From contig JAFDVU010000009.1 of assembly GCA_018268835.1 (NCBI GenBank), forward strand, positions 1 through 64,000: DNA of 64,000 nt. Direction: 5' to 3'. The translations under genes were made by a program, and so were the position numbers. Each line of letters begins with the position of its first letter. Within the stretch, counting starts at the first letter, position 1. Below, one piece after another: positions 1 to 64,000 of the stretch. The notes under the pieces were generated by a model, which saw only the letters and a list, made by a program, of their open reading frames with translations, did not search any database and was not told the DNA's origin. The DNA comes from Acidobacteriota bacterium. Its GTDB lineage: Bacteria; Acidobacteriota; Terriglobia; Bryobacterales; Bryobacteraceae.

Positions 1-866
1 CGGTTCTCGGGGTCGATCTCCAGCGCGCGGTCGTAGCGGCGGGCGGCCTCGCGATAGTGCCCCTCGGTTTCTTCGATCTGCCCCAGCGCCATCTGGAAAT
101 CGGCGTAGCGCGGCGAAACCGCCGATCCTTCGAGCAGGTAACGCCGTGCCAGCGCCCGGTCTCCCGAAGCGCGCGCCACCAGGCCCGCCACCAGCAGCGC
201 GTCGGCATTCTTAGGGGACTCGCGCAGTACCTTCGTGTCCAGTCGCCGCGCCTCCCCCAGGTGGCCCATCCGCATCTCCACACGCGCCAGTCCGAGCAGG
301 CAGTCGGAGTTCTCCGGGTGCCGCTCCAGCGCCCTGCGGTACACGGCGGCCGCTTTTGCGGAATCGCCCGTCATCTCGCGGGCGTGCGCCAGTTCGAAAA
401 GCGTGTCGTGATCGTCGGGGTCGAAGGTGAGGCATTTCTCCAGCGACCGGATGGCCTCGGCGCGCAGCCCCTGCTTCCAGTACGCCTGGCCGATGTCCGG
501 GCACGCCTCCATGGGCAGTGGAGCCTGCTCGATGAACTTCTCCCAATACGTTGCCTCTTCCTGGTACCGCCCCAGCCGGTGATAGATCTGCGCCAGCGTC
601 TGGCTGTAAATGTGGTTCTCCGGATAGGCGCGGTACAGCTCCAGTGCCGGCGCGAGCGCTTCCTGGTCTTTGCCCGCCGCCACCAGTCGACGGCTGCGCG
701 CCAGCAGCGCGCGCGACTCGTCCACCGTCAGCCGCCCCTCCATCTTGGCCCCCTCCGCGACCGTCCCCAGCCGCGGGATGTACGGATTCACCACCAGGTC
801 CACGAACAGGAACAGCACGATCGCCGGAGGCAGCGTGCGGCGCGCGATGGTCAGAATCCCCGCCAT
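1..866 (-). CDS. TPR-repeat protein, C-terminus beyond the left edge
   Basis: The frame opens with an ATG that shares its A with the stop of the YaiO-like gene (TGATG) and stays open for 288 codons to the window edge, so the gene is incomplete here. Residues about 12-26 are hydrophobic (LPPAIVLFLFVDLVV) and probably form a membrane anchor or signal sequence. The rest is a run of tetratricopeptide-like helix pairs about 34 residues apart, for example around IYHRLGRYQEEATYWEKF and ALGQIEETEGHYREAARRY. TPR proteins are protein-binding scaffolds. Coupling to a YaiO-type outer-membrane protein suggests the two act together at the envelope, which is inference. No catalytic domain is visible in the part present. 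Confidence 0.8.
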   Translation of the reverse strand, partial: MAGILTIARRTLPPAIVLFLFVDLVVNPYIPRLGTVAEGAKMEGRLTVDESRALLARSRRLVAAGKDQEALAPALELYRAYPENHIYSQTLAQIYHRLGRYQEEATYWEKFIEQAPLPMEACPDIGQAYWKQGLRAEAIRSLEKCLTFDPDDHDTLFELAHAREMTGDSAKAAAVYRRALERHPENSDCLLGLARVEMRMGHLGEARRLDTKVLRESPKNADALLVAGLVARASGDRALARRYLLEGSAVSPRYADFQMALGQIEETEGHYREAARRYDRALEIDPEN

Positions 867-2107
867 CAGAACTTGTAGAACAGGGACGATTGCAGGACGT
901 AGTGTTCCAGAGCGACGCCGTGCAGGCGGTCCTCCAGCGCCAGCCCCACCAGCAGGTCCGAGGTCCAGTGCAGCCCCAGGCTCTTGCGCCACTGCACGTA
1001 GCCCGACAGGGCTTTGAGCGACGCCAGTTCCTCCTTGCTGCGCGGATCGAAGGGCGAGGCGCCTGTGCCGAACCGCAGGTCGATGTAATCGCCCGGGTTG
1101 CGCAGGAAGCGGCGCGCCGACAGGCTCACCGAATGGCTCACCCCGAGCGCGTCCGGCGTCAGGTACACGCGCGTCGTCAGCAGCCAGTTGCCCAGGTACT
1201 TTCCGAGCGAGCCGGTGTAGAGGTTCGTATATTGGCTGAACCCGAACTTGCGATAACCCATCGACATTTCCATCCCGGCGGGCAGGCTCTGGAAAATCTC
1301 CGCGCCCAGCCGGTAGGTAGGAAACAACGCGCCGTCGGGCGAGTAGCCGAAAGCCAGGTACCCGTAGGTGCCCCGGCGGATGTGCGGGTAGAAGCTGATC
1401 TCGGCGATGTCGCTGTGCATGCCGTAGCGGTCGGCGCGCGAGAATTCGGCCCCCACGGTGCCGAGGGGCGTCGCGCGGCTGAGGTCGAAATCCGACTGGT
1501 TCCACGTCCCCGCGCCGTGGTTGAACCATTCGAAGGTGCGGGTGAACCCGGTCTTCCACTGCTGCAGCGATTGCCGCAGGCTGCGCTCCTCGGCCAGCGC
1601 GTCCTGGTTGGTGGGGTCCACGACCAGTAACTGGTTGATCGCTTCCAGCGCTTCACGGTCGCGATTCTGCGCCCGCAGCGCCCGCGCCTGTGCGTACAGC
1701 AGCCCGGTGTTGGCGCCTTTGCGTTCGAGTTCCCGCGAGGCGATCCGCTCGGCGCGCTCGGGATGCTTCGACCACAGTTCCACGTTGATCAGCCCGGTAA
1801 CGGCGTCGGTGTAATCCGGATGCCCGGCCAGCACAGCCTGGAATTCGCGGCGAGCGTCGTCGTAGCGCCCCTCCCAACTCAGCATCAGCCCGTAGAGCAC
1901 GCGGGCGTCCACGTCGGCGGGATCGGTCTTCAGGTGGTCCTCCAGCAGCCTCAGTCCCGCGGCGCGTTGGCCCCGGGAAGAAAGGGCGCGCGCTTCCTCG
2001 AGGATGCCGGCCCGGGCCTGCGGCGCCAGCACCGTCAACGCCAGGGCCGCCAGCACGGTGGCCAGCAGCAATCTCCAGACCCGGCGCGTGGCCGCAAACC
2101 ATCCCAT
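866..2107 (-). CDS. YaiO-family outer-membrane beta-barrel protein with N-terminal TPRs
   Basis: The 413-residue protein starts with a signal peptide (about residues 1-33, ending near APQARA). Helical TPR-like repeats follow to about residue 170, then a beta-rich region of about 220 residues that ends in SSLFYKF. A terminal aromatic residue is typical of barrel proteins. This architecture matches the YaiO outer-membrane family, whose role is poorly known but often tied to polysaccharide export. The frame runs 79 codons further upstream; the ATG at 2107 was chosen because the signal peptide begins there. It is translationally coupled to the downstream TPR gene by a one-base overlap. Confidence 0.8.
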   Translation of the reverse strand: MGWFAATRRVWRLLLATVLAALALTVLAPQARAGILEEARALSSRGQRAAGLRLLEDHLKTDPADVDARVLYGLMLSWEGRYDDARREFQAVLAGHPDYTDAVTGLINVELWSKHPERAERIASRELERKGANTGLLYAQARALRAQNRDREALEAINQLLVVDPTNQDALAEERSLRQSLQQWKTGFTRTFEWFNHGAGTWNQSDFDLSRATPLGTVGAEFSRADRYGMHSDIAEISFYPHIRRGTYGYLAFGYSPDGALFPTYRLGAEIFQSLPAGMEMSMGYRKFGFSQYTNLYTGSLGKYLGNWLLTTRVYLTPDALGVSHSVSLSARRFLRNPGDYIDLRFGTGASPFDPRSKEELASLKALSGYVQWRKSLGLHWTSDLLVGLALEDRLHGVALEHYVLQSSLFYKF

Positions 2108-2305
2108 GGGGCGATTTTGCCGTGGGCTCGCCGAACCGGTCCAGACCTCTTTGGTTGCGTGGCCGGGTTTACCGGGGTTATGAAAGTAACGGGCCTGCGG
2201 GCCGGTCTCCCCCCCTGCTCCAGGGTGCCAGGAAGCGGCATCCGCGCGGGATCCTTCCGCTGTACCATACGGGTATCGGGCGCCGGTATCGGAAGGAAGG
2301 CAGAT

Positions 2306-2831
2306 ATGCAACCCGAACGGCCATCGCGGCGCCGGTTCCTGCAAAGCGCCGGCATGGCCACCGGAGCCCTGCTCCTCGAACCGGCCGCCGCGCTGCCCCC
2401 GCTCCCGCCCGATTACACCGTCCGCATTCAGGCCGCGCCGGTCGAGATTGCCACGGACGAGATCCTCTCAACCATCACTTACAACGGCCAGTTCCCCGGG
2501 CCCCTGCTGCGGTTCGACGAAGGCAGGCAGGCCACGGTGGATGTCTATAACGACACCTCGACGCCCGAACAACTGCACTGGCACGGGCAGTTCCTGCCGG
2601 TGGATGTGGACGGCGCGGCGGAAGAGGGCACGCCGTTCATCCCCGCGCATGGCATGCGGCGGGTTGTGTTTACGCCCGCGCCGGCGGGCTTCCGCTTCTA
2701 CCACACGCACAATCGCGCGGGCGCGAACCTCGCGGCGGGCCAGTACACCGGTCGCCGGGCTGACCCTGTTTCACTGCCACCAGCAACTGCACATGGACTT
2801 CGGTTTCATGACCCTGTTCGAGTGCGCCTAA
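2306..2831 (+). pseudogene. Multicopper oxidase remnant with internal deletion and frame change
   Basis: An ATG at 2306, behind GGAAGGAAGG, opens a frame with a twin-arginine-like leader (RRRFLQSAG) and a first cupredoxin domain carrying HWHGQ and HTHN copper-ligand motifs. The frame is coherent up to GQYTG near 2750. Directly after it, the second frame encodes GLTLFHCHQQLHMDFGFM, the C-terminal copper-binding motif of the same family, ending with a stop at 2831. The central part of a normal oxidase, several hundred residues, is missing and the two ends are in different frames. The product is unlikely to be functional. A sequencing or assembly deletion is the alternative. Confidence 0.75.
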
Positions 2832-3068
2832 AACGCGGAAGATGGTGAAATCCTCAGGGAATCTTAACGACTTTTTAGTTTCGAGTCGATTAGTCTTATA
2901 TCGGAAAAGCGTCATACCGCCGATAGAAATTATTGATTAGCGTCGCGGGAGCGAACGGGATAGATTAGTCCTAACAACCACACGCCAGGACCGCTCGCCC
3001 GGTTAGCGCGCGCACGCCTGAAGCTCCGTAGCCCCGCGTATCGACTAATTTCCGCCTGAGAGGTAATC

Positions 3069-4202
3069 ATGAGAAATAGCGTCTTTGCGTGTTTGATCGC
3101 CGGAGTGTCCTCGCTCGTAGTGCCGATCCACGCCCAGCAGCCCGATCCCGCGGCTCAAGCCGCCACGACGCCCGCGCCGGCGGCCGCTCCCGCGAAATCG
3201 CCCTTCACGCAGTGGGGCACCGATTTCAGCTTCCTATTCGACGGGTACGTAGACGGCAACTTCAACCACCCGGACTCGGGTTTCAATCAATACCGCAATT
3301 TCGATTTCCGAGCCGACACGCTGCACGTGAACATGGGTAAGATCACGATCGATCGCGGCCCGGCTCCGGTGGGCTTCCACCTCGACGTCGGTTTCGGCCA
3401 GGCCTTCGACGTGATCCATTCCACGGACCGCGCTCCGGACGCGTTCAAATACTTCGAGCAGGCGTACATCAGCGTGAAGCCGAAGTCGTGGAAGGGTGTG
3501 GAGGTGGATGCTGGCGAATTCGTCACCTCCGCCGGCGCCGAAGTGATCGAGAGCAACGCCAACTGGAATTATTCGCGCTCGCTGCTCTTTTCCTGGGCGA
3601 TCCCGTATTACCACTTCGGTATCCGCACCACCATTCCGATCGGTAAGTTCACCGGCGGCTTCCAGGTGGTGCAGGGTTGGAACAACATCTACGACAACAA
3701 CAGCGGCAAGACCTTCGGCTTCACCGGATCGTATGCCTGGAAGAAAGTCACGTGGAGCAACGTCTACTACGTCGGACCCGAGAAGATCGGCACCAACCAG
3801 GGTGTCCGCAGCCTGATCGACAGCGTGGTTACAGTAAATCCTAACGACAAGCTGAGCTACTACGTGAACGTGGACTACGGCCGCGAAAGGCAGTTGGACA
3901 ACAGCGTCGCCTCCTGGACCGGTATCGCCGGCGCCGCGCGGTACGCCTTCACTCCCAAGTGGGCCTTCGCCGCCCGCGCCGAGTGGTATGACGACTTCGA
4001 CGGCTTGATGACCGGCACTAAGCAGTCCATGAATGAAATCACGCTGACCGGCGAGTACAAGATGTCCAACTGGCTCACCAGCCGCCTGGAGTTCCGCAAC
4101 GACTGGTCGAACCAGCCGACCTTTCAGAGCGGCAGCAACTATGTCAAAACTCAGGCGACCATCCTGCTCGGCCTGATGGCGTACCTGGGTCCGAAGAAAT
4201 AG
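3069..4202 (+). CDS. Putative beta-barrel porin, BBP2/OmpL-like
   Basis: The 377-residue protein has a clear signal peptide (about residues 1-22, ending HAQ), an Ala/Pro-rich linker, then a beta-strand-rich body beginning FLFDGYVDGNFNHP. Long runs of alternating polar and aromatic residues, and a C-terminal stretch of amphipathic strands, fit the BBP2 (OmpL-like) porin family common in Acidobacteriota and Bacteroidota. It would sit in the outer membrane as a diffusion channel; the substrate is unknown. GAGAGGTAATC before the ATG acts as ribosome binding site. The 237 bases upstream are AT-richer than the surroundings and probably hold its promoter. It appears to be a single-gene unit. Confidence 0.75.
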   Translation: MRNSVFACLIAGVSSLVVPIHAQQPDPAAQAATTPAPAAAPAKSPFTQWGTDFSFLFDGYVDGNFNHPDSGFNQYRNFDFRADTLHVNMGKITIDRGPAPVGFHLDVGFGQAFDVIHSTDRAPDAFKYFEQAYISVKPKSWKGVEVDAGEFVTSAGAEVIESNANWNYSRSLLFSWAIPYYHFGIRTTIPIGKFTGGFQVVQGWNNIYDNNSGKTFGFTGSYAWKKVTWSNVYYVGPEKIGTNQGVRSLIDSVVTVNPNDKLSYYVNVDYGRERQLDNSVASWTGIAGAARYAFTPKWAFAARAEWYDDFDGLMTGTKQSMNEITLTGEYKMSNWLTSRLEFRNDWSNQPTFQSGSNYVKTQATILLGLMAYLGPKK

Positions 4203-4223
4203 CGCACTCGCCCGGTAAAGGGC

Positions 4224-4721
4224 TCAGTGCTCCGTAGTCAGGAAAATCACGACGCCGCTGCCGCGGAACATCAGGTCCGCCGGCGCTTTAGCGGCGTCGT
4301 TTCCCTTTCGCGCCGCGATTCTCCCGTAGACCACCGCCCAGCGGTCATAGTCTGCCGTGCCGAAGCGGAACTTGCCCAGCGCCGTGCGCTTGATCATGTC
4401 GGCGAATTTCCGGTTCAGCGCGGCGGCGTCGAGTTCGAAATCGTCGGGCGGCTTGGGCCCCGCCCCGGCATCTTCCACCAGCCAGAGCACCGGCGGCGCG
4501 GCGCCCGGCGTGTCGCAGGACTGTTCGCCGACCCAGCGGCCGTCCTTGCGGAACGAGTAGCGGCCGATCACCGCCAGGTCCTTACCCTCGTACGACGGCA
4601 ACCTGGCCAGGACCTCGCACACCGTCACCGGCGCAATGGGGCCGGCGGCATACGTGGGCGGTATCGCCAACAACATCAGTAATGGGAACCTCAGACTCAT
4701 CGCGAGACGGAATGCTTCCAT
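4224..4721 (-). CDS. Hypothetical secreted protein
   Basis: I do not recognise the family. The protein has a hydrophobic leader (MSLRFPLLMLLAIPPTYAAG, preceded by seven residues if the first ATG is used) and a mature part of about 140 residues. Features are an early VCEVLARLPSYEGKD, a pair of cysteines (Cys in VCEV and in EQSCDTP) and a C-terminal VVIFLTTEH. VIGRYSFRKDGRW near residue 55 resembles beta strands of an OB-like fold, but that is a guess. The start at 4721 follows GGGGAACGTGATA; 4700 is an equally possible internal ATG. It is convergent with the porin gene and divergent from the sugar dehydrogenase. Confidence 0.6.
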   Translation of the reverse strand: MEAFRLAMSLRFPLLMLLAIPPTYAAGPIAPVTVCEVLARLPSYEGKDLAVIGRYSFRKDGRWVGEQSCDTPGAAPPVLWLVEDAGAGPKPPDDFELDAAALNRKFADMIKRTALGKFRFGTADYDRWAVVYGRIAARKGNDAAKAPADLMFRGSGVVIFLTTEH

Positions 4722-4820
4722 TATTATCACGTTCCCCAGGGCGGACAAACCGCTAACTGCGGCGCGTAGCCAGGAAGAGCCACGGAGTGCCGCACGCCGC
4801 AAAGAGCCGGCGGCGTCCTG

Positions 4821-4844
4821 CCGCCCGGTTCGAATGCCGGGCGG
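4821..4844. promoter_or_regulatory. Perfect 8-bp hairpin just upstream of the sugar dehydrogenase
   Basis: CCGCCCGG, an 8-base loop (TTCGAATG) and CCGGGCGG form a perfect stem. It ends 3 bases before the TTG start at 4848, so it would lie in the leader and could limit ribosome access if transcribed. No U tract follows. The role is unknown. Confidence 0.3.
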
Positions 4845-4847
4845 CGC

Positions 4848-6200
4848 TTGGGCGCGTGGCATACTAAGGACTTGGAGTCGCCTTCCAAAGTACAGGATTC
4901 TCAGCGGCTTGCGGTACTCGGGCTAGGTTACGTAGGTTGCGTGACCGCGGCCTGCATGGCGCATATCGGGCACCGCGTAATCGGGGTGGACCGCGATCCG
5001 TTCAAGGTGGAGAGCGTGCTCGCCGGGCGCGCCCCCTTCTTCGAGCCGGGCCTGGAGGAACTCGTGCGCACCGGGGTGGAATCCGGGCGCCTCTCCGCCA
5101 CGCTCTCGCTGGCCGATGCCGTGCGCGTTGCGGACGTGGCCCTCATCTGCGTCGGGACGCCCTCGGAAAGACACGGCGATCTCTGCCTCGATCAACTGCG
5201 CCGCGTCTGCCAGGAACTGGCAGGGTTGCTGCCGGGGAGGACGCGGCGGCTCATTGTCGCCGTGCGCAGCACGGTGTATCCGGGCACCTGCGAAGGGATC
5301 GTCGAAGCGGCACTGGACAACCCGGCCCTGGCAGCGGTGGTGGCTAATCCCGAGTTCCTGCGCGAAGGCGCCGCGGTGAGGGACTTCATGGAGCCGTCCC
5401 TGGCCGTGGCCGGCGGCGGCGACGAAGCCGCGGTGAGACAGGTGGCCGCGCTCTATACCGGCCTCGGGGTCGAGCCCGTGCTGGTTTCCCTGCGCGCGGC
5501 CGAGTTCATCAAGTACGCCTGCAACGCGTTCCACGCGGTGAAGATCGCGTTCGCCAACGAGATCGGCGCGCTGGCCGCGGAATCGGGCATCGACGGCCGC
5601 GAAATTATGGACACCCTCTGCCGCGACGTCTCCCTGAACCTTTCCGCCTCGTATCTGAAACCCGGGTTCGCCTTCGGCGGGAGCTGCCTGCCCAAGGACC
5701 TCCGCGCACTGGTCTACCGCGCCTCGCGCTTCGATCTCGAACTGCCGCTGCTCAGGAACGTGCTGCCCTCCAACCACGCCCACCTGGAGCGCGCCACCGC
5801 GCTCGCCCTCGAACTCCCCAGCGAACGGCTCGGCGTCTTCGGCCTGGCTTTCAAGGAGAACACCGACGATTTGCGCGAGAGCCCGGTGGTGCAACTGCTG
5901 GAGACGCTGATCGGCAAGGGCCGCAAGGTCCGGGTCTTCGATCCGCACATCCAGTTGGACGGGATCTACGGCAGCAACCAGCGCTACCTGATGAACGCCA
6001 TCCCGCACATCGGCAATCTGCTGGACGGCCGGCTGGAGTCCCTGCTGGAGTGGGCCGATCACCTGCTGATCGCGCAGAAGCCGCCGCAAGCCATGCTGCC
6101 GCTCCTCACGGCCAGCGGTAAACCTCTGGTGGACCTGGTGGGCGCGCTGCCCCACGGACTGCCGCGGGGAGCACAGCGTCCCGAGAGCCTCACCGCCTGA
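4848..6200 (+). CDS. UDP-glucose/GDP-mannose 6-dehydrogenase family protein, AlgD-like
   Basis: Enzymes of this family oxidise a nucleotide sugar twice with NAD to the uronic acid, supplying precursors for exopolysaccharide. The N-terminal Rossmann fold shows AVLGLGYVGCVTAACMA. The catalytic-cysteine motif is GFAFGGSCLPKDL near residue 275, and the C-terminal domain has FGLAFKENTDDLRESP. The FGGSCLPKDL form and the short 450-residue length are closer to GDP-mannose dehydrogenase (AlgD) than to Ugd, but the substrate cannot be fixed from sequence. The frame opens with TTG at 4848; a second TTG at 4872 is possible and no strong ribosome binding site decides. It is followed after 26 bases by the FkbM gene. 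Confidence 0.85.
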   Translation: MGAWHTKDLESPSKVQDSQRLAVLGLGYVGCVTAACMAHIGHRVIGVDRDPFKVESVLAGRAPFFEPGLEELVRTGVESGRLSATLSLADAVRVADVALICVGTPSERHGDLCLDQLRRVCQELAGLLPGRTRRLIVAVRSTVYPGTCEGIVEAALDNPALAAVVANPEFLREGAAVRDFMEPSLAVAGGGDEAAVRQVAALYTGLGVEPVLVSLRAAEFIKYACNAFHAVKIAFANEIGALAAESGIDGREIMDTLCRDVSLNLSASYLKPGFAFGGSCLPKDLRALVYRASRFDLELPLLRNVLPSNHAHLERATALALELPSERLGVFGLAFKENTDDLRESPVVQLLETLIGKGRKVRVFDPHIQLDGIYGSNQRYLMNAIPHIGNLLDGRLESLLEWADHLLIAQKPPQAMLPLLTASGKPLVDLVGALPHGLPRGAQRPESLTA

Positions 6201-6226
6201 AAGATGCGAGAATAGGGCATCCTTCC

Positions 6227-7666
6227 ATGATCTTGTTCAATAACTCCGCCTGGCTTGCCGGTCTGGCCCTGGTGGTTCTCGCCGCGGCGGCGGCCGCCCT
6301 GATTCTGATTCGCGCCCGCCGCGCCGGCCTGAACCTGCACCGCCAGATCGCCGACGTGCGCGACGAGATCCGGGCGGCGCGCGACGAAGTGCAGGCCGCG
6401 CGCTGCGAAGTACGGGGGACGCGGGGCGAGTTGCAGGCAAACAGCAACGAGGCCGCCTCGACTTTCGCCTTGTTGCGCGACCGCGCCAACGATACCAACC
6501 TGCGCGCCGTGCAGATACAGGAAGCGCTGCACCGGGCCGAGATCGGCCTTGACCGTATGCGTCACGTAGAGGCCGGGTTCGACGGGCTCGACAACCGCAT
6601 TGAGCAGTTCCACTCTCGGCTGGAGGCCCTGCGCGATGCCGTGCGGGAGACCTCCGAATTCATCGCGCGCCGCCCCTCCCACGTGCTTCCCGTCGCGGCC
6701 GCCGCCCTGGCTTCGCGAACCGACGCCGAGTTGCTCGAGATGGCCGCGTCGATCGCGATTCTGCGCCCGCTGGTACCCTTCCCGCGCTGGCGGCACGATG
6801 CCGACCTGCACAATCCCGACCTCACGTATCAACTGCGCCGCTGGTTCTGGCTGCATTTTAATCAATGCCGCGCGATCGCCCCCATCGTCGTTCCCTGGTA
6901 CGGCGGCACCCGGCTGCGCACGTTCCTGGGCACCGATCTCAGCTCCCAGATTTACATCGCAGGCTGCATGGAGCCTAACGAATTTGCGTTCCTCGACCGC
7001 ATCCTGAGGCCGGGGATGACCTTCCTGGACGCCGGCGCCAACGAAGGCATCTATACCGTCTTTGCCGCCGCGCGGGTGGGCAGGGAAGGTTCCGTGCTGG
7101 CCTTCGAGCCGAGTTCCCGCGAACTGCAGCGGCTGGAGTTCAATCTCCAGCTCAATGAACTGAACGTGCAGGTTCTTCCGGTGGCGCTGGCCGAAACCGA
7201 GGGCAAGGCCAAGTTGAAGGTTGGCGGCTACGAGCACGCGGGGCACAACACGCTCGGCGACTTCGTCTACGACATCGAACCCGGCGGCACGGAACTGGTG
7301 GACGTGCGCCGGCTCGACGACATCATCCGCGAACAGGCGCCGGCGCGTATCGACGTGATCAAGATGGATATCGAGGGCGCCGAGTCGCGCCTGGCGAGAG
7401 GCGCGAACCAGACCCTGCGCAAATACCGCCCGATTCTCCTGTTCGAGGCCGAGGATGCTTCGCTGCGCAACCAGGGCAGCAGCCGGGAGGAACTCGTGGA
7501 GTTGCTGCGCGCCCTGGAGTACACCATGTACGTTTTCGACCGCGCCACCGGTTTGCCGCGCGTGGCCGAATCCGGCGAATACGACCACAACATGATCGCC
7601 GCTCCCATGGAGAGCCCGTTGCCGCCCGCGGCCGCCTGGCCCCTGCCCGAGTCCGCTCCAAAATAG
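6227..7666 (+). CDS. Membrane-anchored FkbM-family methyltransferase with coiled coil
   Basis: Residues 5-28 form one transmembrane helix (WLAGLALVVLAAAAAALILI). A predicted helical coiled coil follows to about residue 140, rich in Arg/Glu/Ala heptads. The catalytic part starts near residue 260 with the SAM-binding motif LDAGANEGIYTVFAA, the acidic LAFEPSS, and the family signature DVIKMDIEGAESRLARGA. FkbM enzymes O-methylate sugars or other natural products. Tethering to the inner membrane fits modification of an envelope glycan, which is inference. It lies 26 bases after the sugar dehydrogenase, so the two are probably co-transcribed. Confidence 0.85.
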   Translation: MILFNNSAWLAGLALVVLAAAAAALILIRARRAGLNLHRQIADVRDEIRAARDEVQAARCEVRGTRGELQANSNEAASTFALLRDRANDTNLRAVQIQEALHRAEIGLDRMRHVEAGFDGLDNRIEQFHSRLEALRDAVRETSEFIARRPSHVLPVAAAALASRTDAELLEMAASIAILRPLVPFPRWRHDADLHNPDLTYQLRRWFWLHFNQCRAIAPIVVPWYGGTRLRTFLGTDLSSQIYIAGCMEPNEFAFLDRILRPGMTFLDAGANEGIYTVFAAARVGREGSVLAFEPSSRELQRLEFNLQLNELNVQVLPVALAETEGKAKLKVGGYEHAGHNTLGDFVYDIEPGGTELVDVRRLDDIIREQAPARIDVIKMDIEGAESRLARGANQTLRKYRPILLFEAEDASLRNQGSSREELVELLRALEYTMYVFDRATGLPRVAESGEYDHNMIAAPMESPLPPAAAWPLPESAPK

Positions 7667-7667
7667 T

Positions 7668-7690
7668 GCAAACCTCCGGCGCCGGTTTGC
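7668..7690 (+). terminator. Hairpin between FkbM and permease genes
   Basis: GCAAACC and GGTTTGC flank a GC core (CCGGCGCCGG) starting 2 bases after the FkbM stop. It could end or attenuate transcription, but there is no run of T, so termination is uncertain. Confidence 0.35.
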
Positions 7691-7702
7691 GTATGAACCA
7701 GC

Positions 7703-10168
7703 ATGGGATCGCTCGTCCGCAGTCTGAAGCACGCCGTCCGTTCACTGGCCCGCGATAGGGGCTTCACCGCCACCGTGGTGTTGACGATCGCGGTTTGTAT
7801 CGCGGCCAACACCGTCACCTTCGCGGTGGTCAATAGCGTGCTTCTGCGGCCGCTGCCGGTGCCCGGCGCGCGCTCCATCCTGCTGATGGCCAACCGCTAT
7901 CCCAAGGCGGGCGCGGATTTCGGCTACTACTCGGCGTCCGGCGATTACTACGACCGATTGCGCGACGTGCGCGTCTTCACCGGGCAGGCGCTGTTCCGCA
8001 CCACCGGCCGCACGCTGGAGATCCAGGGCACGCCCGAGCGCGTCACCGCCATGCAGGCGACGCCCTCGCTGTTCCCCCTGCTGCAGGTGCCGCCGGCGCA
8101 CGGGCGCGCCTTTTCCGATGCGGAAGGCGAGATCGGCCAGGAGAAGAAGGTCATTCTGAGCGACGGGCTATGCCGCCAGTTGTACGGCGCCCCGGAAGCG
8201 GCGCTGGGCCGCGACGTGCGCATCAACGGGCAGCCGTACACGGTAGTCGGAGTCATGCCGGCGGGCTTCAACTTCATCGATCCCGAAGTCCGGCTCTGGA
8301 TTCCCGCGGCGTTCACCGCGGAGGAAAAGCAAGTCCGCCACTCCAATAACTGGCAGAACATCGGCCGCCTCAAGCCGGGCGCCACGCTCGCCCAGGCGCA
8401 GGCGCAGGTCGACGCGCTCAACCGCGCCAACCTCGAACGTTTCCCCAACTACAAGGAGTTGCTCATCAACGCCGGTTTTCACACGGCGGTGGTGCCGCTC
8501 GAAGATATGCTGGTCAAGCAGGTCCGCTCCGCGCTGTACCTGCTGTGGGGCGGAGCGGCGTTCGTATTGCTGATCGGGGCGGTGAACGTGGCCAACCTGG
8601 TGCTGGCCCGCGCCACGCTGCGCCGCAAAGAATTCGCCACCCGCCTGGCCCTGGGCGCCGGGACCGCGCGGCTGATAAGCCAACTGGTAACCGAAAACGT
8701 GCTGCTGGCGCTGGCCGGGGGAGGCGCCGGCGCCGCGCTGGGCAATGCGCTGTTGACCGCCCTGGCGCATCGCGGCATCGAAACGCTCCCGCGCGCGGCC
8801 GAGATCCGCGTGGACGGCACGGTGGCCCTGGCCATGCTCGCGATGGCGGCGCTGGTCGGAATCTTCATCGGGCTGATCCCCTCGGCCCAGGTCATGCGCG
8901 CGCGCCTCAACGACGTGCTCCGCGAAGAGAGCCGCTCCGGCACCGGCGGACGGCGCGCCCGCCGCGTCCGGCAGGCCCTGGTGGTGGCGCAGTTCGGACT
9001 GGCCTTCGTACTCCTCGCCGGCGCCGGATTGCTGCTGGCCAGCTTCCGCCAACTGCTGCGCGTGGATCCCGGGTTCGACGTTCATGGCGTGGTCACGGCG
9101 GCTACCAGCGCCCCGCAATCCCTGTACCCCAAGGATGCCGACGCGCGCCTGCTCATGGATCGCGTGCTCGAAGCCATCCGCGGTATCCCCGGGGTGACTG
9201 CGGCGGGAGCCACCAGCAACATCCCGTGGAGCGGCGATCACAGCGACAGCGTCATCCTGGCCGAGGGCTACACCATGAAACCGGGCGAGTCCGTGATCTC
9301 GCCCGAACAGATTGTGGTGACCCCCGGATACTTCGAGGCCATGCGCATTCCGCTGGTAGCGGGACGCGCATTCAACGAGCACGATCGCGAATCCGACCCC
9401 GGCGCCATCATCGTGGACCAGCGGCTGGCGCGCCGCTTCTGGGGTGACCGTAACCCGCTCGGCCGGCGCATGTATTTTCCGCAGGACATCAACGACCTGT
9501 TCAAGATCGACGAGCACACCAAGTGGATGACCGTGGTGGGGGTGGCGCGTCCGGTCCACACCGCGGACGTGGAAGGCAACGGCAACCCCGTGGGCACGTA
9601 CTACCTGCCCTACGCTCAGCACGTGCAGCGCGGCTACTCGCTGGCCATCAAGGCCTCCGGCGATACCGGCGCGATCCTGCGGGCCGTGCGCGCGCGCTTC
9701 GCCGCGGCGGCGCCCAGCCTGGCGCTGTTCGATGTGCACACCATGGAGGAGCGCGGCGATCTCGCGCTGGCTTCGCGCCGCGCCTCGCTGACCCTGGCAA
9801 TGTTCTTCGGCGGACTGGCCCTGTTCCTCTCCGGAATCGGCATCTACGGCGTACTGGCCTACCTGGTGACGCAGCGGCAGCGCGAAATCGGCATCCGCGC
9901 GGCCCTGGGTTGCACCGCGGGCGGCGTGATGAAACTCGTGCTCGGCGAAGCGATGTGGCTGCTCGTTGCGGGCCTCGCGCTGGGGGCGGCCGGCGCGGTG
10001 GCGCTGCGCTCCGTGGTGGCGGGCGAACTCTACGGCGTCAAGCCGCTGGATCCGGCGGTGATGCTGGTCGTGGTGCTCACGCTGGCCGCGGTCGGCCTGG
10101 GGGCCTGCGTGCCACCCGCGCGCCGCGCCACCCGCGTGGACCCGGCGATCACGCTCCGCGAGCAATAG
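7703..10168 (+). CDS. ADOP-type ABC transporter permease (duplicated MacB/FtsX)
   Basis: The 821-residue protein has two copies of the layout 'periplasmic MacB core domain plus FtsX membrane domain'. After an N-terminal helix (about residues 20-45) comes the first periplasmic domain, then membrane helices at about 280-400 (SALYLLWGGAAFVLLIGAVN, VGIFIGLIPSAQ). A junction helix (VVAQFGLAFVLLAGAGLLLA), a second periplasmic domain (about 450-660) and the C-terminal FtsX block (FGGLALFLSGIGIYGVLAYL) follow. This is the acidobacterial duplicated orphan permease family, usually lacking a dedicated ATPase; none is adjacent. MacB-type permeases drive efflux of peptides or lipids, but the substrate here is unknown. 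It ends 3 bases from the convergent aconitase X pair. Confidence 0.9.
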   Translation: MGSLVRSLKHAVRSLARDRGFTATVVLTIAVCIAANTVTFAVVNSVLLRPLPVPGARSILLMANRYPKAGADFGYYSASGDYYDRLRDVRVFTGQALFRTTGRTLEIQGTPERVTAMQATPSLFPLLQVPPAHGRAFSDAEGEIGQEKKVILSDGLCRQLYGAPEAALGRDVRINGQPYTVVGVMPAGFNFIDPEVRLWIPAAFTAEEKQVRHSNNWQNIGRLKPGATLAQAQAQVDALNRANLERFPNYKELLINAGFHTAVVPLEDMLVKQVRSALYLLWGGAAFVLLIGAVNVANLVLARATLRRKEFATRLALGAGTARLISQLVTENVLLALAGGGAGAALGNALLTALAHRGIETLPRAAEIRVDGTVALAMLAMAALVGIFIGLIPSAQVMRARLNDVLREESRSGTGGRRARRVRQALVVAQFGLAFVLLAGAGLLLASFRQLLRVDPGFDVHGVVTAATSAPQSLYPKDADARLLMDRVLEAIRGIPGVTAAGATSNIPWSGDHSDSVILAEGYTMKPGESVISPEQIVVTPGYFEAMRIPLVAGRAFNEHDRESDPGAIIVDQRLARRFWGDRNPLGRRMYFPQDINDLFKIDEHTKWMTVVGVARPVHTADVEGNGNPVGTYYLPYAQHVQRGYSLAIKASGDTGAILRAVRARFAAAAPSLALFDVHTMEERGDLALASRRASLTLAMFFGGLALFLSGIGIYGVLAYLVTQRQREIGIRAALGCTAGGVMKLVLGEAMWLLVAGLALGAAGAVALRSVVAGELYGVKPLDPAVMLVVVLTLAAVGLGACVPPARRATRVDPAITLREQ

Positions 10169-10171
10169 CGG

Positions 10172-10591
10172 TTATCCCCGCGCCGTCACTTCCACGATGC
10201 CGCGGTCGGCGTCCACCCTCACCCGGTCGCCCGTGCGGATGAATTCGAACGGGCTGCGCTCCAGGTCCGTGATCATCGGGATGGAGTTCACGATGCAGCC
10301 CAGCGCCGCCAGCGAATCCACCTCCAGGTTGACGAACGCCACCGGCGCGTTGCCCTCCAGCTTCGCCAGACCGAGCACCATCGGGGTCGCCGAAGAGCCT
10401 TTCGTCGAACGGATCACCAGCACCCGCCCCCGCAGGCAGCAGCCTTCAAGCGGATGCCCCACCGCGATCACCGTCCCCTGCACCGGATCCACTTCGCCCC
10501 AGAAGGAGAGCATCGCGTCGGCTACCAGAGCCTCGCCTTCGGCGCAGCCGCCCACCACGCCGCGCCCCTTCACCGTCACCGGTTCACTCAT
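10172..10591 (-). CDS. Aconitase X small (swivelling) subunit
   Basis: The 139-residue protein matches the DUF126/AcnX swivel domain. It has GRGVVGGCAEGEALV at the N-terminus, GHPLEGCCLRGRVLVI in the middle, and RSTKGSSATP, which carries the conserved serine region of the active site. Together with the overlapping large subunit it forms an Fe-S dehydratase. Characterised members are archaeal phosphomevalonate dehydratase and bacterial cis-3-hydroxy-L-proline dehydratase; a bacterial context favours the second or an unknown hydroxy-acid substrate. The ATG lies inside the end of the large-subunit gene (8-base overlap), so translation is coupled. Confidence 0.88.
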   Translation of the reverse strand: MSEPVTVKGRGVVGGCAEGEALVADAMLSFWGEVDPVQGTVIAVGHPLEGCCLRGRVLVIRSTKGSSATPMVLGLAKLEGNAPVAFVNLEVDSLAALGCIVNSIPMITDLERSPFEFIRTGDRVRVDADRGIVEVTARG

Positions 10592-11834
10592 CGCCCAGCC
10601 ACCTCCCGGCCACCGCCGCCTCGATGCAGGGCCGCGTTTCGGCGACGATCACCTCCGCCCCGATCATCCCGCGCGCGTAATGGGCCTGCTTGAACCCGGG
10701 GGTCACGATGCGGCGCGCCGGCATCCGCATGTTGGTCGGGCAGGTGTCGCAGAGGATACGGCCGCCGGCGGCTTCGATGATCGCGGTGTAGCCCATCGCG
10801 TCCGCCGATGCCCGCGTGGCGCGCGCCGCGTCCACCCACAGGCGCACATGCGCGGCGATGCGCCTGCCCTTGAGCAGCGCCGCGATCTCCGCGATCTCGT
10901 GAATGCTCGCGTGCGGGCAGCCCAGGATCACGGTATCGATCTCCTCGCCCGTGGGATTGCGCAGCGCCCGGTACATCCCGCGCAGCGTTTCATCGGTGAA
11001 GCTCAGGTACTCCGCCGGCACGTCGCCGTGGAATGCCGCTTCCAGCGTGGGCGCCTCCGGAGTAACCCCGGCGATGTGGCACATGGAGACTCCGCCGGAG
11101 GTGGCCAGCGCGGCGCACAGTTGCTTGGCTTCGTCCTGCGACGGGCGGCGCACGCCGTGGAACACGGGGATGCCCAGCCCGGCCCGGTTCCCCGCGAAGT
11201 ACCCGAGCGCACCCCAATCCGTGGGGCTGTCCAGGTCCGCCGATACCTCGATGCGCAGCGTGCCCTTGCGATGCTCGTCCAGCAGCACGCCGAATTCCGG
11301 CACCAGGCCGAGCAGCGACGCCGCCATCGCGCTCTCGGTGCCGTGCCTCGTAGTGCGCGCCCCCAGGATGGAATTCGCGTACACCACCGCGGAGGATTCG
11401 GTCCAGGCGCAGATCTCGCCTTTGAGCGGCACGTTGCCCACCAGATACGGCGCGCAGGTGAAGGTATTCAGGAAGCCCGCCTCCGCCGCCAGCGCGTTGA
11501 TCTCCCGCTGCGCGCGCACCTGCTCGGGATCGTTCTCGGGCGTGTCCAGCTCGTCCATCGTCAGGAACAGTGTGTGCACCGTGCAGACGCAGCCGGGCGC
11601 GGTAGCGTGGGAGCAGGCTTCGCGCAGGTCGGCCGCCTGCTGTTCCAGAGTGTGCCGCGAAGCGCCGCGCGCCATCACGTTGGCCACGGGGAAAAGCGCG
11701 TGCGTGTTGGTCACGGGGATCAGCCGGCCCGCGCCCATCACGCCGCCCCACTCCACCAGCCAGCGCATGCACTTTGCGAGGTACGGCCCGCGGCTGCCAT
11801 CGAGCACGGACTGCTGCTCCGCGGTCAATTCCAT
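10584..11834 (-). CDS. Aconitase X catalytic subunit
   Basis: The 416-residue protein is the large subunit of the AcnX family (DUF521). It starts MELTAEQQSVLDG and contains RLIPVTNTHALFP, cysteine sites around HATAPGCVCT, the TVILGCPHASIHE motif and the C-terminal ILCDTCPTNMR. These cysteines are the expected ligands for an iron-sulfur cluster. In bacteria such proteins are usually encoded as two genes, as here, whereas some other members are single fused chains. Neighbouring genes give no clear pathway, so the substrate stays open. The gene is divergent from the OmpA-like gene, with about 95 bases between them. Confidence 0.88.
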   Translation of the reverse strand: MELTAEQQSVLDGSRGPYLAKCMRWLVEWGGVMGAGRLIPVTNTHALFPVANVMARGASRHTLEQQAADLREACSHATAPGCVCTVHTLFLTMDELDTPENDPEQVRAQREINALAAEAGFLNTFTCAPYLVGNVPLKGEICAWTESSAVVYANSILGARTTRHGTESAMAASLLGLVPEFGVLLDEHRKGTLRIEVSADLDSPTDWGALGYFAGNRAGLGIPVFHGVRRPSQDEAKQLCAALATSGGVSMCHIAGVTPEAPTLEAAFHGDVPAEYLSFTDETLRGMYRALRNPTGEEIDTVILGCPHASIHEIAEIAALLKGRRIAAHVRLWVDAARATRASADAMGYTAIIEAAGGRILCDTCPTNMRMPARRIVTPGFKQAHYARGMIGAEVIVAETRPCIEAAVAGRWLGDE

Positions 11835-11929
11835 CGGCGATCCTCCCCCTCATGATAGTCCACCGCGCGTTGAGGATACACGCAATCACAATGGCACGTC
11901 GTGTGCTCCTGCAAGTGAGGAGGTCATGA

Positions 11930-13462
11930 ATGATGAGGAGTCAACTTGCTGCTATTGCAATATTTGCGATGTCTCATACATCTTCTGGCTCGAGTCAGCA
12001 GGTTCCGATTTACCAGGTCAAGGTGATCGAGCGCACGGTGAGTGCGGTCAACTACCAGTATCAGGGCGATCCCACACACATCGATTTCCGCGGGACCGTA
12101 CTGATGCCCGCGGCCAAAGGCGATGCCGAGGTCCAGTCGAAACAGGGACGCACGCGCATCGACGCGCGCTTCTCCGGCGTCGGAGCGCCATCCAGGTTCG
12201 GCCCTGAGTACCTGACCTATGTGCTCTGGGCGGTCACTCCCGAAGGAGGGGCGCGGAATCTCGGCGAGGTAGTCGCCGATTCGGGCGATCGTGCGCACAT
12301 CAAAGTGACAACGAGTCTGCAGGCGTTCGGCATGATCGTGACCGCGGAACCGTATTCCGCGGTGCGGCAACCGGGCAACGTGGTCGTGCTGGAAAATCAA
12401 GTCCGCTCCGACACCATTGGGCGCATTGAGCCGATCCACGCCAGGTTCGAACTGCTGCCCCGCGGCAACTATACGTATGATCATTCCGCAGCCGCCAACC
12501 AGCCTCCGGGTCCCAAGGTCTCCATGAAGCGTTACGAGAGTCTGTTGGAACTCTACCAGGCGCAGAACGCGATCGCGATCGCGCGGTCGCAGGGCGCGGA
12601 CCGCTATGCCCCGGACGCACTCGCCAAGGCGGACGCCCTGTTCACCCAGGCGAGGCAGATGGAGGATCACAAGGGAAACCGCGACACCGTCGTGGCCCTT
12701 GCGCGCCAGGCAGCCCAGACCGCGGAGGACGCGCGCGCCATCGCGAGCAAGCGCCAGGAGGACGAGGAACTCGCACGGACCAAGGCACAGTTGTCTCGGG
12801 AGCAGAGCCGTCGCGAAGCCGCCGAGCAAGCCGCGCGCCAGGCGCAGAACGATGCCAACCAGCAGCAAGCGCGATTTGAGGCGGAACGTGCGGCGCGCGA
12901 GCGGGCCGAAGAGGCCTCACGGGCGGCAGCGGCGGCCGCAACCCCTCCTCCCCCGGCCACCCCTGAGCCGCCGCGCGAATCCGCACGGGCCGAGGCGGCT
13001 CAGAAAAGCGCGCTTCGTCGGCAACTGCTCGAGCGCATGAGCCGCTACCTGCCGGCCATCGATTCGCCGCGCGGAATTGTGGTCACAATCCCGTCCACCT
13101 CCTTCCGGGGCGAGGCGCTGGATCCGGTCGCCGCGGAACGCATCTCGCAGTTGGCAACCGTGATAGCGGCGCAGCCCGGCTTGAACACCAAAGTGGATGG
13201 GTACTCGGACGGCGACGGCACGGCGGGGGACGTTGCATCGAAGATCCACGCAGACGCAGTCCGCGACGCCCTCGTGCGCGGAGGCTTGAGCCCGAACGCG
13301 GTGGAGGCCAGGGGCTTGGGCGGCAGCCGGCCCATGGTCGCGAACAATACGCTCGCCGGCAGGCAGCGGAACCGTAGAGTCGAGATCGTCGTTTCCGGCG
13401 ACGCCATCGGCACTCTGGCCAACTGGGATCACGCTTACAGTCTTGTCTCCAGCCAGCGTTAG
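11930..13462 (+). CDS. OmpA-family protein with coiled-coil middle region
   Basis: The 510-residue protein has a short hydrophobic leader, a globular N-terminal part (VPIYQVKVIERTVSAVNYQY, to about residue 195), then a long Ala/Gln/Arg/Glu helical segment (about 200-345) with a Pro-rich hinge. The C-terminal OmpA peptidoglycan-binding domain (about 370-495) has VDGYSDGDG and GLGGSRPMVANNT and ends with QRNRRVEIVVSG. It would link the envelope to peptidoglycan. The start at 11930 follows GTGAGGAGG with 7 bases spacing. An overlapping ATG at 11926 is in another frame. It ends exactly where the convergent reductase gene ends. Confidence 0.85.
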   Translation: MMRSQLAAIAIFAMSHTSSGSSQQVPIYQVKVIERTVSAVNYQYQGDPTHIDFRGTVLMPAAKGDAEVQSKQGRTRIDARFSGVGAPSRFGPEYLTYVLWAVTPEGGARNLGEVVADSGDRAHIKVTTSLQAFGMIVTAEPYSAVRQPGNVVVLENQVRSDTIGRIEPIHARFELLPRGNYTYDHSAAANQPPGPKVSMKRYESLLELYQAQNAIAIARSQGADRYAPDALAKADALFTQARQMEDHKGNRDTVVALARQAAQTAEDARAIASKRQEDEELARTKAQLSREQSRREAAEQAARQAQNDANQQQARFEAERAARERAEEASRAAAAAATPPPPATPEPPRESARAEAAQKSALRRQLLERMSRYLPAIDSPRGIVVTIPSTSFRGEALDPVAAERISQLATVIAAQPGLNTKVDGYSDGDGTAGDVASKIHADAVRDALVRGGLSPNAVEARGLGGSRPMVANNTLAGRQRNRRVEIVVSGDAIGTLANWDHAYSLVSSQR

Positions 13463-14443
13463 CTAACGTTCCATCGCCTGGATCTCGCTCCACACGGCTG
13501 GATCCACCGGCACGCCGAGCGCGGTATTCTCCGCGCGGAGTTGCGGCGTGCGTTCTCCGGGGTAGCGCGCGCCGATCGATTCCACGATCCCGTCCGCGAT
13601 CCCGTTCGCGGCTGCGTCCGCGCCCAGTCCCGCGAGGTCCATCGCCAGGAAGAACTGGCACAGTCCGGCTTCCCGTTCCGGGTCGCCGGGGATCTGGTGC
13701 GTGGCCAGTCCGCCGGACAGCATCGCCGCGGTCAGGTCGAGCAGGATCGCCAGTCCCGAACCTTTCCAGTAGCCGGCGGGCAAGGGCCGCCCCGAGGCTT
13801 CGATGGCCGCGGGGTCGCGCGTGAGCCGGCCCTCGGCATCGAACCCGCCCTCCACCGGCAGCATCTCGCCGCGCGCGCGGTAGCTGGCCAGCGCGCCATA
13901 GGAGAACTGCGACATGGCCATGTCCAGCACCACGTGGCCGCGTGCCCGCGGCACCGCCAGGATCAGCGGATTGTTGCCCACCCGCGCCTCGGCCCGTCCC
14001 CAGGGCGGCATGTTGGGCATGGTGTTGGTCCAGCACGCCGCGATGCACCCAGCCTCGGCCGCCTGCCATCCGTAGGTGCCGCCGCGCATCCAGTGGTTGG
14101 TGTTGGCCAGCGCCACCGCTCCCACCCCGTGCTCCCGCGCCAGGGCGATCGCACGCCCCATGCTCTGCCACGCGTTCAGGTTCCCCGGACCGCGGTTGCC
14201 GTCCCAACGCTCCAGGCCCCCGTGCGCGCGCACCAGTGCGGGCTCGGCGCCCACGTCCACGCGTCCGGCGCGGATCATGCGCACGAAGCGCGGGAAGCGG
14301 CTCGCCCCGTGGCTGTAAACCCCGTCGCGCGTGGTTTCCGCGAACAGGCGCGCGCACCGGGTCGCGCGCTCCTCGCTGAAGCCCAGCTTGCGCAGCACGC
14401 CGGTGAGCGTTTCGTGGAGTTCCTCAAAGCGGATTCGCGGCAT
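13463..14443 (-). CDS. Ldh/YiaK-family NAD(P)H-dependent oxidoreductase
   Basis: The protein resembles E. coli YiaK (2,3-diketo-L-gulonate reductase) along its whole length. It has the MPRIRFEEL start, the catalytic-histidine motif GVYSHGASRFPRF (His45), NHWMRGGTYGWQAAEAG, TNTMPNMPPWG and GYWKGSGLAILLDL. Members of this malate/lactate dehydrogenase superfamily reduce 2-keto acids with NAD(P)H in the cytoplasm. The exact substrate is unproven. A start five codons upstream (14458) is also open; 14443 was chosen to match family length. Its stop abuts the stop of the OmpA-like gene. Confidence 0.88.
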   Translation of the reverse strand: MPRIRFEELHETLTGVLRKLGFSEERATRCARLFAETTRDGVYSHGASRFPRFVRMIRAGRVDVGAEPALVRAHGGLERWDGNRGPGNLNAWQSMGRAIALAREHGVGAVALANTNHWMRGGTYGWQAAEAGCIAACWTNTMPNMPPWGRAEARVGNNPLILAVPRARGHVVLDMAMSQFSYGALASYRARGEMLPVEGGFDAEGRLTRDPAAIEASGRPLPAGYWKGSGLAILLDLTAAMLSGGLATHQIPGDPEREAGLCQFFLAMDLAGLGADAAANGIADGIVESIGARYPGERTPQLRAENTALGVPVDPAVWSEIQAMER

Positions 14444-14505
14444 GGAAACAGCCAGCATAGCGCGCGCCCGATCGGCCCGGCGCTCCCGGCGTTATACTCA
14501 GGCAC

Positions 14506-15807
<1,302 letters not shown>

Positions 15808-15852
15808 GATCTCGCGTGAACCGGCAAGCTGTGTGTTACGCTAGCTTTACCG

Positions 15853-17961
15853 ATGCCCAGTCCTTCCGGCGGAGCAGTGTGTCCCCCTGAAACCGAGCGC
15901 CCGTACCTTTCCATCGTCGCCACCGCGCGCAACGATAATCACGGGGGCAATCTGCTGGGACGTATGCAGGTTTTTGTCTCCGCCTGGATCGAGCAGGCGC
16001 GCCGCCACAACCTCTCCTCGGAGCTGATCCTGGTGGAATGGAATCCGCCTGAGGATAGGCCGCGGCTGGCCGAGGCCCTGCGCTGGCCCGAGGACACCGG
16101 TCCCACGCGCGTGCGCATCATCGAGGTTCCGGCGGAGATTCACCGTTGCTATCGGCACGCCGAGGCCCTCCCCCTCTACCAGATGATCGCCAAGAACGTC
16201 GGCATCCGGCGCGCGCGCGGCGAGTTTGTCCTGGTCACCAACATCGACATCGTCTTCTCCGACGAAATCGTGCGCTTCCTGGCTGAACGCAAGCTCGAAA
16301 AGGGCAAGCTCTACCGCACGGACCGCTACGACGCGGCCACCGACGTTCCGGTGGACGGCACGCTCGACGAGCAACTCGCCTACTGCCGCGGCCACATCAT
16401 CCGGCTCTGCGCGCGGCACGGCATCTACAAGCTCACCGAAGACGGCATGCGCGAGAACCTGCCCGGCGATATCGTTCCGCCGGATTCCGGCATCTGGTTC
16501 GGCGAGGGCTGGTTCGAGATCGAGCGCTACGTGATCGACTACTTCCGCTGGATGGCCGACGACGCGGATCTCTTCCTGCGAGTGCCTCCCGGGGGCGGCA
16601 CGCTCAAGTTCGAGGTCGAAGCCGGACCCGGCGTCGGCGCGCCGCCACACACCCTGCAGGCCCTGGATGAGGACGGAAAGGTGGTGGCGGAGTGGCTGCT
16701 CATCAGCCGCACCACCCTGCGGCTGGACATCCCCGATACGCCCGGCGGACGGCGCCGCGTCCGCTTCCGCGCGCCCGGCGGCGGGCTGCCCATCGTGCAC
16801 GATCCGCGCATCACCAATTTCCGCTTCTACCGCGTGGAATGGATGCAATCCAAGGCGCCGGATTTCGCTCCCCATCCCTTCGGCAAAACCGTGAAGAAGT
16901 GGATGCCGATCCTGCTGCGCCTGCTAAAGGACCGCTTGAAGGCCAATCCCCTGACCTTCCCGCTAGCCGGTCCGCGCGCCTTCTTCAGCGCCGTCCGCCT
17001 ACTGCGCCTGCTGGGCCTGGACATCTTCGATGGCGGCGCCGCCTTCCGGCTGTGCGAGGGATGGCACTCGCTGGAGGACACCGGCGGCATCACCTTCCGC
17101 TGGGCGCACTACAATTCCGAATTCGCCATCTGCTTCCAGGATGGCTCCACGCGGCTGGGCATGCTGGTGGAACCCGGACCCTCGCTCGGCTTCGCGCCCT
17201 TCGACCTCGTGCTCCGGATCGAGGGAAAGGAGATCGGGCGCGCGCGCGTCCGCGGGGTCAGCTACGTGGAATTCGACCTGCCCATCCGTCAGGGCGAGGA
17301 AGTGCTCCTCAACCTGAATCCCGAAAACCCCAGCGGCGCGTGGGGACAGCCCATCCCGGGCGACGTGCGCACGCTGAACTATCGTGTGCTGGTTTGCGGA
17401 CGCGGCACCCCGCCGGAGCACCCCGCTCCGCCGGATCCCGCGCCGCCCGTCGGTAAGTGGCCGACCCGCCTGCTGGCCACGCGGCCGGCCGAAACCGACT
17501 GGGTGGCCGATCTCGCCCCGCAGGCCAAGGCCATCGCCGAAATGGGCAGGCCCCACTTTCTCCACCTCTATGCGTGCGGCGATTTCCAGATGATGGCGCG
17601 CGAGGATTGGGATGACGTCCGCGGCTACGCCGAGCTCGACGAGTTCTCCATGCACCTGGACTCCGTCTTCAGCTACGCGGCATACTACAGCGGCAAGGAC
17701 GAAGTCTTTCTGCCCGACCCGATGCGCATCTACCACATCGAGCACGGCATCGGCTCCGGCTGGACACCGGAGGGCCACAACGCGCTCATGGAGCGCATCA
17801 CGCGCAAGGGCATCTCGCAACTGGTCTTCGCCGACGTGGCCGCCATGGTGGCCCAGATGCGCCGCCTCCACGCCACCATGATCTTCAATCTCGACGATTG
17901 GGGCATGGCTGGCGAACAACTCCAGGAGACCACCCTGGACCGCACGCAGGTGGTGAGCTAG
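15853..17961 (+). CDS. Large glycosyltransferase-like protein, paralogue 1 (two sandwich modules)
   Basis: The 702-residue protein starts with a GT-A-like half (about residues 17-225). It shows [43 protein letters not shown] and the acidic VTNIDIVFSDE, which is placed like a metal/nucleotide-binding DXD segment. Two beta-rich insertions follow (about 230-330 and 395-510), each opening with a GW-x-E segment and an FRW. The C-terminal half (about 560-690) has ACGDFQMMAREDW, VRGYAELDEFSMHLDS and RIYHIEHGIGSGWTPEG, resembling the galactosyltransferase C-terminal fold. This is therefore probably a transferase acting on an envelope glycan, but family and donor are not known to me. It is coupled to the next gene: TAG directly followed by GTG. 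Confidence 0.7.
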   Translation: MPSPSGGAVCPPETERPYLSIVATARNDNHGGNLLGRMQVFVSAWIEQARRHNLSSELILVEWNPPEDRPRLAEALRWPEDTGPTRVRIIEVPAEIHRCYRHAEALPLYQMIAKNVGIRRARGEFVLVTNIDIVFSDEIVRFLAERKLEKGKLYRTDRYDAATDVPVDGTLDEQLAYCRGHIIRLCARHGIYKLTEDGMRENLPGDIVPPDSGIWFGEGWFEIERYVIDYFRWMADDADLFLRVPPGGGTLKFEVEAGPGVGAPPHTLQALDEDGKVVAEWLLISRTTLRLDIPDTPGGRRRVRFRAPGGGLPIVHDPRITNFRFYRVEWMQSKAPDFAPHPFGKTVKKWMPILLRLLKDRLKANPLTFPLAGPRAFFSAVRLLRLLGLDIFDGGAAFRLCEGWHSLEDTGGITFRWAHYNSEFAICFQDGSTRLGMLVEPGPSLGFAPFDLVLRIEGKEIGRARVRGVSYVEFDLPIRQGEEVLLNLNPENPSGAWGQPIPGDVRTLNYRVLVCGRGTPPEHPAPPDPAPPVGKWPTRLLATRPAETDWVADLAPQAKAIAEMGRPHFLHLYACGDFQMMAREDWDDVRGYAELDEFSMHLDSVFSYAAYYSGKDEVFLPDPMRIYHIEHGIGSGWTPEGHNALMERITRKGISQLVFADVAAMVAQMRRLHATMIFNLDDWGMAGEQLQETTLDRTQVVS

Positions 17962-19416
17962 GTGTCCACCCGCCCGCAACCTTACATCTCGGTGGTGGTG
18001 GCCGCGCGCAACGATAACCACGGCGGCGACATGGTGCGCCGCATGCAGGCCTGCGTGGATTCGTGGGTCGGCCTGGCCGCCCGGTTCGGCATGCCGTCCG
18101 AATTCCTGGTGGTAGAGTGGAACCCTCCGGCGGACCGCCCGCCGCTGCACACCGAACTGCGCCTGCCCGGCCCCGGCGGCCTGTGCAGCGTGCGCTTCAT
18201 CGAGGTCTCGCGCGAGATCCACCACTCCCTGCCCTTCGGGAACGCCATCCACTTCCACCAGATGATCGCCAAGAACGTCGGGGTGCGGCGCGCGGCGGGC
18301 GAGTTCGTGCTCGCTACCAACCTCGACATCATCTTCTCCGCCGAGCTGATGCGCTACCTCGCGGAGCGCAGGCTCGACCCCAAGGCCTTCTACCGCATGG
18401 ACCGCTGGGACATCGCCCGCGAGATCCCCTCGCCCGCCCCGATCGACGACGTGCTCGCCTTCGCCTCGAACAACCTAAAACGCGTCTGCGCCCGCGAAGG
18501 CACCTGGGATTCCTCCGGCGACGGCCTGCGCCCCGTCGAAACCCCCGACATCGTCGCGCCCGATTCCGGCCTCCGGCTGGGCCGCGGCTGGTACGGCGTG
18601 GAAGACAGCGACGGATTCGCCAAGCGCTCTCCCGGACCGCTGGCGGAGATCGTCTTCCAGCGTCCTCACGCGGGATGCCACCTGTTGATCGAAGCCGATT
18701 CCGGCCCCAGCGCGCGCGACGGCCGCGCTGAGTGGCAGGTGCTGGATTCGGCCGGCGCCGTCGCCGCTTCCGCCGTGGTCGAGGGTCGCTGCCGCCTCCG
18801 CCTTACCCTGCCCCGCGGCGAACTGGAAGGCACGCTGCGGCTGCGCCATGCCGCCCCCGGACTCGGGCTCAAGGAAGACGTGCGCCTGCTCGAAGTGCGC
18901 GTGTTCTCCATCCGCTGGGAACGTGGCCCGTCCGGCGATCGGTGGGGCTTCGACGTCGAAGAGCGCGCCCCCGGTGTGGACTGGACCCGGCGCTTCCCCT
19001 CTGTAAGCCCCCACGCCGCCGCCATGCGCGATCCGCTCTACCTGCACACCAACGGCTGTGGCGATTTCACCATGATGTCGCGCGATGCCTGGCTCGCCCT
19101 GCGCGGCTATCCCGAATTCCCCATCTGGCCGACTCACCTGGACGCGCTGTTGTGCTACGCCGCCTACCATGCCGGTTTCGCCGAGGTTGTGCTGGAAGAT
19201 CCCATACGCATCTTCCACATCGAGCACCAGGCGGTGTGGACTCCGGAGACCGAGGAGGAACGCCGGGAGCGTGCCGAAAAGCGGGGCATCCCGCTGGTGG
19301 GCTACTCCACTTTCATCGAACACTGCCAGTTCATGCGGCGCTTCAACGTGCCTCTCATTTTCTGCGGCGCCGGATGGGGCCTGGCCGGCCGCGACTTACC
19401 CGAAACGGCCTTTTAA
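17962..19416 (+). CDS. Glycosyltransferase-like protein, paralogue 2
   Basis: The 484-residue paralogue of the preceding protein starts with GTG at 17962, immediately after the previous stop. It keeps all shared blocks: [52 protein letters not shown], one beta-rich insertion (about 205-325, opening RGWYGVED), and the C-terminal [22 protein letters not shown] and [14 protein letters not shown]. It differs by lacking the second insertion. Position directly before the Wzm/Wzt-type exporter suggests that it builds or modifies the exported glycan. Confidence 0.7.
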
Positions 19417-19426
19417 GGGGCATGCT

Positions 19427-20188
19427 ATGTGGCACGGCGATTACCTGTTCCTGCTGAGTAACCTGGTCAAGAAGGATTTCAGAATCCGCTACCGCAACAT
19501 GTCCCTGGGCGTGTTCTGGTCGCTGTTGAATCCGCTGGTGACCATGGCGGTCCTGACCTTCGTCTTCACCCAGATCTGGCCCAGCGGACAGCCGCACTTC
19601 CCCGTGTTCGTGCTCTGCGGGCTGGTTCCGTTCAACTTTTTCACCATGGCGTGGGCCAGCAGCACCAGTTCCCTGCTGGACAACACCTCGCTGATCAAGC
19701 GCGTGCCCGTCCCGCGCGAGGTCGTGCCCATCGCCACCGTCCTCGGCAACAGCGTCCACCTGCTGATCCAGATCGGCCTGTTGCTGGCGTTCACGCTCGC
19801 CTTCGGACTGGGCGTCAACCGTTACTGGCTCTGGCTGCCGCTGTTGTGGATCCTGGAGATCGGCTTCGTCTGCGGCGTCTCCATGATCACGGCGGCCGTC
19901 AATGTCTATGTGCGCGACACGCGCTACATCGTCGAGAGCGTCAATGTCGTTCTCTTCTGGCTGGTGCCGATCTTCTATTCCTTCGATAAAATTCCGCCGC
20001 AATACCACGAGATTTACGCCTACAATCCGATCGCGGCGCTGGTCATGGCCCTGCGCAACGTGCTCATGGAGGGCGTCCCGCCGCCGCCCAGCATCGTCTG
20101 GAAGCTCAGTTGCGCTTCGGTGCTTACCTTCGGCCTGGGATGGCTGGCCTTCCGCAAGCTCAAGCAGGGATTCTACGATTACATCTAG
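19427..20188 (+). CDS. ABC-2 polysaccharide export permease (Wzm/KpsM-like)
   Basis: The 253-residue integral membrane protein belongs to the ABC-2 family that exports lipid-linked O-antigen, teichoic acid or capsule. It has the cytoplasmic N-terminal [20 protein letters not shown], six hydrophobic segments (such as [16 protein letters not shown] and [16 protein letters not shown]), and the typical [12 protein letters not shown] end. The start at 19427 follows AAGGGG with good spacing; the frame also runs upstream but overlaps paralogue 2. It is followed after 3 bases by its ATPase. Confidence 0.88.
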
Positions 20189-20191
20189 CGC

Positions 20192-20917
20192 ATGGCCATC
20201 ATCGAAGTAGACCGCGTCTCCAAGACTTTCCCGCGCGCCGGTGAAGCCAAACTTCTGCGCACACACATCGAGGAGATGTTCCGCCGCAAGCGGCACGATC
20301 CGTTCTACGCGCTGAAGAACGTCTCCTTCCGGCTGGAGAAGGGCGAGAACCTCGGGGTGATCGGCGGCAACGGGGCCGGCAAAACCACGCTGCTCAGCCT
20401 GGTTTCCGGACTGTGCCGTCCCGAGGAGGGCACCGTCGCGGTGAGCGGGCGCGTCGCCCCCATGCTCGAATTGGGCTCGGGCTTCCATCCGGAACTGACC
20501 GGCAAGGAGAACGTGATGCTCAACGCCTCCCTGCTGGGCCTCTCCCGCCGACGCACCGAGGAGTGCTTCGGGCGCATCGTCGAATTCTCCGGGGTGGGCG
20601 ACTTCATCAACCAGCCGATCCGCACCTATTCGAGCGGCATGATCGTGCGCCTGGCGTTCTCCGTGGCCGCGCACGTGGATCCCGATATCCTGCTCATCGA
20701 CGAAGTGCTCGCCGTGGGCGACCAGGCGTTTCAAGCCAAGTGCTTCGATCGCATCAAGGCGTTCCGCAGCGCCGGCAAGACCCTGCTCTTCGTCTCCCAC
20801 GCGCCCGGCCTGGTGAAGGAGTTGTGCGAGCGCTGCCTGTGGCTGGACCACGGCCAGGTGATGATGGACGGCCCGGCGGACGAAGTGCTCGCCGCCTACC
20901 AGGCGCGCGGCCGGTAG
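20192..20917 (+). CDS. ABC polysaccharide exporter ATP-binding protein (Wzt/KpsT-like)
   Basis: The ATPase carries Walker A (GGNGAGKTT, about residue 54), Q-loop, signature YSSGMIVRLAFS and Walker B (DILLIDEVLAVGD). At 241 residues it consists of the nucleotide-binding domain alone. It lacks the C-terminal carbohydrate-binding domain found in some Wzt proteins that read a modified chain end. It pairs with the upstream permease to export the glycan. Its stop abuts the stop of the minus-strand paralogue 3. Confidence 0.9.
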   Translation: MAIIEVDRVSKTFPRAGEAKLLRTHIEEMFRRKRHDPFYALKNVSFRLEKGENLGVIGGNGAGKTTLLSLVSGLCRPEEGTVAVSGRVAPMLELGSGFHPELTGKENVMLNASLLGLSRRRTEECFGRIVEFSGVGDFINQPIRTYSSGMIVRLAFSVAAHVDPDILLIDEVLAVGDQAFQAKCFDRIKAFRSAGKTLLFVSHAPGLVKELCERCLWLDHGQVMMDGPADEVLAAYQARGR

Positions 20918-22561
20918 CTACTCGACGCGCGTTTCCTTCAGGTCCAGCTTCGCCATGCCCCAATCTTCGTGATTGAAGATGAACGGCGATTTCAGCCGGT
21001 TCATCTGCGCCGCCCAGCGCAGCACGTCCTGGTTATCCAGCCAGGGGATGCCCGACTCCGCCAGCCGCTGGAACAGGCGCGTCTGCCCTTCCGGCGTCCA
21101 GCCCGACCCGGTGGCGTGCTCGATGTGGTAGATCCGCATCGGGTCTTCCAGAATCACCTCCCGCGCGCCGCCGTGATGCGCCGCCACGCAGAACAGCGAA
21201 TCGATGTTCATCGAAAACAGGTCGAACTCCGGGTAGCCGCGCAGGTCGAACCAGTGCTCGCGCGCCAGCAGCGTGAAATCGCCGCACCCGTTGGTGTGCA
21301 GGAACAGCGGCGGCAGCGGCGGTTCGGCGGGCGCGGGTGGCGCGGCTTCCGGCTCGTTGACCCGCCGCACCTTCAGGTAGCGGCGGAAAATCCGCCGCAT
21401 GCGCTCCGAGACCGGCACTGTCAACTCCACCCGGTCGCCGCCCGTGGACAGCCGCTCCGCCGCGTGGTCGATCATGCCCAGCAGCGTGTTCACCCGCGCC
21501 ACCAGTCCGATGGGGCGCAGGCTGAGCGCTCCCCCGGCTCCCGGGCGGTATCCGGCGTGGAAGACGCGGAAGTTCAGCTCGCGCGGATCCCCGGGGACCG
21601 CGCCGCCGCCGTTGCGCGTTTCAAACAGCACGCGGCGCGGCGCCGGCGCGGGCAGCGGCAGGCTCAGGCGGCTGCGCACCGCGAGGCTGAACGACGCCAG
21701 TTGATTCCCCCCGTCGCCGGACACCTCGATGCGCGCCGGCTGTCCGCCGGTTCCCGGCCCCGGCTCCAGTTCCAGCTCCAGCGCCGCGCCGCGCCCTCCG
21801 GCGTCGCCCAGCAGGATTTCCGCGCGCGGTCCCGCCCAGCGGAACGGCTCCTGCCGCGCGTACTTCTCGATCGGGTACCAGCCGCGGCCGAACAGGATCC
21901 CCTGGTCGGGCGGCGCGATATCGTCCCGGGCCAGGGTTCGCTTGCCCTCCGGAGTCACGGGGAAACTGCCCTCGCGCGCGTTGATCCGCAGCAGGTGCGA
22001 ACGGCACCAGGCCAGTTGCTCTTCGATGGGACGCTCCACCGGCACGTCGCTCATCGCGTCGTAGCGGTCGATGCGGTACATCGCGCCGGTCTCCAGGCGC
22101 CTCTGCGCGATGTACTCTGCCAGTTCGCTCGAGAACAGAATGTCGATGTTGGTCGCCAGGATGAAGCGCCCCCTGGCGCGGCGGATACCCACGTTCTTGG
22201 CGATCATCTGGTACAGCGGCAGCGCTTCGGCATGCGCGAAGCGGCGGTGCACTTCGCCCGGCACTTCGATAAAGCGCACGTCGCACGGGCCACGGCCGCC
22301 GGGCCAGCGCAGGGCTTCGCGCAGCCGCGGGCGGCCGGGCAGGGGATTCCACTCGACGAAGATCAGCTCGGAGGGAATCTGGAACCGCGCCGCCTGTGCC
22401 AGCCATCCGCCGGCGAAGGCCTGCATGCGGCCCAGCAGGTTGCCGCCGTGATCGTCGTTGCGCGCCGTGACTACGATCGAGAGATAGGGCTCCGCGGACA
22501 GACCGGCCGGCGGCACATCCGCCTGCCGCCCCGCCGGCGGCTCTCCGCCCGCCTGGTTCAC
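20918..22561 (-). CDS. Glycosyltransferase-like protein, paralogue 3
   Basis: The 547-residue third member has [58 protein letters not shown], a single beta-rich insertion (about 205-330, opening GRGWYPIE), and the C-terminal block NGCGDFTLLAREHW, LRGYPEFDLFSMNIDS and IYHIEHATGSGWTPEG. It is closer to paralogue 1 than to paralogue 2 in these blocks. The GTG start at 22561 overlaps the TGA of the methyltransferase (GTGA), so translation is coupled. The frame is open upstream but lies inside the methyltransferase there. Confidence 0.7.
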   Translation of the reverse strand: MNQAGGEPPAGRQADVPPAGLSAEPYLSIVVTARNDDHGGNLLGRMQAFAGGWLAQAARFQIPSELIFVEWNPLPGRPRLREALRWPGGRGPCDVRFIEVPGEVHRRFAHAEALPLYQMIAKNVGIRRARGRFILATNIDILFSSELAEYIAQRRLETGAMYRIDRYDAMSDVPVERPIEEQLAWCRSHLLRINAREGSFPVTPEGKRTLARDDIAPPDQGILFGRGWYPIEKYARQEPFRWAGPRAEILLGDAGGRGAALELELEPGPGTGGQPARIEVSGDGGNQLASFSLAVRSRLSLPLPAPAPRRVLFETRNGGGAVPGDPRELNFRVFHAGYRPGAGGALSLRPIGLVARVNTLLGMIDHAAERLSTGGDRVELTVPVSERMRRIFRRYLKVRRVNEPEAAPPAPAEPPLPPLFLHTNGCGDFTLLAREHWFDLRGYPEFDLFSMNIDSLFCVAAHHGGAREVILEDPMRIYHIEHATGSGWTPEGQTRLFQRLAESGIPWLDNQDVLRWAAQMNRLKSPFIFNHEDWGMAKLDLKETRVE

Positions 22562-23403
22562 TTGGGACGCGCGGTCAGGCACAGGTGCCAGCCGAATGCG
22601 CGTTCCAGCGCCCGGAACAGGAAGCGCGGCATCAGGCGCCAGTACCACATGCGCCGATAGCGATACTGCACGTATTCCGGGATGTAGTAGGGGAAGATGT
22701 GGTCCACCTCGGTCTTCGTGGTTTCGAAGCCGTGCTCCCGCAGCAATTCCCGTCCCGCCGTGCGCGAGTAGCTGTACGTCACCGGGCAGCCGGTCTGCGC
22801 CTCGGAGTACTCCGCGATCAGCCGGTCCAGCTTCCAGAACTGCCCCTTGCCGTACACGAACAGGATCCACAACACCTTCCACGACCACCGGTTGTAGACC
22901 ATGATCTTCAAGGTGCTCTGGGGCGTCACGTACTTGCGGATCTCCTCCAGCACCGCTTCCGGATGCGGCGTGTGGTGGATCACCCCGAAGGAGTACACCA
23001 GGTCGTACTTCTCCACCGGGACGGTCTCGCTCAGCTTCTCCGCGTTGGCCTGGTAGAAGCGCACGCGGTCCTCGAAGCCGAATACCTTGGCCCGCTGCCG
23101 CGCCACTTCCAGCGATTTTTCGGTGAGGTCCACCGCCGTAACCTGCGCGCCGGCGCGGGCGAAGCTGATCGTGTCCGTGCCGATGCCGCAGCCGATTTCG
23201 AGCACCTTCTTGCCCTTCCAGCGCTCAAACTCGGCGAACCCCGGAATGTGGTACTCCACCATGTATTTGCGCGCTTCGACCTCGTCGAAGTACTCGCGCG
23301 TGCCCACCGGCTTGGGAGAATGCCGGATGTTGCACGGCCGCGCGTTCCAATAGTCGTGTACCTTGGCGACCGGAACCTGCTCGAAGGATTCAATCGGCTT
23401 CAT
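22558..23403 (-). CDS. Class I SAM-dependent methyltransferase
   Basis: The 281-residue protein has the SAM-binding glycine motif VLEIGCGIGTDTISFARAG (about residue 70), the acidic AVDLTEKSLE and the post-I motif DLVYSFGVIHHTPHPEAV. This is the Methyltransf_11/25 type. The C-terminal 100 residues are aromatic and basic (YVQYRYRRMWYWRLMPRFLF) and may touch the membrane. The substrate is unknown; its neighbours favour a sugar or a lipid-linked glycan. It lies 6 bases after the sugar dehydrogenase stop and overlaps the paralogue 3 start. Confidence 0.85.
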   Translation of the reverse strand: MKPIESFEQVPVAKVHDYWNARPCNIRHSPKPVGTREYFDEVEARKYMVEYHIPGFAEFERWKGKKVLEIGCGIGTDTISFARAGAQVTAVDLTEKSLEVARQRAKVFGFEDRVRFYQANAEKLSETVPVEKYDLVYSFGVIHHTPHPEAVLEEIRKYVTPQSTLKIMVYNRWSWKVLWILFVYGKGQFWKLDRLIAEYSEAQTGCPVTYSYSRTAGRELLREHGFETTKTEVDHIFPYYIPEYVQYRYRRMWYWRLMPRFLFRALERAFGWHLCLTARPK

Positions 23404-23409
23404 GCGCCG

Positions 23410-24753
23410 TTATACCGCCACTTCGCGCGATTGGAGTTGCTGCGTCGCGCGGCTCTTGCCCAGCGTGAAATATTCCGGAACCGCCTCGCGCGCTTCCGGC
23501 GAAAGCATGCGCCAGCAATCGATCACGAATTCCGGACCGTTCTCGAAATCGCCCGCGGTCAGCTTGCCGAACTCCGGCCACGGGGTCGTGATCGCCAGCA
23601 CGTCGCTCTGCCGCACGCAATCCAGCATACCGGCGGCGTAGGTGATGTTGCCGGAAAGTTGCCGCGCCGTATTCCCCATCGCGGAGGGATCGTAAACCAC
23701 CACCCGCGCGCCCGATTCCAGCAGTTGCTTCGCGATGGCCACGCCCTGCGATTCCTCGATGACTTCCGTGTAGGGCTTGTAGGAGAGCCCCAGCAGCCCA
23801 GCGGTGCCGCCTTCCGGCAGCCGCGCCAGGATCATCTCGGCGATGCGCGGCACCTGCCGCCGGTTCATCGCGTCCGTGGCCTCGGCCAGCAGCGCCGGGA
23901 CGCCGTTGGCGCGCGCCAGCGCGGAGAACGCCACGTTATCGCGCGGGAAGCACGGTCCGCCGTAGCCCAGCGCGCCCTTCAGGTACTTGGTGCCGATGCG
24001 CGTGTCGCAGCCGATCGCCGCCGTGACCACGTCCACGTCCGCTCCCGGCAGCGTCTCGCACACCTGCGCCAGCATGTTGGCGTAGGAGATTTTGGTGGTG
24101 ACGAAGGTGTTCACGGAGAGCTTGGTCAGCTCCGCGTTCACGTAGTTCATGCGCCGGATCCGCGGATTGCTCTCGCACACCCCGGTGTACAACTCTTCGA
24201 GCGTGGCCCCGGAGCGCGCATCGCTCTCCCCGATCAGGATCATGTCCGGGTTGAGCATGTCCCGCACCACGCTGCCCAGCGCGATGAACTCGGGGTTGTA
24301 GCACAGGCCGAAATCCACCCCGGCTTTCTTGCCGCTGGCCGCTTCCAGCGCCGGCAGCAGCGAGCCTTCCACCGATCCGGGCATCACCGTGCTGGAGAGC
24401 ACGACCACGTGCCACGTATCCTTGGTACGCAGCGCCGCACCGATCTTTTCCGCGGCCTTCAGCACGTACTCCACCGAGAAACGTCCGTCCGCTCCCGAAG
24501 GCGTGGGCACAATGATGAACGTGATGTCGGTCGCGTGGATAGCCTCGGCGTAATCCATCGTGGCGGAGAGCCGCTCACGGTTGGCGGCGATCATCTCGGC
24601 AAGCTGCGGTTCGTTGACCGGCGGCCGCCCTTCCTGAATCGCCTGCACGTAGGCGGGGTTGATATCCACCCCGATAACCGTGTGGCCTTTGTGCGCCATC
24701 ACGGCGGCCATGGGCGCTCCCAGCTTACCCAATCCGATGATTGATAACTTCAT
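23410..24753 (-). CDS. Nucleotide-sugar dehydrogenase (UDP-glucose/GDP-mannose family)
   Basis: The family-typical three-domain protein has a Rossmann motif (LSIIGLGKLGAPMAAVMA), STVMPGSVEG, the catalytic GYGGPCFPRD and a C-terminal LGLSYKPYTEVIEESQG. It converts a nucleotide sugar to a uronate or related acid. It is only distantly related to the dehydrogenase at 4848: GGPCFPRD here, GGSCLPKD there. A GTG at 24759 directly after the nadE stop could also start it, and AGGA lies nearer that GTG. ATG at 24753 matches the family start. Confidence 0.85.
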   Translation of the reverse strand: MKLSIIGLGKLGAPMAAVMAHKGHTVIGVDINPAYVQAIQEGRPPVNEPQLAEMIAANRERLSATMDYAEAIHATDITFIIVPTPSGADGRFSVEYVLKAAEKIGAALRTKDTWHVVVLSSTVMPGSVEGSLLPALEAASGKKAGVDFGLCYNPEFIALGSVVRDMLNPDMILIGESDARSGATLEELYTGVCESNPRIRRMNYVNAELTKLSVNTFVTTKISYANMLAQVCETLPGADVDVVTAAIGCDTRIGTKYLKGALGYGGPCFPRDNVAFSALARANGVPALLAEATDAMNRRQVPRIAEMILARLPEGGTAGLLGLSYKPYTEVIEESQGVAIAKQLLESGARVVVYDPSAMGNTARQLSGNITYAAGMLDCVRQSDVLAITTPWPEFGKLTAGDFENGPEFVIDCWRMLSPEAREAVPEYFTLGKSRATQQLQSREVAV

Positions 24754-24759
24754 ACGCAC

Positions 24760-26394
24760 TTATTCCTGTCTGACAATGGGCATGCGCCACCCGGTGCCGA
24801 ACGCGCGCGACGTCACCTTCAGTACCGGAGCGGCCTGCTTCCGTTTAAATTCCGCAATGCGGACTAACTTTAACACTCTGCGGACAGTCGCTTCATCGTA
24901 GCCCCGGGCGATGATCTCTTCCGCGCTCATGCACTGCTCCACGTGCAGCTCCAGAATCTCGTCCAGAACATCGTACGGGGGCAGGCTGTCCTGGTCCGTT
25001 TGGTTCGGCCGCAACTCCGCCGACGGCGCCTTGGTGAGGGTGGATTCAGGAATCCCCGGACCGCGCCGGTTGCGCCATCGCGACACCCGGTAGACCATCA
25101 TCTTGGGCAGGTCCGCGATCACCGCCAGGCCGCCGTTCATATCCCCGTAGAGCGTGCAGTAGCCCACGCTCATCTCGCTCTTGTTGCCCGTGGTGAGCAG
25201 CAGCGACCCGAACTTGTTGGACACCGCCATCAGCAGGTTGCCGCGGATGCGCGATTGAATGTTTTCTTCGGTGACGTCCGCCTTGAGGCCCGCGAACGGC
25301 TCGGCGAGCACGCCTTCGTAAGTCTGCATGATGCCGCCGATCGGCAGCAGCATGGTACGGATCCCCAGGTTCTTCGCCAGGTCCACGGAATCGTCCACGC
25401 TGCCCTGGCTCGAATAGACTGAGGGCATCATCACCCCCAGAACGTTTTCCGGTCCCATCGCGTCCGCCGCGATGGCCGCCGTCAATGCCGAATCGATGCC
25501 GCCGGAAAGCCCCAGCAGCACGCTGCGGAACCGCGTCTTCCGCGCGTAGTCCCGCACGCCCAGCACCAGCGCGTTCCAGATCTCCGCCTCGGGCGTGAAA
25601 TCGTCCTCCGCCACGGTGCCGGTGCACGCCCCGAGGTCGGCCACCAGCACGTCTTCCTCGAAACCCCTGGCGCGCGCGAAAATCCGCCCGTCCGGCGCGT
25701 AGGCGCCGCTCCGCCCGTCGAAGATCAGGTCGTCGTTGGCGCCCACCTGGTTGACGATCGCCACCGGCACGCCGTACTTCTGCGCCATGTGGCCCAGCAT
25801 GTTCTCGCGCAACTGCTGCTTGGACACCGTGAAGGGCGATGCCGAGAGATTCAGAATCGCCTGCGCGCCGGCCTGCGTCAACTCCGCGATCGGGTCCTTA
25901 TGATAGCGGCGGCGCTCCCAGAAATCGCGGTCGTTCCACACGTCCTCGCAGATGCTGATCCCCAGTTTCGTGCCCGCGATCTCCAGGATCTGGACCCCGT
26001 GATACGGCTCGAAGTAACGGTCCTCGTCGAAGACGTCGTAGGTCGGCAAAAGCGACTTATGGAACGCCTGGCCCACCTGCCCGCCCTGCACCAGCACCGC
26101 GCTGTTGAACAGCGGCCGGCCCACATCCCCCGGGTTCGGCGTGGCCACCCCCACCAGCAGCGGCGGGCCATCCTTCAGTTCCTTCGCGATGGCCGCCAGT
26201 TTCTCGCTCGAACGCCGCACAAACCCCTGATTCATCAGCAGGTCCCGCGGTAGATAGCCCATCAGCGCGAGTTCCGGCGTGGCCATCAGGTCGACGTTCT
26301 GTTCGCGGGCCGCACGGGCCGCGCGCACGATCAATGCCGCATTGCCTTCGAGATCGCCCGCTGTTGGATTGATTTGAAGAAGCGCTACCCGCAA
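24760..26394 (-). CDS. nadE: Glutamine-hydrolysing NAD+ synthetase
   Basis: This cytoplasmic enzyme makes NAD from deamido-NAD, ATP and glutamine. The N-terminal nitrilase-like amidase domain (about residues 1-245) has the ATPELALMGY glutamate region, HKSLLPTYDVFDE lysine and ISICEDVWND cysteine. The C-terminal synthase domain (about 265-544) has the P-loop LLGLSGGIDSALTA and TTGNKSEMSVGYCTLYGD. At 544 residues it has the length of the shorter two-domain bacterial form. It is the first gene of a minus-strand operon continuing into the sugar dehydrogenase, which consumes NAD. Confidence 0.95.
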   Translation of the reverse strand: MRVALLQINPTAGDLEGNAALIVRAARAAREQNVDLMATPELALMGYLPRDLLMNQGFVRRSSEKLAAIAKELKDGPPLLVGVATPNPGDVGRPLFNSAVLVQGGQVGQAFHKSLLPTYDVFDEDRYFEPYHGVQILEIAGTKLGISICEDVWNDRDFWERRRYHKDPIAELTQAGAQAILNLSASPFTVSKQQLRENMLGHMAQKYGVPVAIVNQVGANDDLIFDGRSGAYAPDGRIFARARGFEEDVLVADLGACTGTVAEDDFTPEAEIWNALVLGVRDYARKTRFRSVLLGLSGGIDSALTAAIAADAMGPENVLGVMMPSVYSSQGSVDDSVDLAKNLGIRTMLLPIGGIMQTYEGVLAEPFAGLKADVTEENIQSRIRGNLLMAVSNKFGSLLLTTGNKSEMSVGYCTLYGDMNGGLAVIADLPKMMVYRVSRWRNRRGPGIPESTLTKAPSAELRPNQTDQDSLPPYDVLDEILELHVEQCMSAEEIIARGYDEATVRRVLKLVRIAEFKRKQAAPVLKVTSRAFGTGWRMPIVRQE

Positions 26395-26475
26395 GCCGGT
26401 TCACCAGCCCCTGTTGGTTACAACTCGATCGCAACTGCGTTGCGGAATATCAGGGGTTTTCATCAGTGTATCAAG

Positions 26476-26503
26476 TTGCACCGGGATTTTCCGTTGCTAT
26501 ATT
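26476..26503 (+). promoter_or_regulatory. Possible sigma70-like promoter before the GT2 gene
   Basis: TTGCAC and TATATT are separated by 16 bases. Transcription would start near 26510, only about 5 bases before the GTG at 26515. The message would then be nearly leaderless, and the GGAG at about 26504 would be lost. Promoter and ribosome site are therefore not both right. Confidence 0.3.
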
Positions 26504-26514
26504 GGAGTTCACCC

Positions 26515-27390
26515 GTGCCCCCCCTGGTCAGTATCGTCACCCCCACCTTCAACATGGCGCGATACCTGCCCGAGGCGATCGAGAGCGTTCTTTCCCAGGA
26601 TTACTCCCCGGTCGAATACATCGTGGCCGACGGTGGCTCCACCGATGAAACCCGAGGCATTCTGGAAGGCTACGGATCCCGCCTGCGTTGGTTCAGCGGC
26701 AAGGATAAAGGTCCCAGTGACGCCGCCCATCGCGGCTTCTTACAGGCGCGCGGCGAGATCTTCGCCTGGCTAAACGCCGACGACAGCTACCTGCCCGGCG
26801 CCATTCATACCGCCGTGGATTACCTCGCCGCCCACCCCGAAATCGACGTGGTCTACGGCGAAGGTTACTGGATCGGCGAGGACGGCACCCGCATCTCCCG
26901 CTATCCTACACTGCCCTGGGACCCCCGCGTCCTCGAACGCGACTGCTTCATCTGCCAGCCCGCCGCCTTCTTCCGCGCCTCCGCCTACCGAAAGTGCGGG
27001 CTCGACCCCGACGTCAACCGCTCCTTCGATTACGACCTGTGGATCCGGATGGCGATTGCGGGGCTGCGCTTCGCCGCCATCCCGCAATACCTGGCCAACT
27101 CGCGCATGCACCAGGGCGCCAAGACCATCTACGAGCGCGAGGCGGTCCTCCAGGCGTCCATGGACCTGCTGATGCGCCACTACGGCTACATCCCGATGTC
27201 GTGGGTCTTCGGCTACGCCGCCTGGCGCCGCGACGGCCGCGACCAGTTCTTCGAGCCCCTCCGCCCCACCCCCGGCGCCTACCTCGCCGCCCTCCCCCTC
27301 GGCCTGCGCCTCAACCCGCGGCGCCGCCTCCGCTTCCTCGGCGAATGGCTCGCCGCCCCCTTGGGCGCCCTGCGGCGCCGCCCACGGTAG
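26515..27390 (+). CDS. Family 2 glycosyltransferase
   Basis: The 291-residue protein is a GT-A fold enzyme. It has VSIVTPTFNMARYLPEAIES at the N-terminus, VADGGSTDETRGIL for UDP-sugar binding, WLNADDSYLPGA as the DXD-like metal site, and a C-terminal SFDYDLWIRMAIAGLRF with the ED/D-type acceptor region. It transfers a sugar during glycan assembly at the inner membrane. The GTG start at 26515 follows TTGGAG; a frame extending upstream to 26374 would overlap nadE on the other strand and carries no family-like sequence. Confidence 0.88.
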   Translation: MPPLVSIVTPTFNMARYLPEAIESVLSQDYSPVEYIVADGGSTDETRGILEGYGSRLRWFSGKDKGPSDAAHRGFLQARGEIFAWLNADDSYLPGAIHTAVDYLAAHPEIDVVYGEGYWIGEDGTRISRYPTLPWDPRVLERDCFICQPAAFFRASAYRKCGLDPDVNRSFDYDLWIRMAIAGLRFAAIPQYLANSRMHQGAKTIYEREAVLQASMDLLMRHYGYIPMSWVFGYAAWRRDGRDQFFEPLRPTPGAYLAALPLGLRLNPRRRLRFLGEWLAAPLGALRRRPR

Positions 27391-27763
27391 TGGGAGTCCA
27401 ATAACTTTCGGCATCGGCAAGCCCCTTACCCGATACAGTCTTGTTTGATTCCGCCGCCGGCGGCAGCATGTCAGTGGTCCCATGCCAGTTTTAAACTTCA
27501 CGCTCGAAGACGCGGCAGATGTGCCCCGCTCTCCGGCTTCATGGCCTGGGAACCCCCTCGGATATCGCGGCCGGACCTGCAGCCATTACCTCACCCTTTC
27601 CTTTCTTTTGACCATCACAATCCGCCCCTTTCCCGCCTTCCCGCCCGGCCGCCTCGTTATGCCGGCCGCCGCTTAGGCTTCGTTAGCCTTCGCGGCGGTC
27701 GCGTTCTTTCAGCCCTCCCGGACTCCCCACGGTTCAGCCTTTCAATGGCGCTATGATGTCCGC
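27391..27763. other. Intergenic stretch of 373 bases with a strong hairpin
   Basis: No convincing gene is present; short open frames here have Pro/Arg-rich, low-information products. It holds a GCCGCCGGCGGC palindrome near 27450 and the long hairpin at 27664-27700. Confidence 0.6.
27664..27700. terminator. Long GC-rich hairpin
   Basis: CCGCCGC pairs with GCGGCGG and an inner AGGCT pairs with AGCCT around a TCGTT loop. A two-base internal mismatch separates the stems, and one G-T and one G-C pair extend the outer stem. The following GCGTTCTTTC is only weakly T-rich. It may terminate the GT2 transcript or be a structured leader of the NIPSNAP gene. Confidence 0.35.
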
Positions 27764-28540
27764 ATGATCCTCGACCGCCGCCGGTTTCTGGGCGGGCTCC
27801 CCGCCCTGCTACCCGCAACCGCCGCCGCTGCCGCCGAGCAGACCCCGCGCACCCGTTTCTACCTGCTGGAACAGTTCTATCTGCAGCAGGGAACGCAACC
27901 AACCCGCATCCACGACTTCTTCTCCAAGGCCTTCATCCCGGTAGTCGGGAAGATCCACAAGGGTCCAATGATCTTCCTCGATGCCGTGTTCGCCGAGCGA
28001 CTGCCCCAGGTCGCCGTGATCTTCGGGCTCTCCAGCGTGGACGAAGTCTGGTCGCTGTCGAAGACCATGTTTGCCAACCCGGAGTTCCTCGGCGCGTACC
28101 AGGAGTGGGAAGCCGGCGAACCGCCGTACCTCTCCACCAGTTCCACGCTGCTCGAAGCCACCGATTTCTCGCCGGAAATCGCCATCCCGGAAAAGCCCGG
28201 CGTCCCGCGCTACTTCGAACTGCGCGTCTACCACTCGCAGACCAACCGCCAGCTCCGGTTTCTTCTGCAACGCTTCTCCGGCGCCGAGATCAGCATCTTC
28301 CACCGCTCCGGCGTGCATCCCCTCTTCTACAGCACCACGGTGTTTGGCGATCTGCGGCCCAATCTCACCTACCTCATACCGTTCGATACCCTGGCCGCGC
28401 GCGAGAAAGCCTGGGCCGCCTTCTCCGCGGATCCGGAGTGGGTGAAGGTGCGCCGCGAATCCATCGAGCGCGGCGGCCAGTTGACCCCCACGCAACAGGT
28501 CTCGCTCTATAAGGCGACCGCCTACTCGCCCATCCGATGA
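27764..28540 (+). CDS. NIPSNAP-family protein with export signal
   Basis: The 258-residue protein starts with a twin-arginine-type leader (DRRRFLGGLPALLPATAAAAA). Two related ferredoxin-like NIPSNAP domains follow, the first around FYLLEQFYLQQGTQPTRIHDF and the second around YFELRVYHSQTNRQLRFLLQ. The function of NIPSNAP proteins is not settled. In Acidobacteriota such exported copies are frequent. It stands alone, ending 4 bases from the convergent hypothetical gene. Confidence 0.8.
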   Translation: MILDRRRFLGGLPALLPATAAAAAEQTPRTRFYLLEQFYLQQGTQPTRIHDFFSKAFIPVVGKIHKGPMIFLDAVFAERLPQVAVIFGLSSVDEVWSLSKTMFANPEFLGAYQEWEAGEPPYLSTSSTLLEATDFSPEIAIPEKPGVPRYFELRVYHSQTNRQLRFLLQRFSGAEISIFHRSGVHPLFYSTTVFGDLRPNLTYLIPFDTLAAREKAWAAFSADPEWVKVRRESIERGGQLTPTQQVSLYKATAYSPIR

Positions 28541-28544
28541 GCGG

Positions 28545-29015
28545 CTACGTTTTGTCCGGTACCGGTGACAGGCTGAGCGCGATCTTCTTCGCCGTCTCCT
28601 CCGGGATGCTCGGCAGCACGACCACATGGCAACTGCACGTCCCGGCCTTGTTCGGCACGCTGGAACTCCACGCGCTGGTCTCGTCCGGCGTGCGCGCTGC
28701 GCGGTCCTGGTAGAAGACACGGCCGGCGCTGTTCTCGTACATCCTTTCTTTGGGGATTCCGATGGACTTCACCAGCCCCGGGCTGAGCGGTCTGAACTCC
28801 TGCCCTGGCTGGCTGGTCACCACCGCGATCGCCGTGGTGGAATCGTGGAACACTGCGGCGCCGCTGTTTTCGCCGAAGGGAACCCACTCCGGCGGCACCG
28901 CGATCTGGCAGGTGGCCTTGGCGTCTTTGACGACCTTCCAACTCGGGGGCACGGTCTGCCCCAGGGCCGGCGCGCTGCATAAGAGAACCAGAGCGGTAAC
29001 TGCGCATTCTCTCAT
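28545..29015 (-). CDS. Hypothetical secreted protein
   Basis: I do not recognise the family. The 156-residue product has a signal peptide (MRECAVTALVLLCSAPALG) and a mature part with a beta-rich start (WKVVKDAKATCQIAVPPEW) and three cysteines, including CSCH near residue 130. The PPEW and GAAVFHDSTTAIAVVTS stretch resembles small periplasmic proteins with a PsbP/Mog1-like sandwich, but this is a weak impression. It is 51 bases from the end of the gluconate-dehydrogenase-like gene. Confidence 0.6.
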   Translation of the reverse strand: MRECAVTALVLLCSAPALGQTVPPSWKVVKDAKATCQIAVPPEWVPFGENSGAAVFHDSTTAIAVVTSQPGQEFRPLSPGLVKSIGIPKERMYENSAGRVFYQDRAARTPDETSAWSSSVPNKAGTCSCHVVVLPSIPEETAKKIALSLSPVPDKT

Positions 29016-29066
29016 GGCCGGAGTGTAGCGCCGGCCGCGCCCGTCTACAAGGCCCCCGCTATCCTC

Positions 29067-29714
29067 CTAACCCTCCCACGGTTTCACTTCTCCGCCCACC
29101 CCCTTGTAGCCGTTCTTCATGCGCTCTTCGATCACCGCCCACACCTTGGGGTCGCAGCCCTTCCACTCGGCGACCGCGCGGTTGCCCAGATACGGCAGGT
29201 CCGCGACCCCCACCTTGCTCGAGAAGAACCCGCTCACCGTCAGATCGCGGAAATGATTGAACCACTCCACCCAGCGGTGGTCCTCGGGCGCGGCTTTTGC
29301 CGGCCACGCCACCCGGTCCAGAATCTGCGCCTGCTGCGCGGGCGCCGCCGCGGCGAATGCCCTGCCGAACAGGCGCTGCGATTCGGAATCCACCCACATC
29401 ACCCCGCCCAGCACCTGTGACAGCAACAGGTCGTTGCCGTCCTCCGTGCGCCGGAAATCCAGCCAGTCGTCGATGAACTCCGGCACGCCGGCCGCGGTCG
29501 CGCTCCCGCTGCGCTCATCGGCGGGAATGATCAGGTCGCACAGGACCCGCACCGTGCGCCACTGGCGCTCGTCGAAGACCTTGCGCTTGTATACCGCGGA
29601 TTTGGCCGCGGCGGCGGCTGGCGCCGCGTGTTCGTGCGCGGCCTGCGCCTCGGCTTCGGCAACGGCCGGCGCGGCGCTCAGTATCTGGATCAGACTGCGG
29701 CGGGTGACGTCCAT
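29067..29714 (-). CDS. Gluconate 2-dehydrogenase subunit 3-like protein
   Basis: The 215-residue protein has a TRRSLIQILSAAPAVAEA leader, a His/Ala-rich linker, then the subunit 3 domain with LCDLIIPADERSGSATAAG and EFIDDWLDF. This small subunit partners a GMC flavoprotein and carries it through the Tat pathway in known gluconate and alcohol dehydrogenases. The ATG is 8 bases after the GMC stop, so the two form an operon. The third, cytochrome c subunit of such complexes is not adjacent. Confidence 0.85.
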   Translation of the reverse strand: MDVTRRSLIQILSAAPAVAEAEAQAAHEHAAPAAAAAKSAVYKRKVFDERQWRTVRVLCDLIIPADERSGSATAAGVPEFIDDWLDFRRTEDGNDLLLSQVLGGVMWVDSESQRLFGRAFAAAAPAQQAQILDRVAWPAKAAPEDHRWVEWFNHFRDLTVSGFFSSKVGVADLPYLGNRAVAEWKGCDPKVWAVIEERMKNGYKGVGGEVKPWEG

Positions 29715-29722
29715 GGCTCCTC

Positions 29723-31429
29723 CTACAGGTTCCTCTTCTTGATCTGGTCGGCGATGTAATCGCTCGTGCGCCAGCCCAGCGCCGTGATGCTCAGGGTCGG
29801 GTTCTTGTCCGCGTTGCTGGCGAACGGCGCTGCGTCGGTGATGAACAGGTTCTTGCAGTCCCACGCCTGGCACCACTGGTTCAGCACGCTGGTCTTGGGA
29901 TTGTCCCCCATCTTGGTGGCGCCCACCTCGTGGATGATCTCCCCGCCCCGCGCGATGCCGCCGCGCGTCGGGTTGCCCGATCTGCCCGTCACCTTGCCGC
30001 CCGCCGCGGTGATGATCTCCTCGAAGGTGGCCTGCATGTGTTTGGCCTGGTTGATCTCGTCGTCGCTGAACTTGAAGTGGAAGCGCAGCACCGGGATGCC
30101 CCACTGATCCACCACGTTGGGATCGAGCTCGCAGTAGCTGTCCTCGTTGGGGATCATCTCGCCACGTCCCGCGAAGTGCACGCTCGCGCCGTAGATGCGC
30201 CGCAGGTCGCTCTTCAGGCTCTTGCCGTATCCGCCCCCCAGCAGCCGGTGCGATCCGCCCAGAATGCCCGCTCCCGGCATGCCGCGTCCGCCGCCGATCT
30301 CGATGTGGTACCCGCGCGCGAAGTTCAGCTTCCCCGCCTTCTGCTCCTTGTACAGCCACCACGGCATATAGAGGTGCATGCCGCCCACGCCGTCTTCGTT
30401 GGCCGGCGGCAGATCTTCCAGAATCGGCAGGTAACCGCTCACGCTGCTTCCCACCGTGTCCATGATGTACTTGCCGACCAGCCCCGTGGAATTGGCCATC
30501 CCGTTGGGGAACAGCGTGCTTTTCGAATTCAGCAGGATGCGCGCCGTCTCGCAGCAACTCGCCGCCAGCACCACCACCCGCGCGTTCACCGTCACTTCCG
30601 CCCGCGTCTTCTTGTCGATGTAGGACACGCCCGTGGCCCGCCCGTCCTTGCCCGCCACCACCTCCCGCACCATCGCGTCCGTGCGCAGTTCCAGGTTGCC
30701 GGTCTTCATCGCCGGGGCGATGTGCACGCCGGGCGACGCGAAGTTGGCGTTCACCGCGCAGGCGCGCCCGCATTCGGCGCAGTAGTGGCACGAGGGACGC
30801 CCGTGCAGCGGACGCGTCAGGATCGCCAGCCGCGAAGGCACGCACGGAATCTTCAGCTTGTCGCTGGCCTTCTTGATGACTTTTTCGTACCCGCGCGGCG
30901 CCGGCGGCGGCAGGAACTTTCCGTCCGGCGTGTTCTCCAGCCCCTCCTGCGATCCGAACACCCCGATCAGTTCCTCGGCTTTGTCGTAGTAGGGCGCCAG
31001 ATCTTCATACGTGATCGGCCAGTCGAATCCCTTCCCGTCGCGGCTGTACGGCTTGAAGTCGTACGGACCCATGCGCAGCGAAATGCGCCCGTAGTGGTTG
31101 GTGCGCCCGCCCAGCATGCGCGCCCGCCACCACATGAATTCGTTCCCCGGCGCCGTGGTATACGGCTCGCCCGGCACTTGCCAGCCGCCTACCAGCGTGG
31201 CGTCGTAGTACCCGAAAGGCTTCTCCTTCGAGCCGGCGGCGCGATGCGGCGCGTCGTAATTCCACTTGAACATATCGCTCTGCGTCGCCGTGTTGTAGTT
31301 GCCTCCGGCTTCGAGCATGCACACCTTGGCTCCGGCGAGCGTCAGCACGTGCGCGGCGATGCCTCCTCCCGCACCGGAACCGACCACCACCACGTCGTAT
31401 GTTTTCGTACTGGGTTTGATTTGCGGCAT
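29723..31429 (-). CDS. GMC-family FAD oxidoreductase
   Basis: The 568-residue flavoprotein has the FAD dinucleotide motif VVVGSGAGGGIAAHVL, LEAGGNYN and ARMLGGRTNHYGRISLRMG. A cysteine-rich stretch CHYCAECGRAC (about residue 215) follows, and the C-terminal FITDAAPFASNADKNPTLSI comes from the GMC substrate domain. No leader of its own is visible, so export probably relies on the Tat leader of its partner. It likely oxidises a sugar or polyol in the periplasm and passes electrons to a cytochrome. Whether that is linked to the cytochromes at 47-54 kb is unknown. Confidence 0.88.
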   Translation of the reverse strand: MPQIKPSTKTYDVVVVGSGAGGGIAAHVLTLAGAKVCMLEAGGNYNTATQSDMFKWNYDAPHRAAGSKEKPFGYYDATLVGGWQVPGEPYTTAPGNEFMWWRARMLGGRTNHYGRISLRMGPYDFKPYSRDGKGFDWPITYEDLAPYYDKAEELIGVFGSQEGLENTPDGKFLPPPAPRGYEKVIKKASDKLKIPCVPSRLAILTRPLHGRPSCHYCAECGRACAVNANFASPGVHIAPAMKTGNLELRTDAMVREVVAGKDGRATGVSYIDKKTRAEVTVNARVVVLAASCCETARILLNSKSTLFPNGMANSTGLVGKYIMDTVGSSVSGYLPILEDLPPANEDGVGGMHLYMPWWLYKEQKAGKLNFARGYHIEIGGGRGMPGAGILGGSHRLLGGGYGKSLKSDLRRIYGASVHFAGRGEMIPNEDSYCELDPNVVDQWGIPVLRFHFKFSDDEINQAKHMQATFEEIITAAGGKVTGRSGNPTRGGIARGGEIIHEVGATKMGDNPKTSVLNQWCQAWDCKNLFITDAAPFASNADKNPTLSITALGWRTSDYIADQIKKRNL

Positions 31430-31609
31430 TGTCCCCCTCGGGTCTCCACTATTCTATCCCCGCCGCCCCCCGCCTCTCTGCGGAAACACAGTATGACCAT
31501 CGTTCTGAATTCTTGCGGCAGACCGGTCCGCCGCAGGCGGCGTGCCGCCCTGCCAAGGGCTCGCGCGCGGCGCCGCTTCGCGCTAGGCTGATTCGCGGAG
31601 GTGCCCCTG

Positions 31610-32149
31610 ATGCGCTTCTTTTCCGTCGCGATCGCCTTCGCGCTGCTCCTCACCCTGGCGCCGGCACAGGAACAGGGTAACGGACGCAGACCCGACGTCC
31701 CCTACGTACCCACGCCCGACGATGTCGTGCAGGGCATGCTCAAACTGGCCAACGTGCAGAAGACCGACACGGTCTACGACCTCGGCTGCGGCGACGGCCG
31801 CATCGTCATCACCGCCGCGAAGCTCTTCGGTGCGCACGGCGTGGGCGTGGACATCAACCCGGAACGAATCGGCGAAGCCCGCGCCAATGCGAAACAGGCG
31901 GGAGTCGAGAACCTGGTCCGCTTCGTCGAAGCCGACCTCTTCGAGGCCGACATTAAAGACGCCACTGTAGTCACGCTCTACCTGCTGCCCAGCGTGAATT
32001 TGAAGCTGCGCCCCAAGCTGCTGGCCGACCTCAAGCCCGGTACCCGCGTGGTCTCCCACGCCTTCGACATGGGTGACTGGCAGCCGGAGAAAACCGACGA
32101 AATCGACGGGCGGAGGCTCTACTTCTGGACCATCCCCGAAAAGAAGTAA
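31610..32149 (+). CDS. Small SAM-dependent methyltransferase with signal peptide
   Basis: The 179-residue protein has a canonical export signal (MRFFSVAIAFALLLTLAPAQ). A compact class I methyltransferase domain follows: VYDLGCGDGRIVITAAKLFG, VGVDINPERIGEARANAK, FVEADLFEADIKDATVV and YLLPSVNLKLRPKL. The layout fits lysine-methyltransferase-like proteins. A SAM enzyme outside the cytoplasm would lack cofactor, so the signal may act as a membrane anchor instead. GGAGGTG precedes the ATG at 31610; a GTG at 31601 is part of that ribosome site. Confidence 0.8.
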   Translation: MRFFSVAIAFALLLTLAPAQEQGNGRRPDVPYVPTPDDVVQGMLKLANVQKTDTVYDLGCGDGRIVITAAKLFGAHGVGVDINPERIGEARANAKQAGVENLVRFVEADLFEADIKDATVVTLYLLPSVNLKLRPKLLADLKPGTRVVSHAFDMGDWQPEKTDEIDGRRLYFWTIPEKK

Positions 32150-32165
32150 CCCCGCCGCGGCCGGG

Positions 32166-32885
32166 TTACACTTCGATCGGGAATTGCGGCGCGCGCGATT
32201 TCGGCTCGACCGCGCGCGCTTCCGCGAGGAACTTCACAAACGGCGCGATGGCCCGGAAACGCGTCGCGATCTCCCCGAACAGCTCGCCCGAAGTGGCTAA
32301 TTCCGGCGCCAGTTCCACGTAGAGAATGAAGCGCTTGTAGCGCAACAGATCGGCCGACGGATGGTCCGCCGGAAAGCCCTTGGGCACGCGCGTCAACTGC
32401 TCCCCCTGGAGTTCGCCCAGCAGCGTGCGCACCGCCTTGGCGCGCAACAGACGGCGCAGTTCCTCGTGCCGTTCCGCGATCCGCTGCCGCATCGCCATCA
32501 GCAACTCCGCGTCCGGCATGTAGACCCCGCCGCCGATTGCCACCTCTTTATGCGATACCGCGCAGTAGAACCCGCCGGTGCCGTGCCCCGAGCCGCCGCG
32601 GCGGAAGAAACTGGCCGCGATGTGGTCCTTGTACGGCGTCTTGTCGTTGCTGAACCGCGTGTCGCGGTAGATCCGGTAGATAGCCTTGTCCGGATCGGTG
32701 ACGTAGTCCGGCGCGAACTTCTTCAGCTCGCCGTTGAGCGCTTCCACCAGCTCGCGCATGGGCTGCTTCAGACGGGTCTCGAAGATCTCCTTGCGCGGCT
32801 GGAACCACTCCCTGCGGTTGTTGCGCATGAGCTTCGCGAAGAATTCGATTCCCTCCGGCGGGAATCCGGCAAATCCGCGCTTCAC
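32166..32885 (-). CDS. DUF2461 family protein
   Basis: The 239-residue protein matches DUF2461/TIGR02453. It has FFAKLMRNNRREWFQPRKE at the N-terminus, then the signature YRIYRDTRFSNDKTPYKDHI, GGFYCAVSHKEVAIGGGVY and WP-less C-terminal half. The function is unknown; no catalytic residues can be named. It is divergent from murB with only 24 bases between the starts, so their promoters must overlap the genes or each other. Confidence 0.85.
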   Translation of the reverse strand: MKRGFAGFPPEGIEFFAKLMRNNRREWFQPRKEIFETRLKQPMRELVEALNGELKKFAPDYVTDPDKAIYRIYRDTRFSNDKTPYKDHIAASFFRRGGSGHGTGGFYCAVSHKEVAIGGGVYMPDAELLMAMRQRIAERHEELRRLLRAKAVRTLLGELQGEQLTRVPKGFPADHPSADLLRYKRFILYVELAPELATSGELFGEIATRFRAIAPFVKFLAEARAVEPKSRAPQFPIEV

Positions 32886-32909
32886 GTCCCCTGCCTCCTA
32901 TAATTGAAG

Positions 32910-33875
32910 ATGATGCCGACCACCGAAGAGGCGCAACTGCGTCTCGCCGGAATTCCCAATGTTACCGTTTCCCACGGCGCGCCGCTGTCGGGATACACCC
33001 GGTTCGGAATCGGCGGTCCCGCCGACCTGTTCGCCGAGACCGCTTCGCCCGAGGCCTTCGCCGCCGCCCTCACCGCCGCGCGCGACGCCCGCATCCCGGT
33101 CACCGTCATCGGCGGCGGCACCAACCTGATCGTCTCCGACGAAGGCTTCCGTGGACTCGTGCTGCGCTTCAATGCCGCCGGCATCCGCGCCCACGGCTCC
33201 CTGGTCACCGCCGATTCCGGCGCCGTCCTTCAGGATCTGGTCGATTTCGCCAACCACCGCGGGCTCGCCGGGCTCGAAACCCTCGCCGGGATCCCCGGTT
33301 GGACCGGCGCCGCGGTGTACGGCAACGCCGGCGCCTACGGCCACTCCATCGGAGAACGCGTCGCCGGCGTGCGTTTCTTCGACGGCGAACGCATCCGCGT
33401 CTTCGACCGGTCCCAGTGCGAGTTCCACTACCGCGAGAGCGTCTTTAAGCGCCACAAGGATTGGGTGATCTTCTCGGCGGACCTGGCGCTGACCCCCGGC
33501 GACGCCGCCGCGCTCGCCGCCGCCTCCGCCGACATCCTGCGCGTCCGCAACGCCAAGTTCCCGCCCACCATGAAGTGCGCCGGAAGCATCTTCAAGAATT
33601 TCCTGCTGCGCGACCTTCCCCCGGACGTGGCCGCGCAGGTGCCCGCCGAAGTCGTGCGCGAAGGCAAGGTGCCCGCCGCCTGGTTCCTCGAACAGGTCGG
33701 CGCCAAGGGCGCGCGCCGCGGCGATATCCAGGTAGCGGACTATCACGCCAACCTCATCTACAACGACGGCGCGGGTACCGCGCGCGACCTCCGCGGCCTC
33801 ATCGCCGACCTCAAACAGCGCGTCCGCGCGCGCTTCGGCATCGACGTCGAAGAGGAGGTGCAGTACGTGGGTTAG
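32910..33875 (+). CDS. murB: UDP-N-acetylmuramate dehydrogenase
   Basis: MurB reduces UDP-GlcNAc-enolpyruvate to UDP-MurNAc with NADPH and FAD in peptidoglycan synthesis. The FAD domain shows YTRFGIGGPADLFAE and VIGGGTNLIVSDEGFRG. The GIPGWTGAAVYGNAGAYG loop, YRESVFKRH, and the catalytic-serine region CAGSIFKNF (about residue 225) follow, then QVGAKGARRGDIQVADYHAN. The start could be TTG at 32904 or ATG at 32910 or 32913. The ankyrin gene begins 4 bases after its stop. Confidence 0.93.
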   Translation: MMPTTEEAQLRLAGIPNVTVSHGAPLSGYTRFGIGGPADLFAETASPEAFAAALTAARDARIPVTVIGGGTNLIVSDEGFRGLVLRFNAAGIRAHGSLVTADSGAVLQDLVDFANHRGLAGLETLAGIPGWTGAAVYGNAGAYGHSIGERVAGVRFFDGERIRVFDRSQCEFHYRESVFKRHKDWVIFSADLALTPGDAAALAAASADILRVRNAKFPPTMKCAGSIFKNFLLRDLPPDVAAQVPAEVVREGKVPAAWFLEQVGAKGARRGDIQVADYHANLIYNDGAGTARDLRGLIADLKQRVRARFGIDVEEEVQYVG

Positions 33876-33879
33876 GTGG

Positions 33880-35070
33880 ATGCTGGCGGCCGCGCTGGCC
33901 GGCGGGCTCTTCGCCGCCGACCTGCGCGACGCAATCCAATCCGGCAGCCTGGACCAGGTGAAAACCGCCATCGCGCAGGGCGCCGACGTGAACGCGCGCG
34001 ACCCCATGGGCGCCACACCCCTGCACGATGCCGTGTGGAACGGCAACCGCGAGATCACCCTCTACCTCATCGAGCACGGCGCCAGAATCAACGCGCCGCA
34101 CGCCGAGGGCGGCTCCCAGCCCTTGGCCTACGCCTGCATCAAGAACGACATCGCCATGGTCGAACTGCTGCTCGCCCATGGCGCCGACCTCAAGGCTGCG
34201 GACCTTTCCGGCGAGACGCCCCTCCAGGTGGCCGTGTCGCGCGGCTACCGGCAGCTTGCCGAACTGCTGATCGCGCGCGGCGCCGACGTGAACCTGCGCG
34301 ATAAATCCGGCGCCGCGCCCATCGACGAGGCCGCCGGCCGCGGGTACGCCGGCATCGCCCAGGTGCTGCTCACCCACGGCGCCCGCGCCGGCGAGGAGAA
34401 TCCCCTGACCGGCGCCACCCCGCTCAACGAAGCCGCCCGCCGGGGACATAAAGAGGTGGTCGCCCTGCTGATCGCCCACGGCGCCGACCCCGCCCGCCGC
34501 GACCGCTCCGGCATGACCCCGCTCGAAAACGCCGCCCGCGGCCGCTACACCGACGTCGTGGACCTCCTGCTCCAGCCCGGCAGCCCGGCCGTCGCGCAGG
34601 CCGGGCAACTGCTCATCGAGGCCGCTATAAAGGGCCAGACCGATATCGCCGATCTATTGCTTGCCAAGGGTGTTCGAGTTGACGCGCGCGACCAGACCGG
34701 AGCCACCGCCCTGCACCAGGCGGCCCTCAAAGGCAATACCGCCGTGGCGCGGTTGCTGCTCGATCGCGGCGCGCCCGTCGATGCCCGCGATAACGATGGC
34801 GCCACTCCGCTGCACAACGCCGCGGTGGCCGGCAAGGGCGAGGTCGCCGCTCTGCTGCTGGATCGCGGCGCCAACATCGAAGCCCGCGATACCGACACCG
34901 GCGCGACCCCGCTCTACCAGGCCGCCGCTTGGGGCCGTAACGCGATGGTGGAGCTTCTGCTCGCCCGCGGCGCCAACCCCAATACCCGCAATAAGGCCGG
35001 GGTCACGCCCGCCGAAGCCGCTGAAAAGAACGGCTTCCCCGAAACCGCGCAACTCCTCCGCAAGCACTGA
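33880..35070 (+). CDS. Ankyrin-repeat protein
   Basis: The 396-residue protein has a short hydrophobic start (MLAAALAGGLFA) that may be a signal peptide, then about eleven ankyrin repeats of 33 residues (for example GATPLHDAVWNGNREITLYL and GATALHQAALKGNTAVARLL). One interruption near residue 225 (QPGSPAVAQAGQ) splits the array. Such arrays bind other proteins; the partner is unknown. It follows murB by 4 bases and probably shares its transcript. Confidence 0.88.
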   Translation: MLAAALAGGLFAADLRDAIQSGSLDQVKTAIAQGADVNARDPMGATPLHDAVWNGNREITLYLIEHGARINAPHAEGGSQPLAYACIKNDIAMVELLLAHGADLKAADLSGETPLQVAVSRGYRQLAELLIARGADVNLRDKSGAAPIDEAAGRGYAGIAQVLLTHGARAGEENPLTGATPLNEAARRGHKEVVALLIAHGADPARRDRSGMTPLENAARGRYTDVVDLLLQPGSPAVAQAGQLLIEAAIKGQTDIADLLLAKGVRVDARDQTGATALHQAALKGNTAVARLLLDRGAPVDARDNDGATPLHNAAVAGKGEVAALLLDRGANIEARDTDTGATPLYQAAAWGRNAMVELLLARGANPNTRNKAGVTPAEAAEKNGFPETAQLLRKH

Positions 35071-35100
35071 CCTCCCAAGCTCGCGGCGTATCTCCGTCAC

Positions 35101-36600
35101 GTGCGTCCGTCCCGGTATCTCTCCATGAAAGCCCAAACCCTCCTCACGCCCGCCGCGCGGCGCCACATCCGCATGCTGGTGCGCGACCTCATCCCCGCCG
35201 CCGGTCAAGTCGAACGCCGTTTCCGCTCGGTGCTACGCGCCCGGCGCTACGACGCGCTGCATGTCCGCGCCATCCTGGCGATCACCCCGGTGGCGGCGGC
35301 GCGAGCCCGGACCCTGGCCGATTTCTTCGAAGGCGTCGGCTATCACGGCCGGCGCCTGGCACGCCTGAACGTCGCCATCGAGGAGGCCTGCAGCCTGCTC
35401 AACGAGTTCAACCGAATCGCCGGTGAATCCCTCCAGGGCGGCCACGCTCCAGCCCGCGAACAGCTCCACCTGGTCACCACCCACGCGCTCCAGGAGGCTT
35501 TCTATCGCGTGCGTGAAAGCGAGGCCCAGGTGTTTTACGGGCTGGCTCACGCCGAAGCCGAGGCCGCCGATCTGGACGACCTGCTGACCCGCATCGTCCG
35601 AACCCTCGCCGCCGCATTTCCGGCGCGCACCGGACGTTTGCTCCTGCTCGACGACCCGCCTCAGAGGAAACTGGCCGCGGAGTACTACAGCACCCAGCCC
35701 CTCGAAGGCTGGCCCGGCTACGCTTCCTATTGGTCGATTCCGGCGGGCTCGGTGGCGCTGGTCCAACTGGCATTCGATAAGCCCTATCCCTGGCTGCCGC
35801 GCGAGCGGACCATGATGCGCGCCGTGGCCGCGCGCTGCGCCGGGGCGATCGAGAGGGCCCGGGTCGGCAGGGAACTCCTCCGCCTGCAGGCCGAAGCCAG
35901 CCGCGCCGAAGAAGACGAGCGGCGCCGTATTGGACGCGAACTCCATGACGACACGGCGCAGTCGCTGCTCCTGCTGCGCCTCCAACTGGAACTGCTGGAA
36001 CGCGACGCGCCGCCGCCCTGGCGCGCGCGCCTGTCGCAGTCCCGCAAAATCGCCGAGACCGCGATCCTGGACCTGCGCCGCACCATCGCGGCCCTGAGTC
36101 CCGCCGTGCTCGAGCGCCTGGGATTGACCAGCGCCCTGCGCCAACTCGCCGCAGGCTTCCAGAAACGGCACCCGGCCCGCGTCCGGGTCGCCATCACCAA
36201 GGAGGCTGCCGGTCTTTCCCTGGGTGCGCGGGAGGTGGTTTACCGAGTCGCCCAGGAGGCTTTACAGAATATTGCTAAACATTCCCGCGCAACCCATGTA
36301 AACATCCGCCTTAGTTCCGCCGATATGTCATTCAGGTTGAGCGTAAGCGACAACGGCGCGGGCTTCCATCCGGATTCCGCTCTGGACAAGCCGCTTTCGT
36401 TCGGCCTGGCGGGCATGCGAGACCGGGCCGCGCTTTTGGGTGGAACCCTGGCGGTGCGGAGTCTCCCAGGAAAGGGCACCACGGTCACGCTGCAACTCCC
36501 CCGCGCCGAGGAAAACAATGTCGAAGATCCGAATTCTCTTAACCGACGACCACACGCTGTTTCGCCAGGGGATCCGCACCCTGCTCTCCGCCGAGCCTGA
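35101..36600 (+). CDS. NarL-type sensor histidine kinase
   Basis: The 499-codon frame has an N-terminal helical region (about residues 1-135), a GAF-like domain (about 145-260), a HisKA_3 dimerisation domain with phospho-acceptor His282 in IGRELHDDTAQSLLL, and a HATPase with VSDNGAGF and GLAGMRDRAALLGG. It has no membrane segment, so it is probably cytosolic. The start is GTG at 35101 or ATG at 35125. The last 28 codons overlap the response regulator gene in another frame by 83 bases, and that tail looks unlike a protein domain. Confidence 0.85.
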   Translation: MRPSRYLSMKAQTLLTPAARRHIRMLVRDLIPAAGQVERRFRSVLRARRYDALHVRAILAITPVAAARARTLADFFEGVGYHGRRLARLNVAIEEACSLLNEFNRIAGESLQGGHAPAREQLHLVTTHALQEAFYRVRESEAQVFYGLAHAEAEAADLDDLLTRIVRTLAAAFPARTGRLLLLDDPPQRKLAAEYYSTQPLEGWPGYASYWSIPAGSVALVQLAFDKPYPWLPRERTMMRAVAARCAGAIERARVGRELLRLQAEASRAEEDERRRIGRELHDDTAQSLLLLRLQLELLERDAPPPWRARLSQSRKIAETAILDLRRTIAALSPAVLERLGLTSALRQLAAGFQKRHPARVRVAITKEAAGLSLGAREVVYRVAQEALQNIAKHSRATHVNIRLSSADMSFRLSVSDNGAGFHPDSALDKPLSFGLAGMRDRAALLGGTLAVRSLPGKGTTVTLQLPRAEENNVEDPNSLNRRPHAVSPGDPHPALRRA

Positions 36601-37189
36601 CCTGGAAGTGGTCGGCGAGGCGGCCAACGCCAGCGATGCGGTCACGCTCGCGGCGCAACTGCATCCCGACGTAGTTCTGATGGACATCGGCATGTTGGGC
36701 ATGAGCAGTTTTGAAGCCACCCGCCTGATGCGCAAGGAACGCCCCGAGACCCGGGTCATCTTCCTCTCCATGTACGACGATGAAGATTATCTGGCCGAGT
36801 GTGTCGAGATGGGAGCCAGCGGCTACATCCTCAAAGAGAGCCCCGCCGAACAACTGATCACGGCCGTCCGCGAAGTTCACCGCGGCGGCAGTTTCCTCAG
36901 CCCCCGGCTCTTGAGCCGCCTGGTGAACGATTTCCGCCTGCAAGGCCGCGGTCCCATGCGCCAGCCCCGCTTCGGCACCCTCACCAAACGCGAACGCGAA
37001 ATCCTCAAAATGCTCGCCGAAGGCAAAAGCGTAAAGGAAATCGCCACCGGCTTCGATCTCAGCGTGAAAACCGTCGAGGCCCACAAGTTCAACCTGATGC
37101 GCAAGCTGGACATCCACAACAAAGCCCAACTCGTGCAGTACGCCATTCAGAAGAAGATCATCCGCCTGCAGGAACCAGTGTATTCGTGA
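36518..37189 (+). CDS. NarL/FixJ-family response regulator
   Basis: The 223-residue protein is a receiver (about residues 1-120) plus LuxR-type helix-turn-helix (about 150-215). The acidic pocket is LLTDDHT (Asp10-Asp11), the phospho-acceptor Asp56 in VVLMDIGM, and Lys in YILKESPAEQL. The HTH shows LTKREREILKMLAEGKS and VKTVEAHKFNLMRKL. It is the partner of the overlapping kinase. The ATG sits inside the kinase coding region, pointing to coupled translation. Targets are unknown. Confidence 0.9.
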   Translation: MSKIRILLTDDHTLFRQGIRTLLSAEPDLEVVGEAANASDAVTLAAQLHPDVVLMDIGMLGMSSFEATRLMRKERPETRVIFLSMYDDEDYLAECVEMGASGYILKESPAEQLITAVREVHRGGSFLSPRLLSRLVNDFRLQGRGPMRQPRFGTLTKREREILKMLAEGKSVKEIATGFDLSVKTVEAHKFNLMRKLDIHNKAQLVQYAIQKKIIRLQEPVYS

Positions 37190-37197
37190 GCAGGAGA

Positions 37198-37374
37198 AGT
37201 TAGAAGTTGAGAAGGTCGAGGCCCAACCGAGATCGATCACGCGACACGATAGCCCGGCCCCCAACTTCTAACTCCTGACTTCACCCCCAATCCTCCCCAC
37301 GCCCGCCTGTGCAGGAACCGGCGTACGCAAGACGATAGCCCGGCTCCTAACTTCTAACTTCTCAACTTCTAACT
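37198..37374. repeat. 17-bp inverted repeat flanking the RR/HDAC intergenic region
   Basis: AGTTAGAAGTTGAGAAG at 37198-37214 is exactly complementary to CTTCTCAACTTCTAACT at 37358-37374. The right arm overlaps the stop codon of the HDAC-like gene. The arms are 143 bases apart. Confidence 0.7.
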
Positions 37375-37394
37375 CCCCCCATCCTCCCCACGTG
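37246..37394. repeat. Imperfect direct duplication at the HDAC-like gene end
   Basis: The motif ACGATAGCCCGGC, then AACTTCTAACT, then ATCCTCCCCACG occurs at about 37246-37302 and again at about 37332-37392. The second copy covers the last codons of the HDAC-like gene, so the first copy looks like a decayed duplicate of that gene end. Confidence 0.6.
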
Positions 37395-38309
37395 CGCCGC
37401 AGCGGCCGACCCCAACCCCTCCAGACTGTACCCGCCCTCCAGCATCGACACCACCCGGCCTCCGGCCCAGCGGTCGGCGATCCCCATCACCGCCGCCGTC
37501 AGGTCCGCGAAATCCTCATCGGACAGGGTGAAGCGGCCCAGCAGGTCGCCGTCGCGCGAATCGAAGCCCGCGGAGATCAGCACCAACTCCGGCCGAAACT
37601 CCTCCGCCGCCGGGATCAACGCCTGTTCCACCGCGCCCAGGATCTCTTCCCGCCCCGACCCCGCCGGAAGCGGAACGTTCATGGTCGCGCCTTCGCCCGC
37701 GCCTTCGCCGGTCTCGTCCGCGCGACCCGTCCCGGGATAGAGCGGCCACTGGTGCGTGCTGAAGAAGAACACGCTCCCGTCTTCGTAAAAAATCTCCTGC
37801 GTCCCGTTGCCGTGGTGCACGTCCCAGTCCACGATCAGCACCCGACCCACTCCGTGCCGCTTCTGCGCGTGCCGCGCCGCCAACGCGACATTGTTCAGCA
37901 GGCAGAATCCCATCCCGCGGCTCGCCGTCGCGTGATGCCCCGGCGGACGGACCGCGCAGAAGGCGTTCTCCGCCTCCCCGCTGCACACCGCGTCCACCGC
38001 GTTCAGCACGCCGCCCGCCGCGCGCTCCGCCACCTCCCACGAATTCGGCGTGATGTCGGTATCGCCCGTGCTCAGGTAGGGCCGGCCCGAAGCTACATCG
38101 CGCCGCGCCGCCGCCAGGTACGCCGCCGTGTGGCACCGCAGCAGTTCGTCCTCTGTCGCATCGCGCGCCGGGATCCGGCGCAGCGCGCCCGTCAACCCGG
38201 GCCGATCCAGCGCGCCCATCACCGCGTCGTACCGCTCCGGACACTCCGGATGCCGCCGCCCCATCAGGTGCTCGCGATATTTCTCGTCCGCCATCAACGC
38301 CGTCGCCAC
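37362..38309 (-). CDS. Histone-deacetylase-fold (acetoin utilisation/HDAC-like) amidohydrolase
   Basis: The 315-residue protein shows the arginase/deacetylase fold motifs. These are AVRPPGHHATASRGMGFCLL with the catalytic His pair, VDWDVHHGNGTQEIFY with zinc ligands Asp and His, and LISAGFDSRDGDLLG with the third metal Asp. Bacterial members deacetylate acetylated amines or small molecules in the cytoplasm. The GTG start at 38309 follows the queE stop by a single base. It is the third gene of the queC-queE unit; no functional link to deazaguanine synthesis is known to me. Confidence 0.88.
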   Translation of the reverse strand: MATALMADEKYREHLMGRRHPECPERYDAVMGALDRPGLTGALRRIPARDATEDELLRCHTAAYLAAARRDVASGRPYLSTGDTDITPNSWEVAERAAGGVLNAVDAVCSGEAENAFCAVRPPGHHATASRGMGFCLLNNVALAARHAQKRHGVGRVLIVDWDVHHGNGTQEIFYEDGSVFFFSTHQWPLYPGTGRADETGEGAGEGATMNVPLPAGSGREEILGAVEQALIPAAEEFRPELVLISAGFDSRDGDLLGRFTLSDEDFADLTAAVMGIADRWAGGRVVSMLEGGYSLEGLGSAAAAHVGRMGGVRS

Positions 38310-38310
38310 G

Positions 38311-38985
38311 CTAGACCCCCCGTGCGTCTCCCCAAAGATCGATGTGCAGCCGCGGGCTGTACCGAAACCCTTCCTGCTTGCAGATCTCCGCGATCCACCG
38401 CCCGCGCTCCGCCAACCGCGCGCGATCGGTCCCCTCCGGCATGAGCACGACCCGCTCGCGATCCGCCTTCAGCGCCTCCACCAGCATGCGCACCTCCTCC
38501 ACATCGTCCGGCGCGGCGATGACGAATTTGAGCTGATACAGGTAGCGCGCCATCAATTCCGCCAGCACGTCCGGTTGAATGCGCACCCGGTCGTGCCGCG
38601 CCGCCCACGCCGCGTCCGGCGGCGTCGAGTTCGATAGCTTCGGGCTGATGCTCATCAGGTCGCACGCCACCGGGTGAAACACCGTGCCCGCGGTCTCGAT
38701 CGTGATGTGCAGTCCGGCCGCGCGCAGTTTCTCGGTCAGCGGCAGGATCTCCGGCGCGATCATCGGCTCGCCGCCGGTCACCACCACGTGCCGCGCCTCG
38801 TGCCCGCGCACCTCCGCCACGATGTCGTCGAGTTCCCACTCGGCGCCCTCCGGTTGCCAGGACGTATACGGCGTGTCGCACCACACGCAGCGCAGGTTGC
38901 ACCCGCTGGTGCGCACGAACACGCTGGGCACACCGACCAGCGCGCCTTCACCCTGCACCGAATAGAACAGTTCAGCGATCTTCAA
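38311..38985 (-). CDS. queE: 7-carboxy-7-deazaguanine synthase
   Basis: QueE is a radical SAM enzyme that contracts 6-carboxytetrahydropterin to CDG on the way to queuosine. The N-terminal [16 protein letters not shown] is typical. The cluster motif is CNLRCVWC (CX3CX2C), followed by [13 protein letters not shown] and IETAGTVF. The TTG start at 38985 lies inside the end of queC (14-base overlap), behind AAGAGGCGGGCA. Length (224 residues) matches the family. The CX3CX2C spacing is the standard one, without the loop seen in some QueE proteins. Confidence 0.92.
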
Positions 38986-39646
38986 TGCCCGCCTCTTCGA
39001 ATCCCTTCTTCCGCAGCAGGCACGCATCGCACGCTCCGCACGGCCGCCCGTCCGGACCCGGATCGTAGCAACTGTGTGTCAGCCCGAACGGCAGCCCCAA
39101 CTCGTGCCCGAGCTTCACAATCTCCGCCTTGGAAAGCTTCAGTAGCGGCGTGTGGATTTGTACCCGCGCGCTGCCCTCGACACCCGCCTTAGTCGCCAGG
39201 TTGGCCATGCGCTCGTAGGCCTCGATGAACTCCCCCCGGCAATCCGGATAGCCCGAGTAATCCAGCGCGTTCACTCCGATGAAGATGTCGCCCGTACCCA
39301 GCACCTCCGCCCACGCCAGCGCGAACGAAAGGAAAATCGTGTTCCGCGCCGGCACGTAGGTCACCGGGATGCCGCCGCCCATCTCCGCCGCGCTGCGTCC
39401 CTTCGGCACGTCGATCGCCGCCGTGAGCGCGCTGCCGCCGAATGCGTCCAGCCCGATTTTGGCCACGATGTGGCGCGCCGCGCCCAGCGCCCCGGCCACC
39501 CGCGCCGCCGCCTCCAGTTCCACCCGATGACGCTGCCCGTAATCGAAGGACAGCGCGTGGCACTCGTAGCCTTCCCGGCGCGCCAGCGCCAGACATACCG
39601 CCGAATCCAGACCTCCGCTCAACAGACACACCGCTTTCGGGTTCAC
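38972..39646 (-). CDS. queC: 7-cyano-7-deazaguanine synthase
   Basis: QueC converts CDG, ammonia and ATP to preQ0. The PP-loop ATP site is [16 protein letters not shown] near the N-terminus. [29 protein letters not shown] and the C-terminal zinc site [17 protein letters not shown] complete the family pattern. The start is GTG at 39646. The frame remains open for hundreds of codons upstream, but that part is antisense to the GT4 gene and shows no homologous motif. QueD, QueF and GTP cyclohydrolase are not in this window. Confidence 0.93.
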
Positions 39647-39721
39647 GCTATTAGTGTAGCGTTCGCCCGCCGCCGCGACGGCGCATCCCGCGCCGGGTAT
39701 CATGGTATCCGGTTCCCCCGC

Positions 39722-40753
39722 GTGCGCTTTCGATTTCTCACCTCCACGCCGCTCGATATCGTACGCGGCAGCGGCACCTTCGTCGGAATCAGCGTGCTCG
39801 CCGGCGCGCTCCGCGACCTCGGCCACACGGTCGACTACGAATCCCCGCGCCGCCACTTCCCCGTCTACACGCTGGAGCGCCTCTGGTTCAACCGCACCCT
39901 CCGCCCCTCGCCCGTGCACGACATCACTGTCGGTTTCGATATGGATGGCTACCGCATCGCCGGCCCCGGCCACGTAGCGTCGCTCAAGGGTGTGATCGCC
40001 GATGAGGTCCGCTTCGAGCGCGGCCTCACCCGCGCCACCATGAGCGTGCAGGCGCGCTGCGAACGCATCCACGTGAACCGCGCCGCGCGCGTCCTGGTCA
40101 CCAGCCGCTACTCCGCTGCCCGCGCGCGCGAATTCTACGGCCTGCGCACCGATGCCGCGATCGTGCCCGAATTGATCGACCTGCCCCGCTGGCGCGAGCA
40201 CCTGGCCGCGCACCCCGCGCAGGCTTCGCGCTTCACCGTGCTCAGCGTGGGCCGCTTCTACCTGCGCAAGCGCGTGGACGTGCTGCTGCGCGCCGCCGCC
40301 CAGGTGCGCTCCGCCATCCCCGATCTCGAGGTAAGGATCGTCGGCAACGGCCCCTGCGACCGCCCCTGGCGCCTGCTCGCGCGCGAACTCGGGCTCGGCT
40401 CCACCGTCGCCTGGCTGGGCGACGTCACCCGCGCCGAACTCGCCGCCGAGTACAACCGCTGCCACGCCTTCTCTATGCCCAGCGTGCAGGAGGGCTTCGG
40501 CATCGTGCTGCTGGAGGCCATGGCCGCCGGCAAGCCGATCGTCGCCGCCCGCGCCGCCGCCATCCCCGAAGTCGCGCCCTTCGCCCGCCTCGTCGATCCC
40601 GACGATCCCGACGCGCTCGCCGCCGCGCTCCTCGACGAATATCGCCAGGCCGGCGACCGCGCCCAAGGACTCGAGTGGGTCGGCCGATTCGACGCCCCCC
40701 TCGTCGCGGCCCGGTTCGTCGCCGCTACAGCACCTTCGTCCCGTACTTCCTGA
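39722..40753 (+). CDS. Family 4 glycosyltransferase
   Basis: The 343-residue GT-B enzyme has an N-terminal acceptor domain ([20 protein letters not shown]). The C-terminal nucleotide-sugar domain has [33 protein letters not shown] and the E-x7-E motif [20 protein letters not shown]. It probably adds a sugar to a lipid- or glycan-type acceptor. The start was taken as GTG at 39722 because the first beta strand begins there. Its 3' end overlaps that of the convergent enolase-superfamily gene by 29 bases. Confidence 0.85.
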
Positions 40754-41966
40754 GCGCCGCCTGGTTGAACTCCACACCGAAGCCGGGCGTGTTGTCCAGG
40801 TACAACACGCTCTTCTCGATGCGCGGCCTGCGGTCGTACAGCTCGAACCAGAACGGGTCCCGGTCCGGATTCGCGAAGGATTCCAGAATGTACCCGTTCG
40901 GGATCGAGGCCAGCAGGTGGCCGTGCAGTACCGGCTCGTGATGCGGCGCCATCCGGATGTATGACATGCTCGCCATCCCGGCGATCTTGCGCCACTCGGT
41001 GATGCCGGCGTGCGCGTTGCAGTCGAACTGCATCACGTCGATCGCACCGGTTTCCATCAGCCGCCGCGCGCCCCACCGCGTCAGTTCATGCTCGCCGGAA
41101 GCCAGCGGGATGCGGGTGTTCAGCTTCAACTGCTTGAGCGGCTCCACATCGTCATACCAGTGCAGCGGCTCTTCCAGCCAGGTGATGTCCAGGTCGTACA
41201 TCCGGTTGGAGGCGCGGATCGCCGCCGGCAAGTCCCACCCCTGGTTGGCGTCGAGCATCAGCTTCACCTTCGGCCCGATCGCCTGCCGGACCGCCTTGGC
41301 GCGCTCGTAGTCGTCGTCCACCGTGTAGCCGCCGCTGATGCCCCCCACCTTGAGCTTGATCGCGTCGAACCCCTGCTCGACGTACCCGCGCACCTCCTCG
41401 ACCAACTCCGGGATGCCTTTGCCCTCGCGGTAGTAGCCGCCGGTCACGTAGACCGGCACCGTGTCGCGGTAGCCGCCCAGGAATTTGTACACCGGCAGCC
41501 CCGCGGATTTGGCCATGATGTCGTAGATCGCGGCGTCGATCGGAGCCATCGCGGCAAGCACCTCGCCCTGCGGCCAGCCGCGCGTCGAGGGCTCGCGGCC
41601 GTAAGTCGCCGCGAACATCTTCTCCCAGATCCTGCCCACCATGAATGGGTCCTCGCCGATCACGAGATCCGCGAAGCCCTTGCGCAGGATGTTGGCGCCG
41701 CCTCCCGAACCCTCGCCGTGTCCCGATATTCCGGCGTCCGTATGGATCGTGACGATCAGCCGCGAAGCCTTCGGCTGATACCCTCCGATCGGCGAGTTGG
41801 CCATCCAGAACCGCTCTTTCAGCGGCTGTTCCAGGTGGATCGCCTCCACTTTTGTAATCTTGATCGGCTTGCTCGCCGCGGTGGGGCGGTCGGCGGCCGG
41901 AGTTTGCGCCAGCACCGCCGCGGGCGCGCCGGCCAGTGATGCTTGCAGCAGGTCTCGGCGGGTCAT
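40725..41966 (-). CDS. Mandelate racemase/muconate lactonising (enolase superfamily) enzyme
   Basis: The 413-residue protein has a leader with [20 protein letters not shown] (twin arginine), then the enolase N-terminal cap and a TIM barrel. Barrel motifs are DAIKLKVGG (KxK catalytic lysines) and [17 protein letters not shown] and ASGEHELT, which carry the Asp/Glu/Glu metal ligands. [13 protein letters not shown] may supply a His. Members dehydrate or racemise sugar acids; the substrate is not predictable. Tat export would place it in the periplasm, as with other exported sugar enzymes here. Confidence 0.87.
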
Positions 41967-42011
41967 CGCGGCCAGTGTATCACCACGGGTCCTTGCCTGA
42001 AGCCCGCGCCC

Positions 42012-43073
42012 TTACAGGTAGTGCAGCAACAGCAGCCCGGTAGTGGCCATGAAGAACGACGAGACCAGCGGCATCCGCCACAGCGGCTTCCTCGGCTCGG
42101 ACGACACCGTCTCCGAAGCGGCCGGTTGAGGCGCCGGAGGTGCCGCCTCGCCGGCCGCGGCTTCGGCCGGCTCCGCCACTGCCGCCGCCGGTTCGTCCGC
42201 CTGCTCCGCTTCCGCTTCCACCGGTTCCGCCACTGCCGGCGCGGGCACCGCCACCGGCCTCCCCGCTGCCGCCTCGGCCTCGCTCTCGCCCTTCGCCTCC
42301 GCTTCGCGCGACACCCGCGGCGGTCCGGGCGGGGGCTGCGCCGCCGCCACCATTTCCACCGCCGGCGCCGATAGCCGCTCCGCCGTCTGCAGGCAGAGTT
42401 GTCCCAGCGCCAGCACCAGCTCCAGTGTGTTCTGGTCGTTCTCGGTCAGCCGCCGGTCCAGGTCCCCGACCTTGCCTTCGAGCGGCTGCACGCGTTCAGC
42501 CACCTGCTCTTCGGCGGCCGACGCCGCCACCGCCACCGCGCGGCCCGCTTCCTGCCGGACCTCCTCCCGCAGGCGCGTCTCCACCGGAGCCAGGCGCACT
42601 TCGATGGTCGCCGCGATTTGCTCGTCCACCATCCGGCCCAGCGATTCGGCGAACTGCCGGTGCAGCGCCGCCATCTGTCCCCGCAGAATGTGATTCTCGT
42701 CCTCGGCGTGCTTGCGCGCGGCCGCGATCTGTTCGCTGAATTCGGCGCGCAGCGCGGCCATTTCCCCGGCCAGCCGCTGTTCGAACTGTTCCGCCTGCTC
42801 CCGCAGCCGCGCATCCACCACCGCGACCACGGCTTCGATCACTTTCTGGTTGTATTGCCCGGGCAGTCCGCGATTCTGCCGTGCCTGCTCGATGCGCTGC
42901 TCGATCTCGTTCAGCCGCTCCGCCAGCGTCCGAACATCGGCGCGGCTGGGATTCGACCGTCCCCCCGCGTTCTGGGTCAGGTTGACACCCACGCCGAAGG
43001 CGAGGCCGTCGCCAAACGCCAGGGCGAGATTCTTCCAGATGGAGTCGTCGCGCGTGCCGTGCATATCAAACAT
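42012..43073 (-). CDS. Tail-anchored coiled-coil protein of unknown function
   Basis: I do not recognise the family. The 353-residue protein has a small N-terminal globular start (IWKNLALAFGDGLAFGVGVN) and a long heptad-rich region (about residues 45-215). An Ala/Glu/Pro-rich unstructured stretch (about 225-320) follows, then one C-terminal transmembrane helix (MPLVSSFFMATTGLLLLHYL). This would leave the bulk in the cytoplasm, anchored at the end. A perfect palindrome lies 35 bases upstream of its start, between it and mgtC. Confidence 0.65.
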   Translation of the reverse strand: MFDMHGTRDDSIWKNLALAFGDGLAFGVGVNLTQNAGGRSNPSRADVRTLAERLNEIEQRIEQARQNRGLPGQYNQKVIEAVVAVVDARLREQAEQFEQRLAGEMAALRAEFSEQIAAARKHAEDENHILRGQMAALHRQFAESLGRMVDEQIAATIEVRLAPVETRLREEVRQEAGRAVAVAASAAEEQVAERVQPLEGKVGDLDRRLTENDQNTLELVLALGQLCLQTAERLSAPAVEMVAAAQPPPGPPRVSREAEAKGESEAEAAAGRPVAVPAPAVAEPVEAEAEQADEPAAAVAEPAEAAAGEAAPPAPQPAASETVSSEPRKPLWRMPLVSSFFMATTGLLLLHYL

Positions 43074-43107
43074 AGGGTATCGGAAATGATTTAGGAGGGA
43101 AAGCCCA

Positions 43108-43132
43108 AATTCCGGAGACTGCCTCCGGAATT
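43108..43132. promoter_or_regulatory. Perfect 10-bp palindrome between divergent genes (candidate operator)
   Basis: AATTCCGGAG, a 5-base spacer ACTGC and CTCCGGAATT form a perfect dyad. It sits between the start of the coiled-coil gene (43073) and the MgtC-like start (43190). It could be a dimeric repressor site or, as RNA, an attenuator hairpin. A TATAAA at about 43177 may be the -10 box of the mgtC promoter. Confidence 0.45.
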
Positions 43133-43189
43133 CCCCGGTTCCGGGCGTTCCCGCACCCGCTGTCCCCTTTCAGTGCTATAAACCAATCT

Positions 43190-43654
43190 ATGCACTTTTC
43201 CTTCGACTGGCTCCAGGGCTGGGAAGATGTCCTCAAGCTCGCCATCGCCTATTTCCTGGCGCTGCCCGTCGGATGGCACCGAGAGAAAGAGGCCCACAGC
43301 GTCGGCGTGCGCACTTTTCCCGTGGTTGCCATGGCCGCCTGCGGCTACGTGCTGCTCGGCGCACCCGGAGTCAGCATGACCAAGGAGGCGGAATCGCGAA
43401 TCATTCAGGGCGTGGTGGCCGGCATCGGCTTCATCGGCGGCGGCGCCATCCTCAAGAGCGAGAGCCACGTCCACGGCACCGCCACCGCGGCCAGCATCTG
43501 GTGCACCGGCGTGGTCGGCGCCTCCGTCGCGGAGAACCGCTATCTGCTCGCCATCACCCTGGCCGGCCTCAACCTCTTCGCCCTCCGCGTGCTGATGCCC
43601 ATCAAGAAGAGGCTGGACGAAGAGGCCGAACTGCGCCAGAAACTGGAGCAGTAA
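43190..43654 (+). CDS. MgtC/SapB-family membrane protein
   Basis: The 154-residue protein has four to five hydrophobic segments and the MgtC signature: VGWHREKEAHSVGVRTFPVV, then RIIQGVVAGIGFIGGGAILK, then HGTATAASIWCTGVVGASV. It is shorter than MgtC of Salmonella, which has a C-terminal cytoplasmic domain; only the SapB core is present. The family modulates magnesium homeostasis and membrane potential. It is convergent with rdgB. Confidence 0.88.
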   Translation: MHFSFDWLQGWEDVLKLAIAYFLALPVGWHREKEAHSVGVRTFPVVAMAACGYVLLGAPGVSMTKEAESRIIQGVVAGIGFIGGGAILKSESHVHGTATAASIWCTGVVGASVAENRYLLAITLAGLNLFALRVLMPIKKRLDEEAELRQKLEQ

Positions 43655-43664
43655 CCGCGCCGGA

Positions 43665-44246
43665 TTACAGCCCCAAAGCCGCCAGCATCGCGCGCAACGC
43701 CTGTCCCCGGTGGCTGAGCGAGAATTTCTGCTCCGCCGTCGCCTCGCCGAACGTGCAGCCGAACGCCGGACACCAGAACAGCGGATCGTAGCCGAAGCCG
43801 CCTGTGCCGCGCTCTTCCTCCAGCAGGACGCCCTCCACCGCGCCGTGATACACACCCACCAGCCGCTCGCCTTCCACCAGCGCGATCTTGCAGACGAACC
43901 GCGCCGCGCGGTTGGCCGTGCCGCTTAGGCGTTCCAGCAGCAGCCGGTTGTTCGATGCGTCGGTCGCGCCCGCTCCCGAGTATCGCGCCGAATACACCCC
44001 CGGAGCCCCATCGAGCGCGTCCACTTCCAGCCCGGAATCGTCGGCGAACAGCAACCCCGCCGCGTGCGGACCGTAGTGGCGCGCCTTCTTGATCGCGTTC
44101 TCTTCGAACGTCGCCCCGTCCTCCACGCACTCCGGAAGTTGCCGGTAGTTGGCGAGTAACTCGATTTCCACCGGCGCCTTGTCCGCCGCCATCCGGAATT
44201 CGCGCAGTTTACCCGGATTGCCTGTGGCGCAGTACAGCCGCGTCAA
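43665..44246 (-). CDS. rdgB: XTP/dITP diphosphatase (RdgB/HAM1)
   Basis: RdgB hydrolyses non-canonical purine nucleotides to monophosphates to keep them out of DNA and RNA. Motifs: [13 protein letters not shown] at the N-terminus, [20 protein letters not shown] with the metal ligand Asp, RYSGAGATD and [12 protein letters not shown]. The 193-residue length fits. The TTG start at 44246 shares bases with the rph stop (TTGA), a coupled overlap. The N-terminal [10 protein letters not shown] aligns well only from this start. Confidence 0.92.
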
Positions 44247-44959
44247 ATTCCCGCCACCTTCTTCTGTAGCTCCACCAGTTGCCCGATGCCGGCGCGCGCC
44301 AGCGCCACCAACTCCGCCATCTGCCCGTCGTCGAACGCCATGTGCTCGGCGGTGGCCTGCACCTCGACGAACTTCCCTCCGCCGGTCATCACCACGTTCA
44401 TATCCACGTCCGCCTGTGAGTCCTCTTCGTAGCACAGGTCCAGCATCGGGGTGCCGCCCACGATTCCCACACTGGTCGCGGCCACGTAGTCGCGCAGCGG
44501 ATTGGTTTTAATCGCGCCGTATTTCACCAACTTGCCCACCGCCAGCGCCAGTGCCACGAACGCGCCGGTGATGGACGCGGTGCGCGTGCCGCCATCGGCC
44601 TGCAGCACGTCGCAATCGATCACGATCGTCCGCTCGCCCAGCGCAACCGTATCGATCACGGCGCGCATCGAGCGGCCGATCAGCCGCTGGATCTCGTGCG
44701 TCCGTCCCGATTGCCGCCCCTTGTTCACCTCGCGCGGCGTACGCTTGTTGGTCGCGCGCGGCAGCATCGAGTATTCGGCCGTCACCCAGCCTTTCCCCGC
44801 GTTGCGCAGGAACGGAGGAACCGTGTCCTCCACAGTCGCCGCGCACAGCACCTGCGTGTGCCCGACCTTGATGAGTGCGGAGCCCTCGGCCGTGGCCAGC
44901 CACTCGGGCAGTATCTCAACCGGGCGCATCTGGCCCGCATCGCGGTTATCCGTTCGCAT
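44243..44959 (-). CDS. rph: Ribonuclease PH
   Basis: RNase PH trims tRNA 3' ends phosphorolytically. The 238-residue protein has [36 protein letters not shown], the R-rich [35 protein letters not shown] and [20 protein letters not shown]. All are typical of the family. It starts 14 bases inside the preceding small membrane protein gene and overlaps rdgB at its end, forming a three-gene unit. Confidence 0.95.
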
Positions 44960-45089
44960 TGCGCATCACAAAGTACATGAACACCATCACCCCTGCCATG
45001 GCGAGCAGAATCAGAATCACGCACCCAACCGCGCCCTGCGGCGCCGGGCCCCGCTTGGCCTTCGGCCGCACAGGCTTGAACTTGGCCAT
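44946..45089 (-). CDS. Small 47-residue membrane protein
   Basis: The product begins [20 protein letters not shown], a basic and proline-rich start, and continues with a single hydrophobic helix ([20 protein letters not shown]). The stop lies 14 bases inside rph, so rph translation may depend on it. I do not recognise a family. The basic-then-hydrophobic pattern and the tight overlap support a real gene; low information content is the main doubt. Confidence 0.6.
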
Positions 45090-45114
45090 AAGTGCGATGG
45101 TAGCATCGTGACTG

Positions 45115-45516
45115 ATGACACGGCTTCGATTCGCACCCGCGCTCGCGCTCGCCGCCCTCTTCGCCTGCGCGCGCCCCACCCCGGTGCCGGACGCCTTCCC
45201 CCCAACTCTAGGCCCGTGGCATCGCACCGCGCTACGCGATTTGCCGCCGGCGCAACCGCCCGACGCCATCCCGGCGCGCACCATCGAAGCTATCCGCGCC
45301 GCGTCCTACGAAGGGCCCGGCAAACTCGACGCCCGCCTCTACGCGCTCCCCACACCCGCCGCCGCGCTCGACGCGGTGCAGCGCTGGAGCCCGCGCCCCG
45401 ACACCGTCTTCTTTTATAAGGACCGCTTCTTCGTCGTGGTCCAGTGGCGCGACGCCGACCGCCGCGCGCTCCAGGCCTTTCTCGGCGACCTGCAAAAACG
45501 CTTCCCCTCTAAGTAG
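45115..45516 (+). CDS. Hypothetical protein, possible lipoprotein
   Basis: The 133-residue product has an export leader ending in LFACARP, a weak lipobox with Cys18. A short mature part follows (about 110 residues) with a beta-alpha-beta feel: RLYALPTPAAALDAVQRW and VFFYKDRFFVVVQW. No family is recognised. It is read toward gatB, 24 bases upstream of its ATG, and divergent from the small-ORF/rph unit. Confidence 0.6.
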   Translation: MTRLRFAPALALAALFACARPTPVPDAFPPTLGPWHRTALRDLPPAQPPDAIPARTIEAIRAASYEGPGKLDARLYALPTPAAALDAVQRWSPRPDTVFFYKDRFFVVVQWRDADRRALQAFLGDLQKRFPSK

Positions 45517-45540
45517 CGCCCGTATAATGGAAGGACACCC

Positions 45541-47049
45541 ATGTCCAGTCCGGAAAAACAGCATGACCGTGTTGCTGAACTCGCGAACCACCTGGCGACA
45601 CCGGAGATGATCGCGCGCTACGAACCGGTCATCGGGCTCGAAGTCCACGTCCAACTCGCCACCGCCACCAAGATCTTCTGCTCCTGCCCCACCGGCTTCG
45701 GCGCCGCGCCCAACACCAACGTCTGCCCGGTGTGCCTCGGCATGCCCGGCGCCCTGCCCGTCCTCAACCGCGCCGCCGTCGAACTCGCCATCAAAGCCGC
45801 GCTCGCCCTCAACTGCGCCATCCTCCCGCACTCCCGCTTCGCCCGCAAGAACTACTTCTACCCCGACCTCCCCAAGGGCTACCAGATCTCTCAATACGAC
45901 CAGCCCTACAGCGAGCACGGCTGGGTCGACGTGACGGTGGAGGGAGCGCGCAAACGCATCAGCATTACCCGCATCCACATGGAAGACGACGCCGGCAAGA
46001 GCGTCCACGACGGCTTTCGCGATTCCGACCGCTACTCCTACGTCGACCTCAACCGCAGCGGCACGCCCCTCATCGAAATCGTCAGCGACCCCGACATGCG
46101 CTCCAGCGACGAGGCCTACGCCTACCTCTCCGAGGTCAAACAGGTGCTCCAGTTCATCGAGGTCTCCACCTGCGACATGGAAAAGGGCCACCTGCGCTGC
46201 GACGCCAACGTCAGCGTGCGCCTCAAGGGGGCGGAGAAGTTCGGCACCAAGGCCGAGGTCAAGAACCTCAACTCCTTCCGCTTCCTCAAGCAGGCGCTGG
46301 ATTTCGAAATCGCCCGCCAGGTCGCCCTGATCGAAAGCGGCGGCAGGGTGGTGCAGGAAACCCGCCTCTACAACCCCGACGCCGGCGAGACCTTCAGCAT
46401 GCGCAGCAAGGAAGACGCGCACGACTACCGTTACTTCCCCGAGCCCGACCTCGTGCCGCTCGAAATCGGCCCGGACTGGCTCGAACGCACCCGCGCCGCC
46501 ATGCCCGAACTGCCCGCCGTGAAACGCGCGCGCTTCCTCGGCGAGATGGGGCTCTCCGAGTACGATGCCGACGTGCTCACCGCCGCCCGCTCCACCAGCG
46601 AGTACTTCGAGACCGTCGCCCGCGTCTCCGGCCAGCCCAAGATGGCCGCCAACTGGGTCATGGGCGACCTGATGGGTACCCTGAAGGCCGAAAACAAGGA
46701 GATCGCCGATTCCCCGGTCAGCGCCCAACACCTCGGCGAACTCGTGAAGCTGATCGCCTCCGGCGAACTCTCCGGCAAACTCGCCAAGGAGATCTTCCCG
46801 AAAATGTTCTCCACCGGCGAGGCTCCTTCGAGCATCGTGGAACGGGAAGGCTTAAAGCAGATCTCCGATACCGGCGCTCTGGAGAAGATCATCGACGACG
46901 TCATCGCCGCCAATCCCAAACAGGTCGAGCAGTATCGCGGCGGTAAAACCACGGTGGTCAACTTCCTGGTGGGTCAGGTCATGAAGGCCACTCGCGGCCA
47001 GGCCAACGTGGCCGTGGTCGGCGACCTGCTGAAACAGAAACTGGGGTGA
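45541..47049 (+). CDS. gatB: Asp/Glu-tRNA amidotransferase subunit B
   Basis: GatB binds the misacylated tRNA and, with GatA and GatC, converts Glu-tRNA(Gln) or Asp-tRNA(Asn) to the amide. It shows YEPVIGLEVHVQLATATKIF, the zinc-type CSC and CPVC near residues 44-65, and RIHMEDDAGKSVHD. The C-terminal YqeY-like region has VVNFLVGQVMKATRGQANV. It starts about 20 residues earlier than typical family members; GGAAGGACACCC before ATG 45541 supports that start. GatA and GatC are not in the window. Confidence 0.94.
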   Translation: MSSPEKQHDRVAELANHLATPEMIARYEPVIGLEVHVQLATATKIFCSCPTGFGAAPNTNVCPVCLGMPGALPVLNRAAVELAIKAALALNCAILPHSRFARKNYFYPDLPKGYQISQYDQPYSEHGWVDVTVEGARKRISITRIHMEDDAGKSVHDGFRDSDRYSYVDLNRSGTPLIEIVSDPDMRSSDEAYAYLSEVKQVLQFIEVSTCDMEKGHLRCDANVSVRLKGAEKFGTKAEVKNLNSFRFLKQALDFEIARQVALIESGGRVVQETRLYNPDAGETFSMRSKEDAHDYRYFPEPDLVPLEIGPDWLERTRAAMPELPAVKRARFLGEMGLSEYDADVLTAARSTSEYFETVARVSGQPKMAANWVMGDLMGTLKAENKEIADSPVSAQHLGELVKLIASGELSGKLAKEIFPKMFSTGEAPSSIVEREGLKQISDTGALEKIIDDVIAANPKQVEQYRGGKTTVVNFLVGQVMKATRGQANVAVVGDLLKQKLG

Positions 47050-47051
47050 CT

Positions 47052-47504
47052 ATGTTGAAGGTTGGCGATCCGGCTCCCGATATCCAGGTTCAGACCGATG
47101 CCGGCGAGGCTTTACAGTTGAGCGCCCTCAAGGGCAAGCGCGTCGTGCTGTACTTTTATCCCAAGGCGGACACGCCCGGCTGCACCACCGAAGCCTGCGA
47201 GTTCCGCGATTCCACGGCGGCACTGAAGAAGAAGGGCGCGGTGGTGCTCGGCATTTCGCCGGACAAGCCCGCCGCGCAGGCGAAGTTCAAGCAGAAGTAC
47301 GACCTGCCCTTCACGCTGCTGGCCGATGAGGATAAATCGGCGGCGCAGGCCTACGGCGTCTGGAAAGAGAAGAACATGTACGGCCGCAAGGTGATGGGGA
47401 TTGAACGCACGACGTTCGTCATCGGCCCCGACGGCAAAATCGAGAAGATCTACGCCAAGGTCAAGGCCAAAGGCCACGCCGCCGCCGTGCTCGAAGCGTT
47501 GTAG
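47052..47504 (+). CDS. bcp: Thioredoxin-dependent peroxiredoxin, Bcp/PrxQ type
   Basis: The protein reduces hydroperoxides with thioredoxin. It has the strand ALKGKRVVLYFYPKADTPG. The peroxidatic cysteine of PGCTTEACEF has the second cysteine five residues later, the pattern of E. coli Bcp. MGIERTTFVIGPDGKIEKIY is the C-terminal core. The start was taken as ATG at 47052; a GTG at 47046 overlaps the gatB stop. A duplicated piece of its 3' end lies just downstream. Confidence 0.92.
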   Translation: MLKVGDPAPDIQVQTDAGEALQLSALKGKRVVLYFYPKADTPGCTTEACEFRDSTAALKKKGAVVLGISPDKPAAQAKFKQKYDLPFTLLADEDKSAAQAYGVWKEKNMYGRKVMGIERTTFVIGPDGKIEKIYAKVKAKGHAAAVLEAL

Positions 47505-47510
47505 AGTAGC

Positions 47511-47528
47511 GCAGGCCTCCCGGCCTGC
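47511..47528. terminator. Palindromic hairpin after bcp
   Basis: GCAGGCC, loop TCCC, GGCCTGC, starting 6 bases after the bcp stop. It is a perfect 7-bp stem without a long T run, a possible terminator or short interspersed repeat; a related palindrome is at 47635-47651. Confidence 0.45.
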
Positions 47529-47634
47529 ATTCAAATACACGATCACGTCGCTCACCTGCCGCGCCGTGAACTGCGGGCCACGCCGCCACCGTGCTCCAAG
47601 CCCTGTAAAGTAGCGCCGGCCCCGGCATGGTAGC

Positions 47635-47651
47635 GTCGGCCTCCGGCCGAC
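47635..47651. repeat. Second GC-rich palindrome in the bcp/cytochrome gap
   Basis: GTCGGCC, loop TCC, GGCCGAC. It is preceded by TAGC, as is the hairpin at 47511 (TAGC-GCAGGCC and TAGC-GTCGGCC), suggesting one repeat family with compensating changes. Confidence 0.45.
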
Positions 47652-47717
47652 CTTTGGATCGAACCGGAATCTCCGCCGGCACGCCCCAAGCACTCGGGTT
47701 TTCGACCCGCGCCCCCG

Positions 47718-48821
47718 CTACTTCAGCGCATTCAAATACGCGATCAGGTCGCTCATCTGCTGCGCCGTGAACTGCGGCCACGGCAGCTTCTTCTCGTTCA
47801 TCAGGGCCAGCATCTTCGGACCGTGGTCCCACAGCGCCGAAACCATGGTGATCTGCGAGTAGCTCTCCGCCCCTTTGGCCAGCTTAGGCGCCGCGCCGCT
47901 ATCGTGGCACGCCGCGCACTTCTTCTCCCCGAATACCTTCTTGCCGCGCTCCGCATTGCCCGTCCCGGCGAAGTACTGCCGCGCCCAGACGTAGGTGATG
48001 ATCTCCCGCATCTCCTGCGGAGCCAGCGCCGGAGGCGGATTCTTCATGTTGGGCTGGTGGTTCCACATGTCCACCGCGATATCGGTCAGCGTCTGGTTGT
48101 GCAGCAGGTTCTCCAGCGCCATCCTGCCCTTGTGGCAATCGATGCAGCCCTTGCTCTGGAACAGCTTCTCGCCCGGTTCCGCCGGCGGGAAGGAAACCTG
48201 CGCCGCCAGGTTGCGCGTCTCCGGCAGGTTCTGCAGGTACACCAGCATGTCGGTCAGGTCCTGCGCGGTGAGCTGCTGCCAGGCGACCTTCTTCTTCTTG
48301 AACTCCTCGCGCATTTTCGCGCCGTGGTTCCACATCTGCTCGGCCAGCACCAGCGGGTCGGCCAGCGACTGCCACTTGGCCACCGGCGGCGCCGCCGCCA
48401 CCGGCGAACTCGTGATCCCGTGACAGTCCGCGCAGTGTTTCGCCGCGAACGCCTGCTTGCCTCGCGCCGCGTCGCCCGGCTTGTCGAAGTACCGCGCCGA
48501 AATGAAGTAGGCGAACAGATCCGCCGCGCCTTCCGGCGCCAGCGACGGCTTCTCCACACCCTGCTTGTTCATCTCGGCCCACATCTGCGGCGCGTGGTTC
48601 CACATCAGGCTGGCCATCATCGATGGCGTGAAGTCGCGGTCGATGCGCCGCCCCAGGTCAGGCCCCGCCGTCCCGCCCTTGCCCTTGATGCTGTGGCACT
48701 GCACGCAACGCTGGCTCTGGAACAGTTTCTCGCCGCGCTGCGCGTCGCCCGGCACGATGCCCGCCGCAAGCAGTCCCCAAGCGGCGACGGCGCCTGCCGC
48801 AATCACTCGAATCGTGGTCAT
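47718..48821 (-). CDS. Tetrahaem cytochrome c with four tandem domains
   Basis: The 367-residue exported protein has an N-terminal leader (RVIAAGAVAAWGLLAAG). Four cytochrome c domains each have one CXXCH: CVQCH (about residue 39), CADCH, CIDCH and CAACH. Each haem site is followed by a related segment: MWNHAPQM, MWNHGAKM, MWNHQPNM and LWDHGPKM. The conserved His or Met there could be the distal haem ligand. Domains 2 and 4 also share AQ-x2-(T/S)DL endings (TAQDLTDMLVYLQ, TAQQMSDLIAYLN). It ends the mtr-like operon, 10 bases after the MtrB-like gene. A role as periplasmic electron carrier is inference. Confidence 0.85.
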   Translation of the reverse strand: MTTIRVIAAGAVAAWGLLAAGIVPGDAQRGEKLFQSQRCVQCHSIKGKGGTAGPDLGRRIDRDFTPSMMASLMWNHAPQMWAEMNKQGVEKPSLAPEGAADLFAYFISARYFDKPGDAARGKQAFAAKHCADCHGITSSPVAAAPPVAKWQSLADPLVLAEQMWNHGAKMREEFKKKKVAWQQLTAQDLTDMLVYLQNLPETRNLAAQVSFPPAEPGEKLFQSKGCIDCHKGRMALENLLHNQTLTDIAVDMWNHQPNMKNPPPALAPQEMREIITYVWARQYFAGTGNAERGKKVFGEKKCAACHDSGAAPKLAKGAESYSQITMVSALWDHGPKMLALMNEKKLPWPQFTAQQMSDLIAYLNALK

Positions 48822-48831
48822 GGCTGGTCTC

Positions 48832-50838
48832 CTATTTAATCAGCCTCAGGCCGGTCATGAACAGGTGCGCGCGGAAACCCTCATACAGATACGCGGTCTC
48901 CCCGAACCCATACCACCGCCATTCGGTGTTCCATTGTACGTGCTTCTGCAGGGGAAGGGAAAGTTTCCCGACCGGCTGGTAGTAGCTCGTCGCCCGCGTG
49001 CCGTCCGATACGAACAGGCTGCCGCCCGCCGTCAACTTCGGCTCCATCCCGCCGACTTTCGGCAGATTGACGTCCAGCATGGAGGTCGCGGTATGCCCGT
49101 TCTCCCGGTACAGAGACACCGAAGGCATATAGAAAGGGAAAGCGAGATAGTTGATGTTGGAATCGAACGTCGTGCGGCTGTACTCCGCCATCAGGCTGAC
49201 GCGCTTGCCGCCCTCCGGCGTCCAGTACAGCGACAGGGAACTCGCGCGGCTGTCCAGGTTGTAGCGGATATCCGGCGACGGATTCTCGTTGGTCAGGTAC
49301 GCGAAGTTCGCCTGGATCCCCAGGCTCGCCAGCGCCTGATATCGCGCCCGCGCCCGCACCCGGTGATAGTTGTACAGGCTGGTGCGGAAATAATCGGTGG
49401 AGGTGGAGGCGCCCTCGTAGTCCACGTTCATCGACAGTTTCTTGAAAGGACGCGCCGTGATCCCCGCCAGGCCCACATCCCGCTTCAGGTCGCGCGACGC
49501 CAGCAGCCCGGATTGGTCGAACACCCCCGCGCGCACCGTCGCGTCGCCGAATTCGCGGCGCCAGCCGCCGCGCAGCGTCAGCTTCGAGAACACGTCCCAG
49601 ATGGCTTCCACCTGGTAGCGGTTGTAGTTCACCACCTGCAGCGTGTTCAGCGCGTTCGCCAGCGATTGCCCCGTCGCCGTCGGCGTGAGCAGGATCTGCT
49701 CCGTCAGCGCGCCGAAGCCCGTGGTGTGCTCCCGGTCCGTCATCCAGGATTGCACAATGCGCAGATTGCGGAACGGGCGCACTTCCATCCCGGCGTTGCC
49801 CACCACGTGCGGCTGGTTCGCCGCGCTCGCCCCGATGTTGAACTGCCCGCTGTACAGAAGCAGCGAGCTGATCAGGCCGAAATTCCCGTTGGCGATATCG
49901 AAGTAATTCGCGTTGGTCTTCGGCTCGCTCCACAGGAATTGCCCGTACAGGTCCACCCGCGACAGCGGGCTCGCCGTCGCCATGATCTTCGTGTACAGGC
50001 TCGTGCCCCGAATCCCGTACGCCTGCTGCAGGTTCTTCAGCACCAGCGTCGATCCCAGGAAGGGGGCCGTGCGGTCGCCGTAGTTGGTGCCGTTGAACCC
50101 CGCCTGGTCGTCTTCCTTAAACGTGGTGCCGCCCTGCTCCAGCGTCACGTGATAGCGGTTGTATTCGATGCGCACCCCGCCGCGATAATTGTTCGTGCTG
50201 TCGCGCAACAATGTCGGGACGGCGAACTCGTCGTTATTGTCCTGCACCCACGTCGCTACCCCGTGCCCGTAGCTCGAATTGCGCTCGAACACCAGGTACG
50301 GCAGGATGTGCCCGCCCGGGAACAACTCCAGATCCACGTACCCGTTGCGCCGGCGGATGTCGAAGGAGCGCTCGTCGAATCCACCAGGCGCGAACGGGTT
50401 GGCAAATGAAGGGATGGCGTTGAAGTAGGCGATGTTGCGGTAGTCCACCCGCAGATCGTAGATGCGTCGCTTGATCGCCTCGAGATGCGCCGTACTATAG
50501 GGATCTCCGCCCCAGCCGTCGCCGCGCGCGTCGATGCGGTCGAACAGGCGGTGCTTGGGATCCACCAGCGTGAAGTCCAGTCCGGTCAGTTTGGGTCCCT
50601 CGCCCAGGTTCACCACCGAACGATATTGCTGCGCGCTTCCGCGGACGTCTCCCACCCAGCGGTAGCCGAAATCGAAACTGCCCGTCAGCACCAGTGCGTC
50701 CGAAGCGGCCGGAGCGGGGTTTTCCGCCGCCGCTGCCTGCTCGGTCTTCGCCGGAGCCTTCTCGTCGGGCTTGGTCTGCGTCGCCGCTTCCTGGCCGAAC
50801 GCAAAAACCGGAATCATCAACGCCAGTAGCAGTCTCAT
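48832..50838 (-). CDS. MtrB/PioB-family outer-membrane barrel
   Basis: The 668-residue protein has a signal peptide (MRLLLALMIPVFAFG), a Lys/Pro/Ala-rich linker, then a beta barrel from about residue 50 (VLTGSFDFGYRWVGDVRGS) to the end (LFMTGLRLIK). Alternating strands such as YQVEAIWDVFSKLTLRGGW recur throughout. MtrB/PioB barrels sheath a decahaem MtrA in the outer membrane. The N-terminal CXXC of Shewanella MtrB is not visible. Its ATG overlaps the stop of the MtrA-like gene (ATGA, 4 bases), as expected for partners made together. Confidence 0.85.
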   Translation of the reverse strand: MRLLLALMIPVFAFGQEAATQTKPDEKAPAKTEQAAAAENPAPAASDALVLTGSFDFGYRWVGDVRGSAQQYRSVVNLGEGPKLTGLDFTLVDPKHRLFDRIDARGDGWGGDPYSTAHLEAIKRRIYDLRVDYRNIAYFNAIPSFANPFAPGGFDERSFDIRRRNGYVDLELFPGGHILPYLVFERNSSYGHGVATWVQDNNDEFAVPTLLRDSTNNYRGGVRIEYNRYHVTLEQGGTTFKEDDQAGFNGTNYGDRTAPFLGSTLVLKNLQQAYGIRGTSLYTKIMATASPLSRVDLYGQFLWSEPKTNANYFDIANGNFGLISSLLLYSGQFNIGASAANQPHVVGNAGMEVRPFRNLRIVQSWMTDREHTTGFGALTEQILLTPTATGQSLANALNTLQVVNYNRYQVEAIWDVFSKLTLRGGWRREFGDATVRAGVFDQSGLLASRDLKRDVGLAGITARPFKKLSMNVDYEGASTSTDYFRTSLYNYHRVRARARYQALASLGIQANFAYLTNENPSPDIRYNLDSRASSLSLYWTPEGGKRVSLMAEYSRTTFDSNINYLAFPFYMPSVSLYRENGHTATSMLDVNLPKVGGMEPKLTAGGSLFVSDGTRATSYYQPVGKLSLPLQKHVQWNTEWRWYGFGETAYLYEGFRAHLFMTGLRLIK

Positions 50839-51932
50839 TTGAGGAACGCCCGATCCACGTAAGATCCGTGCACCTTCTGGTGGCAGAGTGTGCAGTTTTG
50901 GAAACGCGGGCTGCGCAGGTCATGGAACGCAGGCCCCACCGTCCCCAGTGTCGATCCCGCCGCCGGAGTCGGCGTCGGTAGGTTGGCGTGGCACTCCTGG
51001 CAAAGCTGGCTCACTTGCGGACGCGTCAGCATCCGCGGATTCGCGCTGCCGTGCGGTTCATGGCAGGCCCCGCACCCTTCCAGGCGCACCGGCGCGTGCT
51101 CGTAGGGGAACGGTCCCACTTTCTCCCCGTGGCACTTGGCGCATCCCGGTTCGGTCGCCCGCGTGGTCTGGTACATGTGCACCATCGCGCTGCCGTGCGG
51201 ATTGTGGCAGTCCGTGCAGGACATCGCGCCTTCCGGCAGGCGGTGCTTGAAAGGCTTCTGGAAACTGGCCCAAATGTCGAGATGGCAGGCGGCGCACTGT
51301 TGGTTGATTGCCGCCGGCTTGCGTGCCACCAGGTCGTTGCCGTTGTTGCGGTGCACGAAGTGGCACGATACGCACGCCACCTGGTTGCGTGCATGGCTGC
51401 TGTTGATGCGCCCGGCTTGCGTCGTCGTGTTGCGATGGCAGGTCAGACAGATCGCATCCGCCGCCGATGGCTTCAGCTTCGCCGGCTGGCGGATCTGCGT
51501 GGCATCCGTCGAATCGGCGTGCTTGCTGCCCGGGCCGTGGCAGGATTCGCACCCGTTATTCTCAAAGCCCCGTTTTTTATCGGTCTCTACCACCGAGTGC
51601 GGACTCTTTTGAAACGCGTTGTAGATGTCTTCGTGGCAGGCCTGGCAAGTTTGCGATCCGACGTACTCGGCCGGTTTCTCCGGTCCCGCCGGCTTGGCTG
51701 GCTCCGCCGCCTTAGTCTGGTCTGAAGATGAAACCGGGGTGCCCGGCTTGGCTTCCTGGGCACCCCATAGAGTGATGGTCGTGAGTATGGCCGCGGCCAC
51801 GTGCGCCGCCAGGCGTCCCATTCGGATGCGCCGGTTGTTCCCGGCCGCGCCCGATCCGTTGGGGCGGCACCAGAGGCGCCCCGCCGCGGGGGCGGGACAC
51901 TCCTGGCGCGCCGTGGAGATGAGCCACAACAT
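50835..51932 (-). CDS. DmsE/MtrA-family decahaem cytochrome c
   Basis: Ten CXXCH motifs are visible: CQACH, CESCH, CLTCH, CVSCH, CAACH, CTDCH, CAKCH, CGACH, CQECH and CTLCH. They are evenly spread from about residue 95 to the end. This is the haem count and length of MtrA/DmsE, the rod that fits inside the MtrB barrel. AAAGGACTGACC precedes the ATG at 51932. A clearer signal peptide (MGRLAAHVAAAILTTITLWG) begins only at 51821, 37 residues later, so the start is uncertain. It lies 15 bases after the OmcA-like stop. Confidence 0.9.
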   Translation of the reverse strand: MLWLISTARQECPAPAAGRLWCRPNGSGAAGNNRRIRMGRLAAHVAAAILTTITLWGAQEAKPGTPVSSSDQTKAAEPAKPAGPEKPAEYVGSQTCQACHEDIYNAFQKSPHSVVETDKKRGFENNGCESCHGPGSKHADSTDATQIRQPAKLKPSAADAICLTCHRNTTTQAGRINSSHARNQVACVSCHFVHRNNGNDLVARKPAAINQQCAACHLDIWASFQKPFKHRLPEGAMSCTDCHNPHGSAMVHMYQTTRATEPGCAKCHGEKVGPFPYEHAPVRLEGCGACHEPHGSANPRMLTRPQVSQLCQECHANLPTPTPAAGSTLGTVGPAFHDLRSPRFQNCTLCHQKVHGSYVDRAFLK

Positions 51933-51947
51933 GGTCAGTCCTTTATG

Positions 51948-54086
51948 TTATTTGCCTGCGTGGACCTTGTCGACGTCGAAATCGGCACCAGTTCCGTGGC
52001 AAACGTCGCAGCTTTCACCAAACCTCTGGTCCGTCTGCGCCACCGCGTGGGCCAGAGCCGACAGCGACATGTGGCATGCCGTGCAGGCGGAGGTCGTCGC
52101 CGGTACCGGGCTGAACCGGCCTTCGGGATCGGTCACATTGTTCTTGCCGATCGGGAACGCCGCTTCGGACGTATTGACGTGGCACATGTAGCATTTCGCC
52201 GTGTCGCCAACCCCACCGGTGGGCGTCATCGTCGGATAGCGCACATCGCTGAAGTCGTTGTGGCTGCCGCCGAATCCCACGATCGTGTACGTCGCGCCGT
52301 CTTCCTGCATCTTTTCGCCCGTGTGGATCTTGTGGATCATCATGGCGAAGTTCACGCCCTGCGGGGGAGCCGCTTTGTCCGCCGCGTTCTGTGCGACGGG
52401 ACGGACGATCGCGTCGGTCTCGCTCGGGTTGTGGCAAAGAACGCACTGTTCGATCTGGTTGCGGTTCTCACCGTGCAGCGAGAGGAACGAGTGGCAGCCG
52501 TTGCACTTGGCGATGTCCACTACCTTGCGCCGCGGCGTCACTTTGGAACCGTCCACCGAGAAGTTGAACACCTTGTTGATGGCGCCATACTCGGTAGCGA
52601 TCTGCTGTTGCGTCCCGGCCAGCAGCGTCAGGGCGCGCCGCCCTTCGATGCCGATCGAGTAAGTCCCGGTCGCGTTCGCCGGAATCGCGTGCGTGAAAGT
52701 GTATGTGCAGGTGCCGTCGCCGGCGCACTGAGCGGTTGGAACCGGGTTCTCGGAAACATAGCCGCCAGTGGTCACGTCCGAACCGAAACTGGTGTAGCCG
52801 TAGTCGCTCGTCGGACCCGCCATCACCAGCGCCAGGCGGTTCGCACCACCGGTCAACTGCGCCATGGTCACGGCGTTGCCCTTGAAGTCGGTGGCCTTGA
52901 AGGTGACGGTAGGCTTCTTGCCGGCCTGGCCGTTATCGACCTTAAGAATGTCGAGCACGAGGCCCGGCCGCGTCGCCGACTGCGTTTCCACTGTGTGCGC
53001 ACCCATGATGGAAGCGTCAAACTCGAGTTCGCCCTGCGGAATGTGGCAGTTCTTGCACTCGTTGTCGGAAACCTGCGGCAGATTCACGTGATTCTGCCCG
53101 GTCGCGAAATTGACGTTGTCGTGGCAGCTTCCGCAAGCCACGCGGGTCGGATTCTTCAACCACGCGTCGGATTGCGTCGCGCCCGTCACGCTCTGCGGCT
53201 CATGACAGAACGAGCAGCGCCGCGGATCGCTCGGCAGTACCACGGTCGACCAGTCGCTCACCGCCTGCTGGTAGCCGATGATCTGGTACGGCGTCCCCGC
53301 CTTTACGCTCGGCAGCTCGCTGCCCATGTGGATCTTGTGGATGAACACCTTCATGTCCACCGTGTTGCCCGTATCCGGATCGGTGGTCTGCGGCGTGTGG
53401 CACATGATGCACAGCTCCATGCTGCGCCGCGAACCGCCGTGGAACGCCAACTGGTCGTGGCACTTGTTGCAGGATGCCGTACGGATCACGTCGCGCGGCG
53501 CCGGTGTGCCGCCCGCCGGAACCCACGTCAGCGTGTCGTCATCGTAGTTGGTGCCCAGGTCGAACTCGGTCAGGTTGCGCGACCCGTAAACACCCACGCG
53601 GTGGGTCGCCGTCGGATCGTAGTTCCCCGTCGGCGGGACCGCCTTTTGCTTGAAGGTGTAGACGAACTCCCCGTCCGCCACCTGCTTCACCGTTCCGCCC
53701 GAATCCGTGCCCGCCTGAACCGCCGTCACCTTCGTGATCGGACTGGTCTGCGGGCGCGTCGTGTAGGCCACAAACTGCGACTGCCCCTGCGGAATATAAG
53801 CCGCCAGGAAGCTCACCGAGATAGCACCCGGCGTTGTGACGCCTGCCGGATCCAGGGGCAGGCCTTTAGGATCGGTCAGTTTATAATCCACGCTGATGGT
53901 GCCATCCTGCGCGATACCGGCCGATACGATCTTGATGATGAGGCCCGGCCGGACAAAATTCACCGTTGCCGGCGAGGCGTAATACGCCTTGTCGAAAACG
54001 TTGAATTCAGTCTTTTTGGCCGCGCCTGATAGCGCGACGCTGGCCGCGACCGCTGCCAGCGCCAAAACCATAAAACGAATCCGCAT
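51948..54086 (-). CDS. OmcA/MtrC-family decahaem cytochrome c
   Basis: The 712-residue protein has ten CXXCH motifs in two groups of five: CNKCH, CIMCH, CSFCH, CGSCH, CKNCH, and CNGCH, CVLCH, CYMCH, CTACH, CDVCH. A beta domain precedes each group, at about residues 20-200 and 350-510. This split matches the four-domain fold of Shewanella MtrC/OmcA, where two pentahaem domains alternate with Greek-key domains. The paired FIHKIHMGSEL and MIHKIHTGEKM also show an internal duplication. The leader (MVLALAAVAASVALSGAA) lacks the lipobox cysteine of MtrC. GGGGAG precedes ATG 54086. Confidence 0.9.
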   Translation of the reverse strand: MRIRFMVLALAAVAASVALSGAAKKTEFNVFDKAYYASPATVNFVRPGLIIKIVSAGIAQDGTISVDYKLTDPKGLPLDPAGVTTPGAISVSFLAAYIPQGQSQFVAYTTRPQTSPITKVTAVQAGTDSGGTVKQVADGEFVYTFKQKAVPPTGNYDPTATHRVGVYGSRNLTEFDLGTNYDDDTLTWVPAGGTPAPRDVIRTASCNKCHDQLAFHGGSRRSMELCIMCHTPQTTDPDTGNTVDMKVFIHKIHMGSELPSVKAGTPYQIIGYQQAVSDWSTVVLPSDPRRCSFCHEPQSVTGATQSDAWLKNPTRVACGSCHDNVNFATGQNHVNLPQVSDNECKNCHIPQGELEFDASIMGAHTVETQSATRPGLVLDILKVDNGQAGKKPTVTFKATDFKGNAVTMAQLTGGANRLALVMAGPTSDYGYTSFGSDVTTGGYVSENPVPTAQCAGDGTCTYTFTHAIPANATGTYSIGIEGRRALTLLAGTQQQIATEYGAINKVFNFSVDGSKVTPRRKVVDIAKCNGCHSFLSLHGENRNQIEQCVLCHNPSETDAIVRPVAQNAADKAAPPQGVNFAMMIHKIHTGEKMQEDGATYTIVGFGGSHNDFSDVRYPTMTPTGGVGDTAKCYMCHVNTSEAAFPIGKNNVTDPEGRFSPVPATTSACTACHMSLSALAHAVAQTDQRFGESCDVCHGTGADFDVDKVHAGK

Positions 54087-54756
54087 ACGAAATCTCCCCA
54101 ATTAATGACAACCGAGCTTCTTGGTCACAGCACACGCCGCACCAAACCGCCGCCGTTCCGAAACAGACCCGGAACTCTTTTATAATCACTATGTTGATTT
54201 TTTCAGCATACACCTGAGGTCGTTGTCTACACCTCCGGTGTGGGTGAAAAGGCGTGAGCTATGGGTGAAAACTCGCTGATTCGACCTCGCTTGGACGGTA
54301 TCTCTGATCGCCTCGCTTATCTCGGGATAGGTTCACTCCCCTTGGTCATGCGGCATCTGCGTTCGCGCCTGCCGCTCCCCGGTCCGCCCGGTCCCATCGG
54401 GTTTCGCGCCTCCGGGTACCCGGGGTCTAACCCGGTTGCTCACCTCCGAGTCGCCTTGCCCCCGAAACCATCCCATCCGGAAGCACCTCCCCGGAAGCCG
54501 TCCAAAGCCTCGCCCAATGCGCCCGAAATCGCCCCCTTGCGTCTTTAAATCGAGATTATTCAGCACCTTGCACGCTTCCCCGCGCTGCGGAGGTCCCGGA
54601 GGGGAAAGGCACACCCAGGCCATTCGGACGCTAGCCAGTTGGTACTAGATCTACCGAATTTTATCTTTAGGACAAATTCGTAGTTGATTTCGGACTGACT
54701 AGTATGTATTCTGACAGAGCGGTAGGGAAATTCCTTAGGACACTAGGACACAGCCG
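54087..54756. other. 670-base intergenic region upstream of the cytochrome operon
   Basis: No convincing gene. An open frame at 54261-54548 gives a Pro/Arg-rich product of no known type. Two dyads, ACCT-G-AGGT (54212-54220) and ACACC-TCC-GGTGT (54229-54241), lie 126-155 bases before the cytochrome start and might be regulator sites. An AT-rich stretch at about 54176-54206 may hold the operon promoter, but I find no good -35 box. The right part carries a promoter for the small gene. Confidence 0.5.
54684..54712 (+). promoter_or_regulatory. Sigma70-like promoter for the small helical protein
   Basis: TTGATT and TATTCT lie 17 bases apart, 45 bases before the ATG at 54757. The surrounding sequence is AT-richer than the genes. 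Confidence 0.45.
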
Positions 54757-54969
54757 ATGACGCTCACGAACGTTCTCCCGATGCCTTCCCTCTCACAGCG
54801 CGCTTCGAACCGCGGTTCCGACGAGATCCGCATCCGGGCACTGGAACGCCTGTACGAACGCAGGGCAGCCGTTGACGAACTGATCGAGTCCCTTGAAAAC
54901 TACCAGCGCGCGCGCACGGGGCACACCGCGATGTGCGTGCCGTTTACCGCGGCACAGAAGTGCTCGTAA
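54757..54969 (+). CDS. Small helical protein (70 residues)
   Basis: I do not recognise the family. The core (ALERLYERRAAVDELIESLE) looks like a single amphipathic helix of the coiled-coil type. A possible promoter lies 45 bases upstream, and AGGACACAGCCG precedes the ATG. Its end overlaps the convergent response regulator gene by 26 bases. A similar small protein is encoded at 57419. Confidence 0.5.
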   Translation: MTLTNVLPMPSLSQRASNRGSDEIRIRALERLYERRAAVDELIESLENYQRARTGHTAMCVPFTAAQKCS

Positions 54970-55606
54970 GATTGCGCTCGATCGCGAACTTCACCAATCC
55001 CACCAGGTCGTGGACGTTCAATTTCCGCATCAGGCTCGCCCGGTAGGTATCGACGGTCTTGGGACTGATTTCCAATAACTCGGCGATATCTTTGGCACGC
55101 AGCCCGTTGACGAGATAGGAGAATACCTCCATCTCGCGCGGACTGAGACCGGCCAGCGGGTCTTCCGGCCGGCTCTTGCCTCCCTGCGTGAACAGGCCCG
55201 CGCCCTTTAGCAGCGGTGACACGTAGACGCCGCCGTCGCGCACGTAGGTCACGGCATCCAGCAGGTGCCGCCCCGGCCCGTCCTTCAGAAGATACGCGTC
55301 CGCCCCCGCCCGCAACGCCTCCATCACGGTGTTCTCTTCACGGCTGATCGAGAGGATCAGCAGTTTCGCCTTGCACCCGCCGGCGCGCAGTTTTCGGATC
55401 ACCTCGATGCCCGTCATGCTCGGCATGTGCAGATCCAGAATCGCGAAGTCCGGCTTCATCTGCTCGATCATCTCGATCGCCGCCGGCCCGTCGGATACCT
55501 GCCCGAGGATCCGCATCCCGTGAGCCGCGCACAACGCCGCAATTCCCTCCCGGACGATGTTGTGGTCGTCGGCCAACACCACGCTGATCTGATCGCTCTC
55601 CTGCAT
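54944..55606 (-). CDS. NarL/FixJ-family response regulator
   Basis: The 220-residue protein is a receiver with VVLADDHN (Asp13-Asp14), phospho-acceptor Asp58 in FAILDLHMPSM, and the Lys of AYLLKDGPGRH. A LuxR-type HTH follows (LSPREMEVFSYLVNGL and SPKTVDTYRASLMRKL). GGATAAGGGAGCAGG precedes the ATG. It follows the kinase at 55638 by 31 bases and forms a two-component pair. It lies on the same strand as the cytochrome operon, upstream of it, and is a candidate regulator, which is inference from position. Confidence 0.9.
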   Translation of the reverse strand: MQESDQISVVLADDHNIVREGIAALCAAHGMRILGQVSDGPAAIEMIEQMKPDFAILDLHMPSMTGIEVIRKLRAGGCKAKLLILSISREENTVMEALRAGADAYLLKDGPGRHLLDAVTYVRDGGVYVSPLLKGAGLFTQGGKSRPEDPLAGLSPREMEVFSYLVNGLRAKDIAELLEISPKTVDTYRASLMRKLNVHDLVGLVKFAIERNLTSTSVPR

Positions 55607-55637
55607 CCTGCTCCCTTATCCGCGCTCTTCCGGGGAT

Positions 55638-56681
55638 TTATTCGCTGATGGAAATTGGCACGGAGACTACCAGTTTAGTGCCAAGCGGACCGCTTTCCAT
55701 ATCAAAATTTCCACCGCAGCCCGCAACCTGCTCGCGGATCGACCTCAGTCCGATGCCCGCGCCCACATTCGCCTCCGCCGCGCGCAGCCGCGCCACGTCG
55801 AACCCCACCCCGTTGTCTCTCACGGTCAGTTGCACGCGCTCCCCGTCGGCAAGCAGCGACGCTTCCACCGCGGTCGCGCCCGCGTGCCGCACGATGTTCG
55901 AAAGGGCCTCCTGCAAAGACCGGTAGATTAGCGCCTTGATCTCCGGATCCGGTTCCCGCGGCAGAGCCTCGATGCGCAACTCCGCCGCGTAGCGCTCGGC
56001 GATCCCGCTGGTCCGCCACAATTGCCGCACCGCTTCCTCCAGCGTCAGCCGCTGCCACTCCGGCGGATGCAGCCGGTGGGACACCGCCCGTACCTGCTCC
56101 AGCGCGTCCGCGGCGAGGCGGCCGATGTTGTCCAGCGCCATCCGCACCTTCGGAGGCGGCAGCGGCATCTCCGCGCCGATCAGTTCCAGTTGCAGCCGGA
56201 TCGCCGCCAGCGCCTGTCCTACCCCGGTGTGCAGGTCGCGCCCCAAGCGCTGACGCTCCTGCTCCAACTGCCGGATCATCTTGCGTCCGGTGGCCGCGCC
56301 CCGTAGCTCCCGGACCTGCCCCGCCAGCCGCCGCTCGTCCTCTACCAGGTGGAAGTAGCCGCGCAGCAGCCGCCCCTCCAGCCGCAGGCACTCCAGCAGC
56401 AACCGGTCCGGCAACTGCGGGGGACGCGCCCCCACCACCACCGTGTTCGTCGTCTCCCAGACGCGCCAGAAATGCCACGAATACACCCGGAACCGCGGCG
56501 CATCCCGACCCTCGGACGGCCGCGAGGATAGCGTCAGGTCGCTCAGATGTTCGATTTTGCCCACCGTCTCACGCGCCCGCTGGCTCATCCAGACGATCCG
56601 GCCGCTGGAGTCGCACTCCAGCAACAGGGGGTATGCGAGAGATTCCTTAGGGGCGAATCCGGGTTGGGAACCCTGGTTCAA
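55638..56681 (-). CDS. NarL-type sensor histidine kinase
   Basis: The 347-residue protein has a PAS-like N-terminus (LLLECDSSGRIVWMSQRARE) and a helical connector. The HisKA_3 domain has phospho-acceptor His151 in LGRDLHTGVGQALAAI, and the HATPase has TVRDNGVGFD and GLRSIREQVAG. There is no membrane segment, so a soluble sensor is likely. The start is TTG at 56681, behind AGGAGACTCCCGGA. It is read in the same direction as its partner regulator. Confidence 0.87.
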   Translation of the reverse strand: MNQGSQPGFAPKESLAYPLLLECDSSGRIVWMSQRARETVGKIEHLSDLTLSSRPSEGRDAPRFRVYSWHFWRVWETTNTVVVGARPPQLPDRLLLECLRLEGRLLRGYFHLVEDERRLAGQVRELRGAATGRKMIRQLEQERQRLGRDLHTGVGQALAAIRLQLELIGAEMPLPPPKVRMALDNIGRLAADALEQVRAVSHRLHPPEWQRLTLEEAVRQLWRTSGIAERYAAELRIEALPREPDPEIKALIYRSLQEALSNIVRHAGATAVEASLLADGERVQLTVRDNGVGFDVARLRAAEANVGAGIGLRSIREQVAGCGGNFDMESGPLGTKLVVSVPISISE

Positions 56682-56830
56682 TCCGGGAGTCTCCTGATTT
56701 ACACAGTTCGTTCCCCTGCAGAATGACAGTCCCGTCGCGTACGCTGCAATGCGGGTACGTACCTGGTACTTCCCTATCCAAACGCAAGACTTGCGCTTCC
56801 TTCCGGGAAAGCGCTATAAGGGAATCACCG

Positions 56831-57301
56831 ATGTCGCGCGTGTTAACTTACGTTCCAAGGGTCGCGATCTTCCTGGCGGGCGCCGCCGCCGCTGCCCTCA
56901 CCATGCCCCGCCGCGAGCATGCCGGCATGGATCCCGCGGCCGTGGACGATCTCAAGAAGTCGCTGGCCGGGCTTGATGCCCGCATGCAGGCACGCGAGGC
57001 CGCCGACGACACCCGCTTCGCCCAGATCGAAACCCGCCTCGAGGAACACTCCTCCCGGTTGGCCGAGGTGCCTTCCACAGCCCAGATCGTCGCCGCCATG
57101 GAGCAACTCCTCTCCAAGACGATGTCCTCGCTCGACGATCGCCTCTCCGCTCAGGCCCGCTCCATCGAAGTCCTCAAGACCACTGTCTCCCAGACCGACA
57201 GCCTGCTCGAACGCGTCCTCGAGTCCCTCGACACGCTGCAAAGCTACACTGAACCGGCCGATCTCGCCGGCGACCCCATTCTCAGCCGCCCGCCGGTTTG
57301 A
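56831..57301 (+). CDS. Membrane-anchored coiled-coil protein
   Basis: I do not recognise a family. The 156-residue protein has an N-terminal transmembrane helix (RVAIFLAGAAAAALTMP). Heptad-rich helices follow to the end (DLKKSLAGLDARMQAREA, MSSLDDRLSAQARSIEVLK), then a short Pro-rich tail. AAGGGAATCACCG precedes the ATG at 56831; a longer frame upstream has no matching signal. It could form dimers or trimers in the periplasm. Confidence 0.6.
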   Translation: MSRVLTYVPRVAIFLAGAAAAALTMPRREHAGMDPAAVDDLKKSLAGLDARMQAREAADDTRFAQIETRLEEHSSRLAEVPSTAQIVAAMEQLLSKTMSSLDDRLSAQARSIEVLKTTVSQTDSLLERVLESLDTLQSYTEPADLAGDPILSRPPV

Positions 57302-57418
57302 TCCCTCCTCAGACCCGCTCTACAGGATTTTCCCCTCGGCAGCGATCCGACGCCGAATTGTCGGAATTCGCTGATATGAACGCCGATTCAAACGCACTAT
57401 GCTCAGGATAGGGATGCC

Positions 57419-57628
57419 ATGGATCTGGCTAAGGTATTGGAGCAGTTGCGCAGAGAACTGGACCATTTGAACGCGGCCATCGTAAGTCTGGAGCGTCTTC
57501 AATCCCGCGAGGTCCGCCGCGGCCGCCCGCCGCGCGCCCTGTTGGACCTGCGCCGCCTCAAGGCAGCCGCCGACGCCGATCCCTCCCCCCAGCCCCGCCG
57601 CACCCAGCGCCGCGATGGCGATTCCTGA
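57419..57628 (+). CDS. Small helical protein (69 residues)
   Basis: The core (LEQLRRELDHLNAAIVSLE) is an amphipathic helix, followed by a basic, Arg/Pro-rich tail. The ATG at 57419 follows AGGATAGGGATGCC. It shares the pattern of a short helix ending in SLE with the small protein at 54757, which could reflect common origin or simply composition. No family is recognised. Confidence 0.5.
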   Translation: MDLAKVLEQLRRELDHLNAAIVSLERLQSREVRRGRPPRALLDLRRLKAAADADPSPQPRRTQRRDGDS

Positions 57629-57659
57629 ACGTCTGAAACTCGCGTGGTCCCGGCGCTAC

Positions 57660-58220
57660 CTACTCCAGCGCCGGCAAGTGCTCCGGCCGCACCAGCACCC
57701 GTATGGATCGCGCCTGGCCCGGAGTCCGTTCGATGAAGCCGCGCAGTTCGAGCGCCTGGATCATCTGGTGGACGCTCGGCGGCGTGGTCTGAAAGTGCCG
57801 CTGGAGATCCGATTCCGCCGGTGCCCGGCCATGGATCCTCGAGTAGGTGTAAATGAACGCCAGATACTGCCCCTGTTTCTTCGTGAATCGCGGTGCGATC
57901 GACGGATCGAGCCCCGGAGCCGGATCGATGCGCACCCGGAATGCGCCCTCGCCGCGGCCGTCGTCGACGCCCACCGTCAGAATCCACACTCGGCCACCGA
58001 TCGCGGTGCGGACGGGCGTCCTCAGGGCGGCGCGCAGATTCTTCCGCAGTTCCTTCGCGTCGCGGCTCGTGCTCTTGAAGTTCGCCGTGGCAAACGCCGT
58101 CTCGCCGCGGCGTGCAAAGACCTGGTCACGGCCGTCGCTATATTCCACTTCGAGGGACTGGGCGCCGTGGGAAAGACCGTGCTCGCACAAGTCTTCCAGC
58201 AGACTTCTCGGCTTGCTCAT
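57660..58220 (-). CDS. Protein with C-terminal LexA-like winged helix
   Basis: The 186-residue protein has an unrecognised N-terminal part (about residues 1-110; EDLCEHGLSHGAQSLEVEYS). The C-terminal part (about 112-180) follows the LexA DNA-binding pattern: FTKKQGQYLAFIYTYSRIHG, then APAESDLQRHFQTTPPSVHQ as the recognition helix, then GFIERTPGQARSIRVL as the wing. It lacks the LexA Ser/Lys protease domain. It may be a DNA-binding regulator of unknown target. It lies downstream of ssb on the same strand, 73 bases away. Confidence 0.7.
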   Translation of the reverse strand: MSKPRSLLEDLCEHGLSHGAQSLEVEYSDGRDQVFARRGETAFATANFKSTSRDAKELRKNLRAALRTPVRTAIGGRVWILTVGVDDGRGEGAFRVRIDPAPGLDPSIAPRFTKKQGQYLAFIYTYSRIHGRAPAESDLQRHFQTTPPSVHQMIQALELRGFIERTPGQARSIRVLVRPEHLPALE

Positions 58221-58293
58221 AACGTGCCTCAGCGCCTACGCCGCCGCCATTCTGGCTCCTGGCTCCCGCCTCAAGGCCGAAGCCCTTGCCCCC

Positions 58294-58776
58294 CTAAAAC
58301 GGCACGTCGTCGTCCGTGATGCCCTGGTTGAAATCCTCGGCCGGAGCCGCCGGCGCCTGCTGCGGACGCTGCGCGGAGCGCGGACGCGACACCATCGGTT
58401 CCTGGCTGAAATCGCCGCCGCCACTCCCGCCGCCCGAATCCCCGCGGCCGCCCAGCAGAATCAGGTCCTCACACACCACTTCCGTGATGTACCGCTTCTG
58501 CCCTTCCTTGTCCTCGTAGCTCCGCGATTGCAGCCGCCCTTCCACGTACACCTGCTTGCCCTTCAGCAGATAGTTGGAGACATTCTCGCTGCGCCACAGC
58601 ACGCAGTTGTGCCAGTCGGTTTCCTCTTTCCATTCGCCTGACTGCTGGTCCTTCCAACGGCGGTTCGTGGCCAGTGTGAAGGTGGAGCGGGATTGCCCGC
58701 TCGGCGTGAATTTGGTTTCGGCATCCTTGCCAAGATGTCCGAGCAGAGTCACTTTATTGACGCTTCGAGATGCCAT
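58294..58776 (-). CDS. ssb: Single-stranded DNA-binding protein
   Basis: The 160-residue protein has an N-terminal OB fold (VNKVTLLGHLGKDAETKFTP, WHNCVLWRSENVSNYLLKGK, YVEGRLQSRSYEDKEGQKRY), a Gly/Ser/Gln/Pro-rich linker, and the acidic tip ITDDDVPF that recruits repair proteins. AGGGTGAT precedes the ATG at 58776. The frame also runs upstream, antisense to nothing known, but only this start matches the family. Confidence 0.95.
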   Translation of the reverse strand: MASRSVNKVTLLGHLGKDAETKFTPSGQSRSTFTLATNRRWKDQQSGEWKEETDWHNCVLWRSENVSNYLLKGKQVYVEGRLQSRSYEDKEGQKRYITEVVCEDLILLGGRGDSGGGSGGGDFSQEPMVSRPRSAQRPQQAPAAPAEDFNQGITDDDVPF

Positions 58777-58813
58777 ATCACCCTGAAGCGTAACATATGC
58801 CGCTCCCACCTGC

Positions 58814-60049
58814 TCAATGCGCGCATGCCGACGCCGCCTGCCGCGCTTCCGCCCGCGGAAAGTACGGCGATGCCTGCGCCAGTGCCGCCTCCAGCAGACT
58901 CCGCTCGCTCCCGCACGTCCCCGCCGTGACCGCCGCCAGGTGACGCCACGCCCGCGCGTCCCCACGCAGCGCGTCGGGAATCTCCAGGTCCAGCGCGCTC
59001 GAAAATTCGCTCTCGGCTCTCGCCGCGTCCCCCCGCCGGTAGAGCAGGATGCCGCGATACAGGTGCGCTTCGCCGCTGGCGCCGTCGCGCACAGCGGCGA
59101 ACGCCGTCCGGCTGGCCAGGCCGTAATCCGCCAGCGCCGCCTCGCGGTCCCCGGCAAGGTCGTGCGCCCGCGCTCGCAGATACAGCGCCCGCGCGTTGGC
59201 CGGGTCCGCCTTCAGCTCCGCAGTCAGGTTCGCAATCGCGCCCCTCGCGTCGCCCGCCAGCAGACGCGCCGCGCCCAACTCCACCAGCGCCGCATCCACG
59301 TCCGGCGCCGGACCCAGCCGGCGCACCAGCGTAGGCCCGCCATCCTGCCACAACGCCTTCCACACCGTGACCGCGCGGTCCTCGTCCCTAACCGCGCCCG
59401 CGTAATCACCCTGCCGGAATCGCCGCTGCCCCTCGACCCAATCCGGCCACCCGCTCCCGCCGGCGCCGGCGAAGTACCCCGCCGCATCGTCCAGCCGGCT
59501 ATCGCCCAGCGCCATCCATCCCAGCCACTCTCGCGCCGCCTCCAGCACGTTCTCGCACTGCCTCTGCTCCATCAGCGCGTTCCCGCAGGAGGCATCGGCC
59601 AGCGCGGCTTCGATTCCCCGCCGCGCCTCCCCCCGCCCCGCGTCATCGGTCGCCGTGTGCAACCGGGCCACCCAGGGCAGGACCCGCAACGCCGCCGGCG
59701 CCGGCCCCGTCACAGGCTGCTTCCCCGGACCCACGCGCCGCGGCCACACCGCAATCGCCCGGTCGAAATCGCGCGCCGCGGCTTCGTACTCTTCCCCGCC
59801 GTGCAGGATCGCCGCTTCCGCCATACGGCAGAATCCCCGGCGGAAATAGAGTTGCGCCGCGTCGGAAGCTGCGCTGATCGCCATCGCCGCGGCCTGCGAT
59901 TGCACGCACGCGCCGGAATCCGTCAGCGGCGGAACCGCCGCCAGCATCACCTTGTCGAAATCGAGTTGCGCCTTCCACACCAGCGCCAGTTGTTGCGCGT
60001 CGGCCGCCAGCAACGCCGAAGCCGCCAGTGGAAGGACCCAGATCCGCAT
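58814..60049 (-). CDS. Secreted TPR protein
   Basis: The 411-residue protein has a signal peptide (MRIWVLPLAASALLAADA). Irregular TPR-like repeats follow, clearest in the C-terminal third (LGAARLLAGDARGAIANLTA, ALYLRARAHDLAGDREAALA, LYRGILLYRRGDAARAESEF). A cysteine pair near residue 50 and an early LYFRRGFCRMAEAAI also occur. It probably acts as a binding scaffold in the periplasm. ATG 60049 was preferred over the in-frame TTG at 60079, because the signal peptide starts there. Confidence 0.7.
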   Translation of the reverse strand: MRIWVLPLAASALLAADAQQLALVWKAQLDFDKVMLAAVPPLTDSGACVQSQAAAMAISAASDAAQLYFRRGFCRMAEAAILHGGEEYEAAARDFDRAIAVWPRRVGPGKQPVTGPAPAALRVLPWVARLHTATDDAGRGEARRGIEAALADASCGNALMEQRQCENVLEAAREWLGWMALGDSRLDDAAGYFAGAGGSGWPDWVEGQRRFRQGDYAGAVRDEDRAVTVWKALWQDGGPTLVRRLGPAPDVDAALVELGAARLLAGDARGAIANLTAELKADPANARALYLRARAHDLAGDREAALADYGLASRTAFAAVRDGASGEAHLYRGILLYRRGDAARAESEFSSALDLEIPDALRGDARAWRHLAAVTAGTCGSERSLLEAALAQASPYFPRAEARQAASACAH

Positions 60050-60104
60050 CTCACTGTACGAAAGCACCCCGGCGGCCAATGTGATCTACCGCACCAGCCG
60101 CGGC

Positions 60105-61370
60105 TTATTTGCCCGTGAAAATGGTCGCGTCCACGTTCATCCCGGGCCGAAGGATGAGTCCGCCGGTCTTGTCCACCAGAATCTTTACCGGGATCCGCTG
60201 CACCACCTTGACGAAATTACCCGTCGCGTTCTCCGGCGGCAGCAGGCTCAGGCGCGATCCCGTGGCGCCCGCGATCGAATCCACGTGGCCCTCCACCGTC
60301 TGCCCGTACATGTCCACCCCGATCTCCGCCCGTTGCCCGGCGCGCACCCCCGCCAGTTGCGTCTCCTTGAAGTTCGCCGTGACCCACACGTCGTGCAGCG
60401 GGATGATGGTCATCAGGCTCTGCCCCGGCGCCACCGTCTGCCCCGGCTCCACGCTCTTGCGCGTCACCACGCCGTCTACCGGCGCCGTGATCGTCGTGTA
60501 ACTCAGTTGCAACAAGGCGGCCGCCAGGTTGGCCTGCGCCACTTCCACCGCCGCCTGAGCCGAACCCGTCTCGGCGCGCCGCACGTCCACCTGCTTGCGA
60601 TTCGCCTGCGCGTTCTCCACCGCCGCCTGCGCCTGCGCCACTCGCGATTGCGCCGCGTTCACCGCCGCCGCCTTGATCTCCGCGTCCTGCCGGACGGACG
60701 CCAGCTTCTCCTGCGCCACGTGAAGTTCGCTTTCCGCCACCCGCGCCGCCGCCACGTAAGCGTCGTACTGCTGCTGCGAAATCTCGGCCTTGTCGAGCAG
60801 CGGCTTCATGCGCGCCAGGTCCGCCTGCGCGCGATCGTTGTTCGCCTGCCGCGCGCGCACGTTGGCCTGCGCCCCGGCGATGTCGCTGGTCGATGCCTGC
60901 CGCGCCGCGATGCGCGCCCGCTCCAACTCCGCCATGGCGTCGGAAAGCTGCGCGGTTGCGCCCGTCGTGCCCGATTCCGTCGTCTCGTTGGTCAGCGGCA
61001 CCACCGTCCGCGCCGTGTGCAACTGGCTTTCGGCCTGCACCACCGCCGCTTTGGCCTGATCCACCCTCACCTGGTAATCCCGCGGATCGATGCGCACCAG
61101 CGGCTCGCCCGCTTTCACGTGCTGGTTATCCAGCACCAGCACCTCGGTCACGTTGCCGGGGATGCGCGGCGCGATGGCCACGATGTGCGCGTCCACCTGC
61201 GCGTCGTCGGTCGAAACCTGCCCGCGGAAGTGCAGATACGCCCACGTTCCCACCGCCGCCAGCACTGCCACAAAGCCCAGAAATACGAACTTGACCCGCC
61301 CCCTCTTCTTCGGAGCCGCCACCTTCTTCGTATCCTCCATCTGCGACAAGTCTTCCATCACATCCGGCAT
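60105..61370 (-). CDS. EmrA/HlyD-type membrane fusion protein
   Basis: The 421-residue periplasmic adaptor of a tripartite efflux pump has an N-terminal transmembrane helix (VKFVFLGFVAVLAAVGTWAY), a barrel-sandwich half-motif (VDAHIVAIAPRIPGNVTEVL), a long alpha-helical hairpin (about residues 105-270), the second half-motif (TITAPVDGVVTRKSVEPGQT), and a beta-barrel domain ending near NVDATIFTGK. It is downstream of the DHA2-type pump, 146 bases away. Substrates are likely drugs or similar amphipathic compounds. Confidence 0.88.
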   Translation of the reverse strand: MPDVMEDLSQMEDTKKVAAPKKRGRVKFVFLGFVAVLAAVGTWAYLHFRGQVSTDDAQVDAHIVAIAPRIPGNVTEVLVLDNQHVKAGEPLVRIDPRDYQVRVDQAKAAVVQAESQLHTARTVVPLTNETTESGTTGATAQLSDAMAELERARIAARQASTSDIAGAQANVRARQANNDRAQADLARMKPLLDKAEISQQQYDAYVAAARVAESELHVAQEKLASVRQDAEIKAAAVNAAQSRVAQAQAAVENAQANRKQVDVRRAETGSAQAAVEVAQANLAAALLQLSYTTITAPVDGVVTRKSVEPGQTVAPGQSLMTIIPLHDVWVTANFKETQLAGVRAGQRAEIGVDMYGQTVEGHVDSIAGATGSRLSLLPPENATGNFVKVVQRIPVKILVDKTGGLILRPGMNVDATIFTGK

Positions 61371-61516
61371 CTTAGTTTACGCCCTTCCCTGTTCTCAGAT
61401 TCTGCACGTCACGGGCCGGATGCGCCTTTTCCTCTAAACTACTCGATCTTCGGCACTTGGCTCACTCGGCCCATTCCCCGCCCGCCCCCGCGCTGCCCAA
61501 ATCCCGGCATCCCGGC

Positions 61517-63034
61517 TCAATGTCCCATGCCCGCCGGACCGCTCGTAGGCCCGACGCGCTTCACAAAAAGCATCAGCGGAATCACCGCCAGAAATAGAAT
61601 CCCCATCACCCAGAAGGCGTCGGCGAACGCCAGCATATTGGCCTGTTTCAACAGCATCCCGTACACCATCCCGTGCGCCCGCACCGCCGCATCCGGCGCC
61701 GATGCCCCGCCGGCGTGAATCGCCGCCGCCGCATGGTTCAGCATGTTGCGATACGGAGCATCCATCGGCGTCAGGTGCGACACCAGGACGTTCTGGTGAT
61801 ACTGCGCCCGCCGCGCCAGCATCGTGGTCACCGCCGCGATCCCCGCGCTGCCCCCGATGTTCCGCGCCAGGTTGAACAGCCCCGTCGCGTAATTCGTCCG
61901 CTCCTTCGGGATGCGCGCGAACGCCACCACGCTGATCGGCACGAATAGAAACGCCAGCCCCAGGCTCTGCACCACGCGTCCCCAGATCGCCGTGTTGAGG
62001 TCGATGTCCAGCGTGAAGTGCGCCATCCGCATCAGCCCCAGGGTGGATATCGTCACCCCGAACACCACCAGCCAGCGCGCCTCCACCTTGCGCAGCAGGA
62101 ATCCCACCGCCGGCAGGCACAGGCAGATCGCGATCCCGCCCGGCGAAAGCACCAGCCCGCTCAACAGCGCCGTGTAGCCCAACAGCGTCTGCAGGAACAA
62201 CGGCAACAGCGCCGTGCTGCCGTAAAGCACAAACCCCAACACCAGCATGGACACCGTCGCCAGCGTGTAGTTGCGCTCCTTGAGCACATGGAAATCGATC
62301 ACCGGCTCCTTCTGCCGCAGTTCCCAGACCACCACCGCCACCAGGCAGAACACCATGATGACCGCGAACGTCACAATGAAGTTCGAGCCGAACCAGTCCT
62401 TGCGCTGACCTTCGTCCATCACGATTTCCAGCGATCCCAGCCCCAACGCCAGCAGCCCGAAGCCGATGTAATCCAGCTTGATGCTGGACAGGCTCCGCCG
62501 CACCAGGTAGGGCGGATCGTGAATCACGTCCGCCGTCAGCAGCAGCGAGAGCGCGCCGATCGGTATGTTGATGAAGAAGATCCAGCCCCAACTGAGGTTG
62601 TCCGTGATCCAGCCGCCCAGCGTGGGTCCGATCACCGGCGCCACCACAACGCCCATCCCGTACACCGCCATCGCCATGCCCTGCTTCTCGCGCGGGAAAC
62701 TCTCCACCAGGATCGCCTGCGCCATCGGCTGCAGCGCTCCGCCGCCGATCCCCTGCAGCACCCGGAAGAAGATCAGCAACCCCAGGCTCGGCGCGATCCC
62801 GCACAGGAAACTCGACACCGTGAACAGAGCCACGCAGATCATGTAGAACCGCTTGCGCCCGAACACCATGCTGAACCATCCGCCCATGGGCAGGATGATC
62901 GCGTTGGCCACCAGGTACGAGGTCAGCACCCAGGTGGCTTCCTCCACGCTCGCCGAAAGGCTGCCCGCGATGTGCGGCAGCGCCACGTTGGCCACGCTCG
63001 TGTCCAGCACCTCCATGAACGTGGCCAGCATCAC
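61517..63034 (-). CDS. DHA2-family MFS efflux pump (EmrB-like)
   Basis: The protein has 13-14 hydrophobic segments. Motif-like stretches are LDTSVANVALPHIAGSLSAS, MVFGRKRFYMICVALF and FFRVLQGIGGGALQPM, plus VVVAPVIGPTLGGWI, as in EmrB. It exports toxic compounds with proton antiport through the TolC and EmrA partners. The earliest standard start in frame is GTG at 63034, which cuts the first helix: the frame upstream (codons for PWVIALT) looks like the usual N-terminus but has no ATG, GTG or TTG. Confidence 0.87.
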   Translation of the reverse strand: MMLATFMEVLDTSVANVALPHIAGSLSASVEEATWVLTSYLVANAIILPMGGWFSMVFGRKRFYMICVALFTVSSFLCGIAPSLGLLIFFRVLQGIGGGALQPMAQAILVESFPREKQGMAMAVYGMGVVVAPVIGPTLGGWITDNLSWGWIFFINIPIGALSLLLTADVIHDPPYLVRRSLSSIKLDYIGFGLLALGLGSLEIVMDEGQRKDWFGSNFIVTFAVIMVFCLVAVVVWELRQKEPVIDFHVLKERNYTLATVSMLVLGFVLYGSTALLPLFLQTLLGYTALLSGLVLSPGGIAICLCLPAVGFLLRKVEARWLVVFGVTISTLGLMRMAHFTLDIDLNTAIWGRVVQSLGLAFLFVPISVVAFARIPKERTNYATGLFNLARNIGGSAGIAAVTTMLARRAQYHQNVLVSHLTPMDAPYRNMLNHAAAAIHAGGASAPDAAVRAHGMVYGMLLKQANMLAFADAFWVMGILFLAVIPLMLFVKRVGPTSGPAGMGH

Positions 63035-63074
63035 CGTGAGCGCGATGACCCACGGATTGACCCGGTCTGGTTGC

Positions 63075-64000
63075 TTACTTCGCGTAGAGCGCCTCCATCC
63101 GGCCCGTGGCGTGCGCCAGGTCGGCGCGCGCCTGGTTGTAGCGGTACAACGCCCCGATCTGGTTATCGTTGGCGCGGGCCAGCTCGTCCTGCGCCTGGAT
63201 CACTTCCACATTGTTGGTCACGCCCGCCTGGAAGCGGTCGCGCGACTGCTCCACCTGCTGCCGCGCTAGTTGCACCCCCAGGTTGGCCACATCCACTTCG
63301 TTGCGCGAGCTCTTGAGCTGCGCAATCGCGGTCTTCACCTCCAGCGCCACCCGGTTGCGGATATCCGTCTCCTGCTGTTTGAGCTGCTTGATCGCGAGCG
63401 CGGCGCGCGCGCGCTCGGCCCCTATGCGGCCTCCCGTGAACAGCGGCACATCGATGCCCCACGAGTACTGGTACACCGGAATCGACGTGTTCGGTGTCAG
63501 CCCCTGCTCCGCCCAGAAGCCGCTCACCGAAAGCTTCGGCAGCCGCGCGTCGCCTGCCGCGCGCAGGTCGAGTTCGGCGCGGTTCTCCTCGGCCAGGATC
63601 TGGCGCACCTCCGGCCGCGCCTGCCACGCCTGTTCCATCGTCTGGTCGGCGTTGACCTCCGGGGTATCGAAGAAGCTCACCGCATCGGCCAGCTCGACCT
63701 TCTGGTGCGGGTCCAGGCCCAGCAAGCGCGCCAGCGCGTAGAGCGACGTCTCCAGTTGCGTGCGCGAGACGATCAGCCGCTGCTTTTCGTTCTGCAGCGC
63801 GACATTGGAGCGCAGCGTATCGATGCCCGTGCCGACCCCGTTCTTCTGCAGGTCCGCCGCCTGATTGTAGAGCGCCTGCGCCAGGTCCACGCGCGATTGC
63901 GCGGCCTCTACGTCCGCTGCCGCGCGCTGGCTGCCCAGGTATTGCGAAACCACCAGCATCACGCTCTCCTCCCGCGCCCCCGTTGCCTGCGCGCGCGAAG
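63075..64000 (-). CDS. TolC-family outer-membrane efflux protein, N-terminus beyond the right edge
   Basis: The frame is open to the window edge; about 309 residues are present, covering the C-terminal part. Long helices with repeated patterns (DVEAAQSRVDLAQALYNQAA, AERARAALAIKQLKQQETDI) and a beta strand pair (YSWGIDVPLFTGG) fit the TolC trimer subunit. TolC forms the outer-membrane channel of the pump encoded next. An internal methionine near 63962 is not the start, since ATGAREESV before it continues the domain. Confidence 0.88.
   Translation of the reverse strand, partial: SRAQATGAREESVMLVVSQYLGSQRAAADVEAAQSRVDLAQALYNQAADLQKNGVGTGIDTLRSNVALQNEKQRLIVSRTQLETSLYALARLLGLDPHQKVELADAVSFFDTPEVNADQTMEQAWQARPEVRQILAEENRAELDLRAAGDARLPKLSVSGFWAEQGLTPNTSIPVYQYSWGIDVPLFTGGRIGAERARAALAIKQLKQQETDIRNRVALEVKTAIAQLKSSRNEVDVANLGVQLARQQVEQSRDRFQAGVTNNVEVIQAQDELARANDNQIGALYRYNQARADLAHATGRMEALYAK

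Follow-up and report, generated by a model that had tools for sequence, protein, structure and literature searches.

The window analysed here (the whole stretch of 64,000 nucleotides) contains, on its minus strand, a gene cluster resembling mtrCAB. Two questions arise from it: which inner-membrane protein is connected to such a conduit, and do electrons leave the cell through it or enter? There have been few tests of the part that the abundant Acidobacteria of soils play in iron and humic redox cycling; with this operon, the genus is a plausible participant.

Organization of the gene cluster

Four tightly packed minus-strand open reading frames (mtrC, mtrA, a barrel gene and an additional gene designated gene 4) occupy positions 47718-54086 (Table 1). 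Their translations contain 10, 10, 0 and 4 CXXCH motifs, respectively. The mtrC, mtrA and barrel genes are contiguous, as expected of an MtrCAB cluster (gaps of 15 and -4 bases, the latter an overlap), and the barrel gene is followed by gene 4 after 10 bases. Gene positions, motif numbers and junctions exactly reproduced those of the initial annotation, and the spacing is consistent with its proposal that the genes form one operon coding for an MtrCAB-type conduit plus an extra cytochrome.

Table 1. Positions and characteristics of the features discussed in the text
Feature	Position	Strand	Description	Matches and motifs
mtrC	51948..54086	-	OmcA/MtrC-family decahaem cytochrome, 712 aa from ATG	TIGR03507, 10 CXXCH
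mtrA	50835..51932	-	DmsE/MtrA-family decahaem cytochrome, 365 aa	TIGR03508, PDB match 6r2q_A
mtrB-like	48832..50838	-	Outer-membrane beta barrel, 668 aa, no cysteine	AlphaFold2 model, PDB fold match
gene 4	47718..48821	-	Four tandem class-I cytochrome c domains, 367 aa, signal-like N-terminus	PF00034/PF13442
Response regulator	54944..55606	-	LuxR-type, possible regulator of the operon	PF00072 + PF00196
Histidine kinase	55638..56681	-	Located beside the response regulator	PF07730 + PF02518

The ATG codon of mtrC at 54086 is preceded by the purine-rich, Shine-Dalgarno-like sequence GGGGAG; a longer version starting with the TTG at 54101 is less likely. For mtrA a later start at Met 38 was considered and dropped, and the 15-base distance from mtrC was kept, because the mtrA genes of close relatives also begin just after mtrC.

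The decahaem cytochromes MtrC and MtrA

The initial annotation had assigned the first three genes to an MtrC-MtrA-MtrB conduit. For two of the products this was borne out by profile searches: MtrC matched TIGR03507 with 603 bits (cut-off 209.3) over positions 3-672 of the 672 in the profile, and MtrA matched TIGR03508 with 257 bits (cut-off 192.2), both far beyond chance, whereas TIGR03509 gave no match for the barrel. The PDB matches of MtrC were OmcA, MtrF and MtrC. MtrA matched chain 6r2q_A (E 5.5e-36), which belongs to 6r2q, a PDB entry with the title Structure of the Mtr complex. Ten histidines located outside the CXXCH motifs are invariant in 11 MtrA homologues, which is the number needed for the ten bis-His haems that MtrA would carry.

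MtrC has a signal peptide without a lipobox, and the same is true for nearly all of 72 full-length homologues. This counts against the circuit proposed below, in which the surface location of MtrC is a prediction. The rest of the putative complex probably keeps MtrC in place, other ways of anchoring being possible. As GspD scored above its cut-off in the window's genome, a type II secretion route is likely in this organism.

The same genome contains further genes of these families. Two full-length MtrC-family genes (L020:8300-10516, minus strand, and L021:8912-10933, plus strand) gave 515 and 491 bits with TIGR03507, respectively, and had neither mtrA nor mtrB in the fetched flanks. A second pair of MtrA-like and barrel genes was found at L022:1-2887 (minus strand; G000:C335). 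The MtrA-like protein of this pair gave 281 bits with TIGR03508, the two proteins are 41% (MtrA) and 26% (barrel) identical to those encoded in the window, and there was no MtrC in the fetched stretch.

The outer-membrane barrel

The barrel had originally been described as MtrB/PioB-type. At the sequence level this was not reproduced: hmmscan gave no match between the barrel and TIGR03509, a genome-wide search with this profile was also negative (it returned no control match either), and a sequence profile made from 47 barrel homologues found no MtrB in the PDB. The fold, however, agreed with the description. The AlphaFold2 model obtained from the same 47 homologues (pLDDT 84.4) has about 26 strands when counted manually, with two broken strands joined; MtrB has 26 strands (Edwards et al. 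2020, PMC7198977). Both Foldseek and VIA-align selected MtrB (6r2q_B) as the best PDB match of the model, and the VIA-align superposition had a Z score of 25.7 over 560 residues (next best Z 16.3). Judged by modelled fold and gene order, the barrel is MtrB-like and lies outside TIGR03509. The negative results with TIGR03509 and with the sequence profile count against the proposed circuit.

Gene 4 encodes four class-I cytochrome domains

The product of gene 4 had been annotated as a tetrahaem cytochrome. The four CXXCH motifs were found, but the idea of a compact tetrahaem protein was rejected, since each motif sits in its own class-I domain and the four domains are arranged in tandem. Of the Pfam families, Cytochrom_C gave matches, and Cytochrome_CBB3 did so in four stretches. 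The structural model is helical, and single domains have class-I cytochromes as weak structural neighbours, including MtoD (4xxl, Z 5.3). A gene-4 profile gave weak alignments with the cytochrome c subunits of bc1 and cbb3.

Every domain contains one CXXCH and one WxHxxxM motif. In 43 sequences the histidine of WxH is invariant in all four domains, and the methionine of WxHxxxM is present in 43, 43, 37 and 42 sequences for domains 1-4, respectively. Either residue could be the sixth haem ligand, and the fold and profile searches favoured neither; the choice bears on the redox potential of gene 4 and on the direction of electron flow. His/His instead of His/Met haems are possible, since of the two candidate ligands the WxH histidine shows the stronger conservation. 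Gene 4 is a probable periplasmic relay.

Distribution among relatives

A scan of named genomes yielded 80 loci, nearly all of them labelled Solibacter, Bryobacterales, Bryobacteraceae or unclassified Acidobacteria/Terriglobia; one record bears the name Nevskia soli. The named relatives of the cluster are Candidatus Solibacter and other Bryobacterales. The mtrC gene adjoins mtrA in 65 of 70 related loci; where the sequence was long enough (63 loci), mtrB is followed by gene 4 in 45. When 120 genomes of the order were compared, gene 4 was present in 57 of the 73 barrel-positive but only 6 of the 47 barrel-negative genomes (p about 7e-13, a value that ignores shared ancestry), and the two genes were adjacent in 43 genomes.

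MtrA and MtrC homologues of Acidobacteria were noted earlier in peat (PMC3669403), and the MtrCAB clusters of Acidobacteriia/Bryobacterales have been classified as Group 5, in which the gene directly downstream of mtrB has a product predicted to be a periplasmic tetrahaem cytochrome (Baker et al. 2022, PMC8805035). With gene 4 placed 10 bases after mtrB and with Solibacter/Bryobacterales as relatives, the present cluster is, matched by description, a further member of Group 5. Other genomes share the arrangement, which has been published and was seen in the majority of the related loci retrieved.

For Group 5 no quinone oxidoreductase was reported nearby, in an analysis that covered the loci and no wider search for cymA or accessory cytochromes, and there were no adjacent mtrC duplicates (PMC8805035). 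Compared by description, the window shares with Group 5 the order mtrC-mtrA-mtrB followed by the tetrahaem gene, and it has no quinone oxidoreductase gene. In contrast to the clusters of Baker et al., an ImcH-like gene lies close to the cluster in some of the relatives studied here, and two tandem mtrC genes are present in some. The tandem pair is located upstream of mtrA in several Bryobacterales (L056, L063, L075, L088, L090, L120).

A candidate inner-membrane partner

No Cytochrom_NNT match was found within the window, in agreement with the initial annotation, according to which a CymA-like quinol dehydrogenase was absent from it. The only match in the genome lies outside the window, on contig 312, and is an ImcH-like protein (PF03264, 35 bits); CymA was therefore rejected for the genome as well. 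The ImcH-like protein has transmembrane regions at 23-50, 56-81 and 106-124, a CX3CH motif (CGETCH) and five CX2CH motifs. These are the features of ImcH, namely three N-terminal transmembrane regions, an adjacent CX3CH and 5-9 CX2CH (Shi et al. 2018, PMC6295460), the likeness to Geobacter ImcH being one of description. All of 18 ImcH-like homologues have the CX3CH and five CX2CH motifs, and a simple hydropathy scan assigned them 2-3 transmembrane regions, with three in the majority of copies. On contig 312 the ImcH-like protein is adjoined by a CbcL-like protein with nine CX2CH motifs and a b561-type membrane part, in which it resembles, again by description, Geobacter CbcL. The window's genome contains one such pair.

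Among the 48 related loci that were long enough to judge, 17 had the ImcH-like gene close to mtrCAB, frequently as part of one tightly spaced series of genes; in L062, L064, L066, L082, L086 and L098 it follows gene 4 or mtrB after 2-11 bases. It was present in all 23 barrel-positive genomes versus 2 of 18 barrel-negative ones (n=41; shared ancestry ignored), and it also tracks the barrel in family f3, where just one member is barrel-positive. Shi et al. reported that imcH had no adjacent mtrAB (PMC6295460). Linkage of an ImcH-like gene to MtrCAB, by which these relatives differ from Geobacter ImcH/CbcL, appears unreported as far as a limited literature search can tell. It provides a concrete candidate for the inner-membrane partner of conduits that had been reported without one beside them, and the ImcH-like gene and the operon together make a gene set open to deletion or expression tests.

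The quinol dehydrogenase missing from the window is likely to be the ImcH-like/CbcL-like pair of contig 312. The location of this pair on another contig, and the fact that most fetched loci have no ImcH-like or CbcL-like genes next to mtrCAB, count against the circuit proposed below.

A related gene fusion was noticed in a single genome, G032, a member of the Bryobacterales. One open frame of 1164 amino acids with 27 CXXCH motifs (L035:9811-13305, minus strand; G032:C12) combines MtrA with an ImcH-like part and also contains four c7-type repeats and a signal-peptide-like stretch. Among 18 genomes of its family the fusion was found in G032 only, and an assembly error is possible. In G032, MtrA, c7-type repeats and an ImcH-like protein may be parts of one polypeptide with 27 haems.

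Proposed circuit and direction of electron flow

The cluster is best explained, and in our judgement probably so, as an MtrCAB-type conduit with gene 4 as relay, an ImcH/CbcL-like partner and net outward flow of electrons. Quinol would be oxidised in the inner membrane by the ImcH/CbcL-like pair and not by CymA, and gene 4, as a soluble periplasmic relay, would carry the electrons from the inner membrane to MtrA. The ten-haem rod of MtrA inside the MtrB-fold barrel would then lead them across the outer membrane, and at the cell surface the ten-haem MtrC would receive them and pass them on to outside acceptors. The net direction is most likely outward, and the acceptors in soil would be Fe(III), Mn(IV) or humics. 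Two points favour this direction: quinol oxidation is the one process in which ImcH has been implicated so far (PMC6295460), and the single RuBisCO-family protein detected in the genome is closest to OiaX.

The same conduit could conduct inwards, from Fe(II) or another outside donor via MtrC and MtrA to gene 4 and from there to a high-potential oxidase or quinone, a direction likened to that proposed for the Pio and Mto systems. We regard this as unlikely, and keep it as a rival because CbcL/MtoC types have been implicated in both directions. Homologues of CbcL/MtoC occur also in iron oxidisers (PMC6295460) and MtoD, a weak neighbour of the class-I domains of gene 4, has been proposed to act in iron oxidation; both points count against outward flow. 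Moreover, MtrAB homologues run inwards in other bacteria, and the methionine present in most gene-4 domains allows a high-potential His/Met haem. PioAB and MtoAB share with the present cluster an MtrA-type decahaem protein in an MtrB-type barrel and class-I cytochromes such as MtoD. They differ from it in that here MtrC is present, the partner is ImcH-like and gene 4 has four class-I domains against one in MtoD. The presence of MtrC and the linked ImcH-like partner argue against inward flow, as does the lack of a true RuBisCO in the genome, RuBisCO being the one marker of autotrophic iron oxidation that the search covered.

The RuBisCO-family protein (L134:1492-3642, minus strand; G000:C303) reached 435 bits with OiaX, below the 700-bit cut-off of that family. 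Its gene adjoins a sugar-acid-kinase-like frame, and it probably belongs to the catabolic RuBisCO-like proteins.

The usual partners of class-I cytochrome domains include bc1-type complexes and oxidases. Flow could accordingly be outward with gene 4 receiving electrons from a bc1-type complex, alternative complex III or another periplasmic carrier; the ImcH/CbcL-like pair would then be a separate system, and its co-occurrence with the barrel would reflect ancestry. The weak alignment of gene 4 to bc1 and cbb3 subunits and the distance between the ImcH-like gene and mtrCAB in the window's genome fit this explanation. It is made improbable by the relatives in which gene 4 or mtrB has the ImcH-like gene immediately behind it and by the way this gene tracks the barrel across genomes, including the f3 family member. 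Membership of MtrA in the DmsE/MtrA profile family would allow MtrC to serve a soluble outside substrate (DMSO, iodate or another oxyanion) rather than metals or humics, but this is very improbable, as an MtrC-type decahaem cytochrome forms the outer partner and inspection of the ORF list revealed no molybdopterin reductase gene beside the operon.

The proposed conduit resembles Shewanella MtrCAB (6r2q, PMC7198977) in the C-A-B order, the decahaem MtrC and MtrA, and a barrel with the MtrB fold and about 26 strands. It differs from it in the barrel sequence (about 12% identical, and below TIGR03509), in the MtrC without lipobox, in the extra four-domain cytochrome, and in having an ImcH/CbcL-like pair, no CymA having been found. 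We tentatively suggest that the Bryobacterales system may be a composite, in which a Shewanella-type MtrCAB is fed by a Geobacter-type ImcH/CbcL through a clade-specific four-domain relay, possibly with His/His haems.

Upstream region and regulatory genes

About 840 bases between mtrC and the response regulator gene (54102-54943) contain no convincing gene. Riboswitch control of the operon was rejected, there being no Rfam match at E values up to 1 in 46000-58000. A scan for promoters and terminators gave matches no more frequent than in shuffled sequences, and no clear promoter was seen in 54102-54943. Homologues of the response regulator, 70-82% identical to it, are located upstream of mtrC in 8 related loci, and in the same 8 loci a homologue of the histidine kinase adjoins the regulator.
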